A DNA stretch of 64,000 bases from Numidum massiliense (GTDB lineage: Bacteria > Bacillota > Bacilli > Thermoactinomycetales > Novibacillaceae). The stretch is from contig NZ_CTDZ01000009.1 of NCBI RefSeq assembly GCF_001375555.1, forward strand, positions 3,403,758-3,467,757, given 5' to 3'. Position 1 is the stretch's first letter; each line of letters opens with the position of its first letter. Position numbers and translations under genes: made by a program. Shown piece by piece: positions 1-64,000 of this stretch. The notes beneath the pieces were generated by a model. The model did no database searches. It was not told the origin of the DNA and saw nothing but the letters and a program-made list of their open reading frames with translations.

Positions 1-1
1 G

Positions 2-967
2 GTTGCCGGTTTGGAAGAAATTTCGGAAGGGGAGTTGTATATCGGCGATCGTTTAGTAAACGACGTCGCCCCGAAAGACCGCGACATCGCGATGGTGTTC
101 CAAAGTTACGCCCTGTACCCACACATGAACGTGTATCAAAACATGGCCTTCGGGTTAAAACTGCGCAAGTTTAAGAAAGAAGACATCGACAAACGCGTAA
201 AAGAAGCGGCACGCATTCTCGACATTGAGCATTTGTTGGATCGTAAGCCGAAGGCGCTTTCGGGGGGGCAACGGCAACGGGTAGCACTCGGACGGGCGAT
301 CGTGCGCGAACCGCAAGTGTTCTTGATGGACGAGCCGCTGTCGAACTTGGACGCGAAGCTGCGGGTGCAAATGCGGACGGAAATTAGTAAATTGGCCAAA
401 CGGCTGGAAACGACGGTCGTTTACGTCACGCACGACCAGACGGAAGCGATGACGATGGGCGATCGCATCGTCGTCATGAAAGACGGCCTCATTCAGCAAG
501 CTGACACACCGGATAAAATTTACAACGAGCCGGCTAACGTGTTCGTCGCCGGATTTATCGGGTCACCTGCGATGAACTTTATTAGCGGCTCTTTAGTCGA
601 GACGGGCGGTAACGTGCACTTTAAAGCGAACAATGTCGACGTGGAGGTGCCGGAAGGACGGGCGAAGTTGTTGCGGGACAAAGGGTACGTCGGTAAAGAC
701 GTCGTCTTCGGCATTCGCCCGGAGGACATTCACGACGAGCCCGTCTTTTTGGAAGCTTCTCCGGAAAGCGTGCTGAAGACGAAGGTAGAAGTGTCAGAAA
801 ACATGGGTTCAGAGATGTACTTGTACTTAAGCGGACTCGGCGACGACATGTTTATCGCCCGCGTCGATGCCCGCGCCAACGTCGGTATGGGTGACGAAGT
901 GAAACTCGCCTTCGACATGAACAAGTGCCACATTTTTGACAAGGAAACGGAAGAGGCTGTGTTTTAA
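2..967 (+). CDS. msmX: ABC transporter ATP-binding protein, MsmX/UgpC family (5' truncated)
   Basis: The reading frame is open from the window edge, so the true start and the Walker A motif lie outside. Visible parts are the Q-loop region (MVFQSYALYPH), the ABC signature LSGGQRQRVALGRA, Walker B VFLMDEPLSNLD, the H-loop VTHDQTEAM, and a C-terminal regulatory/TOBE region of about 120 residues containing FGIRPED. This architecture is the CUT1-type sugar importer ATPase; MsmX in Bacillus energises several oligosaccharide permeases from one locus. No permease genes are adjacent here, which agrees with a shared, stand-alone ATPase. The exact sugar cannot be inferred. The family call is firm; the gene symbol is by analogy. 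Confidence 0.9.
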   Translation, partial: VAGLEEISEGELYIGDRLVNDVAPKDRDIAMVFQSYALYPHMNVYQNMAFGLKLRKFKKEDIDKRVKEAARILDIEHLLDRKPKALSGGQRQRVALGRAIVREPQVFLMDEPLSNLDAKLRVQMRTEISKLAKRLETTVVYVTHDQTEAMTMGDRIVVMKDGLIQQADTPDKIYNEPANVFVAGFIGSPAMNFISGSLVETGGNVHFKANNVDVEVPEGRAKLLRDKGYVGKDVVFGIRPEDIHDEPVFLEASPESVLKTKVEVSENMGSEMYLYLSGLGDDMFIARVDARANVGMGDEVKLAFDMNKCHIFDKETEEAVF

Positions 968-1036
968 CCTGCCGATCCTTTAGGCGCCTCTTAAATAGAA
1001 ACCGCGAGCTATTGATCAGCTGCGTCGGTAAAAAAG

Positions 1037-1077
1037 CACCGCCGTGAGGCGAGCGTTGGCTCGGTTTTGCGGCGGTG
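1037..1077. other. hairpin downstream of the msmX-like gene
   Basis: An 8-bp perfect stem (CACCGCCG at 1037-1044 pairing with CGGCGGTG at 1070-1077) follows the ATPase gene. It has an A-run on its left side and no T-run on its right, so it would look like an intrinsic terminator only on the minus strand. It may still end msmX transcription weakly. Confidence 0.4.
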
Positions 1078-1186
1078 TATTAAGGTTGACTACTCCTCGA
1101 AAACAATTCCCACAGGAAGCATATGTCAATATTTTTGGAGCTGGCTTATTTTTTGGAGCAATAGCAGCCACACACCGAAATAGTGA

Positions 1187-1192
1187 TATAAT
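1187..1192 (+). promoter_or_regulatory. -10 box of the B12 locus promoter
   Basis: A perfect TATAAT lies about 30 bases before the first conserved riboswitch elements, so transcription would start near 1199. No convincing -35 hexamer is seen at 16-19 bases upstream. Confidence 0.55.
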
Positions 1193-1214
1193 AGAGTGGC
1201 TCGATAAGTGAAAA

Positions 1215-1400
1215 GGCTATAAGGTCACTCGCAACGCGAGTGTTAAAAAGGGAAGTTTGGTGCGAAGCCAACGCGGTCCCGCCACTGTGATCACTAGGAT
1301 GTGCTTGCAACCCCACTGTCGCCTTGTGCGTGACGGGAAGGGAAGGACGTCTGTGACGTGTCAGCCAGGAGACCTGCCTTATAGTTCTGTGCGGCCTTCG
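1215..1400 (+). ncRNA. cobalamin riboswitch
   Basis: The leader carries the conserved cobalamin riboswitch blocks in order: GGGAA-x-GTGCGAA around 1250-1266, GCCACTGTGA around 1281-1290, and the B12-box AGCCAGGAGACCTGCC at about 1363-1378. It precedes B12 transport genes. The known mechanism is adenosylcobalamin binding that favours a terminator or RBS sequestration; here a terminator follows at 1525. The boundaries are approximate because the outer P1 helix was not folded. Confidence 0.93.
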
Positions 1401-1524
1401 CGGAGAGGTGTAGCAGAGTCGTAGATCCTAGCGCCACGTGTAGCGCACGTGCGTCTTTATTTCCATTGAGCCATTACTGGTGCTTCGTGGGATTGCTAGG
1501 TGGTACGTACCTGTTTACATAAAG

Positions 1525-1546
1525 TCCCCCGCGCGGGGATTTTTTT
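1525..1546 (+). terminator. intrinsic terminator of the riboswitch expression platform
   Basis: A GC-rich stem of TCCCC and GGGGA around a 5-base loop is followed by seven Ts. It sits between the riboswitch aptamer and btuF, so it is most likely the regulated terminator that is used when cobalamin is bound. Confidence 0.8.
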
Positions 1547-1627
1547 AGTTGGATGTCATGTCGTTGGATGTCGTTGGATGACGGTAGATTCTTTGCTAGA
1601 TCCGGTGGAAGGAAGGGAGATACACGT

Positions 1628-2704
1628 ATGTTTAAGTCGAAAAGGTGGAATCGGTGGTCACTGTTTCTCACCGCCCTCCTCGTATTTGCGCTGCTAATCG
1701 GGTGCGGAGCGCCAGAGGCCGACGAACAGGCTAAAGGGGCAAACGACGGCTCTAACGTGGAGCAGCAAGCAGGAAAACAGGACGGGAAGCAAGGTGCGGC
1801 ACAGCAGAAAGGTAAGCAAAAGTCCAAGGAGGAAGACGCGCAAGCGGAGGGTTCGTTTCCTGTTTCGATTACGGACGCTCGCGATGAAAAGGTTACGATC
1901 GAGAAAAGGCCGCAGCGGATCGTTTCTCTCATTCCGAGTAACACGGAAATTGCCTTCGCCCTCGGCTTAGGAGCGGAAGTCGTCGGCGTCAGCGATTTTG
2001 ACAATTACCCGGAAGAAGTGAGCAGTAAAGAAAAAATTGGCGGCATCGAGTTTGACGTAGAAAAAATAGTATCTTTAAAGCCGGATCTCGTCCTCGCCCA
2101 CGCGTCGAGTGCCGACAGTGCCAAAGAAGGGCTTAAACAGTTGCAACAGGCGGGTGCGACGGTGCTCGTCGTCAACGACGCCACGACCTTTGCCGACTTG
2201 TACCGCTCGATCGAGATGATTGCGGAAGCGACGGGAACAAAGGCAAAAGCGCAGGAGATTGTCGCTGGGATGAAGGAAAAGCTGGATGACATGAAGCGAG
2301 AGGCAGAAAAAATAGCAGCGGATGAGCGGGTGACGGTGTGGGTTGAAGTCGCGGCGCCGCCGGAAATGTACACGACTGGCACGGAGACCTTCATGCACGA
2401 AATGCTCACTGCGATTAACGCCACTAACGCAGCGGGAGACGTGGAAGGATGGGCGAAATTTACGGAGGAGGACGCGGTAAAGCAAAACCCGGACGTCATC
2501 GTGACGACGTACGGCGACTACGATAAAGAGGCGAAGAAAAAAATACTTGCCCGCAAAGCGTGGCAGGACGTGCCAGCAGTTAAACACAAGCGCGTGTACG
2601 ATGTCGATCCCGATACGGTCACGCGTCCGGGGCCGCGCTTAATCGAAGGGGTCGAACAACTTGCGGCGGTCGTCTATCCAGACGTCTTTAAGAAAAAGAA
2701 ATAA
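1628..2704 (+). CDS. btuF: cobalamin ABC transporter substrate-binding lipoprotein (BtuF-like)
   Basis: This is a periplasmic-binding-protein-like lipoprotein of about 358 residues that would capture corrinoids outside the membrane and pass them to BtuC. The ATG at 1628 follows GGAAGGGAGA. The N-terminus has basic residues, a hydrophobic stretch and a lipobox ending LLIGC, followed by a long Gln/Lys/Gly-rich low-complexity linker (about residues 30-75). The Fe/B12 family core follows, with RIVSLIPSNTEIAFALG and VVGVSDFDNYP. A longer upstream ORF exists but lacks a better start. It is first in the riboswitch-controlled operon and overlaps btuC. The B12 assignment rests on the riboswitch, the CbiZ fusion and the adenosyltransferase nearby as well as on family resemblance. 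Confidence 0.9.
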   Translation: MFKSKRWNRWSLFLTALLVFALLIGCGAPEADEQAKGANDGSNVEQQAGKQDGKQGAAQQKGKQKSKEEDAQAEGSFPVSITDARDEKVTIEKRPQRIVSLIPSNTEIAFALGLGAEVVGVSDFDNYPEEVSSKEKIGGIEFDVEKIVSLKPDLVLAHASSADSAKEGLKQLQQAGATVLVVNDATTFADLYRSIEMIAEATGTKAKAQEIVAGMKEKLDDMKREAEKIAADERVTVWVEVAAPPEMYTTGTETFMHEMLTAINATNAAGDVEGWAKFTEEDAVKQNPDVIVTTYGDYDKEAKKKILARKAWQDVPAVKHKRVYDVDPDTVTRPGPRLIEGVEQLAAVVYPDVFKKKK

Positions 2705-3731
2705 CGTTGCACTGGCGTATGGGTTTGCGCTGGTACTGCTCGTCGTCGCGATGTTTTTGGGAGTAGCGGTCGGGAGTGTCCCGATTTCGTTTGCGACGAT
2801 CTTGGATGTGTGTGCCGCGCAATTTTTCCCGCGGCAGTTTGCGTCTGAAGCTGATCCGATGGTGGCGAACATCGTGTGGTACATTCGCTTGCCGCGCGTC
2901 GTCCTCGCCGCGCTCGTCGGGGCGTCGCTGTCCCTTGCTGGCGCGGCGTTTCAAGGATTGCTCAAAAACCCGCTCGCCGACCCGTACACGCTCGGCGTGT
3001 CGTCGGGCGCTTCCGTCGGCGCCGTCGTCGTCCTCTTTTTCGGACTGAGTTTGCCTTTGTTCGGATCGTTTACGTTGCCGTTCGTTAGCGTGATCGCCGG
3101 GTTTGTCACGTTACTGGCCGTGCTCGCCTTTGCGCGTTTCGTCGAACGCGCCTTGTCTGTGCAGACGATTGTTTTGACCGGGATTATTTTCAGTTCGTTT
3201 TGCGGCTCGCTCATTTCCTTAATGATCGCTTTAACTGGGGAAGAACTGCGACAAATTATCGGCTGGCTGTTGGGGAGCGTCGCAATGCGCGGGTGGGAAT
3301 ACGTGGCACTGCTCGTGCCCTTTTTCGCCTTTGGCGCGGCTATTTTACTTGCGAACGGGAAGGAATTGAACGCTCTTGCCTTCGGGGAGGAGACGGCGCA
3401 GCAGTTAGGCGTCGACGTGCGCCTGCGCAAGATGGCGATTCTCGCTGGCGCCTCACTGCTTACAGGGGCGGCGGTCGCCGTTTCGGGGACGATTGGCTTC
3501 GTCGGACTCGTCATGCCGCATCTGACGCGGTTGTTGTGGGGACCTGACCATCGGCACTTGTTACCGCTGGCGATGCTGCACGGAGGCGCATTTTTAGCGA
3601 TGGCCGATTTGGCGGCGCGGACGATTGTCGCGCCGCAAGAGTTGCCGATCGGCGTCATTACCGCTCTGATCGGTGCGCCAGTGTTCGCTGTCGTCTTTTG
3701 GCAACAACGCAAACGAGGGAAGCAGGGATAA
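2661..3731 (+). CDS. btuC: cobalamin ABC transporter permease (BtuC-like)
   Basis: This FecCD-family integral membrane permease has about ten hydrophobic segments and the family hallmarks GASLSLAGAAFQGLLKNPLADPYTLG-like block near residue 90, SGTIGFVGLVMPHLTRLL near residue 275, and ELPIGVITALIGAPVF near the C-terminus. The proposed TTG start at 2661 lies inside the btuF end (44-bp overlap) and has AAGGGG nine bases upstream; a later start inside the first membrane helix would be unusual. Its stop is two bases before the btuD start, which suggests translational coupling. It would form the channel of a BtuFCD importer. Confidence 0.88.
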   Translation: MRRSSIQTSLRKRNNVALAYGFALVLLVVAMFLGVAVGSVPISFATILDVCAAQFFPRQFASEADPMVANIVWYIRLPRVVLAALVGASLSLAGAAFQGLLKNPLADPYTLGVSSGASVGAVVVLFFGLSLPLFGSFTLPFVSVIAGFVTLLAVLAFARFVERALSVQTIVLTGIIFSSFCGSLISLMIALTGEELRQIIGWLLGSVAMRGWEYVALLVPFFAFGAAILLANGKELNALAFGEETAQQLGVDVRLRKMAILAGASLLTGAAVAVSGTIGFVGLVMPHLTRLLWGPDHRHLLPLAMLHGGAFLAMADLAARTIVAPQELPIGVITALIGAPVFAVVFWQQRKRGKQG

Positions 3732-3733
3732 CT

Positions 3734-5296
3734 GTGCTAACAGTTGAGTGTCTCACAAGTGGATACGGGGAAAAAACGGTCTTGCACGACGTGTCGTTTA
3801 CGGTGGAAAAAGGGGAAGTTTTTGGCATTGTCGGGCCAAACGGCAGCGGTAAGACGACATTGCTCAAAGTGGTGGGCGGGTTACTCCCGGTTCAGTGCGG
3901 CGCCATCTACTTGCACGGGCGCCCGCTCACAAGTTACAAGAGTAAAGAGCTGGCGCGACTCATGGCCGCGTTGCCGCAAACTGTCGAGCCGTCGTTTGCG
4001 TATACGGTACGCGAAATTGTCGCCCTCGGTCGCTATCCTTACCAGCGTGGCATGTTCGCGCCGTGGACGAGAGCGGACGAAGCGGTCGTTCGACAGGCGA
4101 TGCTGCAGACGAATGTACAGCAGTTTGCGCACTCTCCGTTGCAGTTTCTGAGTGGCGGGGAACGGCAGCGCGTGTTTTTGGCGCGCGCCTTAGCCCAAGA
4201 GCCGCAGCTGTTACTGTTGGATGAACCGACGAACCACCTCGACCTTTCCCATCAGACAGAACTGTTCGACGCGCTGCGGCAATGGGTGAAAGAGGAGCAG
4301 TTGACGGTGGTGCTCATTTCTCACTCCCTCGATTTAGCTAGTCTTTACTGTGATCGGCTACTGCTGCTCGACCGCGGGGCGGTGACGGCGCTTGGCACGC
4401 CGGCAGCGGTACTGGAAGAGGAGCGGCTGGCGCGCGTGTACCGCACGATACTCAAGCGGCAAGACCACCCAGACGTGCCGCGGCCGACGATTACGCTACT
4501 GCCGCGCGCCCACCGCGACTACAAGCGGGAAGCGTCACTAGACGACTTGCGCGTAACGAAGAGTGAGCGGTTACTTAAGATTGAATCGCCCGCGCCATTG
4601 AAACGGCTGTCGTCTGCCGCCGTTGGCGGGGGAAGCGGCTGGAGTCACACCTTTGTCACCTGCTGTGTGCCGTCAGCGGATCGCGTGGCTGTCGGTGCGG
4701 AGGACGGCCACCAGCCGGCTGGCGAGTTAGTCGGCTATTTACAGCGACTCGGAATTAACGCTCCGGAGAGGGAGACGGTTGCAACGGTGACGGCGGCTGA
4801 CGCTGTCGAGGTGGCGAGCGCATGCCACGAAGAGGACGGCTTGGCGTTGCGCGTCGTCGCGTCAGCGGGATTCTCTGAAGTGGGAGGCGTTCCCGAAAGG
4901 GGGGACAATTCCGATGTGGTCGCCCTTTCCGATCGCCAAACAGCGGGAGTCGGGACCGTGCACATTTTCGTGTTCGTGGCCGGCGAGTTGACGGAGGTGG
5001 CGTTTGTGCAAGCGTTAATGACGGCGAACGAGGCGAAAGTGCGGGCGCTCGCCGCGTGTGTCGGGAGCGGCCCGCGATTGGCGTCGGTCACAAATGTATC
5101 AGCGGCCCCGTCAGAGGAAGAGGGCTCATGGATGCGGAAGGTATCGGTAGCGGGGACCGCGTCGGATAGCATCGTCGTTGCCGCAACTCAAAACGGGTCA
5201 CCGTACACGCGCGTAGATGCGGCGACTTCTGTCGGTCAGGCGCTTGCTCGGGCGGTTTATCGGGCGACTGTGGATGTAGTCGCCCAATGTCGGTAA
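3734..5296 (+). CDS. btuD: BtuD ATPase fused to adenosylcobinamide amidohydrolase CbiZ
   Basis: A 520-residue fusion. Residues 1-255 are an ABC ATPase with Walker A GPNGSGKTT, signature LSGGERQRV, Walker B LLLLDEPTNHLD and the switch histidine in LISHSLD. The C-terminal part (about 300-520) resembles CbiZ, with GTVHIFVFVAGELTEVAFVQ, TANEAKVRALAA and GTASDSIVVAA followed by a final GQALARAVY helix. CbiZ removes the aminopropanol side chain of adenosylcobinamide so that the corrinoid can be rebuilt as cobalamin. The same fusion is known in B. subtilis YvrA. The GTG at 3734 follows GCAGGG and is preferred over the upstream TTG inside btuC. The fusion indicates import coupled to corrinoid salvage. 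Confidence 0.88.
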   Translation: MLTVECLTSGYGEKTVLHDVSFTVEKGEVFGIVGPNGSGKTTLLKVVGGLLPVQCGAIYLHGRPLTSYKSKELARLMAALPQTVEPSFAYTVREIVALGRYPYQRGMFAPWTRADEAVVRQAMLQTNVQQFAHSPLQFLSGGERQRVFLARALAQEPQLLLLDEPTNHLDLSHQTELFDALRQWVKEEQLTVVLISHSLDLASLYCDRLLLLDRGAVTALGTPAAVLEEERLARVYRTILKRQDHPDVPRPTITLLPRAHRDYKREASLDDLRVTKSERLLKIESPAPLKRLSSAAVGGGSGWSHTFVTCCVPSADRVAVGAEDGHQPAGELVGYLQRLGINAPERETVATVTAADAVEVASACHEEDGLALRVVASAGFSEVGGVPERGDNSDVVALSDRQTAGVGTVHIFVFVAGELTEVAFVQALMTANEAKVRALAACVGSGPRLASVTNVSAAPSEEEGSWMRKVSVAGTASDSIVVAATQNGSPYTRVDAATSVGQALARAVYRATVDVVAQCR

Positions 5297-5447
5297 AAGT
5301 TATTACACAAGTCGCGGCGCCGTTTCGGATGTGTCATTCAAGCTTTATTTAAGCTAAAACCGACGAGATAGTAAGTGTGGGGAGAAACTTTATTAAGGCA
5401 ATCACTTCGGACAAACTTATAGTCGTCATTGTGTAGGGGGTATATGC

Positions 5448-6059
5448 GTGCGTTTGTATACGAAAACAGGAGATAAAGGACAGACGAGTGTCGTCGGGGG
5501 GCGGGTGGCCAAAGACGATGTGCGCGTCACCGCTTACGGAACGATTGATGAGGCGAACTGTTTTGTCGGGCAGGCGATTACTCAGCTAACAGGGGAGCAG
5601 TACGCCGATTTGATTCCGGAATTGCAGCGTGTGCAGCACGAACTGTTTGATTGTGGCAGTGACTTGGCGCGGATTGACAGTGGGCGGCCTTACAAAGTGA
5701 ACGAGGCGATGGTGACGTTTTTAGAAACGCGCATCGATGCGTACATCGCGGAGGCGCCCGAGTTGAAACGTTTTATTTTGCCGGGAGGAACCGCTGCTGC
5801 TGCGACATTGCACATCGCGCGCACGGTGACGCGCCGCGCAGAGCGCTATGTCGTCACGTTGCAGCGCGAAGCGTCGCTCAACGAAGTGGTTTTAAAGTAC
5901 TTGAACCGCCTGTCGGACTATTTATTCGCCGTCGCGCGGGTCGTTAACGCACGTGCAAATGTGAAAGACGTCGAATATGCGCGCAGTGGAATTGTCTTTC
6001 GCGGCGGCAAGCGGCAGGCACGCGGCGGTAAGCGGCAGGCAAAAAAACGAGACGAGTAG
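5448..6059 (+). CDS. pduO: cob(I)alamin adenosyltransferase, PduO type
   Basis: The enzyme transfers the adenosyl group of ATP to cob(I)alamin, giving coenzyme B12. The family's N-terminal ATP-binding signature is clear (YTKTGDKGQTSVVGG), followed by YGTIDEANCFVG, and later LPGGTAAAATLHIARTVTRRAER and LNRLSDYLFAVAR, which are the hallmarks of the helical-bundle ATR family. The GTG start follows AGGGGG. The last 20 residues are a basic tail made by a 21-bp tandem duplication (GGKRQAR, GGKRQAK) and lie beyond the usual C-terminus. It follows btuD-cbiZ by about 150 bp with no clear terminator, so it is probably in the same regulated unit. Confidence 0.93.
   Translation: MRLYTKTGDKGQTSVVGGRVAKDDVRVTAYGTIDEANCFVGQAITQLTGEQYADLIPELQRVQHELFDCGSDLARIDSGRPYKVNEAMVTFLETRIDAYIAEAPELKRFILPGGTAAAATLHIARTVTRRAERYVVTLQREASLNEVVLKYLNRLSDYLFAVARVVNARANVKDVEYARSGIVFRGGKRQARGGKRQAKKRDE
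6000..6041 (+). repeat. 21-bp tandem duplication in the pduO 3' end
   Basis: Two copies of a 21-bp unit (6000-6020 and 6021-6041) differ by one base (C/T) and encode RGGKRQA twice. The unit is a multiple of three, so the reading frame is kept. Confidence 0.9.
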
Positions 6060-6306
6060 TCGCTGGGACATACAATGTTCGAAAATATGTGGCGAACTGT
6101 TGGAGATTTGGATGAAAACGCGTTTTTTTTTGCCTGTGATAACCGGGTAGCAGGATTTTTTCGACGCGTGGTAGAACTTGTTGTGATAGAACTTGTTAAC
6201 GCATAAGGTTGCGATACAAGGTTAACCCCCAACACTTACTGACGAAACGAGCGAGCTAGGACAGCGAAGAGTCAAGTCGTTTTGTTGCATACAGGGAGGA
6301 GAAGAC

Positions 6307-9033
6307 GTGCGGAAACTAAAAGTTACTGTCGCTTGTAGCGCGGTGCTAGCGCTGTTAGTGTCACTCGTCGCGGGAGCGGTACCGGCTATGGCTGCTGTAG
6401 TGAACAATATCGCGGTGACGAACAATATCGCGGTGACGGACGACATCGCAGCGGCACACAACACTCCCGCCGCTGATGTAAACAGGGTGCGAAGTGATCA
6501 CCCAGTGCGCGTCAGTGTGCGCATCGAGGGAGCGCGCGAGACGCTCGTGCCGGAAACAGACCTCGACGTGCGTGCGTTAGACTTGCAAAAATATGTGGCA
6601 AAAGGTACAGCGGCAGGAAGCAAACAAGGCGCTGACGTCAGTAACGACGCCCGTAACGACGCCGGTAAACGGGGCAGCGCGCGCACTGACCGCTCGCCAA
6701 ACGTCGCCGACGCTGTCGTCAGCGCTTTGCAGCAGCGGGGGATGGATATCAAAGACTCGCAAGTGTTCGCCCTTGCGGAAGGCGGTAAACGCATCGCGCG
6801 GTTAGCCGGCCTCGCCGACGGCGGACACAAGAAAGAGGGTTGCTGGATGTACGCCCTACACCGCGACCGCGCCTCAAGGTCAAAAGGAACGGTTAAAGTG
6901 GGGGCGGAACCTATGCTGCTGCAACAATTAGACCGCGAGCTCCAAGACGGCGATTCAATAGTCGTCTTTTTCGCCAGCGATCCGGCCAAGACGGCGTATG
7001 CGTGGTTCGCGCCCGCCGACGTTGTGGCGAAAGTCGGAGAGGACGTGCAGCTGCAATTAAAGAAGGTGCCGTTAGCCTCGCTCGCCTCTAACGCAAGTAA
7101 AGGCAATCGTACCGGTTCGTCTACGAAAGATAGCCAATCGACAACGCCGAGTAAGACAAACGGTAAAGGGTCACAGCCGCTCGCCGCAGCGACTGTGCGC
7201 GTCGACGATGCAGGAGTCGCACATAAAGGCGCGCCGCAGAGGCAAAATGGTCCAAACAAGCCAAGCAAGGCACGTAAACTGCACACGGACAAAGCCGGAA
7301 ACGTGACGCTGAACGTTCGCGCCCCGAAAACGTACCGCCTGTCAGTGACTGACAACCCCACCGACGGCAGCGAACGCATCATTAACGCATACGCGCGAGT
7401 AACTGCCGACGGTGCAGAGGAGATGTCCCAAGCCTTATTTGTAGTAGACGGGCTAAAGGAAGGAATGATTGTGAACGAACGACAGTTGCAGTTTAAGGTG
7501 ACGCCGAGTGACGGGCATCCGCTCGATGAGTTCATCGTCACTCACAACGGCAAACATGTGCAGAAACGAGCAGACGATTCATATAATTATGAGGTCACGT
7601 TGGTGGAAGGTGGGAACACGATCCACATTGCCGCAAAAGGCGAAGCTGACGAGGAAGAAAGTCAAACGTATAAAGTCACCTATGAACCCCGAAAAAACGA
7701 CGCGCGCCGTCTGCAACAGGCGATTGACGCTGCGAGTGCGTACGTGCTTAAGAACGGGGTGACGAGTGTACATACCGCCGTCGCCCTAGCCCGCGCAAGC
7801 AAGGCACTGCCAGACGATTACGCGCAGACGTTTAAAGAAAAACTGACGGCCGAAACGGCGACCGTCACCGACATGGCCGAATGGACACTGGCGGCACAAG
7901 CACTCGGGAAAGATCCCCGCCGCGTCGAAGGGCACGACCTCGTCGCTAAGCTGTACAACAGCCCGGCGGAAGCGATGGGAGCGCAAGGGGGGCGTGGACC
8001 GATTATGGCTCTTATCGCCCTCGACAGCGGTCAATTTACCGTGCCGGCAAACGCATCGTGGACGAAAGAGAAACTCGTGCGGCACATCGTCGAACAGCAG
8101 CGCGAAGAAGGGTATTGGACAGAGTCGCCAAACGACCGTTTCGTCAATTACGACTTGACGGCGAAGGCACTCGTCGCCCTCGCCCCTTATAAAGGGCAAG
8201 CCGACGTACAGACGGCACTAGATAAAGCTGTCGACTTTTTGAAGGCGGCGCAAGACGCACACGGTGGCTTCGCCGAACCTGCGGCGGATACACACAATCG
8301 CTCCGTGCGGACGAGCGATGCGACGGCGCACGTCATCGTAGGTCTTGCGGCGCTCGGCATTGACGCCGCGGGGGAGCAGTTTAAGAAAAACGGAACCGAT
8401 TTGCTGGCCCATTTGTTCAGTTTTCAAAACGAGGACGGCAGCTTTAAACCGGTCGCCGACGGGGCGGTAGAGCGACAAGCGACAGCGCACGCCCTGCAAG
8501 CACTCGTGGCGTACGATCTTTTTTCCAAAAATAAGGGGTCGCTTTACGCCTTCCCCGCCAAAAAAGATAACCGTCAACCCGTACTGACCGTTCGCGGGCT
8601 GACGGACAAGGCGACTGTGTCGGCGGCTAAGCTGACCTTTACGGCAACAGCTGTCGATGCACGGGGGGCGGATCTCACACCTGAGGTGCGCCTAAACGGC
8701 AAAGTCGTCGCGGCGAAACGAGCGGGCGAGTACGAGGTGACGCTTTCCCGCGGGAAAAACGACATCGCGGTGAAAGCGACCGATGCGGGTGGGCAAACGG
8801 TACAGCAAACGTATGAAGTAACGTATACGCCGGTGCAAAACGATACACAAGCCGGTCCGGGGAAAACGAACAACGATAAAAATAAAGGTAAACCACTGCC
8901 TAATACGGCGACAAACGTGTTTCGCTTTATGGCGCTAGGACTAGGTCTTTTTGTAGCTGGATGCGGGTTGTTCTTCTGGCAGCAGCGCCGGGTGGCCATC
9001 GTCAAGCAGTTAGCGAGGAGACGGTATTTGTAG
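6307..9033 (+). CDS. secreted LPNTA-anchored protein with DUF4430 and transcobalamin-like alpha/alpha barrel domains
   Basis: A 908-residue surface protein. The GTG start follows GGGAGGAG. Residues 1-30 are a signal peptide ending AVPAMAA. Residues about 58-255 resemble DUF4430, the fold of the transcobalamin beta domain, with GCWMYA at 178-183 and LQDGDSIVVFF near 212. A low-complexity linker and Ig/carboxypeptidase-regulatory-like segments follow to about 460. Residues about 466-740 are helical repeats of the prenyltransferase/squalene-cyclase toroid type (GGFAEPA, NEDGSFKPV), the fold of the transcobalamin alpha domain. A second Ig-like domain precedes LPNTA (864-868), a membrane helix and a basic tail, a sortase substrate tail. 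It lies between a B12 adenosyltransferase and a sortase. Corrinoid binding is inferred, not shown. Confidence 0.85.
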   Translation: MRKLKVTVACSAVLALLVSLVAGAVPAMAAVVNNIAVTNNIAVTDDIAAAHNTPAADVNRVRSDHPVRVSVRIEGARETLVPETDLDVRALDLQKYVAKGTAAGSKQGADVSNDARNDAGKRGSARTDRSPNVADAVVSALQQRGMDIKDSQVFALAEGGKRIARLAGLADGGHKKEGCWMYALHRDRASRSKGTVKVGAEPMLLQQLDRELQDGDSIVVFFASDPAKTAYAWFAPADVVAKVGEDVQLQLKKVPLASLASNASKGNRTGSSTKDSQSTTPSKTNGKGSQPLAAATVRVDDAGVAHKGAPQRQNGPNKPSKARKLHTDKAGNVTLNVRAPKTYRLSVTDNPTDGSERIINAYARVTADGAEEMSQALFVVDGLKEGMIVNERQLQFKVTPSDGHPLDEFIVTHNGKHVQKRADDSYNYEVTLVEGGNTIHIAAKGEADEEESQTYKVTYEPRKNDARRLQQAIDAASAYVLKNGVTSVHTAVALARASKALPDDYAQTFKEKLTAETATVTDMAEWTLAAQALGKDPRRVEGHDLVAKLYNSPAEAMGAQGGRGPIMALIALDSGQFTVPANASWTKEKLVRHIVEQQREEGYWTESPNDRFVNYDLTAKALVALAPYKGQADVQTALDKAVDFLKAAQDAHGGFAEPAADTHNRSVRTSDATAHVIVGLAALGIDAAGEQFKKNGTDLLAHLFSFQNEDGSFKPVADGAVERQATAHALQALVAYDLFSKNKGSLYAFPAKKDNRQPVLTVRGLTDKATVSAAKLTFTATAVDARGADLTPEVRLNGKVVAAKRAGEYEVTLSRGKNDIAVKATDAGGQTVQQTYEVTYTPVQNDTQAGPGKTNNDKNKGKPLPNTATNVFRFMALGLGLFVAGCGLFFWQQRRVAIVKQLARRRYL
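6403..6438 (+). repeat. 18-bp tandem repeat after the signal peptide
   Basis: Two exact 18-bp copies (6403-6420, 6421-6438) and a decayed third encode NNIAVT, NNIAVT, DDIAAA directly after the predicted signal-peptide cleavage site. Confidence 0.9.
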
Positions 9034-9094
9034 CGATCGAGTCACACGGCTGGCTTACGCGCAAAACAATCGCGAGGACAAAGGGGGTGTGGTG

Positions 9095-9664
9095 GTGAAG
9101 AAGTTGTCCATCGTTCTGATGGCCGCTGGCGTGCTGCTAATCGGTTACAGCGTGTACCAACTGTGGAAAATGGATACGCTGCAAGAAGAGGCGCTGCAAG
9201 ACGCGGAGACGGTAGTTGCGACAAAGGGCGAGAAAAAGGGTTCTGCTGAATATTTTGCACCGAAAACAGGTGACGCAGTCGGTATTCTTCGCCTCCCCCG
9301 CTTGCAGGAATCGCTGCCGATTGTCGAGGGCGTCACGGACGAACAGTTGGCGCGGGGAGTCGGCCATTATGCGGGGACGGCGTTTCCGACTGAAGGGAAT
9401 CAAATCGTGCTATCCGGACACCGCGATACAGTATTTACGCGCCTCGGCGAATTGAAAATTAACGATGAATTGGAAGTGGAAGTGCCGTACGGGACATTTA
9501 CGTACGTCATCGAGCGGACGGAAATTGTTCCGGCAGACGATCGTACCGTCATTCGTCCGACAGCGCCTGAGGAAGTGTTGACGGTGACGACGTGTTACCC
9601 GTTCGGTTACATTGGCGATGCACCTGACCGCTATATCATTCACGCCAAACGGAAACAGGATTAG
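9095..9664 (+). CDS. srtD: class D sortase
   Basis: This membrane-anchored transpeptidase of about 189 residues has an N-terminal membrane helix (LSIVLMAAGVLLIGYSVY) and the sortase core. The catalytic histidine lies in LSGHRDTVF, the cysteine in VTTCYPFGY and the arginine in DRYIIHAKR. Three consecutive GTG codons (9089, 9092, 9095) are possible starts; the third has the best spacing from AAGGGGG. It begins 61 bp after the LPNTA protein. Class D sortases of Bacillus (B. anthracis SrtC) are known to use LPNTA, so the neighbour is the likely dedicated substrate. It would cleave between Thr and Ala and link the protein to peptidoglycan. Confidence 0.92.
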   Translation: MKKLSIVLMAAGVLLIGYSVYQLWKMDTLQEEALQDAETVVATKGEKKGSAEYFAPKTGDAVGILRLPRLQESLPIVEGVTDEQLARGVGHYAGTAFPTEGNQIVLSGHRDTVFTRLGELKINDELEVEVPYGTFTYVIERTEIVPADDRTVIRPTAPEEVLTVTTCYPFGYIGDAPDRYIIHAKRKQD

Positions 9665-9724
9665 CAGCGGTACATTGCAGTACATTTATTTCAACGGTTA
9701 CAAAAACGCGTGAAAAAATTGTAC

Positions 9725-9750
9725 GGGCGGCGGAGCGCGAGCCGCCCTTT
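9725..9750 (+). terminator. probable terminator after the sortase gene
   Basis: A 7-bp GC-rich stem (GGGCGGC and GCCGCCC) with a 9-base loop is followed by TTT. The short T-tract makes it a moderate candidate for the end of the B12 locus. Confidence 0.55.
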
Positions 9751-9782
9751 CGCGTGAGCGCAATTATCGACAACTGCTGCAG

Positions 9783-9802
9783 CAACTGGCAGCTGCCAGT
9801 TG
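9783..9802. promoter_or_regulatory. 20-bp perfect palindrome upstream of hprK
   Basis: CAACTGGCAG followed by CTGCCAGTTG forms a perfect dyad 114 bp before the hprK start, with a partial extra copy of its left arm (CAACTG) just upstream. There is no T-tract, so it looks like an operator or a processing hairpin rather than a terminator. No binding protein is known to me for it. Confidence 0.5.
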
Positions 9803-9915
9803 CCTCGGACAATCGGTAGTCGCCATTAAAGGAGTAAAGCTACTACCGCGACTTTCATCTTCGGAATAGATTTGCTAACATCGGGGTAATAGAAACTGCA
9901 CAGCAGGAGGACATC

Positions 9916-10851
9916 ATGGTAGATTGCGTAACAGTAGAAGATCTCGTGAGACGGTTTGACTTACAAGTGTTGTGCGGCAGTGTCGGTTTAGATCACAAGT
10001 TGTGTATAAGCGATTTGTCGCGGCCAGGTTTGGAAATGGCGGGTTATTTTACATATTATCCCGCGGAGCGCATTCAACTGTTGGGGCGTACAGAATTGAC
10101 GTTTTTTCAAAGTTTGAGCGCGGAAACGCGCACAGACCGCATGCAGAAACTGTGTCGTCCAGAAACGCCGTGCATCTGTATTACGCGCAACTACGAAGCA
10201 CCGCCCGAATTGCTTGAAGCAGCAGAGGCGATTGATTTGCCGGTGCTGCGCACGGATATGCCGACGACAAAGTTCGCAAGTAAGTTGACGAATTATTTGG
10301 AAGTGGTGTTGGCACCGCGGGAGACGTTGCACGGTGTGCTCGTCGACGTGTACGGCATCGGCATTTTACTCGTTGGATCGAGCGGGATCGGCAAGAGTGA
10401 AACGGCGTTGGAGCTCGTGAAGCGCGGCCACCGCCTCGTCGCCGACGATGCCGTCGAAATTCGCCAAGCGACGGAAAACCGCCTCGTCGGCGCTGCCCCG
10501 GAGCTCATTCGTCACTTGTTAGAAATACGCGGCCTCGGCATCATTAATGTGATGACGTTGTTCGGGGCTGGCGCTGTACGTAACCATAAGGCGATTTCCC
10601 TCGTTATGCGGCTAGAAGTGTGGCAAGAAAACCGCATGTACGAACGGCTCGGGTTAGACGAAGAGCGGATGAAAATTATCGACACCGAGTTGCCTCTGCT
10701 CACGGTGCCAGTCAGGCCCGGAAGAAACTTGGCGGTCATCATCGAAGTGGCGGCAATGAACTACCGCTTAAAAAGGCTCGGCGACAATGCGGCGGTAGAT
10801 TTTGCTCAGCGCCTCAAAAGTGCCATCGAAGCCGATGACGAAGTGGAATGA
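9916..10851 (+). CDS. hprK: HPr kinase/phosphorylase
   Basis: The 311-residue protein phosphorylates or dephosphorylates the regulatory serine of HPr and Crh according to fructose-1,6-bisphosphate, ATP and phosphate levels, and so controls carbon catabolite repression through CcpA. The Walker A loop [19 protein letters not shown] and the HprK signature [18 protein letters not shown] are intact, and the N-terminal DRTGG-like domain is present. The ATG follows CAGGAGG. The target protein (HPr/Crh-like) lies in this window at 26.6 kb. The order hprK-lgt is the standard one in Bacilli. It is full length for the family. Confidence 0.97.
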
Positions 10852-10899
10852 ACAAGTCGGCAGAACAAGTCGACTAAACAAGCTGAATAAAAAGGCGTG

Positions 10900-10928
10900 T
10901 TGGAATGACTAGTGAGATAAGATACAAT
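10900..10928 (+). promoter_or_regulatory. sigma-A-type promoter of lgt
   Basis: TTGGAA (10900-10905) and TACAAT (10923-10928) are separated by exactly 17 bases. The spacing to the lgt start leaves a leader of about 30 bases. Confidence 0.7.
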
Positions 10929-10966
10929 AAACGTCGAAGTCAATGCACAAGGAGGGGAACCGACAC

Positions 10967-11860
10967 GTGTCACTTTTTTTAGCATCTACCTTAAACCCCG
11001 TCGCTTTTAAGCTCGGGCCCTTGTCCGTGCACTGGTACGGCATTATTCTCGGTTCGGCGACCTTAATCGGATTGTGGGTCGCCATTCGCGAAGGGCGCAG
11101 ACTCGGCGTACATAGTGACGTTTTTCTCGACATGTTACTGTGGGTATTGCCAGCGGCGATCGTCGGCGCAAGGCTTTATTTTGTCGCTTTTCAATGGGAG
11201 TATTACTCGCAGCACCCGGGTGAGATCATTGCCATCTGGAACGGTGGCATTGCGATTTACGGGGCACTGATCGGTGCCGTCATCGCCGGTTATTTTTACA
11301 CGCGCAAAATTGATATGCCCTTTTTGAAATTGGCGGACATCGTCGCTCCGAGTATTTTGCTCGGGCAGGCGATCGGTCGCTGGGGGAATTTCGTTAACCA
11401 AGAGGCGCACGGCGGAGAAGTGACGCGCGCTTTTTTGGAAGGGTTGCATTTGCCCGATTGGATCATTCGCCAAATGTACATCGAAGGGGCGTATTACCAT
11501 CCGACGTTCCTGTATGAATCGGTGTGGAACTTTGCCGGCGTTTTGGTGCTGCTCGTCTTGCGGCGGTTAAACTTGCGCCGCGGGGGGATGTTTTTCAGCT
11601 ATATTGCTTGGTACGCGCTGGGGCGGTTTTTTATCGAAGGGTTGCGCACGGACAGTTTAGCCTTTGACGGACCAGGTTGGTTAGAGGCGTTCGTCGACGC
11701 CATCTGGTCGCCGATGAGTCTGTTCTTCGAACCGGGTGCGATGGCTTACGGCAATATTCGCACCTCGCAATTGCTTAGCTTATTACTGTTTATTGCTGCG
11801 GCGGCGGTCATCGTTTTCTGGCAAGTAACAGGAAAAGAGAAACAAAGGTATACGGACTGA
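10967..11860 (+). CDS. lgt: prolipoprotein diacylglyceryl transferase
   Basis: This multi-spanning membrane enzyme transfers diacylglycerol from phosphatidylglycerol to the lipobox cysteine of prolipoproteins, such as BtuF and the beta-lactamase in this window. The Lgt signature [14 protein letters not shown] is present, as are the conserved HPTFLYES block and the [10 protein letters not shown] motif near the C-terminus. The GTG at 10967 is chosen because AAGGAGGGG lies nine bases upstream; the ATG at 10943 overlaps that site. Its length of 297 residues fits the family. It lies between hprK and a yvoD-like gene, as in B. subtilis. Confidence 0.96.
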
Positions 11861-11872
11861 GGTGAAGCGGGG

Positions 11873-12841
11873 TTGGCGATGAAGGTGATTAAGCGAATTA
11901 GTTGGCGGGACGGCGTGCGTTCCGGTTTAAGGACGGCGTGGTCGCTCGGCAAAGTACTGTTTCCGGTCACGTTCGCCGTCGCGCTGTTGCAACATACGAA
12001 AGTGATCGAATGGGTAGTCGCCGCTTTTACGCCGTTTATGCAGTGGATCGGGTTGCCTGGCGAGGCGGCGATTCCGCTTGCGCTCGGCAATTTGCTCAAT
12101 TTGTACGCGGCGATCGGCGCTGCGTTAACGATGGATTTTACAGTGAAGGAAGTATTCATTCTCGCCGTCATGCTCAGCTTTTCCCACAATTTGCTCGTCG
12201 AAGGTGTCGTGTGCCGCAAAGTCGGCATCAGCCTGTTCGCGATTACAGCCGCGCGGTTGACGATGGCGTTCAGTACGGCGGCGCTCATTAACGTCGTGTG
12301 GCACGGGGGCGCTGAGCGGGCGTTCACGCTTGCCCGGAGCGGAAACGAGACGGAAGCGATTAACGGCTTTTTTCCCGTTGTCGGCGATGCGTTTCAAACG
12401 GCTATGTACGGGACGCTGCAGTTTGCACTCATCGTCTTCGCCGTTATGATCGGCATCCAACTGTTAAAAGACTTGCGCGTCCTCGCCTTCATCTCACAAA
12501 AAATGGAGGCGACGATGGGCTTTCTCGGCATCCCGGGTCGCGGCGCGGTGACGATGGCGGCTGGCTTGCTCTTCGGCATCGCCTTCGGCGCCGGCGTCAT
12601 TATCGAACAGGCGCGGGAGCAAGCGTTCTCCAAACGCGACTTGTACATTATGTTGCTATTTTTGAGCGGGTGTCACGCAGTTATCGAAGATACGCTATTG
12701 TTTGTGCCCCTCGGTGTTCCCGTGTGGGCACTGCTATTGCTGCGCCTCGTCGTCGCTGTCGTTTTGACGATCGCGGTAGCGCGCATTTGGCGGGGGCCGG
12801 GCATGCAGCGGGCAGCAGTGCCGAGCGACATACGCAGCTAG
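11873..12841 (+). CDS. nucleoside recognition (Gate) domain membrane protein, YvoD-like
   Basis: A membrane protein of about 322 residues with multiple hydrophobic helices and two related halves (ALLQHTKVIEWV, GNLLNLYAAIGAALTMDF, SFSHNLLVEGVV and later FGAGVIIEQAREQ and SGCHAVIEDTLLFVPLG). These features match the Gate/nucleoside-recognition domain family, whose biochemical role is unsettled. The position after lgt matches B. subtilis yvoD. TTG at 11873 has GAGGTG eight bases upstream; ATG at 11879 is an alternative. In B. subtilis the phosphatase gene ppaX lies between this gene and yvoF; it is absent here. Confidence 0.8.
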   Translation: MAMKVIKRISWRDGVRSGLRTAWSLGKVLFPVTFAVALLQHTKVIEWVVAAFTPFMQWIGLPGEAAIPLALGNLLNLYAAIGAALTMDFTVKEVFILAVMLSFSHNLLVEGVVCRKVGISLFAITAARLTMAFSTAALINVVWHGGAERAFTLARSGNETEAINGFFPVVGDAFQTAMYGTLQFALIVFAVMIGIQLLKDLRVLAFISQKMEATMGFLGIPGRGAVTMAAGLLFGIAFGAGVIIEQAREQAFSKRDLYIMLLFLSGCHAVIEDTLLFVPLGVPVWALLLLRLVVAVVLTIAVARIWRGPGMQRAAVPSDIRS

Positions 12842-12932
12842 GTTGTCACCTACATTAGCGGCAACTTCATCTAGGCGTGGTGGCTTACACATATGACATA
12901 TAAGACTGTCACGGCGGGGAGGTTACTATAAG

Positions 12933-13433
12933 ATGCGTCGCACAGATCGGTATCCCGTCCACGGAAGCAACTCACTTTGGCAAGTGTACCGCACGGTCTC
13001 GTTTTGGAAAGTAGTCAAAAACTTCATCGTCATCCAACTGGCGCGGTACTGCCCGAGTTTACGCATAAAAAACGCACTGTACCGGCATTTGTTACGGATG
13101 CGCGTCGGCGAGCAGACGGCCGTCGCGCTCATGGTGATGATGGACGTGTTTTTCCCAGAAAAAATTAGTATCGGCAACAATGTGATTATCGGCTACAACA
13201 CGACCATTTTGACCCATGAGTATTTGTTGGAAGAGTACCGACTCGGGGAAGTAACGATTGGCTCAAACGCGATGATCGGCGCGAACTGCACGATTTTGCC
13301 CGGCGTAAGGATTGGCGAAGGGGCGATTGTCGGTGCCGGCTCAGTAGTGACGAAAGACGTGCCGCCGCATACGTTTGTCGCTGGTAATCCGGCGCAATTC
13401 GTCAAAGGCCTCGACAAGGACAGAGGAAGCTAA
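12933..13433 (+). CDS. hexapeptide-repeat acyltransferase, YvoF-like
   Basis: A 166-residue protein with a left-handed beta-helix of hexapeptide repeats from about residue 75 ([43 protein letters not shown]) ending in [11 protein letters not shown], typical of maltose/galactoside O-acetyltransferase relatives. The N-terminal part has an amphipathic helical stretch. The acceptor substrate is unknown. Its position before hisZ is the same as in B. subtilis. The ATG start follows GGGGAGG with slightly long spacing. Confidence 0.82.
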
Positions 13434-13526
13434 CGTCAGGGTACCATGTGTGTCATTTCTTGCTTTTGGAAACGCCATCATCGGGTCCGTATAGCTATCC
13501 CTTGCAAAACTATAGCAAAAGGTGTG

Positions 13527-13555
13527 TTGACGCTACGTTGACGGCATGGTATAAT
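13527..13555 (+). promoter_or_regulatory. promoter of the histidine operon
   Basis: TTGACG (13527-13532) and TATAAT (13550-13555) are 17 bases apart, a near-consensus housekeeping promoter. A second TTGACG lies at 13538. The transcript would start near 13562. Confidence 0.85.
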
Positions 13556-13575
13556 TTCCGGCAATAAACAAAATC

Positions 13576-13599
13576 CTTTAGTTTGCTACCATACTAAAG
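13576..13599 (+). promoter_or_regulatory. leader hairpin before hisZ
   Basis: CTTTAGT (13576-13582) pairs with ACTAAAG (13593-13599) across a 10-base loop, directly before the GAGGGAGAG ribosome-binding site and about 14 bases after the predicted transcript start. No T-tract, T-box or histidine-rich leader peptide is visible. Confidence 0.45.
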
Positions 13600-13618
13600 C
13601 GATGAGGGAGAGAGCGCG

Positions 13619-14797
13619 ATGACTAAGCCACTCGGATTTGAAAAGCCGGTGGGCGTTCGCGATTATTTGCCGGAATCAGTGTACAAACTGCGCGTGATCG
13701 AGCAACGGCTGAGCTCCTTATTCAACAGCTGGGGTTATGAGGAAACGATGACGCCGACATTAGAATATTACGACACAGTAGGAGTCGCCAGCGCGATCGC
13801 TGACCACCGGTTGTTTAAACTGCTCGATACACACGGTCGGACGTTAGTCCTCAGACCGGATATGACGACACCGATTGCGCGTGTCGTCGCTTCGGTTATG
13901 CAGCGCGAGGTGTTGCCGCTTCGCTTGTCATACCACGCAAATATTTTTCGCGCGCAAGAAAACGAGGCGGGGCGCAGCGCTGAATTTTTTGAGAAGGGCG
14001 TGGAGCTGATCGGTGACGCTTCAGTGGACGGGGATGCGGAAATGTTGGCGCTAGCTGTCGCCAGTTTGCAAGTGAGTCGGGTCAGCTCTTTTAAAATAAC
14101 AGTCGGTCACGAAGCGTTCTTGACTGCTTTTTTACGGGAGCGAATTGCTGAGTCGCGCGTGCGGGATGCGTTAAAGCGCGAGCTGCACGACCGCGACTAC
14201 GTCGGCTATCGACAGCGCGTCGCCACTTTACCTGTTGAGGAAGAAACAAAACGTGAATTAAACGCGCTCCTTTTACAGCGCGGCGGCGAAGATGTGCTCC
14301 GTGCGCAGTTACCGCATTGTCGTTCGCGCGAGGAAACGAGTGCCTTGAACCATTTGCTCGCGTTAGCGCAGGCGCTAGAGGCATACGGGGTGACGTCGTT
14401 TATCACTTTCGATCTCGGACTATTAGGGAAAATGAATTATTATACCGGTATTTGTTTTGAAGGGTACGCCGAACAGCACGGTTTTCCGCTCCTTAGCGGT
14501 GGGCGCTACGACGCGTTACTGCAAAAGTTCGGGCGGCCTGCGGCGGCGGTCGGTTTTTCGCTCAAGCTGGATCGTTTGGCCGAGTTGAGTCCCGTGCTGA
14601 CTTCAATGCCGCGTCGCTGCTTAATCGTATACGCACCCGAGGCGCGTATGACCGCCTTAGCGGCGGCGGCTGCACGGCGTGAAAAAGAGTGGCAGGTCAC
14701 CGTACAAGTGTCGACGGCGTTATCGCCTACCGCCCTTAAGCAGCTGCGGTCGCGGTATGACGAAGTCGTCGTCGTAAAGGGGGAGGCCGATGAATGA
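13619..14797 (+). CDS. hisZ: ATP phosphoribosyltransferase regulatory subunit
   Basis: HisZ is a histidyl-tRNA synthetase paralogue that lacks aminoacylation and is required to activate the short form of HisG. The protein has class II synthetase-like motif 1 and 2 regions ([49 protein letters not shown]) and the HisS-like block [11 protein letters not shown] followed by [13 protein letters not shown]. The C-terminus is short and lacks the synthetase anticodon-binding domain. The ATG follows GAGGGAGAG. It is the first gene of the his operon, overlaps hisG by 8 bp and fits the short HisG next to it. Confidence 0.95.
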
Positions 14798-15530
14798 GCT
14801 GGATGCACGGGCAGGCCAGTTGAGGCAGGCTGCGGAGGCAGAACAATTGCTCACTGTGGCGATGCCGAAAGGGCGTATTTTTTCCGAAGCCACGGCGTTG
14901 TTACGGCGGGCGGGTATGCCGCTGCCAGCGGATTTGAGTGACGATTCACGTAAACTGATCGTACCCGTTCCCACAGCTAACGTTTCGCTAATATTGGCTA
15001 AACCTACGGACATTCCGACGTATGTCGAATACGGGGCGGCCGACATCGGTATCGTCGGCAAAGACGTGTTATTAGAAGAAGCGCGGGACGTGTATGAACT
15101 GTTGGACTTAGGCATCGGCCGCTGCCACCTCGCCGTCGCCACCTTGCCACAGCAAGAGTCGCGCCCATTCGCGCGCGTAGCGACGAAATACCCGCTGACC
15201 GCGACGCGTTACTTTCGCGCTAAGGGACAGCAAGTCGAGGTCGTCAAGCTGAACGGGTCGGTCGAACTCGCACCGATGATCGGATTGGCGGAGCGCATCG
15301 TCGACATCGTGTCGACAGGGCGTACGCTGCGCGAGAACGGGTTAGTCGAAACGGAGACCGTATGCACCGTGACGTCTAGGCTCATTGCCAACCGCGTCAG
15401 CTACGGCATGAAGTATGAGGTGATCGATGCGCTCTGTCGGCAATTGAGCCGTGTTGTACAGTTGGCCGAAGATAGCGTGTTAGGAGAAGGTAGCGTGTTA
15501 GGAGATGTTCGGGAGGGGAATGTGCGATGA
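14790..15530 (+). CDS. hisG: ATP phosphoribosyltransferase catalytic subunit, short form
   Basis: It catalyses the first step of histidine synthesis, joining ATP and PRPP. The core is recognisable by [24 protein letters not shown] and the PRPP-binding block [15 protein letters not shown]-like at [18 protein letters not shown]. It lacks the regulatory C-terminal domain of long HisG, so it needs HisZ, encoded immediately upstream. An N-terminal extension of about 20 residues precedes the usual start. The C-terminus carries [11 protein letters not shown], produced by an 18-bp duplication (15473-15508). It overlaps hisD by 4 bp. Confidence 0.96.
15473..15508 (+). repeat. 18-bp tandem duplication at the hisG 3' end
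   Basis: Copies at 15473-15490 and 15491-15508 share at least the first 15 bases (TAGCGTGTTAGGAGA) and extend the HisG tail in frame. Confidence 0.85.
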
Positions 15531-16885
15531 TTAGACGAGTAGCGCCAGCGGCTTTATCGATTGAACGGCAAGTAGAAATAGGGACTGCCGCACAGCGACA
15601 AACGGTAGACGACATCGTGCAAGCCGTGCGCGAGTGCGGGGACGACGCGGTGCGGCAGTGGACTGCTGCGCTCGACGGCGTGGAGTTGGCCGAATACCGC
15701 GTCGCAGAGGAGGAAATAGCTCGTGCCCTACAGGCGACAGACGCGGCGTTGCTGCGAGCGTTACAGAAGGCCGCGGAGCGGATTAGGCGGTTTCACGAGC
15801 GGCAACGGCGCACGTCGTGGATCGAGCCGGAAGCGGACGGGACGGTGCTCGGGCAGCTTGTACGTCCGTTGGAAACAGTCGGTGTGTACGTACCGGGCGG
15901 ACGTGCCGCTTATCCTTCTTCGGTGTTAATGAGTGTCATCCCGGCGCGAGTTGCAGGTGTTCAGCGCATCGTCATGGTGACGCCACCGCACAAAGACGGG
16001 AGTGTCCACGCAGCGATTCTTGCGGCGGCACACGTGGCAGGTGTCAGTGAAATATATAAGGTCGGGGGGGCGCAGGCGGTGGCGGCGCTCGCCTTCGGTA
16101 CGGCGACGATTCCGCGCGTCGACAAAATAGTCGGGCCGGGTAACATATACGTCACACTGGCCAAGCGCGCCGTGTTCGGTACAGTCGCCATCGACATGAT
16201 CGCCGGTCCGAGCGAGATTGTCGTGTTTGCCGATGAAACGGCGGATCCGGTTGCGGCCGCTGCCGACATGCTATCTCAAGCGGAACACGACCCGCTCGCC
16301 TCCGCCGTGTTGGTGACGACGTCAGCCGCGCTCGCGGATGCGGTAGAGGCGGAGCTTTCGCGGCAGTGCCGAGAGCTCGCACGGGCCGACATCGCTGCTG
16401 CGGCTCTGCGCGATTACGGGGCGATTTGTGTCGCGGCGAACGAGGCAGAAGCAATTGCGGTCGTGAACAGGCTGGCACCGGAACATTTGGAACTGCTCGT
16501 GCGCGACCCGTGGGCAGTGCTCGGGCGCGTACACCACGCTGGCGCCATTTTTCTCGGACACAATAGTCCGGAGCCAGTGGGCGATTATTGGGCCGGACCG
16601 AACCACATTTTGCCGACGAACGGTACGGCCCGCTTTTCTTCTCCACTCGGCGTGGACGACTTCTTGAAGCATTCGAGCGTCATCGCCTACAGCGCGACGG
16701 CACTTGCCCGCGACGCGGCACAAATCGTCACATTGGCCGAAAGCGAAGGGCTCGGGGCGCACGCTGCAGCCGTGCGGGTGCGCGTCAAAGGCTGCGAGGC
16801 GGGGGCACACAAGGACCGCGCGGCTGGAATGCATGTGAACCGTACGGAAGAAATGCATGGAACCGTAAGGAAGATGTACACGTGA
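15527..16885 (+). CDS. hisD: histidinol dehydrogenase
   Basis: This zinc enzyme carries out the last two oxidations of the pathway, histidinol to histidine, with NAD. Family blocks are visible: [65 protein letters not shown], and [14 protein letters not shown] followed by [10 protein letters not shown]. The usual C-terminus is reached near [16 protein letters not shown]. The remaining 30 or so residues come from a tandem repeat that overruns the gene end (MHVNRTEE-type repeats) and are unlikely to be functional. The length of 452 residues compares with about 427 in B. subtilis. Confidence 0.96.
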
Positions 16886-16940
16886 ACCGTACGGAAGAGA
16901 TGCATGTGAACCGTACGGAAGATGTACACGCGAATAAAGA
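16829..16940 (+). repeat. about 22-26-bp tandem repeat array at the hisD/hisB junction
   Basis: Four recognisable copies of ATG-CATGTGAACCGTACGGAAG (some with TACACG instead of CATG) plus a decayed fifth cover the hisD 3' end and the gap to hisB. The hisD stop falls inside copy three; the unit encodes MHVNRTEE in one frame. Confidence 0.88.
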
Positions 16941-16952
16941 GGGGGGATTGCC

Positions 16953-17603
16953 GTGAGGAGCGAAGGAATAGTGAAAACGAAGAAGCAGCCGCCAGCGCCA
17001 GTGCAGCAACCGCCAACGCCGCGAACAGCGGAAGTTAAGCGGACGACGAAAGAGACGGATATCGCGCTTGCGCTCTGTTTAGACGGCAGCGGCGAGACGC
17101 AGTTAAATACGGGAGTGCCATTTTTATCACACATGCTCGATCTATTTGCTAAACACGGCCAATTTGACCTCAGCGTTACGGCTAAAGGAGATACGGAAGT
17201 TGACGATCACCATACGACGGAAGATATTGCGCTCTGTCTCGGGCAGGCGATTCGGCGCGCTTTAGGGGACAAGCGCGGCATTTGTCGCTACGGGCACGTT
17301 TTTGTACCGATGGACGAGGCGCTCGGACAAGTTGTCGTCGATTTAAGCAACCGCCCACACCTCGAGTTCCGCGCTTCCTTACCGAGTCAGCGTGTCGGTA
17401 CGTTTGATACAGAACTGGTACACGAATTTTTTTGGAAATTAGCGTTAGAGGCACGCTGTAATTTACACGTCATCGCGCATTACGGTTCCAATACACACCA
17501 TATGATCGAGTCGCTGTTCAAGGCACTTGGCCGCGCCTTGGACCAAGCGGTACAAATCGATCCTCGCGTGCAAGGGGTGCCGTCTTCGAAAGGGGTACTG
17601 TAA
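16953..17603 (+). CDS. hisB: imidazoleglycerol-phosphate dehydratase
   Basis: The enzyme dehydrates imidazoleglycerol phosphate using a di-manganese site. The metal motifs are intact: PFLSHMLDLFAKHG, VDDHHTTEDIALCLG and NTHHMIESLFKALGRAL. The GTG start follows AGAGGGGGG. An N-terminal tail of about 22 residues (Lys/Pro/Gln-rich) precedes the point where the family usually begins (RTAEVKRTTKETD). It is monofunctional, without the phosphatase domain found in enteric HisB. It directly abuts hisH. Confidence 0.96.
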   Translation: MRSEGIVKTKKQPPAPVQQPPTPRTAEVKRTTKETDIALALCLDGSGETQLNTGVPFLSHMLDLFAKHGQFDLSVTAKGDTEVDDHHTTEDIALCLGQAIRRALGDKRGICRYGHVFVPMDEALGQVVVDLSNRPHLEFRASLPSQRVGTFDTELVHEFFWKLALEARCNLHVIAHYGSNTHHMIESLFKALGRALDQAVQIDPRVQGVPSSKGVL

Positions 17604-18212
17604 GTGATTACGGTCGTCGATTACGGGGCTTACCATGCACAAGCGGTGGCGCAAGCACTCAAGCGGTTGACTAGCGATGAAACAGTAACAGTGAGCACCG
17701 ACCCGGAAGTCATCTTGCAGAGTGACGGCGTCATCGTACCGGGCGGGGGCGTTTGCGCTGTGGCGATGCGCGGTATTCAACGCAACGGGCTACGCGACGT
17801 ATTGTGGCAAACGTCACTTCGCGGAGTGCCGCTGCTCGGCATCGGACTCGGCATGCACGTATTGTTTTCCGAAAGTGAGGAACACGGGCTGCACCGCGGT
17901 CTCAATTTACTTCCCGGTTGTGTGGAGAAATTACCCGTTCCCCACGTCGGTTGGAACGCTCTAGCCATCGCTCAAGCGCACCCGCTGCTCGCCGGACTGG
18001 CAGGACAAATTGTGTACTTTTCCCACACCTACGGCGCGACTGTTGCCAATTACGATGAAACGCTAGCAATCGCGGACGACGGCGGGGGTATAGTCGCAGC
18101 GGTTGGTAGACATCCCGTTTACGGCGTGCAGTTTCATCCGGAAAAAAGCGGTGCCGCTGGAAAAAGGCTATTAGAAAACTTCGTCTCAATGTGCCGAAAG
18201 GAGCGGAAATGA
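17604..18212 (+). CDS. hisH: HisH-type glutamine amidotransferase subunit lacking the catalytic cysteine
   Basis: HisH normally hydrolyses glutamine and feeds ammonia to HisF. The protein aligns over its full 202 residues (SDGVIVPGGG, LLPGCVEKLPVPHVGWN, VYGVQFHPEKSG), but the nucleophile elbow, usually GICLGMQ, reads GIGLGMH: residue 81 is glycine, encoded GGA at 17844-17846. The N-terminal DYGMGN motif is DYGAYH and the oxyanion-strand motif PGVGAF is PGGGVC. The histidine of the triad (FHPEKS) remains. The gene is otherwise intact and translationally linked to hisB and hisA. Glutaminase activity is therefore doubtful; it may have become a structural partner of HisF, which can use free ammonia. 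Confidence 0.9.
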   Translation: MITVVDYGAYHAQAVAQALKRLTSDETVTVSTDPEVILQSDGVIVPGGGVCAVAMRGIQRNGLRDVLWQTSLRGVPLLGIGLGMHVLFSESEEHGLHRGLNLLPGCVEKLPVPHVGWNALAIAQAHPLLAGLAGQIVYFSHTYGATVANYDETLAIADDGGGIVAAVGRHPVYGVQFHPEKSGAAGKRLLENFVSMCRKERK

Positions 18213-18943
18213 TGTTTACGATTTATCCGGCGATCGATTTGCGCGGCGGTCAGTGCGTGCGGCTCGTGCAGGGCGATTACGACCAGGAGACAGTGTACGG
18301 GCGCGATCCCGTCGCAGTTGCTAAGCGATGGGCACGCGAAGGGGCACAGTGGTTACACCTTGTCGATTTAGATGCAGCGCGTACGGGAAAAGCCGTCAAC
18401 TTGCCGCAAATAGCGGCGATTGTCGACGCCGTCGACATTCCGGTACAAGTCGGTGGCGGCATTCGCGACCGCGCGCGCATCGAGCAGTTGTTCGCGCTCG
18501 GGGTGCAGCGGCTCATCGTCGGGTCGGCTGCCATTGACGACGTCGATCTCGTTAGCTGGGCACTGGAAGCTTACGGCTCGCGCATTGCGATCGGCATCGA
18601 TGCGAAAGAAGGTTACGTGGCGACGCACGGCTGGTTACAGACGAGTGACGTTCATGCGGAAAAGTTAGCACAGCAGTTGCGGCAACGTGGTGCTAGGACG
18701 TTTATTTTTACCGACATCGCCCGCGACGGGATGCTCAGCGGGCCGAATATCACTGCCATTCGCCAGTTTGCTGCCGCGTCTGGCGGCGAAGTGATTGCTT
18801 CCGGCGGTGTAGCGACCCCCGCCCACTTGGCGGAACTAAAGGAGCTGGCGGAGAAAGGAGTTGTTGGTGCCATCGTCGGTCGCGCGCTTTACACTGGGGA
18901 TGTCGTGTTGTCAGAGGCACAGGAGATGTTAGCTAAGGAATAG
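18209..18943 (+). CDS. hisA: ProFAR isomerase (HisA)
   Basis: This is a (beta/alpha)8 barrel that isomerises ProFAR to PRFAR. Half-barrel phosphate motifs IPVQVGGGIRD and GEVIASGGVATP are present, with the catalytic aspartates in YPAIDLRGG and IAIGIDAKEGYVATHGW, and FTDIARDGMLSGPN after them. The start is ATG at 18209 or 18212, four bases inside the hisH end; AAAGGAG at 18197-18203 fits either. Its length is normal for the family. Confidence 0.96.
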   Translation: MMFTIYPAIDLRGGQCVRLVQGDYDQETVYGRDPVAVAKRWAREGAQWLHLVDLDAARTGKAVNLPQIAAIVDAVDIPVQVGGGIRDRARIEQLFALGVQRLIVGSAAIDDVDLVSWALEAYGSRIAIGIDAKEGYVATHGWLQTSDVHAEKLAQQLRQRGARTFIFTDIARDGMLSGPNITAIRQFAAASGGEVIASGGVATPAHLAELKELAEKGVVGAIVGRALYTGDVVLSEAQEMLAKE

Positions 18944-18970
18944 AGACGGCGATAGAAAGGACGGTTGACG

Positions 18971-19732
18971 ATGGTTGCGAAGCGCATTATCGCATGTTTG
19001 GATGTGAAAGGCGGCAGAGTCGTTAAAGGGGTGTCGTTCACTCGGCTCCGCGACGCGGGCGACCCCGTCGAACTGGCGCGCGCGTACGACAGGGAAGGGG
19101 CTGACGAACTCGTTTTTTTAGACATTTCAGCGACGAATGAAGAACGCGAGACGACTGTTGAAGTTGTCCGCGACATCGCGGCCAATATCAGCATCCCGTT
19201 TACGGTCGGCGGGGGCATTCGCTCCGTCGCCCAGATGGAGCAATTGCTTCGCGCCGGCGCCGACAAAGTATCGCTCAGCACGGCAGCAGTGGAACAGCCA
19301 CAGTTAATCGCTGAGGGCGCACGCAAGTTTGGCGGTCAGCGCATCGTCGTCGCCATCGACGCCCGATACGATCGGCAAAAAAAAGATTGGTTCGTGTATA
19401 CGAGGGGCGGCCAGCAGCGAACGGCGCTGCCGGCGCGTGCATGGGCCGAACGAGCGGCCGAGCTAGGCGCTGGCGAGCTGCTTCTCACGAGTATGAACCG
19501 CGACGGACATAAAAACGGGTACGACGTGCCGCTGACGAGAGAAGTTGCGACTCACGTCGCGGTGCCGGTGATCGCTTCCGGCGGTGCAGGCAGTGCTGCT
19601 CACTTCGTCGACGTCTTAACCGACGGTAAAGCAGCGGCTGCACTCGCCGCATCCATTTTCCACTTCCGCGAAGTGACGATCTCCGAAGTGAAGGCACGAC
19701 TTAAGGAGAAAGGGGTGGCCGTACGATGCTAA
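18971..19732 (+). CDS. hisF: imidazole glycerol phosphate synthase cyclase subunit
   Basis: HisF cyclises PRFAR with ammonia to imidazoleglycerol phosphate and AICAR. The barrel is complete: [18 protein letters not shown] (catalytic Asp11 kept), [36 protein letters not shown] (Asp130 kept), LLTSMNRDG and VIASGGAGS. Compared with the Thermotoga enzyme from memory, Asn103 appears as Ser (SLSTAA for SINTAA) and SIDRDG as SMNRDG. These changes accompany the damaged HisH. ATG at 18971 has AAAGGA nine bases upstream. It overlaps hisIE by 7 bp. Confidence 0.95.
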
Positions 19733-20430
19733 CTGCGGCACGACTACCGGCACGCCTACGCTTTGACAGCAACGGTTTAGTTCCGGCGATTATCCAGGAC
19801 GCCGCGACGAAAGAAGTGCTGACTCTCGCATATATGAATGAAACGGCGCTTACCCACACGGTAGAAACGGGCGAGGTATGGTTGTGGAGCCGCTCGCGAC
19901 AGCAACTGTGGCACAAAGGGGAGACGTCGGGAAACACCCAGCGCGTCGTAGCGATCAGCTTTGACTGCGACGACGACGCATTGCTCGTGCAAGTTGTCCC
20001 GCGGGGGCCTGCGTGTCATACGGGGACGGTTTCTTGTTTCCGCGAAGCGGCGTATAGGGACAGCGAGGAACGAACAGATGCACCTACTGGAGCGACTAAC
20101 GAGGAGCAACCGATATCGACAAAGGCAGCGAGTGACGACTTACTCCGCGTTCTGCGCGAATTAGAGGTAGTTGTCGCGGCGCGGGAGAAGGAACGGCCAC
20201 AAGGGGCGTACACGACGTATTTATTCACTGAAGGACTGGACAAAATATTGAAGAAGGTCGGGGAAGAGGCGAGTGAAGTCATTATCGCGGCCAAAAACCG
20301 CTCGGCGAGCGAATTGCGCGCTGAAGCGGCGGACCTTCTCTACCACTTACTCGTTTTGCTACGCGAACAGCGACTCCCGCTAGCGAGTGTGCTTGAAGAA
20401 TTACAAAGCCGGCAGCTACAGAGCGAGTAA
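19726..20430 (+). CDS. hisIE: bifunctional phosphoribosyl-AMP cyclohydrolase / phosphoribosyl-ATP pyrophosphohydrolase
   Basis: Two domains catalyse steps two and three of the pathway. HisI (about 1-125) has [20 protein letters not shown] and the metal-site segments [11 protein letters not shown] and [12 protein letters not shown]. HisE (about 145-234) has the MazG-like helices [29 protein letters not shown] and [15 protein letters not shown] Ser/Thr/Glu-rich linker of about 25 residues joins them. It is the last his gene, overlapping hisF by 7 bp, and completes the operon. Confidence 0.96.
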
Positions 20431-20448
20431 AAGTAGCGTCGTCCGTGC

Positions 20449-20498
20449 TATAATATAACGAGATGAGAAAAGCGGATCGGTTGCTAAACCCATCCGCT
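20449..20498 (+). promoter_or_regulatory. -10 box and leader hairpin between hisIE and prs
   Basis: TATAAT lies at 20449-20454 without a good -35. It is followed by a 7-bp stem, AGCGGAT (20471-20477) with ATCCGCT (20492-20498), then CTTTCC. The hairpin could be a weak his terminator or a prs leader element; the T-tract is too poor to decide. Confidence 0.45.
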
Positions 20499-20535
20499 CT
20501 TTCCATTAAAAAAACAGCGCAGAAAAAGGGGACGA

Positions 20536-21486
20536 ATGGTGAAGGATACTAAGTTGTTTGCTGGCTCGTCAAATGCTCCGCTCGCGCGCGCCGTCGCCGA
20601 GCGACTGCAGGTCGATTTAGGAAAAGTACAACTGAGCCGTTTTAAAAGCGGGGAAATTTACGTGCACTACGAAGAGAGCATACGCAACAAAGACGTTTAT
20701 TTGTTGCAGTCGTTTTCGCCGCCGATCAACGAACACTTCGTCGAATTAATGATTATGGCCGACGCGGCAAAGCGCGCTTCGGCACGCTCTGTAAACGCGA
20801 TCATTCCGTACTACGGCTACGCGCGCCAAGAAAAAAAAGATGCTCCGCGCGAGCCGATTTCGGCAAAACTCGTCGCAGACGTGTTGGCGACTGCAGGCAT
20901 TGAGCGCGTCGTGACGCTCGACTTACACGCGCCAGCAATTCAAGGCTTTTTTAACATTGCGGTCGACCATTTGACAGCGCTTGACATTATTACGAAGCGG
21001 CTACAGGAGATGCACATCGAAAAGCCGGTGATCGTCTCGCCCGACGCCGGGCGGGCAAAAACGGCGGAAAAGCTCGCGACGTACCTCGATGCGCCGTTTG
21101 CGATCATGATCAAGAGGCGTCCGGCACACAACGAAGCGAAGGTGACGCACATTGTCGGAGAGGTCGCCGGACGGACGCCGGTCATTATCGAAGATATGAT
21201 CGATACGGGCGGCACGATCGTCAACGTCGTCGAAGGATTACGCGAAAAAGGGGCGTTAGACGCCATCGTCTGTGCGACGCACCCCGTCTTTTCCGACGGA
21301 GCGATTGCGCGGCTCGATCATCCGTACATTCGCAAACTGATTGTGACGGATACCCTTCCGCTACCGGAATTACTGCCAGACCGCTATGAAGTCCTCACAG
21401 TAGCGCCGCTCATCGCGCAAGGTGTAGAGATCATTCAGCACGGCGGTTCGATTAGCACGTTATTTCGCTCCGGCTCAGGTAGTTAA
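20536..21486 (+). CDS. prs: ribose-phosphate pyrophosphokinase, divergent
   Basis: PRPP synthetase makes the substrate of HisG and of nucleotide synthesis. Core motifs are present: FKSGEIYVHYEESIRNKDVY, IPYYGYARQEKKDAPREPISAKL, LDLHAPAIQGFF, and the PRPP loop EDMIDTGGTIVN. Differences from the usual housekeeping enzyme include SPDAGRAKTAEKLA for SPDVGG-type, KRRPAHNEAKV for KRRP-x-PN-x-AEV, and TGGT for TAGT. In Bacilli the housekeeping prs lies beside glmU/gcaD, so this copy is likely a paralogue attached to the his operon. ATG follows AAAAGGGGA. Confidence 0.9.
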   Translation: MVKDTKLFAGSSNAPLARAVAERLQVDLGKVQLSRFKSGEIYVHYEESIRNKDVYLLQSFSPPINEHFVELMIMADAAKRASARSVNAIIPYYGYARQEKKDAPREPISAKLVADVLATAGIERVVTLDLHAPAIQGFFNIAVDHLTALDIITKRLQEMHIEKPVIVSPDAGRAKTAEKLATYLDAPFAIMIKRRPAHNEAKVTHIVGEVAGRTPVIIEDMIDTGGTIVNVVEGLREKGALDAIVCATHPVFSDGAIARLDHPYIRKLIVTDTLPLPELLPDRYEVLTVAPLIAQGVEIIQHGGSISTLFRSGSGS

Positions 21487-21781
21487 TAGGCTTCTTGCCG
21501 TTCCGTCTACGCGTCGTTTTGTCTACGTTTCGCTCAGTTAACGGATCGCGAGCAATCTCGTTAAGTTGAGGCAGTGAACGGATTACGGGCGATTCTGCTC
21601 AGACCGTGGGTGGTGCCGCTTAAGGAGAGACCGTTAGCATTCTGTTCCAGTTCTTGTAGTTAGCCGACGGCAAATATGATATACTTTGGCCATACTATTT
21701 TTGGCGGTTGAAGAGTGGACAGACGTTGCAGCTAAGTGGCGTTAACGCTCCGACGTCCGCCTGACTGGAGGGAACCTTTCG

Positions 21782-23530
21782 TTGAATAAAAGAACAGGTG
21801 TCTCCCATCACTTTAAAAATGTCATTCGCCTGCCGATGGATGCAAACTTCTTTTTTGAACGGGCGGTTCATTCCTTAGAGCGGCACCATTACGATAAAGC
21901 GTTAAAATATTTCCGTTTAGCAGTGGAAAAAGAGCCTGCAAACCCAGTCAATTATTGCAACTTAGCCGGTGTTTTATCGGAAATGGGGCGTTTTGAAGAA
22001 TCGAATGAGGTGTTGCGGCACGTGACGCAACACGTCGATCCGGATCTAGTCGAATGTTATTTTTACATGGCGAACAATGCCGCTAACATGGAAAGTTTCG
22101 AGGAAGCGGAGAAGTATATTTTGCGTTACCTGCAAGCTGACCCGGACGGGGAATTCGCCCAGGAATCGAGCGAGATGTTAGATATGATCGCATTGGAAAT
22201 GGGACGAACCCCGCTTTCGCCCGAAGACGTCCCGTACGTCGAATGGATGGAAGCGCACGAACGGGCTCGTACATTGCTAGAAAACGGTCAGTTTACGAAA
22301 GCGCGTGAGCAGTTGCAAAAGCTCGTGGCAGATTATCCCGACTGTGTGCCGGGGCGGAACAATTTAGCATTGGCCTATTATTACAGCGGCGATTGTAAAC
22401 GGGCGATCCAAGAGGCCGAAGAGCTGCTGTCCGACGCTCCCGGCAATTTACACGCGCTGTGCAATTTGGCCGTGTTTTACTATGATGCGGGCGCTACCGA
22501 GCGGCTGACGCCAATCGTGAACGGGCTGAAAAAGTGTATTCCTCTCGAGCGGGAGGCGCTGATCAAGCAAGCGACGACGATGGGAATCGTGCACGAACAC
22601 GAAGCGGCTTACGACATGTTTCACCGCTTGCTGAAGTACGATTGGGAGGCAGAGCCAGCCTTGTTGCACAATGCGGCTGCGGCAGCGTTCAACACCGGAC
22701 GGTTTCACATCGCCGAACGCTATTGGAAACAAGTCGAACGGGTCGACAGCACGGCAGGGATCGCTGCCTTCTATTTAAGCCAACTACCGCATTGGCGCGC
22801 GTTGGACAGTGCGCAGCGCCCGCGCATTAGTTATCACTACTATTTGCCCTTTGAGGAACAGTTTCGCGCGCTCGAGAACGACACGTCCCTCGAACCGGAG
22901 CAATTTTGTCGCGATCCGCTCATTCGCGCGTCGTTTTTTTGGGCCTTGCGCCACGGTGATTACAGTACGAAACTGAAAGTCATTCAGGCGCTCGGGTGGA
23001 TCGGCGACGAAGACGTCGAAAACGTGCTGCGCGAGTTTTTGCTCGACAAAAAAGAAGACGACACGTTGAAGCGGATTGCCCTCTTCGTCTTGCGGCAAAT
23101 GCATGCGGAAGGCGACGTCGCCGTCTGGCTTAACGGCAAACAGCTCACTGTGAACCCGAGCGAGGTGTACGCACAGTTACCGGTGTGGCGCCGTTCTTGG
23201 CAAGCGGTCATCGACAGCGCGCTGCGCGGGATGGAACTCGATTACGATGTCATCCAGCAACACGATGTGGAGGCGTTGTGGCTCGAGTACTTGCACAAAG
23301 TTTACCCGGACGTTCCGACGATCCGCAAAGCGGAAGGTTGGGCGGCAGCGCTCGAATATTTGGTCGCCCGCATGTACGGGCACGCGATTACACAAGGAGA
23401 AATTGCCGCGAAGTACGCCGTTTCCCCGGCGACAGTCGGACGCCACGCCCGGGACATCGAAGCCGTCTGCGGCGTTTTTCACCGCATGGCGTACCGAGTC
23501 GCCTTTCCGTTTCACGACAACGGGAAGTAA
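21782..23530 (+). CDS. TPR-repeat protein with C-terminal helix-turn-helix, YvcD-like
   Basis: A soluble protein of 582 residues. The N-terminal half has tetratricopeptide-like helices (HHYDKALKYFRLAVEKEP, PVNYCNLAGVLSEMGRFEES, CVPGRNNLALAYYYSGDC, ALLHNAAAAAFNTGRFHIA). The middle has a HEAT-like stretch (VIQALGWIGDEDVENVLREFL). The C-terminal 45 residues have a helix-turn-helix pattern, ITQGEIAAKYAVSPATVGRHARDI. The TTG start follows GGAGGGAA. The position after the his operon matches B. subtilis yvcD; trxB, which follows there, is missing. No function is assigned. The 295-bp gap upstream holds only a TATACT at 21680. Confidence 0.8.
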   Translation: MNKRTGVSHHFKNVIRLPMDANFFFERAVHSLERHHYDKALKYFRLAVEKEPANPVNYCNLAGVLSEMGRFEESNEVLRHVTQHVDPDLVECYFYMANNAANMESFEEAEKYILRYLQADPDGEFAQESSEMLDMIALEMGRTPLSPEDVPYVEWMEAHERARTLLENGQFTKAREQLQKLVADYPDCVPGRNNLALAYYYSGDCKRAIQEAEELLSDAPGNLHALCNLAVFYYDAGATERLTPIVNGLKKCIPLEREALIKQATTMGIVHEHEAAYDMFHRLLKYDWEAEPALLHNAAAAAFNTGRFHIAERYWKQVERVDSTAGIAAFYLSQLPHWRALDSAQRPRISYHYYLPFEEQFRALENDTSLEPEQFCRDPLIRASFFWALRHGDYSTKLKVIQALGWIGDEDVENVLREFLLDKKEDDTLKRIALFVLRQMHAEGDVAVWLNGKQLTVNPSEVYAQLPVWRRSWQAVIDSALRGMELDYDVIQQHDVEALWLEYLHKVYPDVPTIRKAEGWAAALEYLVARMYGHAITQGEIAAKYAVSPATVGRHARDIEAVCGVFHRMAYRVAFPFHDNGK

Positions 23531-23657
23531 AACGTAAGCAAACGCCACCTTTTCATGTAAATATTGGATGTTAAGCATAGGTGTCCCCTGTGCTTTTTTC
23601 CTTTTTTGCGATAAGATTGAACCACGGGAAACTAAATCGTTGGGTGGTAACGACAAA

Positions 23658-24527
23658 GTGGAGAGAGAAGTTAACCTACTTATTATTACAGGCATGTCTG
23701 GCGCAGGTAAAACAGTTGCCGTGCAAAGCTTAGAAGACTTAGGTTTCTTTTGTGTCGATAACTTGCCGTCCCAGTTAATACCGAAGTTTGCAGAACTGAT
23801 CGAGCAGTCGGACGGCAGAATCGGCAGGGTGGCGCTCGTCATCGACTTGCGCAGCCGCGAGTTTTTTCACTCGCTCATCGCGTCGATTGACTCGCTCGCG
23901 GCGCACCCACACATTCACTATCAAATCTTGTTTTTAGACGCGGACGACGGCGCGCTCGTGCGCCGCTATAAAGAGACGCGCCGGCGCCATCCGCTGTCGC
24001 AGCAGAGCTCTCTCTTAGACGGGATCCAAGAAGAACGAACGATGTTAGAGGAAATTAAAGGACGGGCCCACCAAATTATCGATACATCGCACTTGCGCCC
24101 GGCGCAACTAAAAGAAAAAATTACGGCGTTCTTTACCGGCGAAGAACAAAACCGACTCTCGATCACCTTTATGTCTTTCGGGTTTAAATACGGTGTGCCG
24201 ATCGACGCGGACCTCGTGTTCGACGTGCGCTTTTTGCCAAACCCGCATTATGTCGATTCGCTTAGGCCGCTTACCGGTAAAGAACGCGATGTGTATGAAT
24301 ATGTATTAAAGTGGGCAGAAACGAAGCAGTTTTTGCAGCGGTTGACCGACTTACTCACCTTCCTGTTTCCGCACTACCAACGGGAAGGAAAGACGCAGCT
24401 CGTCGTGGCGATCGGTTGTACAGGCGGCAAACACCGTTCGGTAGCACTCGCTGAATATTTACACAGTCAGTACGAGGAACAGTTGCACGCGTCGGTCCAT
24501 CACCGCGATTGGAAGAAAGATCACTAG
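23658..24527 (+). CDS. rapZ: RNase adapter / nucleotide-binding protein RapZ (YvcJ)
   Basis: A P-loop protein of 289 residues with Walker A ITGMSGAGKTVAVQSLEDLG directly at the N-terminus, then FFCVDNLPSQLIP, LDADDGALVRRYKETRRRHPL and the C-terminal FKYGVPIDADLVFDVRFLPNP and VAIGCTGGKHRSVALAEYL blocks that define the family. In B. subtilis YvcJ hydrolyses GTP and affects competence; in E. coli RapZ guides GlmZ RNA decay and senses glucosamine-6-phosphate. The GTG at 23658 is chosen because family members begin about 8-10 residues before the P-loop; the upstream open frame is not conserved. Confidence 0.94.
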   Translation: MEREVNLLIITGMSGAGKTVAVQSLEDLGFFCVDNLPSQLIPKFAELIEQSDGRIGRVALVIDLRSREFFHSLIASIDSLAAHPHIHYQILFLDADDGALVRRYKETRRRHPLSQQSSLLDGIQEERTMLEEIKGRAHQIIDTSHLRPAQLKEKITAFFTGEEQNRLSITFMSFGFKYGVPIDADLVFDVRFLPNPHYVDSLRPLTGKERDVYEYVLKWAETKQFLQRLTDLLTFLFPHYQREGKTQLVVAIGCTGGKHRSVALAEYLHSQYEEQLHASVHHRDWKKDH

Positions 24528-24543
24528 TAAAAGAGGTGGCACG

Positions 24544-25593
24544 ATGCCAAACACCTTTAATACATCGCCGAAAGTAGTCGCGATTGGCGGGGGAACGGGG
24601 CTGTCGGTTATGCTGCGCGGTCTGAAGCAGTACGATCTCGACCTAACCGCCATCGTGACTGTCGCTGACGACGGCGGCAGTTCCGGTCGCCTGCGCTCAG
24701 AACTGAAGATGCCGCCACCTGGCGACATTCGCAATGTGCTTACCGCTCTAGGCGGCGCAGAACCCCTTCTACAGCAGTTGTTGCAGTACCGTTTTAAAAA
24801 CGGGAATGGACTTGCGGGGCACAGTTTAGGCAACCTTATCCTGGCGGCGATGAAAGACATTACGGGCGATTTCGTGACGGCCATTCAAGAAATGAGCCGC
24901 GTGCTCGCCGTGCGCGGGCAAGTGCTGCCGGCGTCGGAAGAAGACGTTGTGCTCAAGGCTGAGATGGCGGACGGCACCGTCGTGAGTGGCGAATCGAATA
25001 TCCCGCGCTACGGCGGGCGCATTAAACGCGTGTTTTTGGAACCGCCTGAGCCAAAACCACTGCAGGCGGCGATTACAGCGATTGGTGAGGCAGACGCGAT
25101 CGTCATCGGACCGGGAAGTTTATACACGAGCATTCTTCCTAACTTATTGGTGAACGATATGGCTACAGCGATTCGCGCGGCGGATGCGCTAAAACTGTAC
25201 GTGTGCAACATTATGACGCAACCGGGAGAAACCGACGACTTTCAGGTGAGTGATCACGTGCGCGCCCTTCAGGAGCACGTCGGTGCTAGTTTGTTCGACT
25301 ACGTCCTCGCCAACGACAACGAACCGCCGCCCGATGTCGTCGCTCGATACCGGGAAAAGGGCGCGACCGTCGTCCATTTAGACGAAGACGAGGTCAAACA
25401 GATGGGGTACGGGGTCATCGTCGATCACTTTTGGCAGTATGAAACGTATTTGCGTCACCATACGGGTCGTTTAAGTGCGCGCATTGTCGATCTCATTCGC
25501 GCATCGTCGCCTTCCCACGCAGTCGAAGGAAAGATGAATCAAACGTGTACCGAACGCCCGGGGGATGCTAGAGGGTGTACAGTAGAGGGGTGA
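24544..25593 (+). CDS. yvcK: gluconeogenesis factor YvcK/MgfK (CofD-like)
   Basis: A UDP-sugar-binding protein of the CofD-like fold needed for growth on gluconeogenic carbon sources and for cell shape. Signature blocks are VVAIGGGTGLSVMLRGLK, VTVADDGGSSGRLR, PPPGDIRNVLTAL, GLAGHSLGNLILAAM and IVIGPGSLYTSILPNLLV. It lies 16 bp after rapZ and directly before whiA, the conserved three-gene cluster of Bacillota. The last 30 residues after the conserved domain are variable. Confidence 0.95.
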   Translation: MPNTFNTSPKVVAIGGGTGLSVMLRGLKQYDLDLTAIVTVADDGGSSGRLRSELKMPPPGDIRNVLTALGGAEPLLQQLLQYRFKNGNGLAGHSLGNLILAAMKDITGDFVTAIQEMSRVLAVRGQVLPASEEDVVLKAEMADGTVVSGESNIPRYGGRIKRVFLEPPEPKPLQAAITAIGEADAIVIGPGSLYTSILPNLLVNDMATAIRAADALKLYVCNIMTQPGETDDFQVSDHVRALQEHVGASLFDYVLANDNEPPPDVVARYREKGATVVHLDEDEVKQMGYGVIVDHFWQYETYLRHHTGRLSARIVDLIRASSPSHAVEGKMNQTCTERPGDARGCTVEG

Positions 25594-25599
25594 ACGAGC

Positions 25600-26544
25600 A
25601 TGTCTTTTGCCTCGGATACGAAAAAAGAGCTGACGCAAATCGATGCGTCTCCGTGTTGCCAGCGTGCCGAGTTGTCGGCGATCGTGCGTATGAATGGCAC
25701 GTTACAACTGCACGGCGGGCGGATAACGTTAGAAGTGCGCACGGAGAACGCTGCGATTGCGCGACGCATTTATACACTGTTAAAAAACTTGTTTAGCGTC
25801 CAAGCTGAACTGTTGGTACAACGCAAAATGCGCCTGAAAAAAAATAACGTGTACCTCGTACGCCTCCCGGGGCGCGGGATGGAGTTGTTAAAAAGCTTGC
25901 TGATCGTCGGTGACGAGGGCGAGTACATTCACGGCATCGACGAGGAGCTCGTCGGTGAGACACACTGCGCAGGGGCTTATCTCAGAGGCGCCTTTTTGGC
26001 CGGCGGCTCGGTAAACAATCCGGAAAGTGCTTCCTACCATTTGGAACTGGCGTCACTGTACGAAGAACACAGTCAAGCGCTTTGTAACTTGTGTAATTCG
26101 TTTCAACTAAACGCGAAGTTGATCGAACGCAAAAACGGCCACGTCGTCTACATTAAAGAAGGCGAAAAAATAACGGAGTTTTTTAGTCTTGTCGGCGCGC
26201 ACCGCGCCTTACTTACGTTTGAGGACGTGCGCATCGTGAAAGACATGCGCAATTCCGTAAATCGCATTGTCAATTGTGAAACGGCGAATTTAAACAAAAC
26301 GATTAGCGCAGCGATGCGTCAAGTGGAAAATATTCGCCTCATAGAGGAGTCGATCGGTCTCGACCAGTTACCACCGCGCCTTAAGCAGGTGGCAGAGGTC
26401 CGTTTAAGACATCCGGATATGAGCCTGAAAGAACTTGGTGAGCGCCTACCAGGCGAAAAAGTGAGTAAATCGGGTGTCAACCACCGATTACGAAAGTTGG
26501 AACAGATTGCTGACAACTTGCGAAAAAAGAGTAATCCGGGGTAA
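25600..26544 (+). CDS. whiA: DNA-binding protein WhiA
   Basis: WhiA has an N-terminal domain related to LAGLIDADG endonucleases without the catalytic acids ([39 protein letters not shown]) and a C-terminal helix-turn-helix ([29 protein letters not shown]). In Bacillus it influences division, chromosome segregation and lipid composition; in Streptomyces it controls sporulation septation. It is 314 residues, the normal size, with ATG after AGAGGGG, seven bases from yvcK. Confidence 0.96.
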
Positions 26545-26552
26545 AATCGTGT

Positions 26553-26558
26553 TATAAT
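26553..26558 (+). promoter_or_regulatory. -10 box before the HPr/Crh-like gene
   Basis: A perfect TATAAT lies 33 bases before the start codon. A matching -35 is not obvious at the right distance, so the promoter may be extended or weak. Confidence 0.5.
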
Positions 26559-26591
26559 AGGACAAGTGACATTTGTAGGGGGATGAACGCA

Positions 26592-26858
26592 ATGGCAGAA
26601 ACTGCAGAAAAAAACGTTGTCGTTAAATTAAAGACGGGATTACACGCTCGGCCTGCCGCGCTTTTCGTGCAAGAAGCGAATAAATTTGCCGCTGAAATCT
26701 TTGTTCACAAAGGTGACAAAAAAGTAAACGCGAAAAGCATTATGGGCATTATGAGCCTGGCGATTAGTACGGATACGGAAATTAAGGTTTCCGCGACCGG
26801 ATCCGACGCCGCGGAAGCAGTCGAAACGTTAGCTGCAATGGTTGAAAAAGACGAATAA
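26592..26858 (+). CDS. HPr-family phosphocarrier at the crh locus, with the catalytic histidine
   Basis: An 88-residue HPr fold protein. The position after whiA is that of B. subtilis crh, but Crh has glutamine where HPr has the phosphocarrier histidine; here the motif reads KTGLHARPAAL, so histidine (equivalent to His15) is present. The HprK target serine is kept in NAKSIMGIMSL. It could therefore both carry PTS phosphate and act as a CcpA corepressor when serine-phosphorylated. ATG at 26592 has AGGGGG nine bases upstream; the ATG at 26583 is too close. No PTS enzyme I gene is in this window. Confidence 0.92.
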   Translation: MAETAEKNVVVKLKTGLHARPAALFVQEANKFAAEIFVHKGDKKVNAKSIMGIMSLAISTDTEIKVSATGSDAAEAVETLAAMVEKDE

Positions 26859-26873
26859 ACGTGAAACACATGG

Positions 26874-26912
26874 AAAAAGGCATCGCCCCTCAATAGGATC
26901 GATGCCTTTGCC
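26874..26912. terminator. bidirectional terminator between the HPr gene and clpP
   Basis: A 10-bp stem AAAGGCATCG (26876-26885) with CGATGCCTTT (26900-26909) has an A-run on the left and a CCTTTT region on the right. It ends two convergent genes. Confidence 0.85.
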
Positions 26913-26943
26913 TTTTGCCTTTTGTCGTTTATTTGTTGTCTGT

Positions 26944-27537
26944 TTATTTGTTGTCCGGTTTTTGGCGAATAATGTCGTCGACTAAACCGTACGCTTTCGT
27001 TTCTTCCGCGCTCATAAAGTAATCGCGATCGGTGTCCCGTTCAATTTTTTCCAGAGGTTGGCCGGTGCGCTCCGCCAGAATCGCATTGAGGCGTTCGCGG
27101 GCGCGCAAAATGCGTTTCGCGCGGATCTCGATGTCAGACGCCTGCCCTTCGGCACCGCCGAGGGGTTGGTGGATCATCACTTCGCTATTGGGGAGCACGA
27201 AGCGTTTCCCTTTCTCCCCCGCAGCGAGCAAGAAAGCGCCCATGGAAGCGGCCAATCCGACGCAAATCGTCGAGACGTCCGCTTTAATGAGTTGCATCGT
27301 GTCGTAAATAGCCATCCCTGCCGTAATCGACCCGCCAGGGCTGTTAATGTACAGCGAAATGTCTTTATCCGCGTTTTCTGCGTCTAAAAAGAGCAACTGC
27401 GCGATGACTGTGTTGGCGACGTTGTCGTCAATCGCACTGCCGAGAAAAATGATGCGATCTTTGAGCAAACGCGAATATATATCGTAGGCGCGTTCGCCGC
27501 GGTTCGTTTGCTCGATCACTGTTGGAACTAACGTCAT
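26944..27537 (-). CDS. clpP: ATP-dependent Clp protease proteolytic subunit
   Basis: ClpP forms the 14-subunit proteolytic chamber used by ClpC, ClpX and ClpE. The catalytic serine lies in [14 protein letters not shown], the histidine in VMIHQPLGG and the aspartate in DRDYFMSA; the axial region [16 protein letters not shown] is typical. The length of 197 residues is standard. The minus-strand promoter carries a CtsR operator overlapping its -35, so heat and protein-stress control is expected. The ribosome-binding site is GAGGGGG. Confidence 0.98.
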
Positions 27538-27578
27538 ATGTGGAACCCCCTCAATAGTTTGTCATCTTTCCTGTTCTT

Positions 27579-27618
27579 ATTGTAACCTTTTGTAACCCTT
27601 TGGTCAAGAAAGGTCAAA
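27579..27618 (-). promoter_or_regulatory. clpP promoter with CtsR operator
   Basis: On the minus strand TTGACC (27602-27607) and TACAAT (27579-27584) are 17 bases apart. On the plus strand 27602-27618 reads GGTCAAG-AAA-GGTCAAA, matching the CtsR tandem heptad A/GGTCAAA-NAN-A/GGTCAAA at 13 of 14 positions. Repression would block the -35. Confidence 0.85.
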
Positions 27619-27823
27619 CGCGTCTTAAGGCTGTAAATTTGCGATGGACGCGCTTCAGACGATGTCTTATGTAACGAAGTGGAGCTATTTTCTATTGTAT
27701 ACCACATTGTCGATTTCGATAAACGCGTTTGCGGCTGGGCGCGGCCTAGAAGCCGCCGACCGGTCACATACGCGAAGCGACTGACTGCCAATGACGGGAC
27801 AGCGTACGAAGCGCTTCAAATGA

Positions 27824-27854
27824 GAAAAGCCAACCGCGGAGAACGCAGTTGGCT
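27824..27854 (-). terminator. terminator of tRNA-Arg
   Basis: Read on the minus strand, AGCCAAC-TGCG pairs with CGC-GGTTGGCT and is followed by TTTTC. It lies 10 bases beyond the tRNA 3' end. Confidence 0.85.
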
Positions 27855-27863
27855 AATTACTGT

Positions 27864-27938
27864 TGGCGCGCCTACCAGGATTCGAACCTGGGCACCTGGT
27901 TCCGGAGACCAGTGCTCTATCCCCTGAGCTATAGGCGC
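27864..27938 (-). tRNA. tRNA-Arg (anticodon CCG)
   Basis: The minus strand gives a complete cloverleaf: acceptor GCGCCTA/TAGGCGC, D-arm GCTC...GAGC, anticodon stem CTGGT/ACCAG with loop CTCCGGA (anticodon CCG, reading CGG), T-arm CCAGG-TTCGAAT-CCTGG, and encoded CCA. Confidence 0.96.
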
Positions 27939-28032
27939 ATAAACGAACAAACATTATTATATACAAAATCCGAGTAAAAAGCAAGATGGTATTGCAGGCC
28001 GTTTTTGCTTATCATAAAGGTAGGTGATTGCG

Positions 28033-29385
28033 ATGCAAACTGGCTTACATTTAGTGCAAGAGCAAAGACAACAATTGGTGATGACGCCAGAATTGCGCCA
28101 GGCGCTCTCTGTACTGCAGTATTCCGCCACCGAGTTAAACGCTTACTTGCAAGAGCAAGTGCTGGAAAATCCGGTACTCGATATAGCGGAGCAACCGGTG
28201 AAGAAAGGAGCGGGCGAAGGCGACGTATATGCGACGTCTTGGCACGGCGTTACCCGGTCGTCGCGCCGCAGTGAAGGCGAACTAGACAAGTGGTGGGAAA
28301 ACGTCAGTGGCGAGCAGACGCTTCCCGAGCATATGGAGGAGCAGCTGCGCTTTAGTGAATTGGACGCCGCCGAACGGAAAATCGCGCGGTTTATAATTGG
28401 CCTTCTCGATGAACGAGGGTATATAAACATTTCTGTCCAGGATATATGTAAACGTTTTGATATTGAGGGAGTAGACGCGGAACGCGTGATCCACACGTTG
28501 CAGCAGTTTGAACCGGCAGGTATTTTTGCCCGCAATTTACAGGAATGCCTCTTACTGCAAATTGCTCGACAAAACGATCCTCATCCGCTACTCGCGGAAG
28601 TCGTCAAGCACCATTTGCAGCAGCTAGCAGATGGTAAGTGGCAACAAGTGGCGCGCGCACTTGACTGTGAATCGAGCGAGTTGCAACAAGTCGTCGAGGC
28701 GCTGCGGCGGCTAGATCCGAATCCAGGGTTGCAGTTGATCCACAAACCCGGCAACTACGTCATTCCTGATGTCGTGATCGAAGAGGTGAACGGAACGTAC
28801 GTCATCACGGTGAACGATTATTACGGTGAGCGGCTACGCATTCATCCGGAATACGAACCGCTCAGACATACGTCCGCGCAGCACTCGAAACAAGTGGCCG
28901 ATTACTTACACGACCGGTTTCAAGCAGCTGACTGGCTGTTCCGAAGTTTGGAATCGCGGCGGCAGACATTGTTAAACATTACGCGCGTTATTCTCGAGTA
29001 CCAACAACAATTTTTTAAACAAGGGATCGCCTTTTTGCGCCCGATGACACTCCTCGACGTAGCGGAGCGGCTCGAGGTGCACGAATCGACCGTCAGTCGC
29101 GCGATCCGCAATAAATACATGCAAACGCCGCGCGGGCTCGTCCTATATAAAACGTTATTTTCTAGTGGCCTAAAGACAGTCGGTGGCGGTGAGACGTCGC
29201 GCGAAGGGGTCAAACAACAAATTAAAGAGATGGTACAAACGGAAAACAAACAGCGCCCCTTTTCCGACGAACAATTGGCGCGCGCTCTAAAAAGTAAAGG
29301 TGTAAAAATATCACGACGCACGGTGGCGAAATACCGAGAAGAGCTAATGATTCCTTCCTCGACGAAGCGTCGCCGCCTTGGCTAA
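28033..29385 (+). CDS. rpoN: RNA polymerase sigma-54 factor (SigL)
   Basis: Sigma-54 directs transcription that depends on AAA+ activators; in B. subtilis SigL controls levanase and amino-acid catabolism genes. The N-terminal Gln-rich activator-interacting region is present (QEQRQQLVMTPELRQALSVLQYS), followed by the core-binding domain (LDPNPG) and the C-terminal HTH and RpoN box (SRRTVAKYREELMIPSS). ATG at 28033 follows AGGTGA. The position upstream of cggR matches B. subtilis. No sigma-54 activator gene or -24/-12 promoter was recognised in this window. Confidence 0.96.
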   Translation: MQTGLHLVQEQRQQLVMTPELRQALSVLQYSATELNAYLQEQVLENPVLDIAEQPVKKGAGEGDVYATSWHGVTRSSRRSEGELDKWWENVSGEQTLPEHMEEQLRFSELDAAERKIARFIIGLLDERGYINISVQDICKRFDIEGVDAERVIHTLQQFEPAGIFARNLQECLLLQIARQNDPHPLLAEVVKHHLQQLADGKWQQVARALDCESSELQQVVEALRRLDPNPGLQLIHKPGNYVIPDVVIEEVNGTYVITVNDYYGERLRIHPEYEPLRHTSAQHSKQVADYLHDRFQAADWLFRSLESRRQTLLNITRVILEYQQQFFKQGIAFLRPMTLLDVAERLEVHESTVSRAIRNKYMQTPRGLVLYKTLFSSGLKTVGGGETSREGVKQQIKEMVQTENKQRPFSDEQLARALKSKGVKISRRTVAKYREELMIPSSTKRRRLG

Positions 29386-29449
29386 AACGCTTTACTTAAT
29401 TAAAATATATACTATTCGTGGACGTTACGTGTCTATTTTGCAAAACAGC

Positions 29450-29479
29450 TTGCATAAGTTGCGTCAAGTTAGCTAAAAT
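29450..29479 (+). promoter_or_regulatory. cggR-gapA operon promoter
   Basis: TTGCAT (29450-29455) and TAAAAT (29474-29479) are 18 bases apart. This places the transcript start upstream of the CggR-like operator, the arrangement known in B. subtilis. Confidence 0.6.
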
Positions 29480-29517
29480 AATGGTGTGACGTATTCGTCC
29501 ACTTTTTTTACGTCCCG

Positions 29518-29548
29518 TGGGACATTATACGATACGCGGGACTATATC
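29518..29548 (+). promoter_or_regulatory. candidate CggR operator
   Basis: Direct repeats TGGGAC (29518) and CGGGAC (29537) lie 19 bp apart in the cggR leader, followed by TATATCC. The B. subtilis operator has two CGGGAC half-sites 20 bp apart between the promoter and cggR, so a roadblock-type repression site is likely. Confidence 0.6.
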
Positions 29549-29568
29549 CGACCCGAGGGGAGAAAAGC

Positions 29569-30615
29569 ATGGAGCAACTGTTGGCAATGCAAAAGCAGCT
29601 CCTGCCCGATTTACTCGATGTGATGCACACGCGGTATAACGTGCTCCATCACATCCGCCTGATGCAACCGATCGGGAGAAGGAATTTGGCTGCTGCGATG
29701 CCGATGACCGAACGCGTTCTCCGCCGCGAAGTCGATTTTCTCAAAAGCCAACAGTTAATCCAAACGGCGAGTATCGGGATGCGCTTGACGTCGGAAGGCG
29801 AGGAGCTTCTCGAAGGGATGGAGCCGTTGATCAAACGGTTGTTCGGCTTAGGGGAGATTGAGGAGGAAGTAGCCGCCGCATACGGTTTGACCGACGTCGT
29901 CATCGTTCCCGGCGACTCCGACGAATCGCCTGTTGTGAAGAAGGCGTTAGGCCGCGCAGGTGCACATATGCTCGCGTCTAAGGCGCGCAAAGGGGACGTC
30001 ATCGCCGTCAACGGGGGAACGACAGTCGCTACCGTTGCGGAAATGCTGACGGCAACCTCGACGTTAAAAGAAACAGTGTTCGTACCAGCGCGGGGAGGAC
30101 TAGGGGAAGCGGTCGAGTTGCAGGCGAGTTACCTCGCGTCCTCGATGGCAAAAAAGACGGGTGCTTCTTACAAGTTAATGCACATTCCGGAACAGATGAG
30201 CGAAGAGACGTATCATTCGTTAATGAATGAGCCGCACACGCAGGAAGTCCTGCAACTGTTGCACCGCGCCCGCATCGTCGTACACGGCATCGGCGATGCG
30301 CTAGCGATGGCTAGAAGGCGTAAAGTATCGCGGCAACGCATTGAAAAACTGTTGGCGGGTCACGCAGTCGGGGAGGCATTCGGGTACTATTTTGATCGAT
30401 GGGGCAAGTTAGTTTACCGCATGCAGACGACAGGACTGCAACTTGAGGACGTGCGTCAAGCAGACATCGTCATTGCCGTCGCAGGCGGAAAAAGTAAGGC
30501 AGCTGCCATCGCTTCAGTCTGTCGTGGGGGCAATGGCGACATTCTCGTCACAGATGAAGCAGCAGCGCGACAAATGATACATCTTTATAAAAGTGAACCA
30601 CACTTAGGAGGATGA
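29569..30615 (+). CDS. cggR: central glycolytic genes regulator CggR
   Basis: A SorC/DeoR-family repressor of 348 residues. The N-terminal winged helix (RRNLAAAMPMTERVLRREVDFLKSQQLI) is followed by a sugar-phosphate-binding domain containing VIAVNGGTTVATVAEMLT and the C-terminal IVIAVAGGKSKAAAIASVC. In B. subtilis CggR binds fructose-1,6-bisphosphate, which relieves repression of its operon. It precedes gapA by six bases and shares its operon and promoter. ATG follows GAGGGGAG. Confidence 0.96.
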   Translation: MEQLLAMQKQLLPDLLDVMHTRYNVLHHIRLMQPIGRRNLAAAMPMTERVLRREVDFLKSQQLIQTASIGMRLTSEGEELLEGMEPLIKRLFGLGEIEEEVAAAYGLTDVVIVPGDSDESPVVKKALGRAGAHMLASKARKGDVIAVNGGTTVATVAEMLTATSTLKETVFVPARGGLGEAVELQASYLASSMAKKTGASYKLMHIPEQMSEETYHSLMNEPHTQEVLQLLHRARIVVHGIGDALAMARRRKVSRQRIEKLLAGHAVGEAFGYYFDRWGKLVYRMQTTGLQLEDVRQADIVIAVAGGKSKAAAIASVCRGGNGDILVTDEAAARQMIHLYKSEPHLGG

Positions 30616-31620
<1,005 letters not shown>

Positions 31621-31736
31621 GCTTAACTGTCACATACTTTCGCTGCTTAAGGATGCGTTCAAGAGGCGCTGTTACCGGCGTATGGTAGACCTTTAGTCGC
31701 TTTTTGAACAACTTAATGACAGCGGGATATAAGAGG

Positions 31737-31765
31737 GAGGAGATGGGATGTCTCCTCTTTCCTTT
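31737..31765 (+). terminator. partial terminator or attenuator between gapA and pgk
   Basis: GAGGAGA (31737-31743) pairs with TCTCCTC (31751-31757), loop of seven, followed by TTTCCTTT. Such a site would lower readthrough from the strong cggR-gapA transcription into pgk. Confidence 0.6.
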
Positions 31766-31870
31766 GATCACAAGTTAGTACGAGACGTTTTAGTTAGACA
31801 ACACACAGGCGGGCAATGATCCGAAAAACCGTCCAAAGGATCAACTCTTACATTACGAGGAGGACTTCCC

Positions 31871-33055
31871 ATGGAAAAGCAATCCGTTCGCGACATCGAC
31901 GTACACGGCAAGCGCGTGTTTTGCCGCGTCGACTTTAACGTGCCGTTAGAAGATGGCCGCATTACTGACGATACGCGCATTCGCGCCGCATTACCGACCA
32001 TTCAATACCTCGTCGAGCGCGGGGCTAAAGTTGTTCTCGCCAGCCACTTGGGGCGTCCGAAAGGTCAAGTCGTCGAACAACTACGGCTCACTCCGGTTGC
32101 ACACCGCTTGCAAGAGCTGTTAGGAAAAGACGTACAAAAAGTAGACGAGGCAATTGGAGAAGCGGTCCAGCAAAAAGTGGCTGCCTTGTCGGAAGGCGAT
32201 GTACTGCTACTCGAAAACGTACGCTTTTACCCCGGTGAAGAAAAAAATGACGACGAACTGGCGCGCGCTTTTGCCGCTTTAGGCGACGTATTCGTCAACG
32301 ACGCTTTCGGCGCTGCCCACCGGGCGCACGCGACGACGGCAGGCATTGCGAAATACTTACCTGCTGTCGCCGGACTGCTGTTAGAAAAAGAATTAGACGT
32401 CCTCGGCAAGTCGCTCGACAAACCGGAACGACCGTTTACAGCGATAATTGGCGGGGCAAAAGTAAAAGATAAAATTGGCGTCATCGACAACTTGCTCGAC
32501 AAAGTCGACAACCTCATCATCGGCGGCGGGCTCGCCTACACGTTCGTCAAAGCGAAAGGACTGGACATCGGGAACTCGCTGTTAGAAGAAGATAAAATCG
32601 ACTTAGCGAAGCAGTTCATGGAAAAGGCAAAAGAGCGCGGCGTACGCTTTTACATGCCTGTCGACGCCGTCGTCGCCGATCGCTTCGCCCCGGATGCCGA
32701 GACGAAAGTCGTCGCGATTGAGGAAATCCCAGCGGATATGGAAGCACTTGACATTGGTCCGAAGACAGCAGACACTTATAGCGAAGTGGTTAAAAAGTCC
32801 CAGCTCGTCATTTGGAACGGACCGATGGGCGTCTTTGAATTTGACGCCTTTGCCAAAGGGACGAACGCGGTCGCACAAGCGATGGCCGACACCGTGGCAA
32901 CGACGATTATCGGTGGCGGAGATTCGGCTGCAGCAGTTGAAAAAGCGGGATTGGCTGATCAAATGACGCACATTTCGACTGGCGGCGGCGCTTCGCTCGA
33001 ATTTATGGAAGGCAAAGCGCTCCCGGGCGTCGTGGCACTAAACGACCGGAAGTAA
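31871..33055 (+). CDS. pgk: phosphoglycerate kinase
   Basis: The enzyme converts 1,3-bisphosphoglycerate and ADP to 3-phosphoglycerate and ATP. The family signature [13 protein letters not shown] is near the N-terminus; [36 protein letters not shown] and the C-terminal nucleotide-site block [16 protein letters not shown] and [12 protein letters not shown] are intact. The 394-residue length is standard. ATG follows ACGAGGAGG. It is the second enzyme of the gapA-eno cluster. Confidence 0.98.
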
Positions 33056-33110
33056 GTAAAGTAAGTTACGATGCTTTTTCCGAAGGGATTATGCAGATAG
33101 CTAGCGAGTT

Positions 33111-33231
33111 AGTGACAGACGATACGAGCCAGTGACAGTCGATCTAGTCAGCGACAGTTGACGAGCTAGTGACAATCGATCTAGTCAGTGACAGTTGGCA
33201 AATTAGCGACTGTCCATCCGATTAGTGACAG
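33111..33231 (+). repeat. seven phased copies of AGYGACAG in the pgk-tpiA gap
   Basis: The motif AGTGACAG or AGCGACAG/AGCGACTG/AGTGACAA begins at 33111, 33131, 33150, 33168, 33187, 33205 and 33224, giving steps of 20, 19, 18, 19, 18 and 19 bp. Longer flanking similarity (for example TCGATCTAGTCAG twice) indicates decayed tandem duplication. Confidence 0.88.
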
Positions 33232-33263
33232 TTGTTGAGCTGTTACTCTGAACGGCAACTGTC
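33227..33263 (+). promoter_or_regulatory. long-loop hairpin before the tpiA ribosome-binding site
   Basis: GACAGTTG (33227-33234), the right edge of the repeat array, pairs with CAACTGTC (33256-33263) across 21 bases, eight bases before AAGGAGGAG. The other array copies contain the same or similar left arm and could compete for pairing. Confidence 0.5.
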
Positions 33264-33286
33264 ATTTAGAAGGAGGAGTTCCTATT

Positions 33287-34042
33287 ATGCGTACGCCCGT
33301 CATTGCGGGAAACTGGAAAATGTATAAAACGATTGAAGAAGCACAATCGTTCTGGGCGGAGATTAGTAACCGGCAAAAGCCGGAAGGAGTAGAAGCGGTT
33401 ATTTGTGCCCCGTACCTCGCCTTACCTACTCTAGTCGACGCTGCACGCGGCAGCGGAATCGGCATCGGGGCACAAAACGCGCACTGGGAAAAAGAAGGTG
33501 CCTACACAGGTGAAATAAGTGTCAATATGCTTCAAGCACTCGGAGTCGGCTATACGATTGTCGGACACTCGGAACGGCGCGCCTATTATGCGGAAACGGA
33601 TGGGACGGTCAACAAAAAGACGAAAGCATTACTCGCGGCCAATATTATTCCGATCGTCTGCGTCGGCGAACAGCTCGCTGAACGGGAAAGCGGCGAGACG
33701 AAACGCGTCGTCGAACAACAAGTGAAAGGTGCATTAGACGAGGTACCTGCAGAGGATGTCAAGCGCATCATCATCGCTTATGAACCTGTATGGGCGATCG
33801 GGACAGGAAAAACGGCGACCGCAGAAGATGCGGGTGGCGTGATCCACTTCATTCGCCAGCTGATCGCCGAATTGTACGATGCAGAGACGGCCGCAGCGGT
33901 GCGCATTCAGTACGGCGGCAGCGTCAAGCCGAACAACATCGCCAGTTTCATGGCACACGAAGACATTGACGGCGCGTTAGTCGGCGGGGCTAGCCTCGAT
34001 CCAGCATCGTACTGGGCACTCGTAGAAGCAGCCAAACAGTAG
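33287..34042 (+). CDS. tpiA: triosephosphate isomerase
   Basis: A TIM-barrel enzyme interconverting dihydroxyacetone phosphate and glyceraldehyde-3-phosphate. The catalytic lysine lies in AGNWKMYKT, the histidine in IVGHSERRAYY and the glutamate in IAYEPVWAIGTGKTAT; the phosphate loop is QYGGSVKPNN. Its length of 251 residues is standard. ATG follows AAGGAGGAG; gpmI follows after 12 bp. Confidence 0.98.
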   Translation: MRTPVIAGNWKMYKTIEEAQSFWAEISNRQKPEGVEAVICAPYLALPTLVDAARGSGIGIGAQNAHWEKEGAYTGEISVNMLQALGVGYTIVGHSERRAYYAETDGTVNKKTKALLAANIIPIVCVGEQLAERESGETKRVVEQQVKGALDEVPAEDVKRIIIAYEPVWAIGTGKTATAEDAGGVIHFIRQLIAELYDAETAAAVRIQYGGSVKPNNIASFMAHEDIDGALVGGASLDPASYWALVEAAKQ

Positions 34043-34054
34043 GAGGTTACGACT

Positions 34055-35608
34055 ATGGCAGCACCAAAACCGGTGGCGCTCATTATTTTAGACGGCTTCG
34101 GCTTGCGCGAAGAACAGAAGGGCAATGCCGTCGCGCAGGCACACAAGCCGAATTTTGACCGATACTGGAATAAGTATCCGCACGCGATCTTGCGCGCTTC
34201 GGGCGAGGCGGTCGGTTTGCCGGACGGGCAAATGGGGAACTCGGAAGTCGGACATTTAAACATTGGCGCCGGACGCGTCGTGTACCAAGACTTAACCCGC
34301 ATTACGAAAGCGATCGAAGAGGGCTCGTTTTTCCAAAACGAGCGGTTGCTTCAGGCGGTTGAGCAGGCGAAAGAAAAGGGCGGGGCGCTCCACGTCATGG
34401 GCCTGTTATCGGACGGCGGCGTGCACAGCCACCAGCGCCACTTGTACGCGCTACTCCGCTTGGCGAAAGAACAAGGCGTTGCGCGCGTTTACGTCCATGC
34501 CTTTCTAGACGGTCGCGATGTCACACCCGACAGCGGCGTCGGCTTTTTACAACAGTTACAAAAAGAAATGGACGCCATCGGCGTCGGCGAACTCGCTTCA
34601 GTGCAAGGGCGCTATTACGCGATGGATCGCGACAAGCGGTGGGAGCGCGTCGAAAAGGCCTACAACGCTATTCTTTTAGGGGAGGGCAAGCCGACGAACG
34701 ACGCGGTGCAAGCCGTGCGCGATTCGTACGCTGCAGGTGTGTACGATGAATTTGTCGAGCCGATCGTCTGTGTCGATCAAGGCGGCCAACCAGTCGGTGT
34801 ACTAGGTGACGGTGATGCAGCGATTTGCTTTAACTTCCGTCCGGATCGCATGATCCAATTGTCGCTCGCGTTAACCGACCCCGATTTTGCCGGCTTTGTG
34901 CGTAAAAAAGTGGCGCGCGATCTGACGTACGTCTGTATGACGAAATACAGTGACGACATTCCCGCCCCGATCGCTTTTCCGCCGAACCAACCGCAGGAAA
35001 CGTTAGGGGAAATCGTCAGCGACGCAGGTTTGCAGCAGTTGCGCATCGCCGAAACGGAAAAATATCCGCACGTCACCTTTTTCTTCAACGGCGGTCGCGA
35101 AGCGGAATTTCCAGGGGAGCGGCGCATTCTAATAAATTCGCCAAAAGTGGCGACGTACGACTTAAAACCGGAAATGAGTGCCTACGAAGTGACGGAAGCA
35201 CTCGTGCCAGAAATCGAGTCGGAGACGCTCGACATGATTATCCTCAACTTCGCCAATCCGGACATGGTCGGCCATTCCGGGAAGTTGGAACCGACAGTTC
35301 GCGCGGTCGAAGCGGTCGACGAATGTCTCGGTAAAGTCGTTGACGCCATTTTGCGCGTCGATGGGGTGGCGATCATTATTGCCGACCACGGCAACGCCGA
35401 CATGGTGACAGACGAAGAAGGGCACCCCGTCACCGCGCACACGACATTTCCGGTACCGTTCATCGTGACGAAAGAGGGACTCACGTTGCGCAGTGAAGGG
35501 ATTTTAGCCGATATTGCCCCGACGATGTTGCAGCTGATGCGACAGCCGCAACCTGAGGCGATGACCGGAAAGAGTATGATTGTGACCACCGAAGACGAAC
35601 AGAATTAA
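34055..35608 (+). CDS. gpmI: 2,3-bisphosphoglycerate-independent phosphoglycerate mutase
   Basis: This manganese-dependent alkaline-phosphatase-superfamily enzyme interconverts 3- and 2-phosphoglycerate. It has the metal site [11 protein letters not shown], the nucleophilic serine in [15 protein letters not shown], and C-terminal metal ligands in [12 protein letters not shown] and [11 protein letters not shown] followed by [10 protein letters not shown]. The 517-residue length is typical. The Bacillus enzyme is pH-sensitive and important in sporulation. ATG follows TAGGAGG. Confidence 0.98.
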
Positions 35609-35780
35609 GGCAGAGATCAGCCTCTGAAGTAAAGGAAAATGCGTCGTCCTATGGTAAATGTTTTAAATTGGCGTGCGCTAAGCGCGTGATAATGCTGGCA
35701 TATGCAATGTGATCCGATGGATGAGCGACAAACGCGTTACTGAAACAGCTGTTGCTGTTAAACCCTTAAGGAGGTAGTAA

Positions 35781-37335
<1,555 letters not shown>

Positions 37336-37382
37336 TTTAGCGACGTCGAATAAGCTACTCGGCTGATATGACATAAAATAAG

Positions 37383-37422
37383 AGCTATCCTTTCTCCTAG
37401 GGAGAGAAGGGATAGCTTTTTT
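37383..37422 (+). terminator. terminator of the glycolytic operon
   Basis: AGCTATCC-TTTCTCC pairs with GGAGAGAAG-GGATAGCT, followed by six Ts. It lies after the eno repeat array. Confidence 0.9.
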
Positions 37423-37495
37423 CACGAGGCAAAGTCCTCAAATGCCGTAACGTGTCAGCTTAATCAAATGTGAAAAACAATTTTTGCAAATACAG

Positions 37496-37524
37496 TTGAC
37501 GCGATAGATTAAATAATTTATAAT
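37496..37524 (+). promoter_or_regulatory. promoter of the small AT-richer island
   Basis: TTGACG (37496-37501) and TATAAT (37519-37524) are 17 bases apart, with an AT-rich spacer. Confidence 0.85.
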
Positions 37525-37575
37525 AGTGTTCAGTTTATAAATGATAGCGCATACATTCCCGTTAGGGGGAGAGAC

Positions 37576-37917
37576 TTGCCAAAGAAAGTATTAATTATTA
37601 TTGTCGCTGTGATTGCAATCGGGGGGATAATAACTGTGGTCAAAGCATATGAAGAGAAGGATTTTGTAGAACAGAATCGGGAAAAAATTGAAGAGCGGGT
37701 GCGAGGTTACATTACACCCTATAAGCTCGATTCGGATAATATAGAAATTAGGAACATCGGCAAACCCCTACAGTTGCCAACGGGGGAAAAAGTGTTCAGC
37801 ATAGACATTGAGTATACGGGGTTCCCTTATTTCACTATGATTTTGAGAGGTAATGCGGATACCCTTGGCATGAACGAACCTACAGATCATATTATTGTTG
37901 AGATAGCCGACCATTGA
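37576..37917 (+). CDS. hypothetical membrane-anchored protein, likely truncated by frameshift
   Basis: A 113-residue ORF starting at TTG after AGGGGGAGAG. It has one N-terminal hydrophobic helix (VLIIIVAVIAIGGIITVV) and an acidic, exported-looking domain. I do not recognise the family. Coherent coding sequence continues past its stop in another frame (see the next entry), so the ORF is probably the N-terminal part of a longer gene of about 235 residues. The codon use is AT-richer than in the glycolytic genes. Confidence 0.55.
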   Translation: MPKKVLIIIVAVIAIGGIITVVKAYEEKDFVEQNREKIEERVRGYITPYKLDSDNIEIRNIGKPLQLPTGEKVFSIDIEYTGFPYFTMILRGNADTLGMNEPTDHIIVEIADH

Positions 37918-38298
37918 CTACTTAAGGGGCCTCGGAATTATTGATCCAATTCGTCCCGAAGACACAAAGGTAAAATATTTTGACACAAGCGTTGGACTTA
38001 ATTCCGAAATAAACCGCGACCTAAAAAGGGCGTTTAATGAAAGTGACGAGACGATTAATAAGTTAAGGCAATATATTCGAGACAACATCGAGTTAATTAA
38101 GAAGTTGGATACGAACATTCACATTATAGGAACTAAGAAGGGCATTGATGAGCAAAAAGCCGGAGAAATAAAAAAGAGCTTATGAATATTCTACCCAAAG
38201 GAAAGTATTACGTTAGTTTAGATAAGGGACTTAAAGACAGGTGTACCTAAAGAAGGTCTTTATAAAACTATAGAAATTAAGAGAGGTGCCGGAAAATG
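37907..38298 (+). pseudogene. frameshifted continuation of the 37576 gene
   Basis: Three overlapping frames give uninterrupted protein-like sequence: YLRGLGIIDPIRPED through to KKSL (37916-38184), MNILPKGKYYVSLDKGLK (38182 onward), and GVPKEGLYKTIEIKRGAGK ending in TGA at 38298. Single-base shifts at about 37914, in an A-run near 38170, and near 38242 would restore one frame. The final TGA overlaps the next start as ATGA, the usual sign of coupled genes, which supports this having been one gene. It may be decay or assembly error. Confidence 0.6.
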
Positions 38299-38601
38299 AC
38301 GAGGTCGTTTACGCCAGGGGAACACCAGCCTATAAGTATGGATGCTAGTTATTGGGCAGAGAACTATGTAAGAGAGGTTCAACAAATAAAAAGTGAAGCG
38401 GATATTGAAAACCTTAAAACAAATATGGTGAAAGAATACCGTAGGTATTTGAACGATGAAAGCATTAACCTCGTAGAAGGTGTTCCACAACATTGGAAAG
38501 ACACCGCGATGGTCGGTATTAAAAAGTTAAAATGGGAATCCGAAACGGGTTTTCACGCCAATGCAATTACGAGGGAAAATTTCCGCAAGACGTTCGTATA
38601 A
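38296..38601 (+). CDS. hypothetical protein
   Basis: A soluble, charged 101-residue protein with no signal peptide. Its start overlaps the end of the frameshifted gene by ATGA, with GAGGTG upstream. No family is recognised. Because it is intact while its partner is broken, it may depend on reinitiation or may be losing function too. Confidence 0.55.
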   Translation: MTRSFTPGEHQPISMDASYWAENYVREVQQIKSEADIENLKTNMVKEYRRYLNDESINLVEGVPQHWKDTAMVGIKKLKWESETGFHANAITRENFRKTFV

Positions 38602-38605
38602 CAAA

Positions 38606-38642
38606 CACCCTACCTCAGCCGGTCGTGGACAAAGGTAGGGTG
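38606..38642. other. 10-bp-stem hairpin after the hypothetical gene
   Basis: CACCCTACCT (38606-38615) pairs perfectly with AGGTAGGGTG (38633-38642). There is no T-tract, so the site is not a classic terminator although it lies in the right place to end the island. Confidence 0.5.
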
Positions 38643-38793
38643 CAACCTCATAGGGATCGATGCCATTAACGCTTCATACAACTGATTTTTCAACTACTCA
38701 CACGAGCATATACTAACCCATGGAGGCTGGCGACATGTTCATACAGATTTTTTTACTCGATCAGCTTTTGCCACCACACTAACACACACTAAC

Positions 38794-40134
38794 TCAAGAC
38801 ACCCGCTTATTTGCGTGTTCATACGCCCGTAGCAGCAAGTCGACAATGTGCACGGCTTCCATCCGATCGGACAAGCCTTCGCGTTCGATGCCGAGCTTCA
38901 TTTGCAGCAAGCAGCCCGGGTTGGCGGTGACGATCGTCTTCGCTTCCGTTTTCTTCGCCTGCGCCATTTTGTAGTCCAAAATTTGCATCGACATTTCCGC
39001 TTCAATAATGTTGTAAATACCGGCCGAACCACAGCAGCGGTCCGCATCGTGCATTTCCACGTAAGTCACCCCGTCAATCGCCTGCAGTAGCTGTCGCGGT
39101 TCCTTAAATGTCTTTTGCACGTTTCGCAAGTGACATGAATCTTGGTACGTCACAATTTGCTCATCGAGGCTTAACGGCAATTTATGAAAGTCGAGCTCGA
39201 CTAACACACTCGTAATATCTTTAATTTTGTTAGAAAAGGCTTCCGCGCGCTCGTTCCAATCGGGATCGTCCTTGAGCAAGTGGCCGTAATCGACTAAGAA
39301 GGCGCCACAGCCACCCGCGTTCGTAATGATGTAGTCGACGCCAGCTTCTTCAAACGCGGCGATGTTCCGCTTGGCCATTTCCCGCGCCCGCTCCCGTTCT
39401 CCGCTGTGTCCGTGCAATGCGCCGCAGCAGCCTTGTGTTTCCGGGACAACGATTTCACAGCCGGCAACCTGTAACAGCTTCGTCGTCGCTTCGTTCGTCG
39501 GCAAAAACATCGTGTCCATCAAACAGCCAGTGAAAAAGGCGACTTTCTTCTTCTGTTTCGCGAGGGGCATGAGATGGCGTGGCCGCTGTTTGATTTCCTT
39601 TTTCTTCGGTACGGGTGGAAGCACTTTTTCCATTGTCCGTAAATTTTCCGGAAACAACTTCATAATGCCCGTCGATCGGGCGACGCGTTGCAACCCGGAA
39701 CGTTGGTATAACCCTAACAAACTCGTCACGCCGACCATGCGCTCTTGGTGCGGGAACAATTTGTCGAACACGAGGTTGCGCACCGCTTTTTCCGGTAGCG
39801 ATTTTTTGTTGCTCTGGTAAATCGCGTCGCGCGCTTGCTCGAGTAAGTGGCCGAAATTGACGCCGGACGGGCAGACGATTTCACAGGCGCGACAGCCTAA
39901 ACACATGTCGATCGAACGCTTCACTTCGTCGCTCGGTTCAATTTGTCCATCTACGAGGGCCTTCATTAAGGCGATTCTACCGCGTGGCGAATGGGCTTCG
40001 TCTCGACCCGTTTCGATATACGTCGGGCAGCTCGGCAAACAAAAGCCACAGCGGGTGCAATTCATCAGTTCATCGTAGTCCATCTTTTCCTTGAAGTCTT
40101 TTTGAATGCGCGCCTTCTCTTTGCGATCCATCAT
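38794..40134 (-). CDS. glcF: glycolate/lactate oxidase iron-sulfur subunit (GlcF-like)
   Basis: A 446-residue protein with two 4Fe-4S motifs (CTRCGFCLPSCPTYIETGRDE and CLGCRACEIVCPSGVNFG) followed by two CCG domains (GCCGALHGHSGE and RCCGSAGIYN). This is the electron-transfer partner of a GlcD-type FAD oxidase, passing electrons to the quinone pool. It overlaps the upstream glcD gene by 4 bp (ATGA). It is the last gene of the minus-strand lactate/glycolate cluster; B. subtilis YsfD is the closest known counterpart. Confidence 0.92.
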   Translation of the reverse strand: MMDRKEKARIQKDFKEKMDYDELMNCTRCGFCLPSCPTYIETGRDEAHSPRGRIALMKALVDGQIEPSDEVKRSIDMCLGCRACEIVCPSGVNFGHLLEQARDAIYQSNKKSLPEKAVRNLVFDKLFPHQERMVGVTSLLGLYQRSGLQRVARSTGIMKLFPENLRTMEKVLPPVPKKKEIKQRPRHLMPLAKQKKKVAFFTGCLMDTMFLPTNEATTKLLQVAGCEIVVPETQGCCGALHGHSGERERAREMAKRNIAAFEEAGVDYIITNAGGCGAFLVDYGHLLKDDPDWNERAEAFSNKIKDITSVLVELDFHKLPLSLDEQIVTYQDSCHLRNVQKTFKEPRQLLQAIDGVTYVEMHDADRCCGSAGIYNIIEAEMSMQILDYKMAQAKKTEAKTIVTANPGCLLQMKLGIEREGLSDRMEAVHIVDLLLRAYEHANKRVS

Positions 40135-41543
40135 TTTCTTACCACCACCCTGTTTCGTTCCGATTTGGCGAAGATTTTACTCGGGTTCATAATGTTGTTC
40201 GGATCAAGTGCTTCTTTAATACTGCGCATTGCTTCGATCCCGGCTTCGCCCACTTTCAAATGCAAGTACGGTAACTTCATCGCGCCGACACCGTGTTCCC
40301 CTGTAATCGTGCCGCCCATCTCTACCGCCTGCTGGAAAATTTCCTCAAACGCTTTTTCGACGCGGGCGATTTCTTCTTCGTTGCGGGCGTCGGTTAAACA
40401 CGTCGGATGTAAGTTGCCGTCTCCGGCGTGACCGAATGTACAAATGTTTACATTGTACTTTTCTGCGATTTCCGTAATCGCCTTAACCATTGGCGCAATT
40501 TCTGAGCGGGGGACGGTGGCGTCTTCCAAAATCGTCGTCGGCATTAACCGCGACAGTGCGGATAAAGCCGTACGCCGCGCCGCTGTTAACGCTTCTGCTT
40601 CTTCGTTTGTCTTAGCGATGGAGACGTCGAACGCCTTGTTTTCTTTACAAATCTTGGAGATTTTCTCGATGTCGCGGGCGACGACTTCCGCGGGGCCGTC
40701 CTGCTCGATGAGGAGCACCGCCTTCGCGTCAGTCGGTAAGCCGATTTGCGCAAAGTCCTCGACAACTTTAATCGTCGCTTGGTCTAAAAACTCGAGTGTC
40801 GCCGGAATGATGCGGTTAGCGATAATCGCTGAAACAGTTTCCGCCGCTGCTTCTAAATCGTGGTACAGGGCGAGCATCGTTTTTTTCGTCTCCGGTTGGG
40901 GCACGAGTTTTAAAATCGCTTCGGTGATGACGCCGAGGGTGCCTTCCGAGCCGACGTACAGGCGCGTCAAGTCGTATCCGGCGACGTCTTTCGCCAGTTT
41001 TCCGCCGGTGCGAATGACGTTACCGTTCGGGAGCACGATTTCCAAACCGAGGACGTAATCGCGCGTCACCCCGTATTTGAGTCCGCGCAAGCCACCGGAA
41101 TTTTCGCTAATGTTGCCGCCGATTTGCGAGATGTGCATCGAACCGGGATCAGGTGGATAAAACAGACCGACCGCTTCCGCCGCTTTGAAGACGTCTAGCG
41201 TAAATACGCCGGGCTGTACGGTCATCGTTAAGTTTTCTTCATCGACTTCCAAGATATTGTTCATATGTTTGAACAGTAGCACGATGCCGCCTTCGAGCGG
41301 GGTCGTGCCCCCACACAAATTCGTTCCCGAGCCGCGCGGGACGATCGGTACTTTGTATTTGTTGCACACTTTCACGATGGCGGCAACTTCTTCCGTGTTG
41401 CGCGGCGAGACGACAGCGTCCGGCATCGCTTGAAACCGCGGCGTCGAATCGTAAGAGTAAGCTAGCAAGCTCGCATCGTTCAGTTCTACGTTTTGCGAAC
41501 CGACGATCGCCTCTAGTTCCTTCCTCACTTTCCCCTTAAGCAT
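40131..41543 (-). CDS. glcD: FAD-linked glycolate/lactate oxidase subunit (GlcD-like)
   Basis: A 470-residue VAO-type flavoprotein. The FAD-binding half has VPRGSGTNLCGGTTPLEGGIVL and GGNISENSGGLRGLKYGVTRDYVLGLE; the C-terminal cap has FGHAGDGNLHPTCL and GTITGEHGVGAMK. It oxidises a 2-hydroxy acid, glycolate or D-lactate by family. It is coupled to glcF. The lldP and lutABC genes upstream favour lactate as the physiological substrate, D-lactate being a reasonable guess beside the L-lactate LutABC system. Confidence 0.93.
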   Translation of the reverse strand: MLKGKVRKELEAIVGSQNVELNDASLLAYSYDSTPRFQAMPDAVVSPRNTEEVAAIVKVCNKYKVPIVPRGSGTNLCGGTTPLEGGIVLLFKHMNNILEVDEENLTMTVQPGVFTLDVFKAAEAVGLFYPPDPGSMHISQIGGNISENSGGLRGLKYGVTRDYVLGLEIVLPNGNVIRTGGKLAKDVAGYDLTRLYVGSEGTLGVITEAILKLVPQPETKKTMLALYHDLEAAAETVSAIIANRIIPATLEFLDQATIKVVEDFAQIGLPTDAKAVLLIEQDGPAEVVARDIEKISKICKENKAFDVSIAKTNEEAEALTAARRTALSALSRLMPTTILEDATVPRSEIAPMVKAITEIAEKYNVNICTFGHAGDGNLHPTCLTDARNEEEIARVEKAFEEIFQQAVEMGGTITGEHGVGAMKLPYLHLKVGEAGIEAMRSIKEALDPNNIMNPSKIFAKSERNRVVVRK

Positions 41544-41577
41544 CGGGCATTCTCCTCGTCATAAAAATATTTTTTCG

Positions 41578-42447
41578 TTAGTCGTCGACGACGATGTACG
41601 TGGCGTGGATCGGGCCGTGTACGCCTACAATTAACTTCATTTCGATGTCGGCACTGTTACTGGGGCCGGATATGAAGCACACGCAGGAAGAAATGTCCTC
41701 CCCGCGCTGCTCGGCGTCGTGCAAGGCCTTCGTCGCTTGCGTCATCCGCGGCACAATCGTCTGCTTCGGGATGATGGCGATGTACGCTTTTGGCAGTAAA
41801 CTAATCGAACGGCCGTGGTCCTTCCCCGTAAACAACGTCACTGTCCCTGACTCGGCGAGAGTCATGTCACTGAACGTTATGCCGATATCGGCGCGTTCGG
41901 CAATGACTTGGTTTTGTTTGCCGAGCGATGCGTCCCAAATGTGCACGTTATGCCCTTCTGACTGCAACCCGTTGTAAAAATCGGTTAATCCGTAAGCCTC
42001 GTTACGCGCATCTCGTGCGGCGACGATCGACTTTCCAGCGTAACCGTCAATCGTTTCCTGCAACGCGCGCGGGAGGTCGGCGCGTGCGGTCCGTTTAAAA
42101 GCAGTGTGAATAGCGGCACACTGCGCTTCCAGTACGTCGACTAACTCATCCACTGTCAGTCCGTCAAACACATCCCACTGCGGGCGGACGGACCACGTTG
42201 GACGCTGGAAGCTCGATAGCGAGCTTTCAGCACCCTTTATTAAGCGTTCCGTACTCGATAGCGGGCGTGCAGCACCCTCTAATGGACGTTCAACGCCCGG
42301 CGGGGCAGTACCTTCTATCGGGTGTTCAGCACCCGTTGACGGTTGTGCAGTATCGAATGACGGCTGTATTGCACCCGCTCTGCGTCGCGGCCGACCGAGG
42401 CGATGAGCGATATGGTCTAAAAACGGTTCGCGGTTGTGCACGGTCAT
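41578..42447 (-). CDS. lutC: lactate utilisation protein LutC with repetitive N-terminal insertion
   Basis: The C-terminal 200 residues form the LUD domain typical of LutC/YkgG ([67 protein letters not shown]). LutABC together oxidise L-lactate to pyruvate. The N-terminus is unusual: after HRLGRPRR comes about 60 residues of imperfect 14-residue repeats of the type [13 protein letters not shown], absent from ordinary LutC. The protein is 289 residues against about 240 usually. It overlaps lutB by 4 bp. Confidence 0.9.
42205..42370 (-). repeat. imperfect coding repeats in the lutC N-terminal region
   Basis: On the minus strand about four units encode [37 protein letters not shown] and similar. 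The unit is about 36-42 bp and in frame. Confidence 0.65.
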
Positions 42448-43871
42448 CGGGAATCACTTCCTCGTTGTCTGTCTTTAAACCAGGCGCGGAACGACTGTTT
42501 ACTCGGTGCGGGGAAGTCGCGAGAGGCAGTCCAACCTTTTAGTGGCCCTGGGCCGTTTGCGATCGTGCCGTTTTTCGTCCACGGTTTCAGCACAGGCCGC
42601 GCCAGTTTAGCACTCGTTTTGTACAGATTCGGATGGCCTGCCCACTGGGCAAAACCTTTCATCGCTAACTGTTCCGCCTTTGGCGCTTTCTTTTCCCGCT
42701 CGACGATCAATTGCCTATGGCGTACGAGGTGTTCGTGCAGCGGGATTTTTACCGGGCACGCCTCCGTACACGCGGCGCACAAAGTTGACGCGTACGGGAG
42801 CTCTTTGTGCTCGTCGTAGCCGTCGAGTAACGGTGTCAAGACGGCGCCGATCGGGCCGGGATAAATCGAGCCGTAGGCGTGGCCGCCGACGTGGCGGTAC
42901 ACTGGGCAAACGTTAATACAGGCGGCACAGCGAATGCAGTGCAGGGCGGATTGGAATTCTGTGCCGAGTATGTTTGAGCGTCCGTTGTCGACGATCACTA
43001 AGTGGTATTCTTCCGGTCCATCCACCTCACCTTCGCGGCGCGTCCCCGTAATCGCCGTCACATAACTTGTCAGTTTTTGTCCGACGGCGGCCCGCGTGAG
43101 AAGACTGACTAACACGTCGAGTTCCTCCCATGTCGGTACGATGCGCTCCATTCCCATCACCGTAATTTGCGTGTCCGGTAACGTCGTCACCATGCGCGCG
43201 TTGCCTTCGTTCGTGACGAAAGTTACGGCTCCCGTTTCGGCGACGGCGAAGTTACACCCGGTGATGCCGACATCGGCAGACAAAAACTCCTGCCGCAGCT
43301 GTTTACGGGCGAATAGGGCAAGCTCTTCCGGCTTAGACGATCGATCGTACCCTTTTTTCGCGGCAAACGTCTCGCGAATTTGCTCCTTATTTTTGTGCAG
43401 TGCCGGGGTGACGATGTGGGACGGCGGATCCTCGTCTAATTGCAAAATCCACTCGCCCAAATCGGTTTCGACGACGTCTACCCCTACTTCTTGCAGCGCT
43501 TCGTTTAAGCCGATTTCTTCCGTTACCATCGATTTGGATTTGGCGACTTTTTTCGCCTTTCTCCGCTCGATCACCTGTTTAATATAGTCGTTCGCCTCGG
43601 CAGCCGTCTGGGCAAAATAGACGTGGCCACCGTGCGCCACCACTTGCTCACTCAATTGCTGTAAATAATAGTCGAGGTTGTCGATCGTATGGGCGCGAAT
43701 TTGTTCCCCGAGCGTACGCCACTCCTCCCAATTTCCGAGCGTCTCCGCCGCATTTAGCCGTCCGCTGCGGAACCGCCCTTGCGCGCCAGAGACGGCTTGG
43801 CGCATGAAATCGTTGCGAATCCCTTCTTGCACCCGCTCTCTGTACGGACTGTGGCCGATCTTTATACTCAC
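42444..43871 (-). CDS. lutB: lactate utilisation iron-sulfur protein LutB
   Basis: A 475-residue protein with an N-terminal LUD domain ([27 protein letters not shown] region) and a ferredoxin-like part with [19 protein letters not shown] and [13 protein letters not shown]. It is the central subunit of LutABC and probably hands electrons to the membrane. It lies between lutA and lutC in the normal order. The ribosome-binding site on the minus strand is AAAGGGGG. Confidence 0.94.
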
Positions 43872-43962
43872 GCGCCGTTTCCCCCTTTCAACTGTCGGTC
43901 TTTTATAATGACTCGTTTTCCCAAAACCTTTCCGTATACTGGACTAACCGGATGATCAAGGC

Positions 43963-44688
43963 TCATCGGTGGTTTAATATTTCCGTAATGTGGGCGACTT
44001 TCACATCTTTCCCGTTGCGGGACAAGCGGCCGCCGATATTCATTAAGCAAGCCATATCGCCGCCGATTAAATACTCGGCGCCCGTTTCGACGACGTGTGT
44101 CGCTTTTTCTTGCACCATTTCGGTGGAAATGGCCGCATTTTTCACGGCAAACGTGCCGCCGAAACCACAGCAGTCTTCTTTTAACGGCAGTTCCACTACT
44201 TCGAGTCCGCGTACGTGTTCAAGTAAGGTGAGCGGCGCATCTTTGACACCTAACAGGCGCGTCATATGACAAGACGGGTGGTACGTCACTTTGGCCTTAA
44301 AGGTGGCACCGACGTCGACAATGCCGAGCACATCGACGAGAAACTGTGTGATTTCGAACGATTTAGCCGCCAGCCGTATCGCTTCCGGCTCCCATTCCGG
44401 GTCATCTGCAAAAATATCCGGGTATTGCTTTAACATACCGACGCACGAACCGGACGGACCGACGACGTACTCGGCGTGCCGGAAGGCGCGCATCATTTGT
44501 TTCATCGCTTGCTTCGACTGTCGCAAGTAGCCGCTGTTGTAAGCCGGTTGCCCGCAGCACGTCTGTGCCTCGGGAAAGTTGACGCGACAGCCCACGTGCT
44601 CTAACAGCTCAACCGTGTCCTTCCCTACATTCGGGGAGATGAGGTCACACATGCACGTAATAAACAGTGAGACGTTAATCGTAGTCAT
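43963..44688 (-). CDS. lutA: lactate utilisation protein LutA
   Basis: A 241-residue protein with two CCG cysteine-rich domains (QTCCGQPAYNSGYL with SGSCVGMLKQYP, and SCHMTRLLGV with EDCCGFGGTFAVKN), typical of LutA/YkgE. The start at MTTINVSLFITC fits the family length; the frame is open further upstream to 44820, but that part is not conserved. The AAAGGGG before the ATG is unusually close, which leaves a small doubt about the start. It follows lldP and precedes lutB by 91 bp. Confidence 0.9.
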   Translation of the reverse strand: MTTINVSLFITCMCDLISPNVGKDTVELLEHVGCRVNFPEAQTCCGQPAYNSGYLRQSKQAMKQMMRAFRHAEYVVGPSGSCVGMLKQYPDIFADDPEWEPEAIRLAAKSFEITQFLVDVLGIVDVGATFKAKVTYHPSCHMTRLLGVKDAPLTLLEHVRGLEVVELPLKEDCCGFGGTFAVKNAAISTEMVQEKATHVVETGAEYLIGGDMACLMNIGGRLSRNGKDVKVAHITEILNHR

Positions 44689-44907
44689 CCCCTTTATCGT
44701 TAACGTTCGAGATTGAGGTAAAAACTTAAATACGTGGGGCAAACCTTCACTGCTACTTTTATCATAAATCGTTGTAACGACACGCGACAAGGGTTGCCCC
44801 GGCCATTCCATAAGACACATGGCACAAATTACCGAACGAAAGCTTACGGTTAAAATCGTAAAATAATAAAGTTGGTGTTGCTTATCGGCGTTGCTTATCG
44901 GCGTTGC

Positions 44908-46494
44908 TTAAAAGAAGCTGAGTAAAATAAATCCGCCGATCCCGACTAAGATACCGTAAACAAGTGCCGGTCCTAACGTCTTACGAATAATATCGCCTTC
45001 TTTCCCTGTTAAGCCGACAACGGTTGACGCGGCGACGACGTTGTGCACACAAATCATGTTCCCCGCGGCAGCCCCAATAATTTGCGCCGCTAACACGATG
45101 TTGACATCCATTCCTGTCTCGAGGGCAATGCTGTGTTGCACCGGAGCAAACGTCAGCGTCGACACGGTGGCGCTACCAGTAATAAACGCGCCGAGTTCGC
45201 CGAGAAACGGTGCGACGAAAATCCACATCGACCCGAACGCACTCGCCAATGCTTGTGCAATATATTGTGGCATACTGATAAGGTCGTTCCCGTTCATCGC
45301 CGAGTTCGTAAATACTTGCACGAGGGCGAGGGTCGAGATGAGGGCGAAACTGGCATTTTTAATCGACACTAACGATTCTTGCATTGCCTTCGTAAAATGG
45401 GCGAAGGGCCGACGTTGGATCCACACAGCGACCAATGCGGCGAGCACTAAGACGGTCCCTGGCGAATACAACAGTTCCCATTTGGAAGTAATGCCTTCGA
45501 CACCGAGAATGTTACTCCACGTCAAATTGACCGCGTTCAAGGCGAACGCTTTCACAGATGGGATGATGCGGGTCATGAGCAACAAGGCGATGACGACTAA
45601 ATACGGTGCCCACGCGGTGAATAGCCCCATCTCCGACTTTCCCGCTTTCAATTCAAAACCATCTTTTAAGGCGTCGGTCCATTCTTCCTTCGGTAATAAC
45701 CATCCTTTTTTTGCGGTTAACGTCGCGACGACTAGCCCAGTGAGCGACGCTAAAATGGAGACGAACTCCGGACCGAAGAGGGCAGCGTACAGAAGGGCTG
45801 ACCCGGTATACGTCAAGCCGACGAGTAACGTCCACGGCAAGAAGGCTAACGCGTCAGAAAACCCTTTCTTCTTCCCAAAAAATAAGGTGAGGACGACGAC
45901 GAGAATAAACGGCACGAACGTTCCGGCGACGAGATCGATCGACGCGATTTTCACACCGATGTTTTTGTAAAAGGCGAGATCTGCGCCGGGCAAGTTACTT
46001 AAGCCGACTTGAATCGGCGTCCCGACAGCACCGAAGGAAACGGCGCTGCTATCGGCAATGAGTGCTAACGCGGCAGCAGCCATCGGGTTGAACCCTAACG
46101 CGATCATGAGCGGACCGGTGACGGCGGCAGGCGTCCCAAACCCAGCAGCGCCTTCGATTAACGACCCGAACAAGAACGCGACGATGACCGCTTGTACGCG
46201 CATATCGCCGGAAATGTTGCGAAACCCTTGATTAATTCGGTCAACGGCACCCGTATGGCGCAACGTGTTCAGCAAGACGATCGCTCCGAACAGGATTAAG
46301 AGGATCGTCATTGCTTTATGTGTGCCTTCTAACACCGACGCTAACACGATCTTTCCTTCCATCCCCCATACTGTCAAACCTAAAGCGATTACAATGAGTG
46401 CACTAAAAAACATTCCTTTAAGCGCTGGCATCCTAAAAATGACTAAGAAAATGAATGGGGCGATGATCGCGCTTAGTGCCACCAGTAGTAACAT
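44908..46494 (-). CDS. lldP: L-lactate permease
   Basis: A 528-residue transporter with about 12-14 membrane helices. Family blocks are [40 protein letters not shown], and the C-terminal [23 protein letters not shown] and [21 protein letters not shown]. It imports lactate or glycolate with protons, feeding the lut and glc enzymes encoded downstream on the same strand. It is the first gene of the cluster behind a sigma-A promoter with a dyad operator candidate. Confidence 0.95.
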
Positions 46495-46520
46495 TGTGAT
46501 TAATTCCCTCCACTATCATT

Positions 46521-46534
46521 TTAAAGTGCTTTCA
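46521..46534 (-). promoter_or_regulatory. weak candidate cre site before lldP
   Basis: Minus strand TGAAAGCACTTTAA resembles the CcpA cre consensus TGWAANCGNTNWCA with two mismatches. It lies between the promoter and the start codon, where repression by roadblock would be possible. Confidence 0.4.
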
Positions 46535-46574
46535 TCGAGCGTCAAAAAAACGCTCCTTTAAACAGATGACATGG

Positions 46575-46590
46575 TCAGATGGTTATCTGA
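46575..46590. promoter_or_regulatory. dyad operator candidate at the lldP transcript start
   Basis: TCAGAT-GGTT-ATCTGA is a perfect inverted repeat, with two further CAGATG-type half-sites at about 46564-46569. It lies just downstream of the lldP -10, where a GntR-type LutR/LldR regulator could act. No regulator gene is present in the window. Confidence 0.5.
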
Positions 46591-46602
46591 TGACTCGATG
46601 AT

Positions 46603-46631
46603 AGTTTAAGTGATATTTTGTATTTCGTCAA
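46603..46631 (-). promoter_or_regulatory. lldP-lut-glc promoter
   Basis: On the minus strand TTGACG (46626-46631) and TAAACT (46603-46608) are 17 bases apart. Confidence 0.65.
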
Positions 46632-46661
46632 ATAAATGTTTCGTAACCATCGAACGGGACC

Positions 46662-46690
46662 TTGAATTTAGTCGACACTTGTGGTAAAGT
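46662..46690 (+). promoter_or_regulatory. secG promoter
   Basis: TTGAAT (46662-46667) and TAAAGT (46685-46690) are 17 bases apart, 42 bases before the secG start. Confidence 0.6.
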
Positions 46691-46731
46691 TACGGAAAGA
46701 AGGTAGGTTCGGATGTTAGGAGGGGTGGACT

Positions 46732-46965
46732 GTGGCGCTCGCAATGAAGATTTTACTCGTTATCGTTTCCATTGCACTAATCACTGTCGTCGTGTTGCAG
46801 TCAGGCCGCAGTGCCGGTTTGTCAGGTGCCATTGCCGGTGGTGCTGAACAGTTAATGGGCAAACAAAAAGCTCGCGGAATCGATGCGTTGCTCAGTAAGC
46901 TTACCGTCGTGCTCGCGGTGTTGTTTTTCCTTTTGACGTTGACGATTGGGTTTTTTATTTATTAG
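46732..46965 (+). CDS. secG: preprotein translocase subunit SecG
   Basis: A 77-residue membrane protein with two hydrophobic helices ([17 protein letters not shown] and [19 protein letters not shown]) around the conserved [21 protein letters not shown] loop. It is the accessory subunit of the SecYEG channel. GTG at 46732 follows TTAGGAGGGG; the ATG at 46744 is an alternative. The order secG-est-rnr-smpB-ssrA is the classic Bacillus arrangement. Confidence 0.95.
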
Positions 46966-46998
46966 TGGATAAGCTATATAGTGTAAATACGTGTACAA

Positions 46999-47030
46999 AA
47001 ACAGCAGGAATAGGGCCTTGCTGTTTTTTT
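46999..47030 (+). terminator. terminator after secG
   Basis: ACAGCA (47001-47006) pairs with TGCTGT (47019-47024), extended by AA/TT, and is followed by a T-run of nine. Confidence 0.85.
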
Positions 47031-47085
47031 GTTTCAGTTGTGGGCTGTTTGTCCGAAAACCGTTAAGGTAAAGGAGGAGTGTCAC

Positions 47086-47769
47086 TTGGTCGGTTGTTTA
47101 CTCCTGCACGGATTTACCGCGAGTCCGCTGGAAGTAGAGCCGCTTAAGCAGTACTTAGAAACATGTGGTCTGTACGTGATCGCCCCTACGTTAGCGGGTC
47201 ACGGTGAGGATCACCAGCAGACATTAGAAAATGTCGTATGGCAGGAATGGGTGAAAAGTGCTGAAGAGGCGTTAATAGATCTTGTGGCCAGATGTGACAC
47301 CGTTTATGTGCTCGGTCATTCGATGGGCGGTTTAATTGCCGCGTACCTGGCGAACCGCTACCCGGTGCAGAAATTAGTGCTACTAAGTGCCGCTGTGTTT
47401 TACATTAATCCTAAACAGATGGCTAAAGACTTGGTTGAGGCGCTGCCCGCCTTGTTACACGGCGAGGCCAGTAACCAATATAAGCGCTACCGGGCACGTA
47501 TTAAAGCGACGCCACTGCGCGCAGTGGCGCAATTTCGCCGCCTCGTACGGGCACTGAAGCCGGAATTCGCGCACATTCGCATTCCTACGCTCATCGTCCA
47601 CGGTGGGTGCGACGACATTGTCGACCCAAAAAGTGCGCAGTACATTTACGAGCAGATTCCGATTGCGGAGAAACACATACACATTTTGCCGCAATCGAAA
47701 CATATCGTCTGTCACGATTGCGAGCGGGACGAACTGATGGCGGTCGTCGGTCAGTTTTTGTCAGCCTAG
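47086..47769 (+). CDS. est: carboxylesterase / monoacylglycerol-lipase-like hydrolase
   Basis: An alpha/beta hydrolase of 227 residues, the homologue of B. subtilis YvaK and the Geobacillus thermostable esterase Est. The oxyanion region LLHGFTASPLEVEPL is at the N-terminus, the nucleophile elbow is LGHSMGGLIAAYLA, the acid lies in VHGGCDDIVDPKSA and the histidine in ILPQSKHIVCHD. TTG at 47086 is selected because AAGGAGGAG lies eight bases upstream; the longer open frame would start inside the secG terminator. The natural substrate is unknown. Confidence 0.92.
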   Translation: MVGCLLLHGFTASPLEVEPLKQYLETCGLYVIAPTLAGHGEDHQQTLENVVWQEWVKSAEEALIDLVARCDTVYVLGHSMGGLIAAYLANRYPVQKLVLLSAAVFYINPKQMAKDLVEALPALLHGEASNQYKRYRARIKATPLRAVAQFRRLVRALKPEFAHIRIPTLIVHGGCDDIVDPKSAQYIYEQIPIAEKHIHILPQSKHIVCHDCERDELMAVVGQFLSA

Positions 47770-47892
47770 CCGCCGTTCTTATAGCGCCAGTGCGGCATTG
47801 ACGCGAGCAAGTCCGCCCGGAATATCGTTTTTAGCACACGTGAATTACGGGTATACTGAAAAGAAATGTATAGCGGGAAGGGAGTTAACAGT

Positions 47893-50262
47893 TTGATCGA
47901 AAAAGAAGACATTATCGCGTTTATGCGTGAAAAGGCGTATAAACCGTTGACGGTACAAGAGCTGGAGCAACAATTTCAACTCGAAGGGGCAGAGGCGTTC
48001 CGCAATCTCGTCAAAACGTTAAACGAACTGGAGCAAAGTGGCGATATTGTGCGCACGCGGACGAACCGCTACGGCGTACCGGAGCGAATGAATTTAATTC
48101 ACGGGAAATTAACGGCTCACCCGAAAGGGTTTGGGTTTGTCGTTCCTTTAGACGTTGCTCACCCCGATGTGTATATTCACGCCAACGACATGAACGGTGC
48201 AATGCATGGAGATACGGTGATCGCACGTGTCAACAAACAACAGAGTGGGCCAAAGCGGATGGAAGGGGAAATCGTGCGCATTATTGCGCGCAATTTTAAA
48301 ACGGTTGTCGCGACGTTCCACGCCAACCGTAATTTCGGTTTCGCTGTGCCGGACGATAAGCGGCTGACAGCAGACATCTTTATCCCTCCGGAAGGCGTTA
48401 ACGGCGCTTTGGACGAGCAAAAAGTCGTCATCCAATTGACGGATTATCCGAGTAAGCATAAAAGTGCCTCCGGGGAAGTCGTCGAAGTGCTCGGACAGAA
48501 GGGTGACCCGGGCGTCGATATTTTGGCGATTATTCGCAAGTACGCATTGCCGGAAGCGTTTCCGGAGGACGTCGAGGAAGCCGCTAGCCGCGTGCCGGAA
48601 CAAATTACAGCCGCTGATTGTGAGGGGCGACGCGATTTGCGCGAGCGACAAATCGTGACGATCGACGGCAGAGATGCGAAAGATTTAGATGATGCCGTCT
48701 CGGTCGAAGTACTCCCGAACGGCTATACTAGGCTCGGAGTGCATATCGCCGATGTCAGTTATTACGTGACCGAAGGTTCTGCCCTCGATAAAGAAGCGTA
48801 TCGCCGCGGGTGTAGTGTGTATTTAGTCGACCGCGTCATTCCGATGCTACCGCGCCGCTTGTCAAACGGCATTTGCAGCCTCAACCCGCACGTCGATCGT
48901 TTAACGCTCTCGTGCGAGATGGACATCGACGCGCAAGGTAATGTTGTCAATTATGACATTTTCCCTAGTGTCATTCGCTCGAAAGAACGCATGACGTACG
49001 ACGATGTGTACCGCATCGTGGAAAACGAGGACACAGCGCTCAGCGATCGCTACCGCGAACTCGTCCCAATGTTTCAGTTGATGAAACAATTGGCACAGAC
49101 GCTTCGGAAAAAACGGATTGCCCGCGGCGCGATCGATTTCAATTTCACCGAGGCAAAAATTGTCGTCGATGAGGAAGGGAAGCCACAAGATATCGTTCCG
49201 CGGCCGCGTACGATTTCCGAACAAATTATCGAGGAATTCATGCTAGTAGCGAACGAAACGGTGGCCACACACTGTTTTTGGCTCAACGTGCCGTTCGTCT
49301 ACCGCATTCACGAACACCCGAACAGTGAAAAGCTGCAGACATTCCTTGAATTTGTTACGCACTTTGGCTTTACGGTGCGCGGGAAGGCGGACGACATGCA
49401 TCCGCGGGCATTACAACAGTTACTGGAAACGATTAGCGGGGAGCCGGAAGAATCGGTCATTAGCCGCGTGTTGCTGCGCTCGATGCAGCAAGCGCGTTAC
49501 GAGGCGCACAACGTCGGCCATTACGGCTTAGCTGCCGAACATTACACGCACTTTACGTCGCCGATTCGCCGCTACCCAGACCTAGTCGTGCATCGGATGA
49601 TGCGCGAATTGATCAGAAACGATAACCAGTTGCCGGCGAAGCGAAGTGGCTATTGGCAGGAACAGTTGCCGGACATCGCCGAGCAGTCGTCGCAGCGCGA
49701 ACGGGTGGCCGTTGACGCGGAACGGGAAACAGATGACTTGAAGAAAGCGGAATACATGTTAGACAAGGTCGGGGAGGAATACGTTGGCGTCATTAGCGGT
49801 GTCACTTCCTTCGGACTGTTTGTCGAGCTGGAAAACACAGTGGAAGGAATGGTCCACGTCAGCTACATGGTGGATGACTACTACCATTTTGTGAACGAGC
49901 AGCAACTGCTCGTCGGCGAGCGCACGGGTCAACAGTTCCGACTCGGCGATGAGGTGCACGTGCGCGTCAGTCACGTTAATCTCGAGGAACATACGATCGA
50001 CTTTGAGTTGCTCGATCGAAAGACCCGTGCGAAGCGCAAAAAGAAGCAGCGCCCGACAGTCATCGTCGGCGAACATAAGCGAAATGGGAAGCGGAACGGA
50101 GACAGGAACAACAGAGGAGAAGGAAAAGCGGGTGGGAATAAAAATAGAAGTCGAGCTGGAAAATCTAAGGGAAAAATTCGCAAACAATCCGACGCGCAAG
50201 CGGCAAACAAACCGTTTTACGAGCCGTTCACAAAAAGGAAGAAAAAGAGAAAACGAAGATAG
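47893..50262 (+). CDS. rnr: ribonuclease R
   Basis: A 3'-5' exoribonuclease of about 789 residues that degrades structured RNA and, with tmRNA-SmpB, non-stop mRNA. It has an N-terminal winged helix, cold-shock domains (LTAHPKGFGFVVP), the RNB catalytic block with IDGRDAKDLDDAVSVE and GVHIADVSYYV, then HFTSPIRRYPDLVVHR and a C-terminal S1 domain (VGVISGVTSFGLFVELENTVEGMVHVS). A very basic Lys/Arg/Gly/Asn tail of about 80 residues ends the protein. TTG at 47893 follows GGGAAGGGAG; the ATG at 47866 sits only a few bases past the predicted transcript start. Confidence 0.96.
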   Translation: MIEKEDIIAFMREKAYKPLTVQELEQQFQLEGAEAFRNLVKTLNELEQSGDIVRTRTNRYGVPERMNLIHGKLTAHPKGFGFVVPLDVAHPDVYIHANDMNGAMHGDTVIARVNKQQSGPKRMEGEIVRIIARNFKTVVATFHANRNFGFAVPDDKRLTADIFIPPEGVNGALDEQKVVIQLTDYPSKHKSASGEVVEVLGQKGDPGVDILAIIRKYALPEAFPEDVEEAASRVPEQITAADCEGRRDLRERQIVTIDGRDAKDLDDAVSVEVLPNGYTRLGVHIADVSYYVTEGSALDKEAYRRGCSVYLVDRVIPMLPRRLSNGICSLNPHVDRLTLSCEMDIDAQGNVVNYDIFPSVIRSKERMTYDDVYRIVENEDTALSDRYRELVPMFQLMKQLAQTLRKKRIARGAIDFNFTEAKIVVDEEGKPQDIVPRPRTISEQIIEEFMLVANETVATHCFWLNVPFVYRIHEHPNSEKLQTFLEFVTHFGFTVRGKADDMHPRALQQLLETISGEPEESVISRVLLRSMQQARYEAHNVGHYGLAAEHYTHFTSPIRRYPDLVVHRMMRELIRNDNQLPAKRSGYWQEQLPDIAEQSSQRERVAVDAERETDDLKKAEYMLDKVGEEYVGVISGVTSFGLFVELENTVEGMVHVSYMVDDYYHFVNEQQLLVGERTGQQFRLGDEVHVRVSHVNLEEHTIDFELLDRKTRAKRKKKQRPTVIVGEHKRNGKRNGDRNNRGEGKAGGNKNRSRAGKSKGKIRKQSDAQAANKPFYEPFTKRKKKRKRR

Positions 50263-50381
50263 GAGACCCGCGCGGCTACGATAAGAAGAAGCGGTACGAT
50301 CCTTTACACGATCCCCGCTCCTCTGTCCGCCCGATATATCGCGAGCGAACCCAGTGGAACCTGTGATATTCGCAGGATGTG

Positions 50382-50411
50382 TTGACGGCTCGGCGCTTTT
50401 GTTGGTATACT
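50382..50411 (+). promoter_or_regulatory. smpB promoter
   Basis: TTGACG (50382-50387) and TATACT (50406-50411) are 18 bases apart. Confidence 0.75.
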
Positions 50412-50478
50412 AATTTTTACCCCTAATAGCGTTGTACGCGACCGATATAAAGAGGAAAAAGGCATGGAGGTGAGCACA

Positions 50479-50949
50479 GTGGGGAAAAAAGGCGTTAAAG
50501 TGTTGGCGCGAAACAAGAAAGCGCGGCACGATTATGAAATTGAAGAGACGTTTGAAGCGGGGATTGTGCTCACCGGTACAGAAATTAAATCCATCCGTGC
50601 CGGGAAAGTCAATTTACAAGACAGCTTCGCCCGTATTATGAATGAGGAAGTTTTTTTGCTCAACATGCACGTGAGTCCGTTCGAACAAGGAAACCGTTTT
50701 AATCAGGATCCGACACGGACCCGCAAACTGTTGTTGCACAAAGACGAAATTAAGAAGCTAGTCGGTAAGACGCAAATAAAAGGGTATGCCCTCATCCCGC
50801 TCGACTTACACTTGCGGGGTGGTTTTTGTAAAGTGGAACTGGCGCTTGCCAAAGGGAAGAAACTGTACGACAAGCGACGGGACATCGCCAAGCGAGACGC
50901 GAAACGCGAGATGGAGCGTGTCTTTAAAGATCGTCAGCGGCAATTTTAA
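50479..50949 (+). CDS. smpB: SsrA-binding protein SmpB
   Basis: SmpB binds the tRNA-like domain of tmRNA and places it in stalled ribosomes. The beta-barrel blocks [39 protein letters not shown] and the C-terminal helix region [18 protein letters not shown] are intact. GTG at 50479 is preferred because GGAGGTGA lies just upstream; the ATG at 50464 overlaps that site. It lies 90 bp before ssrA. Confidence 0.97.
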
Positions 50950-50958
50950 AATTTCCCC

Positions 50959-50988
50959 TTTACAAGAGATAGCGACAGGTGATATAAT
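50959..50988 (+). promoter_or_regulatory. ssrA promoter
   Basis: TTTACA (50959-50964) and TATAAT (50983-50988) are 18 bases apart, with about 48 bases to the mature tmRNA 5' end. Confidence 0.75.
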
Positions 50989-51036
50989 AAATCTCGTGAG
51001 GTTATTTCACATCTCGACTGACAGTACGTTGAATCC

Positions 51037-51402
51037 GGGGGCGTTTTTTGGATTCGACGGAGATAGTTCGAGCGTTAGTAGCGAGCCGAGGGGCTGCGTC
51101 CTTCGTAAAAACGCGGAACGCCAAATGTAACTGGCAAACAAGAAAACTTTGCTCTGGCTGCTTAATTAAGCTAGTCAGGATCCGCTACTCTATCGCCCAT
51201 GTAGAGTAATCGGGTCTCATTAACAGTGGGATAGCCAACCGGAGTCGTTGCCGGCCGGGCGGTGAAACAAAGGTAACTAGCCGTAAGAATCGCCTGTCAC
51301 TGGGCAGTTCATACGTGTGAAATTTGAATACAGTGACTGCGCTCGGAGAATCTGGCGTGGCGATATCTTCGGACAGCGGTTCGACTCCGCTCGCCTCCAC
51401 CA
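51037..51402 (+). ncRNA. ssrA: transfer-messenger RNA
   Basis: The 5' end GGGGGCG...GGATTCGACGG and the 3' tRNA-like end (GACAGCGGTTCGACTCCGCTCGCCTCC-type T-arm and acceptor, then ACCA) pair as in one-piece tmRNA. The open reading frame at 51133-51165 encodes GKQENFALAA and a stop; with the alanine carried by tmRNA the tag is AGKQENFALAA. The ALAA end is the usual ClpXP recognition signal. It directly follows smpB. Confidence 0.96.
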
Positions 51403-51450
51403 AACTAATAGGAGCAACAAAACTGACAAGTTTTACGACAACTTAAATAT

Positions 51451-51526
51451 GCTGACGTAGCTCAGTTGGTAGAGCACTTCACTCGTAATGAAGGGGTCGG
51501 AGGTTCGAATCCTCTCGTCAGCACCA
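51451..51526 (+). tRNA. tRNA-Thr (anticodon CGT)
   Basis: A complete cloverleaf: acceptor GCTGACG/CGTCAGC, D-arm GCTC...GAGC, anticodon stem CTTCA/TGAAG with loop CTCGTAA (anticodon CGT, reading ACG), T-arm GGAGG-TTCGAAT-CCTCT (one G-T pair), and encoded CCA. Confidence 0.96.
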
Positions 51527-51532
51527 ATTGCC

Positions 51533-51565
51533 AAAGAACAGGGTTTTCCCTGTTCTTTCTTATTT
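51533..51565 (+). terminator. terminator after tRNA-Thr
   Basis: An 11-bp perfect stem AAAGAACAGGG / CCCTGTTCTTT with a TTTT loop, followed by CTTATTT. The beta-lactamase gene ends just beyond on the other strand, and the symmetrical A/T flanks suggest it works both ways. Confidence 0.88.
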
Positions 51566-51611
51566 ATATTCAATATGAACCTCAATGTTTGGTTGTTGCT
51601 CGGGTTTTTCC

Positions 51612-52505
51612 TTACTCATGGTTGGCTTTAAGAGTATCGATTACCTTTTTTGTTGCTTGTGCAATGAGCTTGTCGTTATAATCAGCGTCCTTTTTATCAC
51701 GACTGGAAAGTACAGCCAGAACAATGGGATCTTTATCCGGAGGCCAAATGATAGCAATGTCATTTCGCGTTCCATAAAACCCGGCTCCAGTTTTATCTGC
51801 AACTTTCCAACCTTTGGGTACTCCTGCCCGAATTAATGTATCTCCAGTAGTGTTTCTCTTGAGCCAATCTGTTAAAAGCGCACGTTTTTCCGTTGGGAGT
51901 ACGTCTCCTATTGTGAAAGCCTGTAGACTGGTGGCAAGTGCTCTCGGCGTGCTGGTATCCCGGGTCTCTCCTGGATTAACCTCGTTTAACTCCGGCTCAA
52001 ATCGTTCAGGGTTGGTAATTTCATCACCAATTTCCCGAAGCGATTTTTTAAGACCCTTAGGTCCACCTAGCTCCTTAAGAATGAGGTTATGCGCAGTATT
52101 GTCGCTATATCGAATCGAAGCATCGCAAAGCTCTTTGAGAGTCATTCCCGTATCGAGATGTTTCTCCGTGATCGGATTATAATCTACAAGATCATCACGG
52201 GTATAAGTAATTGTTTGATTAAGATCTTCTATTGACTTTTTTTGTAACAGTACGCCTACAGTTAATGCTTTATGAGTGGATACATGTGCGAAACGCTCAT
52301 CGGCCCGATAAGTAACTGTTTGGTTTGTGCCAGTATCCAATGCAAAGACACCAAGTCTGGCATCAAATTGTTCCTCGAGCTTGGCAAAATCACCCGAATT
52401 TTTTGTTTGAGTAGAATGGGGATGATCGGCTGAACAACCTACAAGCGTTACACAGGCTAGAAGAAGTAAGGGTACAATTTTTTTGAGATTGGGAGTATAT
52501 TTCAT
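51612..52505 (-). CDS. bla: class A beta-lactamase, lipoprotein form
   Basis: A serine beta-lactamase of 297 residues that hydrolyses penicillins outside the cell. All class A motifs are present: STHK (Ser70-x-x-Lys73), SDN in RYSDNTAHN, the omega-loop glutamate in EPELNEVNPG, and KTG in VADKTGAGFYGTRND. The N-terminus has a signal sequence with lipobox LVGC, so it is membrane-anchored, as known for Bacillus penicillinases. The start follows AAAGGAG. The gene and its surroundings are visibly AT-richer than the flanking core genes, suggesting acquisition next to tRNA/tmRNA genes. No blaI/blaR1-type regulator is adjacent. Confidence 0.95.
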   Translation of the reverse strand: MKYTPNLKKIVPLLLLACVTLVGCSADHPHSTQTKNSGDFAKLEEQFDARLGVFALDTGTNQTVTYRADERFAHVSTHKALTVGVLLQKKSIEDLNQTITYTRDDLVDYNPITEKHLDTGMTLKELCDASIRYSDNTAHNLILKELGGPKGLKKSLREIGDEITNPERFEPELNEVNPGETRDTSTPRALATSLQAFTIGDVLPTEKRALLTDWLKRNTTGDTLIRAGVPKGWKVADKTGAGFYGTRNDIAIIWPPDKDPIVLAVLSSRDKKDADYNDKLIAQATKKVIDTLKANHE

Positions 52506-52852
52506 TAAAATAAGCTCCTTTCAAAAAGGTGTGGTTATCACTATTCTTAGACTGGCCTAAGATCTGTGACGGTTTTTCATAAACATTATATCAATTACAT
52601 TCCTTAAGTAAAGGAGAAAATAAATAGGGAAAATTTGGCTATCATCTGTGCAACTTTCAGCTTCAATATTTGGCGGTACGACCCCCTTATTGTTGCTTTG
52701 GTGGTCGAGGCAGTTGTCAAGAAAAGTGCGCCTTCACTTTTTTGTTCAACCTATTTTATATGTTCGAGAAAAGTGTTATAATCGATGTATAAAGAAGAAG
52801 TCTATATTAATCGATCGACTGGGGTATGAGTAAAAGAGGAGGAAGGTTACCC
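52506..52852 (+). other. AT-rich gap with a -10 box for the small ORF
   Basis: This 347-bp gap holds the bla upstream region and a TATAAT at 52777-52782 that could drive the 45-residue ORF; no good -35 is seen. Nothing else coding was recognised. Confidence 0.45.
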
Positions 52853-52990
52853 GTGAAAGTGGAAAAACGTGTGCTCATCGAGCACCTAAAACGTCTGGAC
52901 GTTTACGAACCGGGAATGAAATATTGGAACGTTGACCGGTTGGAAGAAGAGTACGTTAAAGCGCTCGGACAAAAAGGGATTTGGAAATAA
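52853..52990 (+). CDS. small protein of 45 residues
   Basis: A GTG start behind AGAGGAGGAAGG opens a 45-codon frame encoding KVEKRVLIEHLKRLDVYEPG, then MKYWNVDRLEEEYVKALG and ending GIWK. It is charged and helical with no membrane segment. A strong ribosome-binding site, its own -10 box and a strong terminator after it argue that it is real. The LIE-x-L-x-x-L-x-VY and LEEEY pattern faintly recalls small Fbp-type Fur-regulated proteins, but no Fur box was seen and I would not assign it. Confidence 0.65.
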   Translation: MKVEKRVLIEHLKRLDVYEPGMKYWNVDRLEEEYVKALGQKGIWK

Positions 52991-53027
52991 GGCAGCAGTT
53001 TGTGGGGCTGCATGAAGCAAGGCGCGA

Positions 53028-53066
53028 ACCGCCCTCTTCCCACCGCGGAAGAGAGGCGGTTTTTTG
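53028..53066 (+). terminator. terminator after the small ORF
   Basis: ACCGCC-CTCTTCC pairs with GGAAGAG-A-GGCGGT (one bulged A), loop of six, followed by TTTTTT. Confidence 0.93.
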
Positions 53067-53152
53067 TGATTAAAAAAAATGGATTAATAATAAATAGAAA
53101 AGGCATACATCTTTGTAAAATTGTAAGGACTACGTAGAAGAGGACGGTAAAG

Positions 53153-53275
53153 ATGCAAAAAAGTTGGCAGATTTTCTTAAACGATATAAGAAATATCGGT
53201 AAAAACTGGGTGGTAGCTGTCGTCGTCGGCGGGCTCATATTGTTGCCGTCAAGACAAAATGCCCTTCAACTGTAA
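53153..53275 (+). pseudogene. remnant of a YhgE/Pip-type membrane protein N-terminus
   Basis: A 40-codon frame reads SWQIFLNDIRNIGKNWVVAV then VVGGLILLPS before the similarity stops. This resembles the very conserved N-terminus of YhgE/Pip proteins (a basic IF-x-x-D-x-x-x-I-x-x-NW stretch followed by a hydrophobic helix ending ILPSLYAW). The parent proteins exceed 700 residues, so only the first exported helix is left, running directly into tRNA-Ala. It may be a decay remnant, or a short membrane peptide. Confidence 0.5.
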
Positions 53276-53345
53276 CCTATTGCAACGTAACATCGATAGC
53301 GAAAACCATTGTATAACGACCGCATATTTTTTCGGCCGTAAACAT

Positions 53346-53387
53346 AAAAAAAACCTTGCAAAGCAAGAGTTTTCCCGCGATGCAAGG
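53346..53387 (-). terminator. terminator of tRNA-Ala
   Basis: On the minus strand CCTTGCA pairs with TGCAAGG and is followed by eight Ts, a few bases beyond the tRNA 3' end. The loop of 20 bases contains a second short pairing (CTTGC). Confidence 0.85.
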
Positions 53388-53395
53388 GTTTCGTT

Positions 53396-53471
53396 TGGTG
53401 GAGCATAGCGGGCTCGAACCGCTGGCCTCTACACTGCCAGTGTAGCGCTCTCCCAGCTGAGCTAATGCCCC
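53396..53471 (-). tRNA. tRNA-Ala (anticodon GGC)
   Basis: Minus-strand cloverleaf: acceptor GGGGCAT/ATGCTCC, D-arm GCTC...GAGC, anticodon stem CTACA/TGTAG with loop CTGGCAG (anticodon GGC, reading GCC/GCT), T-arm CAGCGG-type with TTCGAGC, discriminator A and encoded CCA. Confidence 0.96.
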
Positions 53472-53600
53472 ACAACAGGTGCCTTTTGTTTCAACAAAAT
53501 ATATCATACAGCATTTAAATCGGTTTGTCAACAAAAAAATCGCCACATTGAACGTCGCAATCTACACGACGCCGATGGAAGCCGCCTCCACTTTTTCATT

Positions 53601-53630
53601 CGACAAAGATCGACAAAATTCGACAACGAT
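53601..53630. repeat. 10-bp tandem triplet
   Basis: Three near-identical 10-bp units (CGACAAAGAT, CGACAAAATT, CGACAACGAT) lie about 110 bp before the cwlC-like gene, near its likely promoter region. Confidence 0.75.
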
Positions 53631-53737
53631 AACGTTTATTTGGTATAGTTCTTAATGGAGAACAACGGAAGCGTAAAGTGCCGTAAGAGCTAGTCACGGC
53701 GTATGTCGTTAAATTTGCAGAAAGGAGCAAGCAAAAG

Positions 53738-54547
53738 ATGAAAATTTATATCGATCCGGGACACGGGGGAACTGATCCTGGTGCAGTGGCTAACGGAATA
53801 AAAGAAAAAGATGTTACCCTCGCCATCGCCCTTAAAATTCGTGATTACTTGAAGCAATACGAAGGCGTATCGATTAAAATGTCGCGGACGAAAGACGAGA
53901 CGGTAAAGTTACAGACGATCACGAACGAAGCGAATAAGTGGAAGGCCGATTTTCTTCTCTCAATCCACATTAACGCCGGTGGGGGCACTGGTTTTGAAAG
54001 TTATATTTATAAGTCGCTGTCGTCCGGGAGTAAGACGGCTAAGATCCAGAACTCCATTCACGCTGAGATCGTCAAACAAATCGGCATGACCGATAGAGGT
54101 AAAAAGAAAGCTGATTTTCACGTCTTGCGCGAATCGACGATGGATGCGTTGCTCACGGAAAACGGATTTATCGATCGGGCGAGCGATGCAAAACTGATGA
54201 AAGACAAAAAGTGGATCGAAAGAGTGGCGCGTGGTCACGTCAACGGATTAGCAAAAGCGTTTAGCTTAAAGAAAAAGCCGTCGATGTCGAAACCGAAGCC
54301 GTCCCCAAAGCCGACACCACAGCCGTCCGGTAAGCTGTACCGCGTGCAAATTGGGGCGTTCAAAGACCAAAAAAATGCGGCCGCTTTAGAAGCAAAGGCA
54401 AAAAAAGCGGGCTTCGACGCGATGATCAAGAAGGAAGGCACGCTGTACAAAGTGCAACTTGGTGCGTTTAAAGAACGAAAAAATGCGGATGCACTAGCAG
54501 AAAAGGCAAAGAAGGCCAAGTTCGACGTCACGATTAACTACAGTTAA
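53738..54547 (+). CDS. cwlC: N-acetylmuramoyl-L-alanine amidase with two SPOR repeats, CwlC-like
   Basis: A 269-residue amidase without signal peptide. The Amidase_3 domain (1-180) has the zinc ligands in IYIDPGHGGTDPGAV, an acidic residue, SIHINAGGGTGFESYIY, and the catalytic glutamate in LLTENGFIDRASDAK. A Lys/Pro-rich linker (KPKPSPKPTPQPS) joins two SPOR-type peptidoglycan-binding repeats, LYRVQIGAFKDQKNAAALE and LYKVQLGAFKERKNADALA. This matches B. subtilis CwlC, the sigma-K-dependent enzyme for mother-cell lysis, which also lacks a signal peptide. I could not see a clear sigma-K promoter. The ATG follows AAAGGAG. Confidence 0.92.
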   Translation: MKIYIDPGHGGTDPGAVANGIKEKDVTLAIALKIRDYLKQYEGVSIKMSRTKDETVKLQTITNEANKWKADFLLSIHINAGGGTGFESYIYKSLSSGSKTAKIQNSIHAEIVKQIGMTDRGKKKADFHVLRESTMDALLTENGFIDRASDAKLMKDKKWIERVARGHVNGLAKAFSLKKKPSMSKPKPSPKPTPQPSGKLYRVQIGAFKDQKNAAALEAKAKKAGFDAMIKKEGTLYKVQLGAFKERKNADALAEKAKKAKFDVTINYS

Positions 54548-54631
54548 GTGCCGTAAGGTGCACAGTTGCCGTACAGAAAGTAAAAAAGTAGCACGCTAGA
54601 AAAGTAGTGTACAGAAAGTAGTGTACAGAAG

Positions 54632-54676
54632 GCAGCCCGCTCTCAGTTTGAGGTCGGGCTGCTTCCATTATTTTTC
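54632..54676 (+). terminator. terminator after cwlC
   Basis: GCAGCCCG (54632-54639) pairs with CGGGCTGC (54655-54662), flanked by GAAG/CTTC, then TTCCATTATTTTTC. The T-tract is interrupted. Confidence 0.7.
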
Positions 54677-54795
54677 GTTGCGGTGTACATACCGATGTTC
54701 TGCTTGACGAATAGCGTGAGACGATATAACGTGTTAAAAAAGGGTTCAAACGCGGTGGCGGCACCCGCCTTTTTGCTAGTTGATAGTAGGGGGAA

Positions 54796-55572
54796 ATGAC
54801 GATCGACAGTTATGTTTATATCGTTTTTATACTTGCAGTTGTATTGTTTTATACAACCTGTATATTTCCGACGCAATGGTTAAAAATCGAACGCGTCAAT
54901 TACCCGCTCGGGTTAAATAAAAAGATATTACAAATTAGCGACTTGCACGTGGAACGCCTGCGGATTAGCCCGAACAAGTTAAGAGCGGTCATCGCCGCGG
55001 AACAGCCGGACTATATTTTTTTGACCGGCGACTTTACGAAGCGGAGAGAGATGCTGCCCCGCGTCGCCCAATACTTTGCCGTATTTCGCGACAGTGGCAT
55101 TGCGACGTACGCCGTGCTCGGCAACCACGATCACGACGTGCCGTTCACCGAGGAAGACCGCGCCTTTTTTAACCGTTACGGCATTCATCTCATGCGCAAT
55201 GAATCGCGGCGGCTCAGTCAATTTGCACTCATCGGCATTGACGATGCGTATAGCGGTTTTAGCGACGTCGAACAGGCGTTTCGCGGTGTCGACAAACAGC
55301 TTCCCAAAATCGTCATTACGCATGACCCAAATGTCGTGTTGGAGATTGACGAACCGTTCGCGTACTTAATGGGCGGCCATTTTCACGGCAAACAATTCAA
55401 TGTGCCGTTTCTGTTTGCGCTTAAACCGATGGGAAAGCTGCCGCGGCAAGGAATATATAAAGGATTACACGAGAGTAAATTCGGCCCGTACTACATTTCT
55501 AAAGGCATCGGGCAATCGCGTTTGAATTTGCGCTTTTTAGTTCGCAGTGAAGTGACTATTCACTATTTGTAG
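54796..55572 (+). CDS. membrane-anchored metallophosphoesterase, YkuE/YpbG-like
   Basis: A 258-residue calcineurin-type phosphoesterase with one N-terminal membrane helix (YIVFILAVVLFYTTCIF). Metal motifs in order are ISDLHVERL, FLTGDFTKR, VLGNHDHDVPF, VITHDPNV and GGHFHGKQ, all with intact ligands. Proteins of this kind act on nucleotide or lipid-linked phosphates at the membrane; the substrate here is unknown. The ATG follows AGGGGG. Confidence 0.88.
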   Translation: MTIDSYVYIVFILAVVLFYTTCIFPTQWLKIERVNYPLGLNKKILQISDLHVERLRISPNKLRAVIAAEQPDYIFLTGDFTKRREMLPRVAQYFAVFRDSGIATYAVLGNHDHDVPFTEEDRAFFNRYGIHLMRNESRRLSQFALIGIDDAYSGFSDVEQAFRGVDKQLPKIVITHDPNVVLEIDEPFAYLMGGHFHGKQFNVPFLFALKPMGKLPRQGIYKGLHESKFGPYYISKGIGQSRLNLRFLVRSEVTIHYL

Positions 55573-55907
55573 AAATCTAACTGCCGAGCATGGGTGGTAG
55601 AGGATTTTTCCTATTTTGCCGCGGCGTCCCTTCCGCTTTCTATCGGCTCGGTTGCCGCAATGAAGCGAAAGGGATCGTTTACGGCAGGCACCGCGGGCGA
55701 TTCGATATCGACGAAGATTGTTTGCCGCTCGGCGCAGCACTACAAGTGCAAATGTGCTCAATTTCCTCCGGTAACAGGGTAATTAGTTTGCCGTTCGCGG
55801 TAGACCGGTTCGCGGTAGATCGGAGACTGAACGCCGTGGGCGAGACACCACCGACATCCGTTCTTTTAACGACGTTGTGTGCGGTGCGGCGAATTTGCTA
55901 TCAGTGG
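55573..55907. other. 335-bp gap without recognised gene
   Basis: The stretch between two convergent genes contains ORFs without ribosome-binding sites or family resemblance and a small direct repeat (CGCGGTAGA-CCGGTT / CGCGGTAGA-TCGG near 55796-55823). No terminator was found. It may hold a decayed gene, but I cannot name it. Confidence 0.5.
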
Positions 55908-56993
55908 CTACTTCTGCAAATAAAGCGCGATGCCCATTGCACAGACGGCGAAGTCTAAGGTTAAAATGTCATATACTGGGTGGTCGGAGGGGATGCGCGC
56001 GGCGTTTAAATAGTCACTGACGAGTTGTGACAGGCGCACCGTAATGCCGTCGACACTTTCGCCGCTCGCGAGTGCGTCTTCGCCCGCCTCGACGAAGCGC
56101 GGAATCCAAGCAGACACTTCGTCAAGCGCCTCGTTGACGTCCTTCGTCGCGCCGTAGTGACCGAAACAGATCGTCTCGCTATTTAGGGCGCGAATTTTTG
56201 CGAGTGATGCTTGCATCGCCTCGGGGTCAAACTGATTAGGGGACGTCGTGGGCAAATAAAACGTTAAACCGCAGTCTCTTGTCTGGTGGTAGCGGATGCC
56301 GGCGGTGTCCCCGGTGTACACTGTTTTGCGCAGTGGATCGAAAATGCTAAAGTGGTGCTTGGCGTGACCGGGCGTATGTAAAAATTGTAATTTGCAGTCG
56401 CGCCCGATCGGTAGCGTTTCCATGTCTTCCTTCACTAATAGTCGTTCAGCCGGGATCGGTTCGATCGGCGCGAACAAGGCGTCGAACTGGTCGCCGTAGA
56501 CGGACCGGGCACTTTTAATTAGTCGAGCAGGGTCGGCAAGGTGGCGCGCACCGCGGGGGTGAACGACGACGGTCGCGTTCGGGCAATGTTTTAGTAACAC
56601 GCCGGCTCCTCCGGAGTGGTCGAGGTGAATATGGGTGACGACGATGTATGTCACCTCGTGTGGATGTATGCCGAGGGTGTGCAGCCCGTCTAATACATAG
56701 GGGATGGACGGGCTCGGCCCCGTTTCGATTAACGTTAACTGCTCGCCCTGAATGACGTATGTCCCGGTGCGCCCGGGCATCCCGAGGTCAAAGCCGTCAA
56801 TGAGGTACGTGTCGTGTCCGAGTGCCTGTGGCTGTCCTTTGTGGTCGGCGTTTCGGGGGACCGTTTGCCCGGTCGTATGCTTCCTCGTGTTCACGGCATT
56901 GTTTCGATTCGTGCCCTTTTCACGGTTCGAGTTTTTATCCATTTTTGCTAATCTATTCGTATTTACTGCTTGACGATTCGACTGTTGTTCCAT
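55908..56993 (-). CDS. MBL-fold metallohydrolase with an asparagine-rich N-terminal tail
   Basis: A 361-residue protein. The metallo-beta-lactamase fold begins after about residue 57 and has the metal motif VVTHIHLDHSGGAG, the further ligand HTPGHAKHHFSIF, YTGDTAG and CFGHYGAT. Enzymes of this group hydrolyse thioesters or act as lactonases and sulfur-transfer enzymes; the substrate is not predictable. The first 57 residues are rich in Asn, Lys and Arg, not conserved, and may be a recent extension. The start follows GAGGGGAGAG. The end lies in a gene-free gap. Confidence 0.85.
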   Translation of the reverse strand: MEQQSNRQAVNTNRLAKMDKNSNREKGTNRNNAVNTRKHTTGQTVPRNADHKGQPQALGHDTYLIDGFDLGMPGRTGTYVIQGEQLTLIETGPSPSIPYVLDGLHTLGIHPHEVTYIVVTHIHLDHSGGAGVLLKHCPNATVVVHPRGARHLADPARLIKSARSVYGDQFDALFAPIEPIPAERLLVKEDMETLPIGRDCKLQFLHTPGHAKHHFSIFDPLRKTVYTGDTAGIRYHQTRDCGLTFYLPTTSPNQFDPEAMQASLAKIRALNSETICFGHYGATKDVNEALDEVSAWIPRFVEAGEDALASGESVDGITVRLSQLVSDYLNAARIPSDHPVYDILTLDFAVCAMGIALYLQK

Positions 56994-57240
56994 GAACGTC
57001 TTCTCTCCCCTCGAAAAGAAATGAGTCTACACGCAGTTCCTACACCTAATATTGTCCAATTTATCCCCCGCTTACGCAAGCCCTTACATATACTTTGCAG
57101 TTGATATACATGAAGAAATCGAAAACGAGAGACGTCAGATCGCATCCGCTTCGTCAGCGGGTTAACCATTGCTACACCTTTTTTATCCATTGAGTTACAG
57201 GAAAAGCTTCGATACACTAAATGATTGGAGGGAGACATTA

Positions 57241-58254
57241 ATGGAAGATGTTATATATGTAGACAATTTGCGGAAGGAATTCAAGGCGTATTCGAGTCGC
57301 CCCGGCTTAAAAGGGGCGTTTCGCGATTTGTTCACCCGTAATTATGCGATCGTTCCTGCTGTCGACGGCATTTCTCTGCGAGTGAAACGCGGGGAGATGG
57401 TCGGATACATCGGGGAGAACGGTGCGGGTAAATCGACGACGATTAAAATGTTGACCGGCATTTTGACGCCGACTGCGGGGACGGTGCGCGTCAACGGAAT
57501 GAATCCACACAAAGAGCGGGAAAAGTTCGTGCGCACGATCGGCGTCGTGTTCGGGCAACGCTCGCAGCTGTGGTGGGACATCGCCGTGCAAGAGTCGTTC
57601 CGCTTATTGAAAAAAATATATAAAGTGTCGGATCGCGCGTACGAGGAGCACATGGGGCACGTCATCGCTTCGCTCGACATTGCACCGCTGTTGGACAAAC
57701 CGGTGCGCAAGTTGTCCCTCGGGCAGCGTATGCGCTGTGAGCTGGCAGCTGCACTCATTCACAACCCGCCGCTGCTTTTTCTCGATGAACCGACAATCGG
57801 TTTGGACGTCCTCGTCAAGTTGAAGATCCGCAATTTTTTACAGGAGCTTAACGAAAAATATAAGACGACGGTACTCTTAACGACGCACGACTTATCCGAC
57901 ATCGAAGCGCTTTGCGAACGCGTCGTCATGCTTGACGACGGTAAAGTTATTTACGACGGACGGCTCGATGATTTGCGTGCCAAGTGGGGCGAAGGGAAAC
58001 AAATCTCGTTTTCGTTTGCGACACGCGTGACGCGGGACGAGCTACAAGCGCTCGTGCGGGAGTTGGCCGTCACGTGGACGGCGGGCAAAGGGGAAAACGT
58101 GTGGATTGCTAATGTGGCGAACGAGGAACAGGAGATTTCTGAACTAATTGGACGCGTCGTCACCGCACACCGCATAACCGATATGAAAATTGTCGATGCG
58201 TCGACTGAGGAAATTATTCGCAACATTTACGAAGAGGGTGTCGTGGATGCCTAA
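57241..58254 (+). CDS. ABC-2 type exporter ATP-binding protein
   Basis: A 337-residue ATPase. Walker A IGENGAGKSTTIKML, Q-loop VFGQRSQLWWD, signature LSLGQRMRCELAAAL (LSLGQ rather than LSGGQ, common in this subfamily), Walker B LLFLDEPTIGLD and TTHDLSDIEALC are present. The FGQRSQLWWD element is characteristic of ATPases paired with PF06182-type permeases. ATG at 57241 follows GGAGGGA. It overlaps the first permease gene by 8 bp. The substrate is unknown; relatives include multidrug and viologen exporters. Confidence 0.92.
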   Translation: MEDVIYVDNLRKEFKAYSSRPGLKGAFRDLFTRNYAIVPAVDGISLRVKRGEMVGYIGENGAGKSTTIKMLTGILTPTAGTVRVNGMNPHKEREKFVRTIGVVFGQRSQLWWDIAVQESFRLLKKIYKVSDRAYEEHMGHVIASLDIAPLLDKPVRKLSLGQRMRCELAAALIHNPPLLFLDEPTIGLDVLVKLKIRNFLQELNEKYKTTVLLTTHDLSDIEALCERVVMLDDGKVIYDGRLDDLRAKWGEGKQISFSFATRVTRDELQALVRELAVTWTAGKGENVWIANVANEEQEISELIGRVVTAHRITDMKIVDASTEEIIRNIYEEGVVDA

Positions 58255-59038
58255 GTACTTGGAGATGATCCGCATCCGCTTTTTAATGTTGCTCGCCTAC
58301 CGCACGAACTACTACAGCGGCATCCTCATTTACAGTATCAATATCGGCGCATACTATTTTTTGTGGCAGGCGATTTACGGCGACAAACAGACTCTCGCCG
58401 GCATCGATGTGACGCAAATGACGACGTACATCGCCGTCGCGTGGATGGCGCGGGCGTTTTACTTTAATAACATCGACCGCGAAATCGCCAGCGAAATTCG
58501 CGAAGGAAAAGTCGCCGTCGAGCTGATCCGTCCGTACAATTACTTACTGATGAAAACGATGGCGGGGTTGGGCGAGGGGCTGTTTCGACTCCTTTTTTTC
58601 TCTGTGCCAGGGATGGTCATTGTCAGCCTGTTGCTTAAACTCGACTTCTCCGCCTCTGTGGCGACGTGGGGATTATTTTTTATTTCCCTCGCTTTTAGTT
58701 TTGTCATCAACACGCAAATTAATTTATTGACCGGGATTTTAGCGTTTTTCTTGCAAAATAACATCGGCTTAATTCGCGGTAAACGCGTCGTGATCGACTT
58801 GTTTTCCGGTTTACTGTTGCCGCTCAGTTTCTTTCCTGGGTGGGCGCAAGCAGTGATGAATGTGTTGCCGTTTCAAGCGATTAGTTACATTCCGAGTATG
58901 ATTTTTACGGAGGCATTTCAAGGGATGGAAATTGTTCGCGCGCTATCGCTGCAAGCCTTTTGGGTCGCCGTGCTCATCGTCCCGATTCAACTGTTGTGGG
59001 TGCTGGCGAAACGGCAACTGGTGGTGCAAGGGGGCTAA
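58247..59038 (+). CDS. ABC-2 family permease, first subunit
   Basis: A 263-residue integral membrane protein with about six helices, starting MPKYLEMIRIRFLMLLAYRTNY. It matches the ABC2_membrane_6 type in its early RTNYYSG stretch, the REIASEIREGKVAVELIRPYNY loop and the LLLPLSFFPGWAQAVMNVLPFQ segment. It pairs with the next gene to form a heterodimeric channel. ATG lies inside the end of the ATPase gene. Confidence 0.88.
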   Translation: MPKYLEMIRIRFLMLLAYRTNYYSGILIYSINIGAYYFLWQAIYGDKQTLAGIDVTQMTTYIAVAWMARAFYFNNIDREIASEIREGKVAVELIRPYNYLLMKTMAGLGEGLFRLLFFSVPGMVIVSLLLKLDFSASVATWGLFFISLAFSFVINTQINLLTGILAFFLQNNIGLIRGKRVVIDLFSGLLLPLSFFPGWAQAVMNVLPFQAISYIPSMIFTEAFQGMEIVRALSLQAFWVAVLIVPIQLLWVLAKRQLVVQGG

Positions 59039-59042
59039 ACAC

Positions 59043-59828
59043 ATGTTTTATTTGTCGGTTTTTGGTCGTTATACGGCGCAATATTTAAAGACGCGGCTCG
59101 CGTACCGCGTCGACACACTCGTGGCGATTTTTTCTGACTTGTTGTCTCAGGCAGTCAATCTCGTGTTCATTCTCGTCGTGTTCGGGCACACACAACTGTT
59201 GGCTGGCTGGACGCGGGATGAAGTCATTTTTATATACGGCTTTTTTCTCGTGCCGTACGCCATCTTCTCCGCTTTCTTTAATTTGTGGGATTTTAACGAC
59301 CGCTATATTATAAAAGGGGAAATGGACCGCGTACTGACGCGGCCGGTGCACAGTTTGTTCCAAATCGTTTTGGAACGGATGGAGTTAGAGTCGTTGTTCG
59401 GGGCGGTAACAGGCCTCGTGGTGATGGGTTACGCTGGCTCGCGGTTAGGTTTGACTGTCACGTGGTACGACCCGTTCGTTTTTATCGTGTTAGTGGTGAG
59501 CGGGGCGATGATTTACGGCGGTATTTTTATCTCCCTTGCTAGCATTAGCTTTTGGTCGGACAGCCGGACGGACATTATGCCGATGATGTACAACATCGGC
59601 AACTACGGGCGGTACCCCGTCGACATTTACAACCGCATCATTCGTTACGTGTTGACGTGGATTTTGCCTTTTGCCTTCGTCGGCGTGTACCCTTCCGCTT
59701 ACTTTTTAAGAAAAGAAGCGTGGTACGGTTATACGCTGTTGACTCCCGTGATGGGGACGATCTTTTTAACGCTGGCAATCCTGCTGTGGAATATCGGCGT
59801 GACGAAGTACCGCGGTGCTGGTAACTGA
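59043..59828 (+). CDS. ABC-2 family permease, second subunit
   Basis: A 261-residue membrane protein homologous in layout to the preceding permease: RLAYRVDTLVAIFSDL at the start, then the cytoplasmic loop IIKGEMDRVLTRPVHSLFQ and the terminal LPFAFVGVYPSAYFL. It begins four bases after the first permease. Together with the ATPase it forms a three-gene exporter operon. Confidence 0.88.
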   Translation: MFYLSVFGRYTAQYLKTRLAYRVDTLVAIFSDLLSQAVNLVFILVVFGHTQLLAGWTRDEVIFIYGFFLVPYAIFSAFFNLWDFNDRYIIKGEMDRVLTRPVHSLFQIVLERMELESLFGAVTGLVVMGYAGSRLGLTVTWYDPFVFIVLVVSGAMIYGGIFISLASISFWSDSRTDIMPMMYNIGNYGRYPVDIYNRIIRYVLTWILPFAFVGVYPSAYFLRKEAWYGYTLLTPVMGTIFLTLAILLWNIGVTKYRGAGN

Positions 59829-59835
59829 AAAGACG

Positions 59836-60219
59836 TTACTTCTCGGTGATGCCCCAGTAGCTGTGGGCGTGCGGGGGGCCGCCGGGACGGGCATCGACAG
59901 TCGTCTCCCCTTCGAGGATGTGGTAGTGACTGCCGTCGGGTAACGGAATCGCTGGACCAGTGACGCCGGCATAGTTGTGTTTGTGGCCGTCGTCAAACGT
60001 CGTCGTCCCTTCGAATTTGTGCACGTGCGGGACGCCGGTCGGCGCGGGTGCAGTCACGCCGAAGATGCGGTGGTAGTGGTGGAAGTCGTAGGACGTTTCC
60101 CCTTTATACGGGTGGACGTGTTCCGGTAGCGCACCGTCGTAAAATACCAATTGGAAGTCGTGGGCGTGATCGCCGTCGATCCGTATCTTCGCCTGTTTTT
60201 TTTGCTTACTCATTGCCAT
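59836..60219 (-). CDS. ymaF: YmaF-family histidine-rich protein
   Basis: A 127-residue soluble protein with repeated His-containing motifs (DGDHAHDFQ, EHVHPYKGET, FHHYHRIFG, GVPHVHKFEGTT, GHKHNYAGVTGP, GSHYHILEGETT, PPHAHSYWGIT). The regular HxH spacing defines the YmaF family; metal binding is likely but not proven. It is convergent with the ABC exporter genes and only 7 bp separates the two stops. Confidence 0.88.
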   Translation of the reverse strand: MAMSKQKKQAKIRIDGDHAHDFQLVFYDGALPEHVHPYKGETSYDFHHYHRIFGVTAPAPTGVPHVHKFEGTTTFDDGHKHNYAGVTGPAIPLPDGSHYHILEGETTVDARPGGPPHAHSYWGITEK

Positions 60220-60314
60220 CTCCCCCTCGGGTGAGTTTCCTCATTTATCGATATGAGGGGAGGGGGGAAATGGACACGGCGAGTGGCTAACGGGACGTGT
60301 AGTTTTCATACGGT

Positions 60315-61643
60315 TTACGGTGAAAATCGAAGTTGCAATGCAGCAGCGATCAGCCGCGGCAGTTCGGTGTTGTCGCGCAGTCCAGCAAAGGTGTGGGAGG
60401 AAGGGCCGTAGGCGTAGAGCGGAATGTCAGTACCTGTGTGCGTGTCGCTCGTCCAACTGACAGCGGCGCGTTTGCTGATGACGACGTTAATGGCCCGCGC
60501 CGGTTGTTCTGCCCGCTTGATCGCTTCACCCTCTTCCGCTGTCAAAGTGATACCGGTGTGCTGAAACACGATTTCCGCGACGTTGCTACGGTCTGCGTTA
60601 AGCTTTGCGGCGATTGCGTTCCCCGAGGCGTTGACGTGGCGTAGCACTTCTAAATTTGCCTCTTTTTTGTTGTAACCGCCGACCGACATGCCTCCGGTGT
60701 CGTGATCGCCGGCGATCACGACGAGCGTATGGCCATCTGCGCGGGCGAAGTCGACGGCCGTCTGCACCGCTTGCTCAAAAGCGGCGATATCTTTCATCGC
60801 CCAGGCAGCGTCGTGGGCGTGGCTGGCGCGGTCGATTTGGCTACCTTCCACCATGAGAAAAAAACCGGAGCTGTTTTGGGAAAGAATATCGATCGCTTTC
60901 GCCGTCATTTCTTGCAAACTCGGTTCATTCGTTTCGTCGCGATCTAGTTCCGGCGCCATTTCGGCGTTAGCAAACAGACCGAGTATTTTATCGGCACGCG
61001 CTAAGCGCAAGGCGGCGCGGTTTTCGATCAGGCGAAAGCCGCGTCTGTTCGCTTCTACTACGAGGTCGCGCCCTTGTTGTTTCCCGCCCTTTGCCATCGG
61101 TAAAAAAAATTGCTTACCTCCGCCGAGGAGGACGTCGACGCGGTCGAGCATTTGTGGAGCGATAGCCCTTTCGTTGTGACGCGAGGTGACGTGGGAGGCG
61201 AATACGGCAGGTGTGGCGTTCGTCACGTTGGACGTCACGACGAGACCCGTTTTTTTGCCAGCGGAGCGCGCGGCTTCGAGAATCGTCTGCCGCTCCTTTC
61301 CTTGCGGGTCAACGCTGATCATCCCGTTGTTTGTCTTGACACCGGTCGCCATTGCCGTGCCGGCAGCGGCAGAGTCCGTTATTTTATTATCGGCGGAGTG
61401 CGTTTTCACCATGCCTACTAACAGGTCGTCCCAAGCGGCTTTGCGGCCCTTAAACCAGCGATAGTTCGTCGCGTGGTCGGCGGAAAAGCCGTCAGGGATC
61501 ATGAAGATGACGTTAGTCGCTATTTGTTCCGGCGGGCCTTGCTTCGCTAAGCTTCGTACACTCGTAGGTGTGGCAACAATGGCGGTGAGGAAAATGAACG
61601 CGATAAAGAGAGATAGGTGTCGTCTAACTGTGTGACGGTACAT
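60315..61643 (-). CDS. secreted alkaline phosphatase, PhoA family
   Basis: A phosphomonoesterase of 442 residues. Residues 1-33 are a signal peptide (RRHLSLFIAFIFLTAIVATP). Metal and nucleophile motifs are IFMIPDGFSADH, ITDSAAAGTAMATG (catalytic serine after Asp), FFLMVEGSQIDRASHAHD, VVIAGDHDTGGMSVG and the final SDTHTGTDIPLYAYG. ATG at 61643 follows AGGAGGAAGTCG; an upstream in-frame start would add a poor, uncharged lead. The ribosome-binding site is inside a strong hairpin. Induction by phosphate starvation would be usual, but no Pho box was identified. Confidence 0.92.
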   Translation of the reverse strand: MYRHTVRRHLSLFIAFIFLTAIVATPTSVRSLAKQGPPEQIATNVIFMIPDGFSADHATNYRWFKGRKAAWDDLLVGMVKTHSADNKITDSAAAGTAMATGVKTNNGMISVDPQGKERQTILEAARSAGKKTGLVVTSNVTNATPAVFASHVTSRHNERAIAPQMLDRVDVLLGGGKQFFLPMAKGGKQQGRDLVVEANRRGFRLIENRAALRLARADKILGLFANAEMAPELDRDETNEPSLQEMTAKAIDILSQNSSGFFLMVEGSQIDRASHAHDAAWAMKDIAAFEQAVQTAVDFARADGHTLVVIAGDHDTGGMSVGGYNKKEANLEVLRHVNASGNAIAAKLNADRSNVAEIVFQHTGITLTAEEGEAIKRAEQPARAINVVISKRAAVSWTSDTHTGTDIPLYAYGPSSHTFAGLRDNTELPRLIAAALQLRFSP

Positions 61644-61648
61644 CGACT

Positions 61649-61689
61649 TCCTCCTAAACTTACGTATGCCATTAAGTTTAGAAGGAGGA
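61649..61689 (-). promoter_or_regulatory. leader hairpin sequestering the alkaline phosphatase ribosome-binding site
   Basis: Read on the minus strand, TCCTCC (61689-61684), a 3-base bulge, TAAACTTA (61680-61673), a 10-base loop, TAAGTTTA and GGAGGA (61654-61649) form a 14-bp hairpin. GGAGGA is the Shine-Dalgarno sequence of the phosphatase, six bases before its ATG. Confidence 0.75.
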
Positions 61690-61703
61690 GACAATTTTAT
61701 TCA

Positions 61704-62921
61704 CTAAGCCTTCTCAGAGGTGAGCGGTGTCAGCTCTTGCGCGACCGGCTCCTCAACTCGTTCAGGGACGATCTTGTCAATTTTTTGCAGTGTGCGGTTT
61801 AGATCGCGCGTACTTAAAAACATTTTGTAAATAATGCTTAATTCGAAGGCGAGCAGTAAGATGGCGCTGGAAATGACTGTCTCCTTAATGATCCCACAAA
61901 TAGGTGCAATAATAAATATAAACATTTGGAACTCGACGCCACTAAATAAATGGGGGCGAACTCGTACCTTTTCTAATGCGTGGCGTACTTTCATATACCA
62001 TCCGAACCGCGATTTAAAGGTTTGTTGTAAATCTACCGTTCCTTTTTTTCGCTTCCGCTCAGGCTGTGGCTGTGTGGAGGTATCTTCAGTCGCATGGGCG
62101 GAAGCGTTCGCAGTGACCGCCTCAGCAGTAGCTACTTTTTCGTGTGACGCTTCATCCTTTGTTTGACGCACACCTGCTTGCGTATTATCTTGTGGCGCGG
62201 CGTTTGGCTGTAACGGATGATCCTGATCGGTATCTTCCGAATGTCTATAGAGCGGGACTGACTGAACGGGTTCGTTTCGATATTCCTGGTTTGCCACGTC
62301 AACGAGCGGAGGTTTTAAAGGGCCAAAATAGCGCTCCAGTTCTTTTTTTTGTTCTTGGGCAATCGGTTCGTGATGCGTCCGTTTCAGTCGCTTTAGGACA
62401 ACTTTCCTTTTCTGATTGATCCGTTTGCGCATTTCGCGGCGAATCTTATACATGTTGAGGGCGTCTATGTAGCGGATTGCGTCTAGGGCGATGATGACAA
62501 TCGCGTAATACACATAACTGAAGTCACCTGTCATGTGGAACTGGCCGACGCCGAGTGCTGTGGCACAAATAATGACGCGGACGCGGTCGAGCGTATAGTC
62601 GAGCCACATGCCGAACAGTGTGCCTGTTCCTTTCAGCCGTGCGACTTTGCCGTCCATACAGTCTAAAACAAAACTGAAATGGAACAATACGGCCCCGGCC
62701 ACTAATGCGGAGTAATGACCTAGATAAAAATAGTACGCCGAAAATAATCCAATAATAAAGGCGAAGAGAGACAGTTGGTTCGGAGTGATGCGCGTATAGT
62801 TAGCGACTGGCAACACTAAGCGCGCCGCGAGTGGATCGACGAGAAAAACGGTCCACCAAGCGTCGCGCTTTTTGTAGGATTTTTCCTTAACGTCAGCTAA
62901 CGTGAACTTCCCAAGTTCCAT
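61704..62921 (-). CDS. CDP-alcohol phosphatidyltransferase family protein
   Basis: A membrane enzyme of about 405 residues. The CDP-OH-P motif DG-x2-AR-x8-G-x3-D-x3-D is visible in CMDGKVARLKGTGTLFGMWL followed by DYTLD, next to hydrophobic helices in the first 190 residues. A hydrophilic, low-complexity segment (about 190-300, rich in Gln, Ala, Thr, Glu) separates it from two C-terminal helices. The usual family members are about 200 residues, so this is an enlarged form. The alcohol acceptor (for example inositol phosphate, glycerol phosphate) is not predictable. The start at MELGKFTLADVKEK is preferred, although its GGAGGT lies 12 bases upstream. Confidence 0.8.
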   Translation of the reverse strand: MELGKFTLADVKEKSYKKRDAWWTVFLVDPLAARLVLPVANYTRITPNQLSLFAFIIGLFSAYYFYLGHYSALVAGAVLFHFSFVLDCMDGKVARLKGTGTLFGMWLDYTLDRVRVIICATALGVGQFHMTGDFSYVYYAIVIIALDAIRYIDALNMYKIRREMRKRINQKRKVVLKRLKRTHHEPIAQEQKKELERYFGPLKPPLVDVANQEYRNEPVQSVPLYRHSEDTDQDHPLQPNAAPQDNTQAGVRQTKDEASHEKVATAEAVTANASAHATEDTSTQPQPERKRKKGTVDLQQTFKSRFGWYMKVRHALEKVRVRPHLFSGVEFQMFIFIIAPICGIIKETVISSAILLLAFELSIIYKMFLSTRDLNRTLQKIDKIVPERVEEPVAQELTPLTSEKA

Positions 62922-63029
62922 ATAAAATAAGTACCTCCATCCAAAGTGAATGTAGGGGAAATATACCACAATTCAAACTGTCAATCAAGTAAGCGGATGC
63001 ACAATGTTGATTGGCGGTGCGCAACACGG

Positions 63030-63317
63030 TCAAAAAATGATGAGGACGAGCAAAAAGTGGAGAAGAATACCGACACAAAAGCCTGATACAGTGACTAAAT
63101 ACGCTTGGTTAACCTTGAAATAAGATGATTGTTCGCGTTCCTGTGCGATGCGTCGTTTACTTAAAATAAATGCGAGCACAGGGATCGCTAGCGCTAAAAT
63201 GAGGATTAGTGGGTTTGACGTGGCGATAGCGTATGTGACGCCTAGCGAGAAAAGCAGTGTGAACATTAAGCCGCTAATAAAACCGCTAAGAAAGAATCTC
63301 CCGTACGTTCGCTTCAT
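63030..63317 (-). CDS. small membrane protein, three predicted helices
   Basis: A 95-residue hydrophobic protein with helices at about 8-30 (FFLSGFISGLMFTLLFSLGV), 35-52 and 72-95, separated by a basic loop (SKRRIAQEREQSS). The family is not recognised. Its start follows AGGGGCTGGG on the minus strand. It is divergent from ispH. Confidence 0.65.
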   Translation of the reverse strand: MKRTYGRFFLSGFISGLMFTLLFSLGVTYAIATSNPLILILALAIPVLAFILSKRRIAQEREQSSYFKVNQAYLVTVSGFCVGILLHFLLVLIIF

Positions 63318-63444
63318 CTGTCCCAGCCCCTTGTTTTACAATGATAAACGTCCTAACTGCACATAGCGACTACATGTGAAGTACGCTATAATCAAATTAT
63401 GTAACGGTACTATTACGTTTACTCTCGATTTGGAGGGGAATGAT

Positions 63445-64000
63445 ATGGAAGTCATCAAAATTACACCGCGCGGCTACTGTTACGGTGTCGTCGACGCGAT
63501 GGTGATCGCGCAGCGGGCGGCGAAAGACCCGACGTTGCCGCGCCCGATTTACATTTTAGGAATGATTGTCCACAACCGCCACGTCGTGGATGCTTTTGAC
63601 GAAGAAGGAATTATTACTCTCGATGGAGAGAATCGGATACAACTATTAGATCAAATAGACAAAGGAACAGTTATTTTCACGGCGCACGGCGTGTCGCCAG
63701 AAGTAAGGGCGAAAGCGCAGCAAAAAGGGTTAACCGTGATCGATGCGACGTGTCCTGACGTGACGCGGACGCACGACCTCATTCGCGAAAAGACGGCGAA
63801 TGGGTACGATGTCGTGTACATTGGAAAAAAAGGGCATCCGGAGCCAGAAGGAGCGATCGGCGTTGCCCCAGACCGCGTGCACTTAGTGGAGAAGGCGGCC
63901 GACGTCGCTGCCCTCGACCTTAGTAACGAGCAGATCATCGTGACGAACCAAACGACGATGAGTCAATGGGACACGCTGCAGTTGATGGACCTTATTCGCG
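63445..64000 (+). CDS. ispH: 4-hydroxy-3-methylbut-2-enyl diphosphate reductase (3' truncated by the window)
   Basis: IspH carries out the last step of the MEP isoprenoid pathway with a 4Fe-4S cluster. The first cluster cysteine is in [14 protein letters not shown] and the second in [34 protein letters not shown] and [14 protein letters not shown] are also typical of the Bacillus form. ATG at 63445 follows TGGAGGGG. A TATAAT lies at 63387. The frame runs open to the window end, so the third cysteine and C-terminus lie outside. Confidence 0.95.

Follow-up and report, generated by a model that had tools for sequence, protein, structure and literature searches.

How does a histidine operon work when HisH, its glutaminase subunit, carries glycine at the position of the nucleophilic cysteine? 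This question is raised by a stretch of 64,000 nucleotides from Numidum massiliense, hereafter the window. Glutamine is normally an obligatory nitrogen courier. The answer was sought in the gene itself, in its relatives, and in the other glutamine-dependent enzymes of the same genome (G000).

The hisH Gene and the Histidine Operon

The operon in the window has the order hisZ-hisG-hisD-hisB-hisH-hisA-hisF-hisIE (Table 1). All eight genes are open, and each product scores above at least one family cut-off. The gene hisB ends at 17603 and hisH begins at 17604. The hisH stop codon at 18210-18212 overlaps an ATG of hisA at 18209, and a second ATG is present at 18212. A hisC-like aminotransferase gene, named from its sequence alone, adjoins the trp operon.

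Table 1. Features of the histidine operon in the window and related loci of genus g89
Feature	Position	Strand	Evidence and remarks
hisZ, hisG, hisD (upstream part of the operon)	13619..16885	+	ORFs, profiles
hisB (directly upstream of hisH)	16953..17603	+	ORF, profile
hisH	17604..18212	+	TIGR01855, 156.5 bits (cut-off 105.4), so still recognised by the profile; AlphaFold model; solved-structure match
HisH residues 8-11, GAYH replacing GMGN	17625..17636	+	Alignment
HisH residues 46-51, PGGGVC replacing PGVGAF; oxyanion strand altered; includes Cys51	17739..17756	+	Alignment
HisH codon 81, GGA (Gly), nucleophile elbow GIGLGMH; Cys in 105 of 106 HisH	17844..17846	+	Translation, alignments
HisH residues 178-181, HPEK; catalytic His and Glu and HisF-facing Lys kept	18135..18146	+	Translation, alignment
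hisA (ATG overlapping the hisH stop)	18209..18943	+	ORF, profile
hisF (cyclase subunit); Asp11 and Asp130 kept; Asn103Ser and Asp176Asn (window numbering) unusual	18971..19732	+	TIGR00735, 353 bits (cut-off 294.55)
hisIE (downstream end of the operon)	19726..20430	+	ORF, profile
PyrAA and PurQ with Cys-to-Gly in genus g89	L234, L235, L236, L242, L258-L262		Genomes with and without glutamine synthetase

The translation of hisH reads DYGAYH, PGGGVC and LLGIGLGMHVLF. The triad positions are Gly81, His178 and Glu180, and both oxyanion-hole loops are changed (PGGG; His11). The codon GGA is two substitutions away from TGT or TGC. The residues for docking on HisF are kept; they are Trp117 (the Trp of HxGWN) and Lys181 (of HPEK) in HisH and Asp98 in HisF. 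We take Trp117 to correspond to residue 123 of T. maritima, and we assume both the docking role of this Trp and Lys181 and the T. maritima numbering applied to HisH and HisF. In T. maritima, HisH Asn12 contacts HisF Asp98 in the active complex, and 49-PGVG-52 is the strand whose peptide flips and forms the oxyanion hole (PMC8115485). The changes in the window HisH fall on these catalysis-linked positions, namely the nucleophile, the flipping strand, and the Asn meeting HisF Asp98. With Gly at the nucleophile position and the oxyanion machinery lost, HisH presumably cannot hydrolyse glutamine.

An earlier inspection of the DNA, the sequence-only reading, had described the GIGLGMH elbow with its GGA codon two substitutions from a cysteine codon, and the alteration of DYGMGN and PGVGAF; the translation agrees with it on these points. 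It had also held that the rest of the protein, the frame and the coupling in the operon are preserved, which is borne out by the profile score above cut-off, the open frame and the abutting or overlapping neighbours. The changes in HisF that it mentioned (SLSTAA and SMNRDG) are real but milder than those in HisH: 8 of 108 invariant columns are changed, against 2 of 89 in the sister genome G001, whose HisF is cut short in its locus. The residue altered in SMNRDG corresponds to T. maritima Asp174 rather than to Asp176. Besides the two catalytic Asp residues, HisF keeps Asp98, Arg5, Glu46, Lys99 and the Glu of GAGE.

Comparison of HisH with Relatives

The wider HisH set consisted of 110 loci (30 plus 80). 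Three of them (L110-L112) were GuaA-like and one (L109) stops short of the cysteine, which left 106 HisH. The triad is Cys/His/Glu in 105 of these, and the window HisH with Gly/His/Glu is the only exception. No second HisH was found when the same genome was searched. Alignment with relatives and a search for a second intact hisH had been proposed as checks in the sequence-only reading.

Invariant columns were compared with 29 relatives for HisH, the duplicate L001 being left out, and with 27 relatives for HisF. The window HisH has changes in 13 of 61 invariant columns (G10Y, N11H, S14A, L45V, V48G, F51C, L58I, C81G, L86V, S142T, D152E, T157A and Y159D), and the HisH of G001 in 3 of 64. In trees of 11 genomes, the window genome and G001 pair as sisters for all eight his proteins. 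The terminal branch of HisH is 1.057 for the window genome and 0.166 for the sister, a ratio of 6.35. The ratios for the seven other proteins (HisZ, HisG, HisD, HisB, HisA, HisF and HisIE) range from 0.56 to 2.13; those of HisB, HisG, HisD, HisZ and HisA are between 0.56 and 1.51, and HisF and HisIE are accelerated about twofold. In a neutral simulation starting from the sister hisH, a simple one with substitutions alone and frameshifts left out, the proportion of stop-free runs was 15%, 3% and 0.7% at 0.1, 0.2 and 0.3 substitutions per site, respectively.

The AlphaFold model of HisH has a mean pLDDT of 92.8. Its best match among solved structures is the HisH chain 7ac8_B (Z 30.1, rmsd 1.3, 192 residues), and the top eight matches are all HisH chains (Z 26.8-30.1, rmsd 1.3-1.8, 188-193 aligned residues). 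The fold is predicted to be intact, with the reservation that a high-confidence model is expected from the family alignment and is no proof of stability. HisH thus has the features of a pseudoenzyme: its nucleophile is lost, its frame and predicted fold are kept, and it evolves faster than its partners.

Other Glutaminase Subunits in the Genome

The PF00117 profile matched five places in the genome: PyrG, GuaA, a hydrolase-like protein of 259 aa (GICRGC), HisH and CarA. An explanation confined to a single gene was dropped once this search led to CarA with the same lesion. The locus has the order argC-argJ-argB-argD-carA-carB-argF, the genes being named from their sequences. CarA reads GFGLGYH and VQCQPH, against GICLGHQ and HPE; Gly/Gln/His replaces Cys/His/Glu, so that all three triad residues are lost. 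Among 37 CarA/PyrAA loci, 32 have Cys/His/Glu, and the other five are this CarA and four PyrAA from genus g89, which belongs to another family. The CarA scores 215 bits with TIGR01368, below the cut-off of 307, and 232 bits with NF009475, above the cut-off of 221. CarB, encoded by a separate gene, is 67% identical to that of the sister. Judged from its residues, the CarA of the arginine operon is a catalytically dead shell.

In the pyr operon, pyrR, pyrP, pyrB, pyrC and pyrAB are present and pyrAA is absent; the pyrC stop abuts the pyrAB start (TGAGTG). The pur operon contains purE, purB, purC, purL, purF, purM, purN, purH and purD, and purS and purQ are absent between purC and purL. In G001, pyrAA is directly before pyrAB, and purS and purQ are between purC and purL. 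Gene names in both operons were assigned from the sequences, and for PurL a profile match was obtained as well. A cluster of ATP-grasp genes at C9:2238000-2246000, considered as the pur operon, turned out to be something else.

Profile or BLAST searches, on which the gene absences rest, found neither a second CarA nor a PurQ nor a TrpG/PabA above cut-off in the genome. PdxT was not found in the genome either, and PdxS is present. The other synthase partners, PyrAB, CarB, PurL, TrpE and PabB, are present as well; TrpE and PabB score just under the cut-offs of TIGR00564 and TIGR00553. TrpG is below cut-off also in G005, G013 and the 67%-complete G014. In G001, pdxS is followed only by a short PdxT-like fragment (L226, G001:C1:218000-230000, ~223139-223444), and PdxT there also looks lost although G001 has two glutamine synthetase matches. 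The losses of TrpG and PdxT are therefore not peculiar to the genome of N. massiliense.

The PabB of this genome (G000:C9:2534400-2536301, L205), for which no PabA was found in G000, carries an extra domain at its C-terminus, which we take to be a PabC-like aminolyase.

Glutamine Synthetase and the Remaining Glutamine Enzymes

A genome that has given up glutamine as the donor might also have lost glutamine synthetase, and this prediction was tested. The glutamine synthetase profile (PF00120) has no match in the N. massiliense genome, which is 3.76 Mb long and rated 100% complete; it found the enzyme in 14 of 14 controls and in 4 of 4 relatives. Of 398 genomes sampled from the class with a requested completeness of at least 95%, 389 have glutamine synthetase. 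The nine genomes without it are G000, G038, G063, G080, G107, G199, G272, G280 and G296. One of the 389, G375, was included on a weak match only (3.3e-7).

With a composite query, no GlmS and no glutamate synthase (GltB) were found in G000, and both were found in G001 by the same query. NagB, two glutamate dehydrogenases, GatA, GatB and AsnB are present in G000 by the composite query. GlnRS and AsnA were not found in G000, but the query had no positive control for them, since all eight genomes searched gave the same negative result; its GlnS part gave only matches of 26-32% identity, taken for GluRS by their length. The gatCAB genes are within 2602500-2609500 of the genome. They were looked for beside ligA and not found there. 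A GlmS-like protein of 387 aa (L255:2763-3923, near C9:3239262-3240422) was not counted as GlmS because it matches the isomerase half only and its scores are far under the GlmS cut-offs. With ammonia as a substrate, NagB could make glucosamine-6-phosphate. In Akkermansia without GlmS, according to the part of the report available to us, NagB failed at this step under physiological conditions and GlcNAc was needed (PMC5902328).

GuaA, PyrG and AsnB keep their catalytic residues; the elbows of PyrG and GuaA are normal and HPE is present. The glutaminase domain of GuaA is 65% identical to that of the sister and the synthase half 80%. The gap is small in PurF (76% for the glutaminase half, 81% for the synthase half), which keeps its Cys and has RYSTRD for RYSTTG. 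The intact residues of GuaA, PyrG and AsnB speak against a total absence of glutamine. The retained domains of GuaA, PyrG, AsnB and PurF may mean that some glutamine is available, perhaps from outside, or they may have a structural role.

A Second Lineage with Cys-to-Gly Glutaminases

In genus g89, the PyrAA elbow is GIGLGHQ or GIGMGHQ in all four genomes examined (G199, G272, G375 and G312), with the triads Gly/His/Glu twice and Gly/Tyr/Glu twice. No PyrAA match was found in G296 of the same genus. The PurQ of all five genomes has GVGNGF, and its His is replaced by Leu. The five genomes have no HisH match, and the search for GlmS and TrpG gave only PurF- and GuaA-sized matches in them; NagB matches are found in all five. 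G312 has a full glutamine synthetase together with dead PyrAA and PurQ. This pattern indicates that the glutaminases there died while the synthetase was still present, and a strict order in which glutamine synthetase is lost first was rejected as a general rule.

G038, from the same order as N. massiliense, has no matches for glutamine synthetase, HisH, CarA, PurQ and TrpG, and keeps GlmS. From its gene content it seems to have lost whole pathways and is perhaps heavily auxotrophic. A missing synthetase alone thus does not predict the syndrome of glutaminase loss.

Interpretation and Alternatives

It is quite likely that HisH is a pseudo-glutaminase serving as the structural partner of an ammonia-fed HisF, in a metabolism that has largely switched from glutamine to ammonia as nitrogen donor. 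The pattern in the genome suggests that nitrogen compounds are built from free ammonia. The sequence-only reading had proposed a pseudo-amidotransferase kept as a partner of HisF or a reliance on ammonia. Its proposal has gained comparative evidence, as there is no second hisH, CarA appears dead, and other glutaminases and glutamine synthetase were not found.

HisH would still fold and very probably still docks on HisF. HisF would make imidazole glycerol phosphate from free ammonia, most likely by direct entry, and nitrogen would probably enter metabolism via glutamate dehydrogenase. The detachable glutaminases appear to have been cut cleanly from their operons (PyrAA, PurS/PurQ), to be absent (TrpG/PabA, PdxT) or to be left as dead shells (HisH, CarA), the ammonia-using synthase subunits being retained throughout. 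The two shells probably persist since the synthases fold around them or since they shape the entrance for ammonia; their survival beside the deletion of other glutaminases is in keeping with a structural requirement for HisH and CarA. Glycine is the least strained residue at the nucleophile elbow, and this may be the reason why the same change recurs in each shell. By relieving strain, it might conceivably also open the old glutamine pocket towards the tunnel. An ammonia-rich habitat may have been the driver.

Several observations do not fit this reading smoothly. The catalytic residues of GuaA, PyrG and AsnB and the Cys of PurF are intact. G312 combines glutamine synthetase with dead PyrAA and PurQ, so that loss of the synthetase is not a general first cause. 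G001 is without an intact PdxT though it has glutamine synthetase, G005, G013 and the incomplete G014 likewise have TrpG scores under the cut-off, and G038 keeps GlmS without having the synthetase, HisH or CarA. HisF and HisIE are themselves accelerated about twofold.

This last point, together with the changed invariant columns of HisF, would be expected if the whole his operon were decaying towards histidine auxotrophy with HisH as the first casualty. Such a decay is improbable, as all eight genes are open, in order and above at least one family cut-off, a hisC-like gene stands beside the trp operon, the branches of the other five proteins are 0.56-1.51 times those of the sister, and HisF keeps both catalytic Asp residues; it would also leave unexplained why losses are focused on the glutaminase subunits of other pathways. 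Less improbable, though still unlikely, is a rich habitat such as a gut, where glutamine and ammonia are imported and selection is relaxed, with no ordered switch to ammonia. The kept catalytic residues of GuaA, PyrG and AsnB, the presence of gatCAB, the synthetase-less G038 with its GlmS, and the uptake of GlcNAc, which can meet the absence of GlmS as described for Akkermansia in the part of that report available to us (PMC5902328), are in line with it. With plentiful glutamine, however, glutaminases would be useful, and one would not expect synthases to be retained alone; that glutaminases are gone or dead across the pyr, pur, arg, trp and his operons points instead to ammonia as the donor.

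It is very improbable that HisH has remained a glutaminase by means of a different nucleophile, such as Cys51. Cys51 does belong to the oxyanion strand (PGGGVC), close to the active site, and His178 and Glu180 are kept, but this cysteine stands in place of a conserved Phe (F51C) rather than of the elbow residue, PGVG as the strand that flips has been lost together with the Asn contacting HisF Asp98, the CarA triad is wholly lost, and glutamine synthetase was not found. An error of sequencing or assembly at the cysteine codon has a negligible probability. Only one genome of the genus, and two of the family, could be compared; still, the codon differs by two substitutions, 13 invariant columns are changed, loop lengths are altered, and the same residue change is seen in CarA.

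With a pseudo-glutaminase as the preferred reading of HisH, a wider proposal can be put forward tentatively, as a possibility that falls somewhat short of even. It is that an ammonia economy has arisen repeatedly in Bacilli, at least twice and in unrelated lineages, where enough free ammonia is met for glutamine to be given up as nitrogen donor. Detachable glutaminases would then be excised or become Cys-to-Gly shells (HisH and CarA here, PyrAA and PurQ in the other lineage), GlmS would be lost while NagB stays, glutamine synthetase could be lost afterwards, and the shells would stabilise the synthase and serve as an ammonia mouth.

Comparison with Known Systems

The window HisH has its family, fold, operon position and docking residues in common with the HisF-HisH of T. 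maritima and E. coli. Unlike those, it is without the nucleophilic Cys and the oxyanion loops, and judging by the alignment the glutamine half-reaction should be impossible. Isolated HisF can use ammonia in vitro when its concentration is high and the pH basic (PMC11350729, PMC3896937). In Corynebacterium glutamicum, the deletion of hisH gives no histidine auxotrophy, and an ammonia-dependent HisF in vivo was proposed with reference to unpublished observations, in the portion available to us (PMC3896937); the question is left open in the accessible text of another paper (PMC1590026). The HisH of C. glutamicum itself is functional, unlike that of the window.

In vertebrate carbamoyl phosphate synthetase I (CPS I), the cysteine is replaced by Ser. 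This free-ammonia enzyme has a class I glutaminase domain without the Cys, as stated in the part of the source at hand (PMC7657897). CPS I is one fused animal enzyme of the urea cycle, activated by N-acetylglutamate, whereas separate bacterial subunits, several pathways and Gly are involved here. As in CPS I, the Cys of the small subunit is missing and the large subunit is present; the two are separate genes and not a fused chain. CarA/CarB may work like CPS I but are not a member.

The genomes of Blochmannia vafer, Syntrophaceticus schinkii and T. acetatoxydans were reported to be without glutamine synthetase, as far as the accessible parts of the reports go (PMC3017870, PMC5113046). These parts report no matching loss of glutaminase subunits, unlike the window genome. 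The genus of T. acetatoxydans is presumably Tepidanaerobacter. The intracellular symbiont B. vafer, whose genome is reduced, has retained carAB, for which the authors of that report proposed the use of ammonia. Nitrogen assimilation in Sporosarcina pasteurii was also compared: strain DSM33 grew without glutamine, and the fate of glutaminase subunits is unmentioned in the part of the source at hand. In a table of about 570-660 genomes per enzyme, as available to us, no carbamoyl phosphate synthetase, PurL or anthranilate synthase is without its glutaminase component (PMC3376133, Table 1).

No earlier report of a HisH without the cysteine, or of a linked loss of glutaminase subunits and glutamine synthetase, was found among open-access titles and the beginnings of abstracts, with subscription journals mostly outside this search. 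The lack of glutamine synthetase is already known elsewhere; what found no earlier report is the combination in one genome of apparently dead shells, clean deletions and a missing synthetase. This genome-wide setting makes the loss in HisH more interesting than a lone missing cysteine. The genome is a natural experiment on when ammonia channelling becomes dispensable, on the order of losses, and on the structural job of a dead glutaminase. The natural Cys-to-Gly shells of HisH, CarA/PyrAA and PurQ make the question of a structural role directly testable.

Other Features of the Window

A tandem repeat with a 24/48-bp unit (AACCGTACGGAAGA...) is present at 16828-16934. It extends over the last part of hisD and the space in front of hisB, and is read as repeated HVNRTEEMH-like peptides. 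A cobalamin riboswitch (1205-1395) and a tmRNA (51037-51402) are found in the window, both above the Rfam gathering scores.
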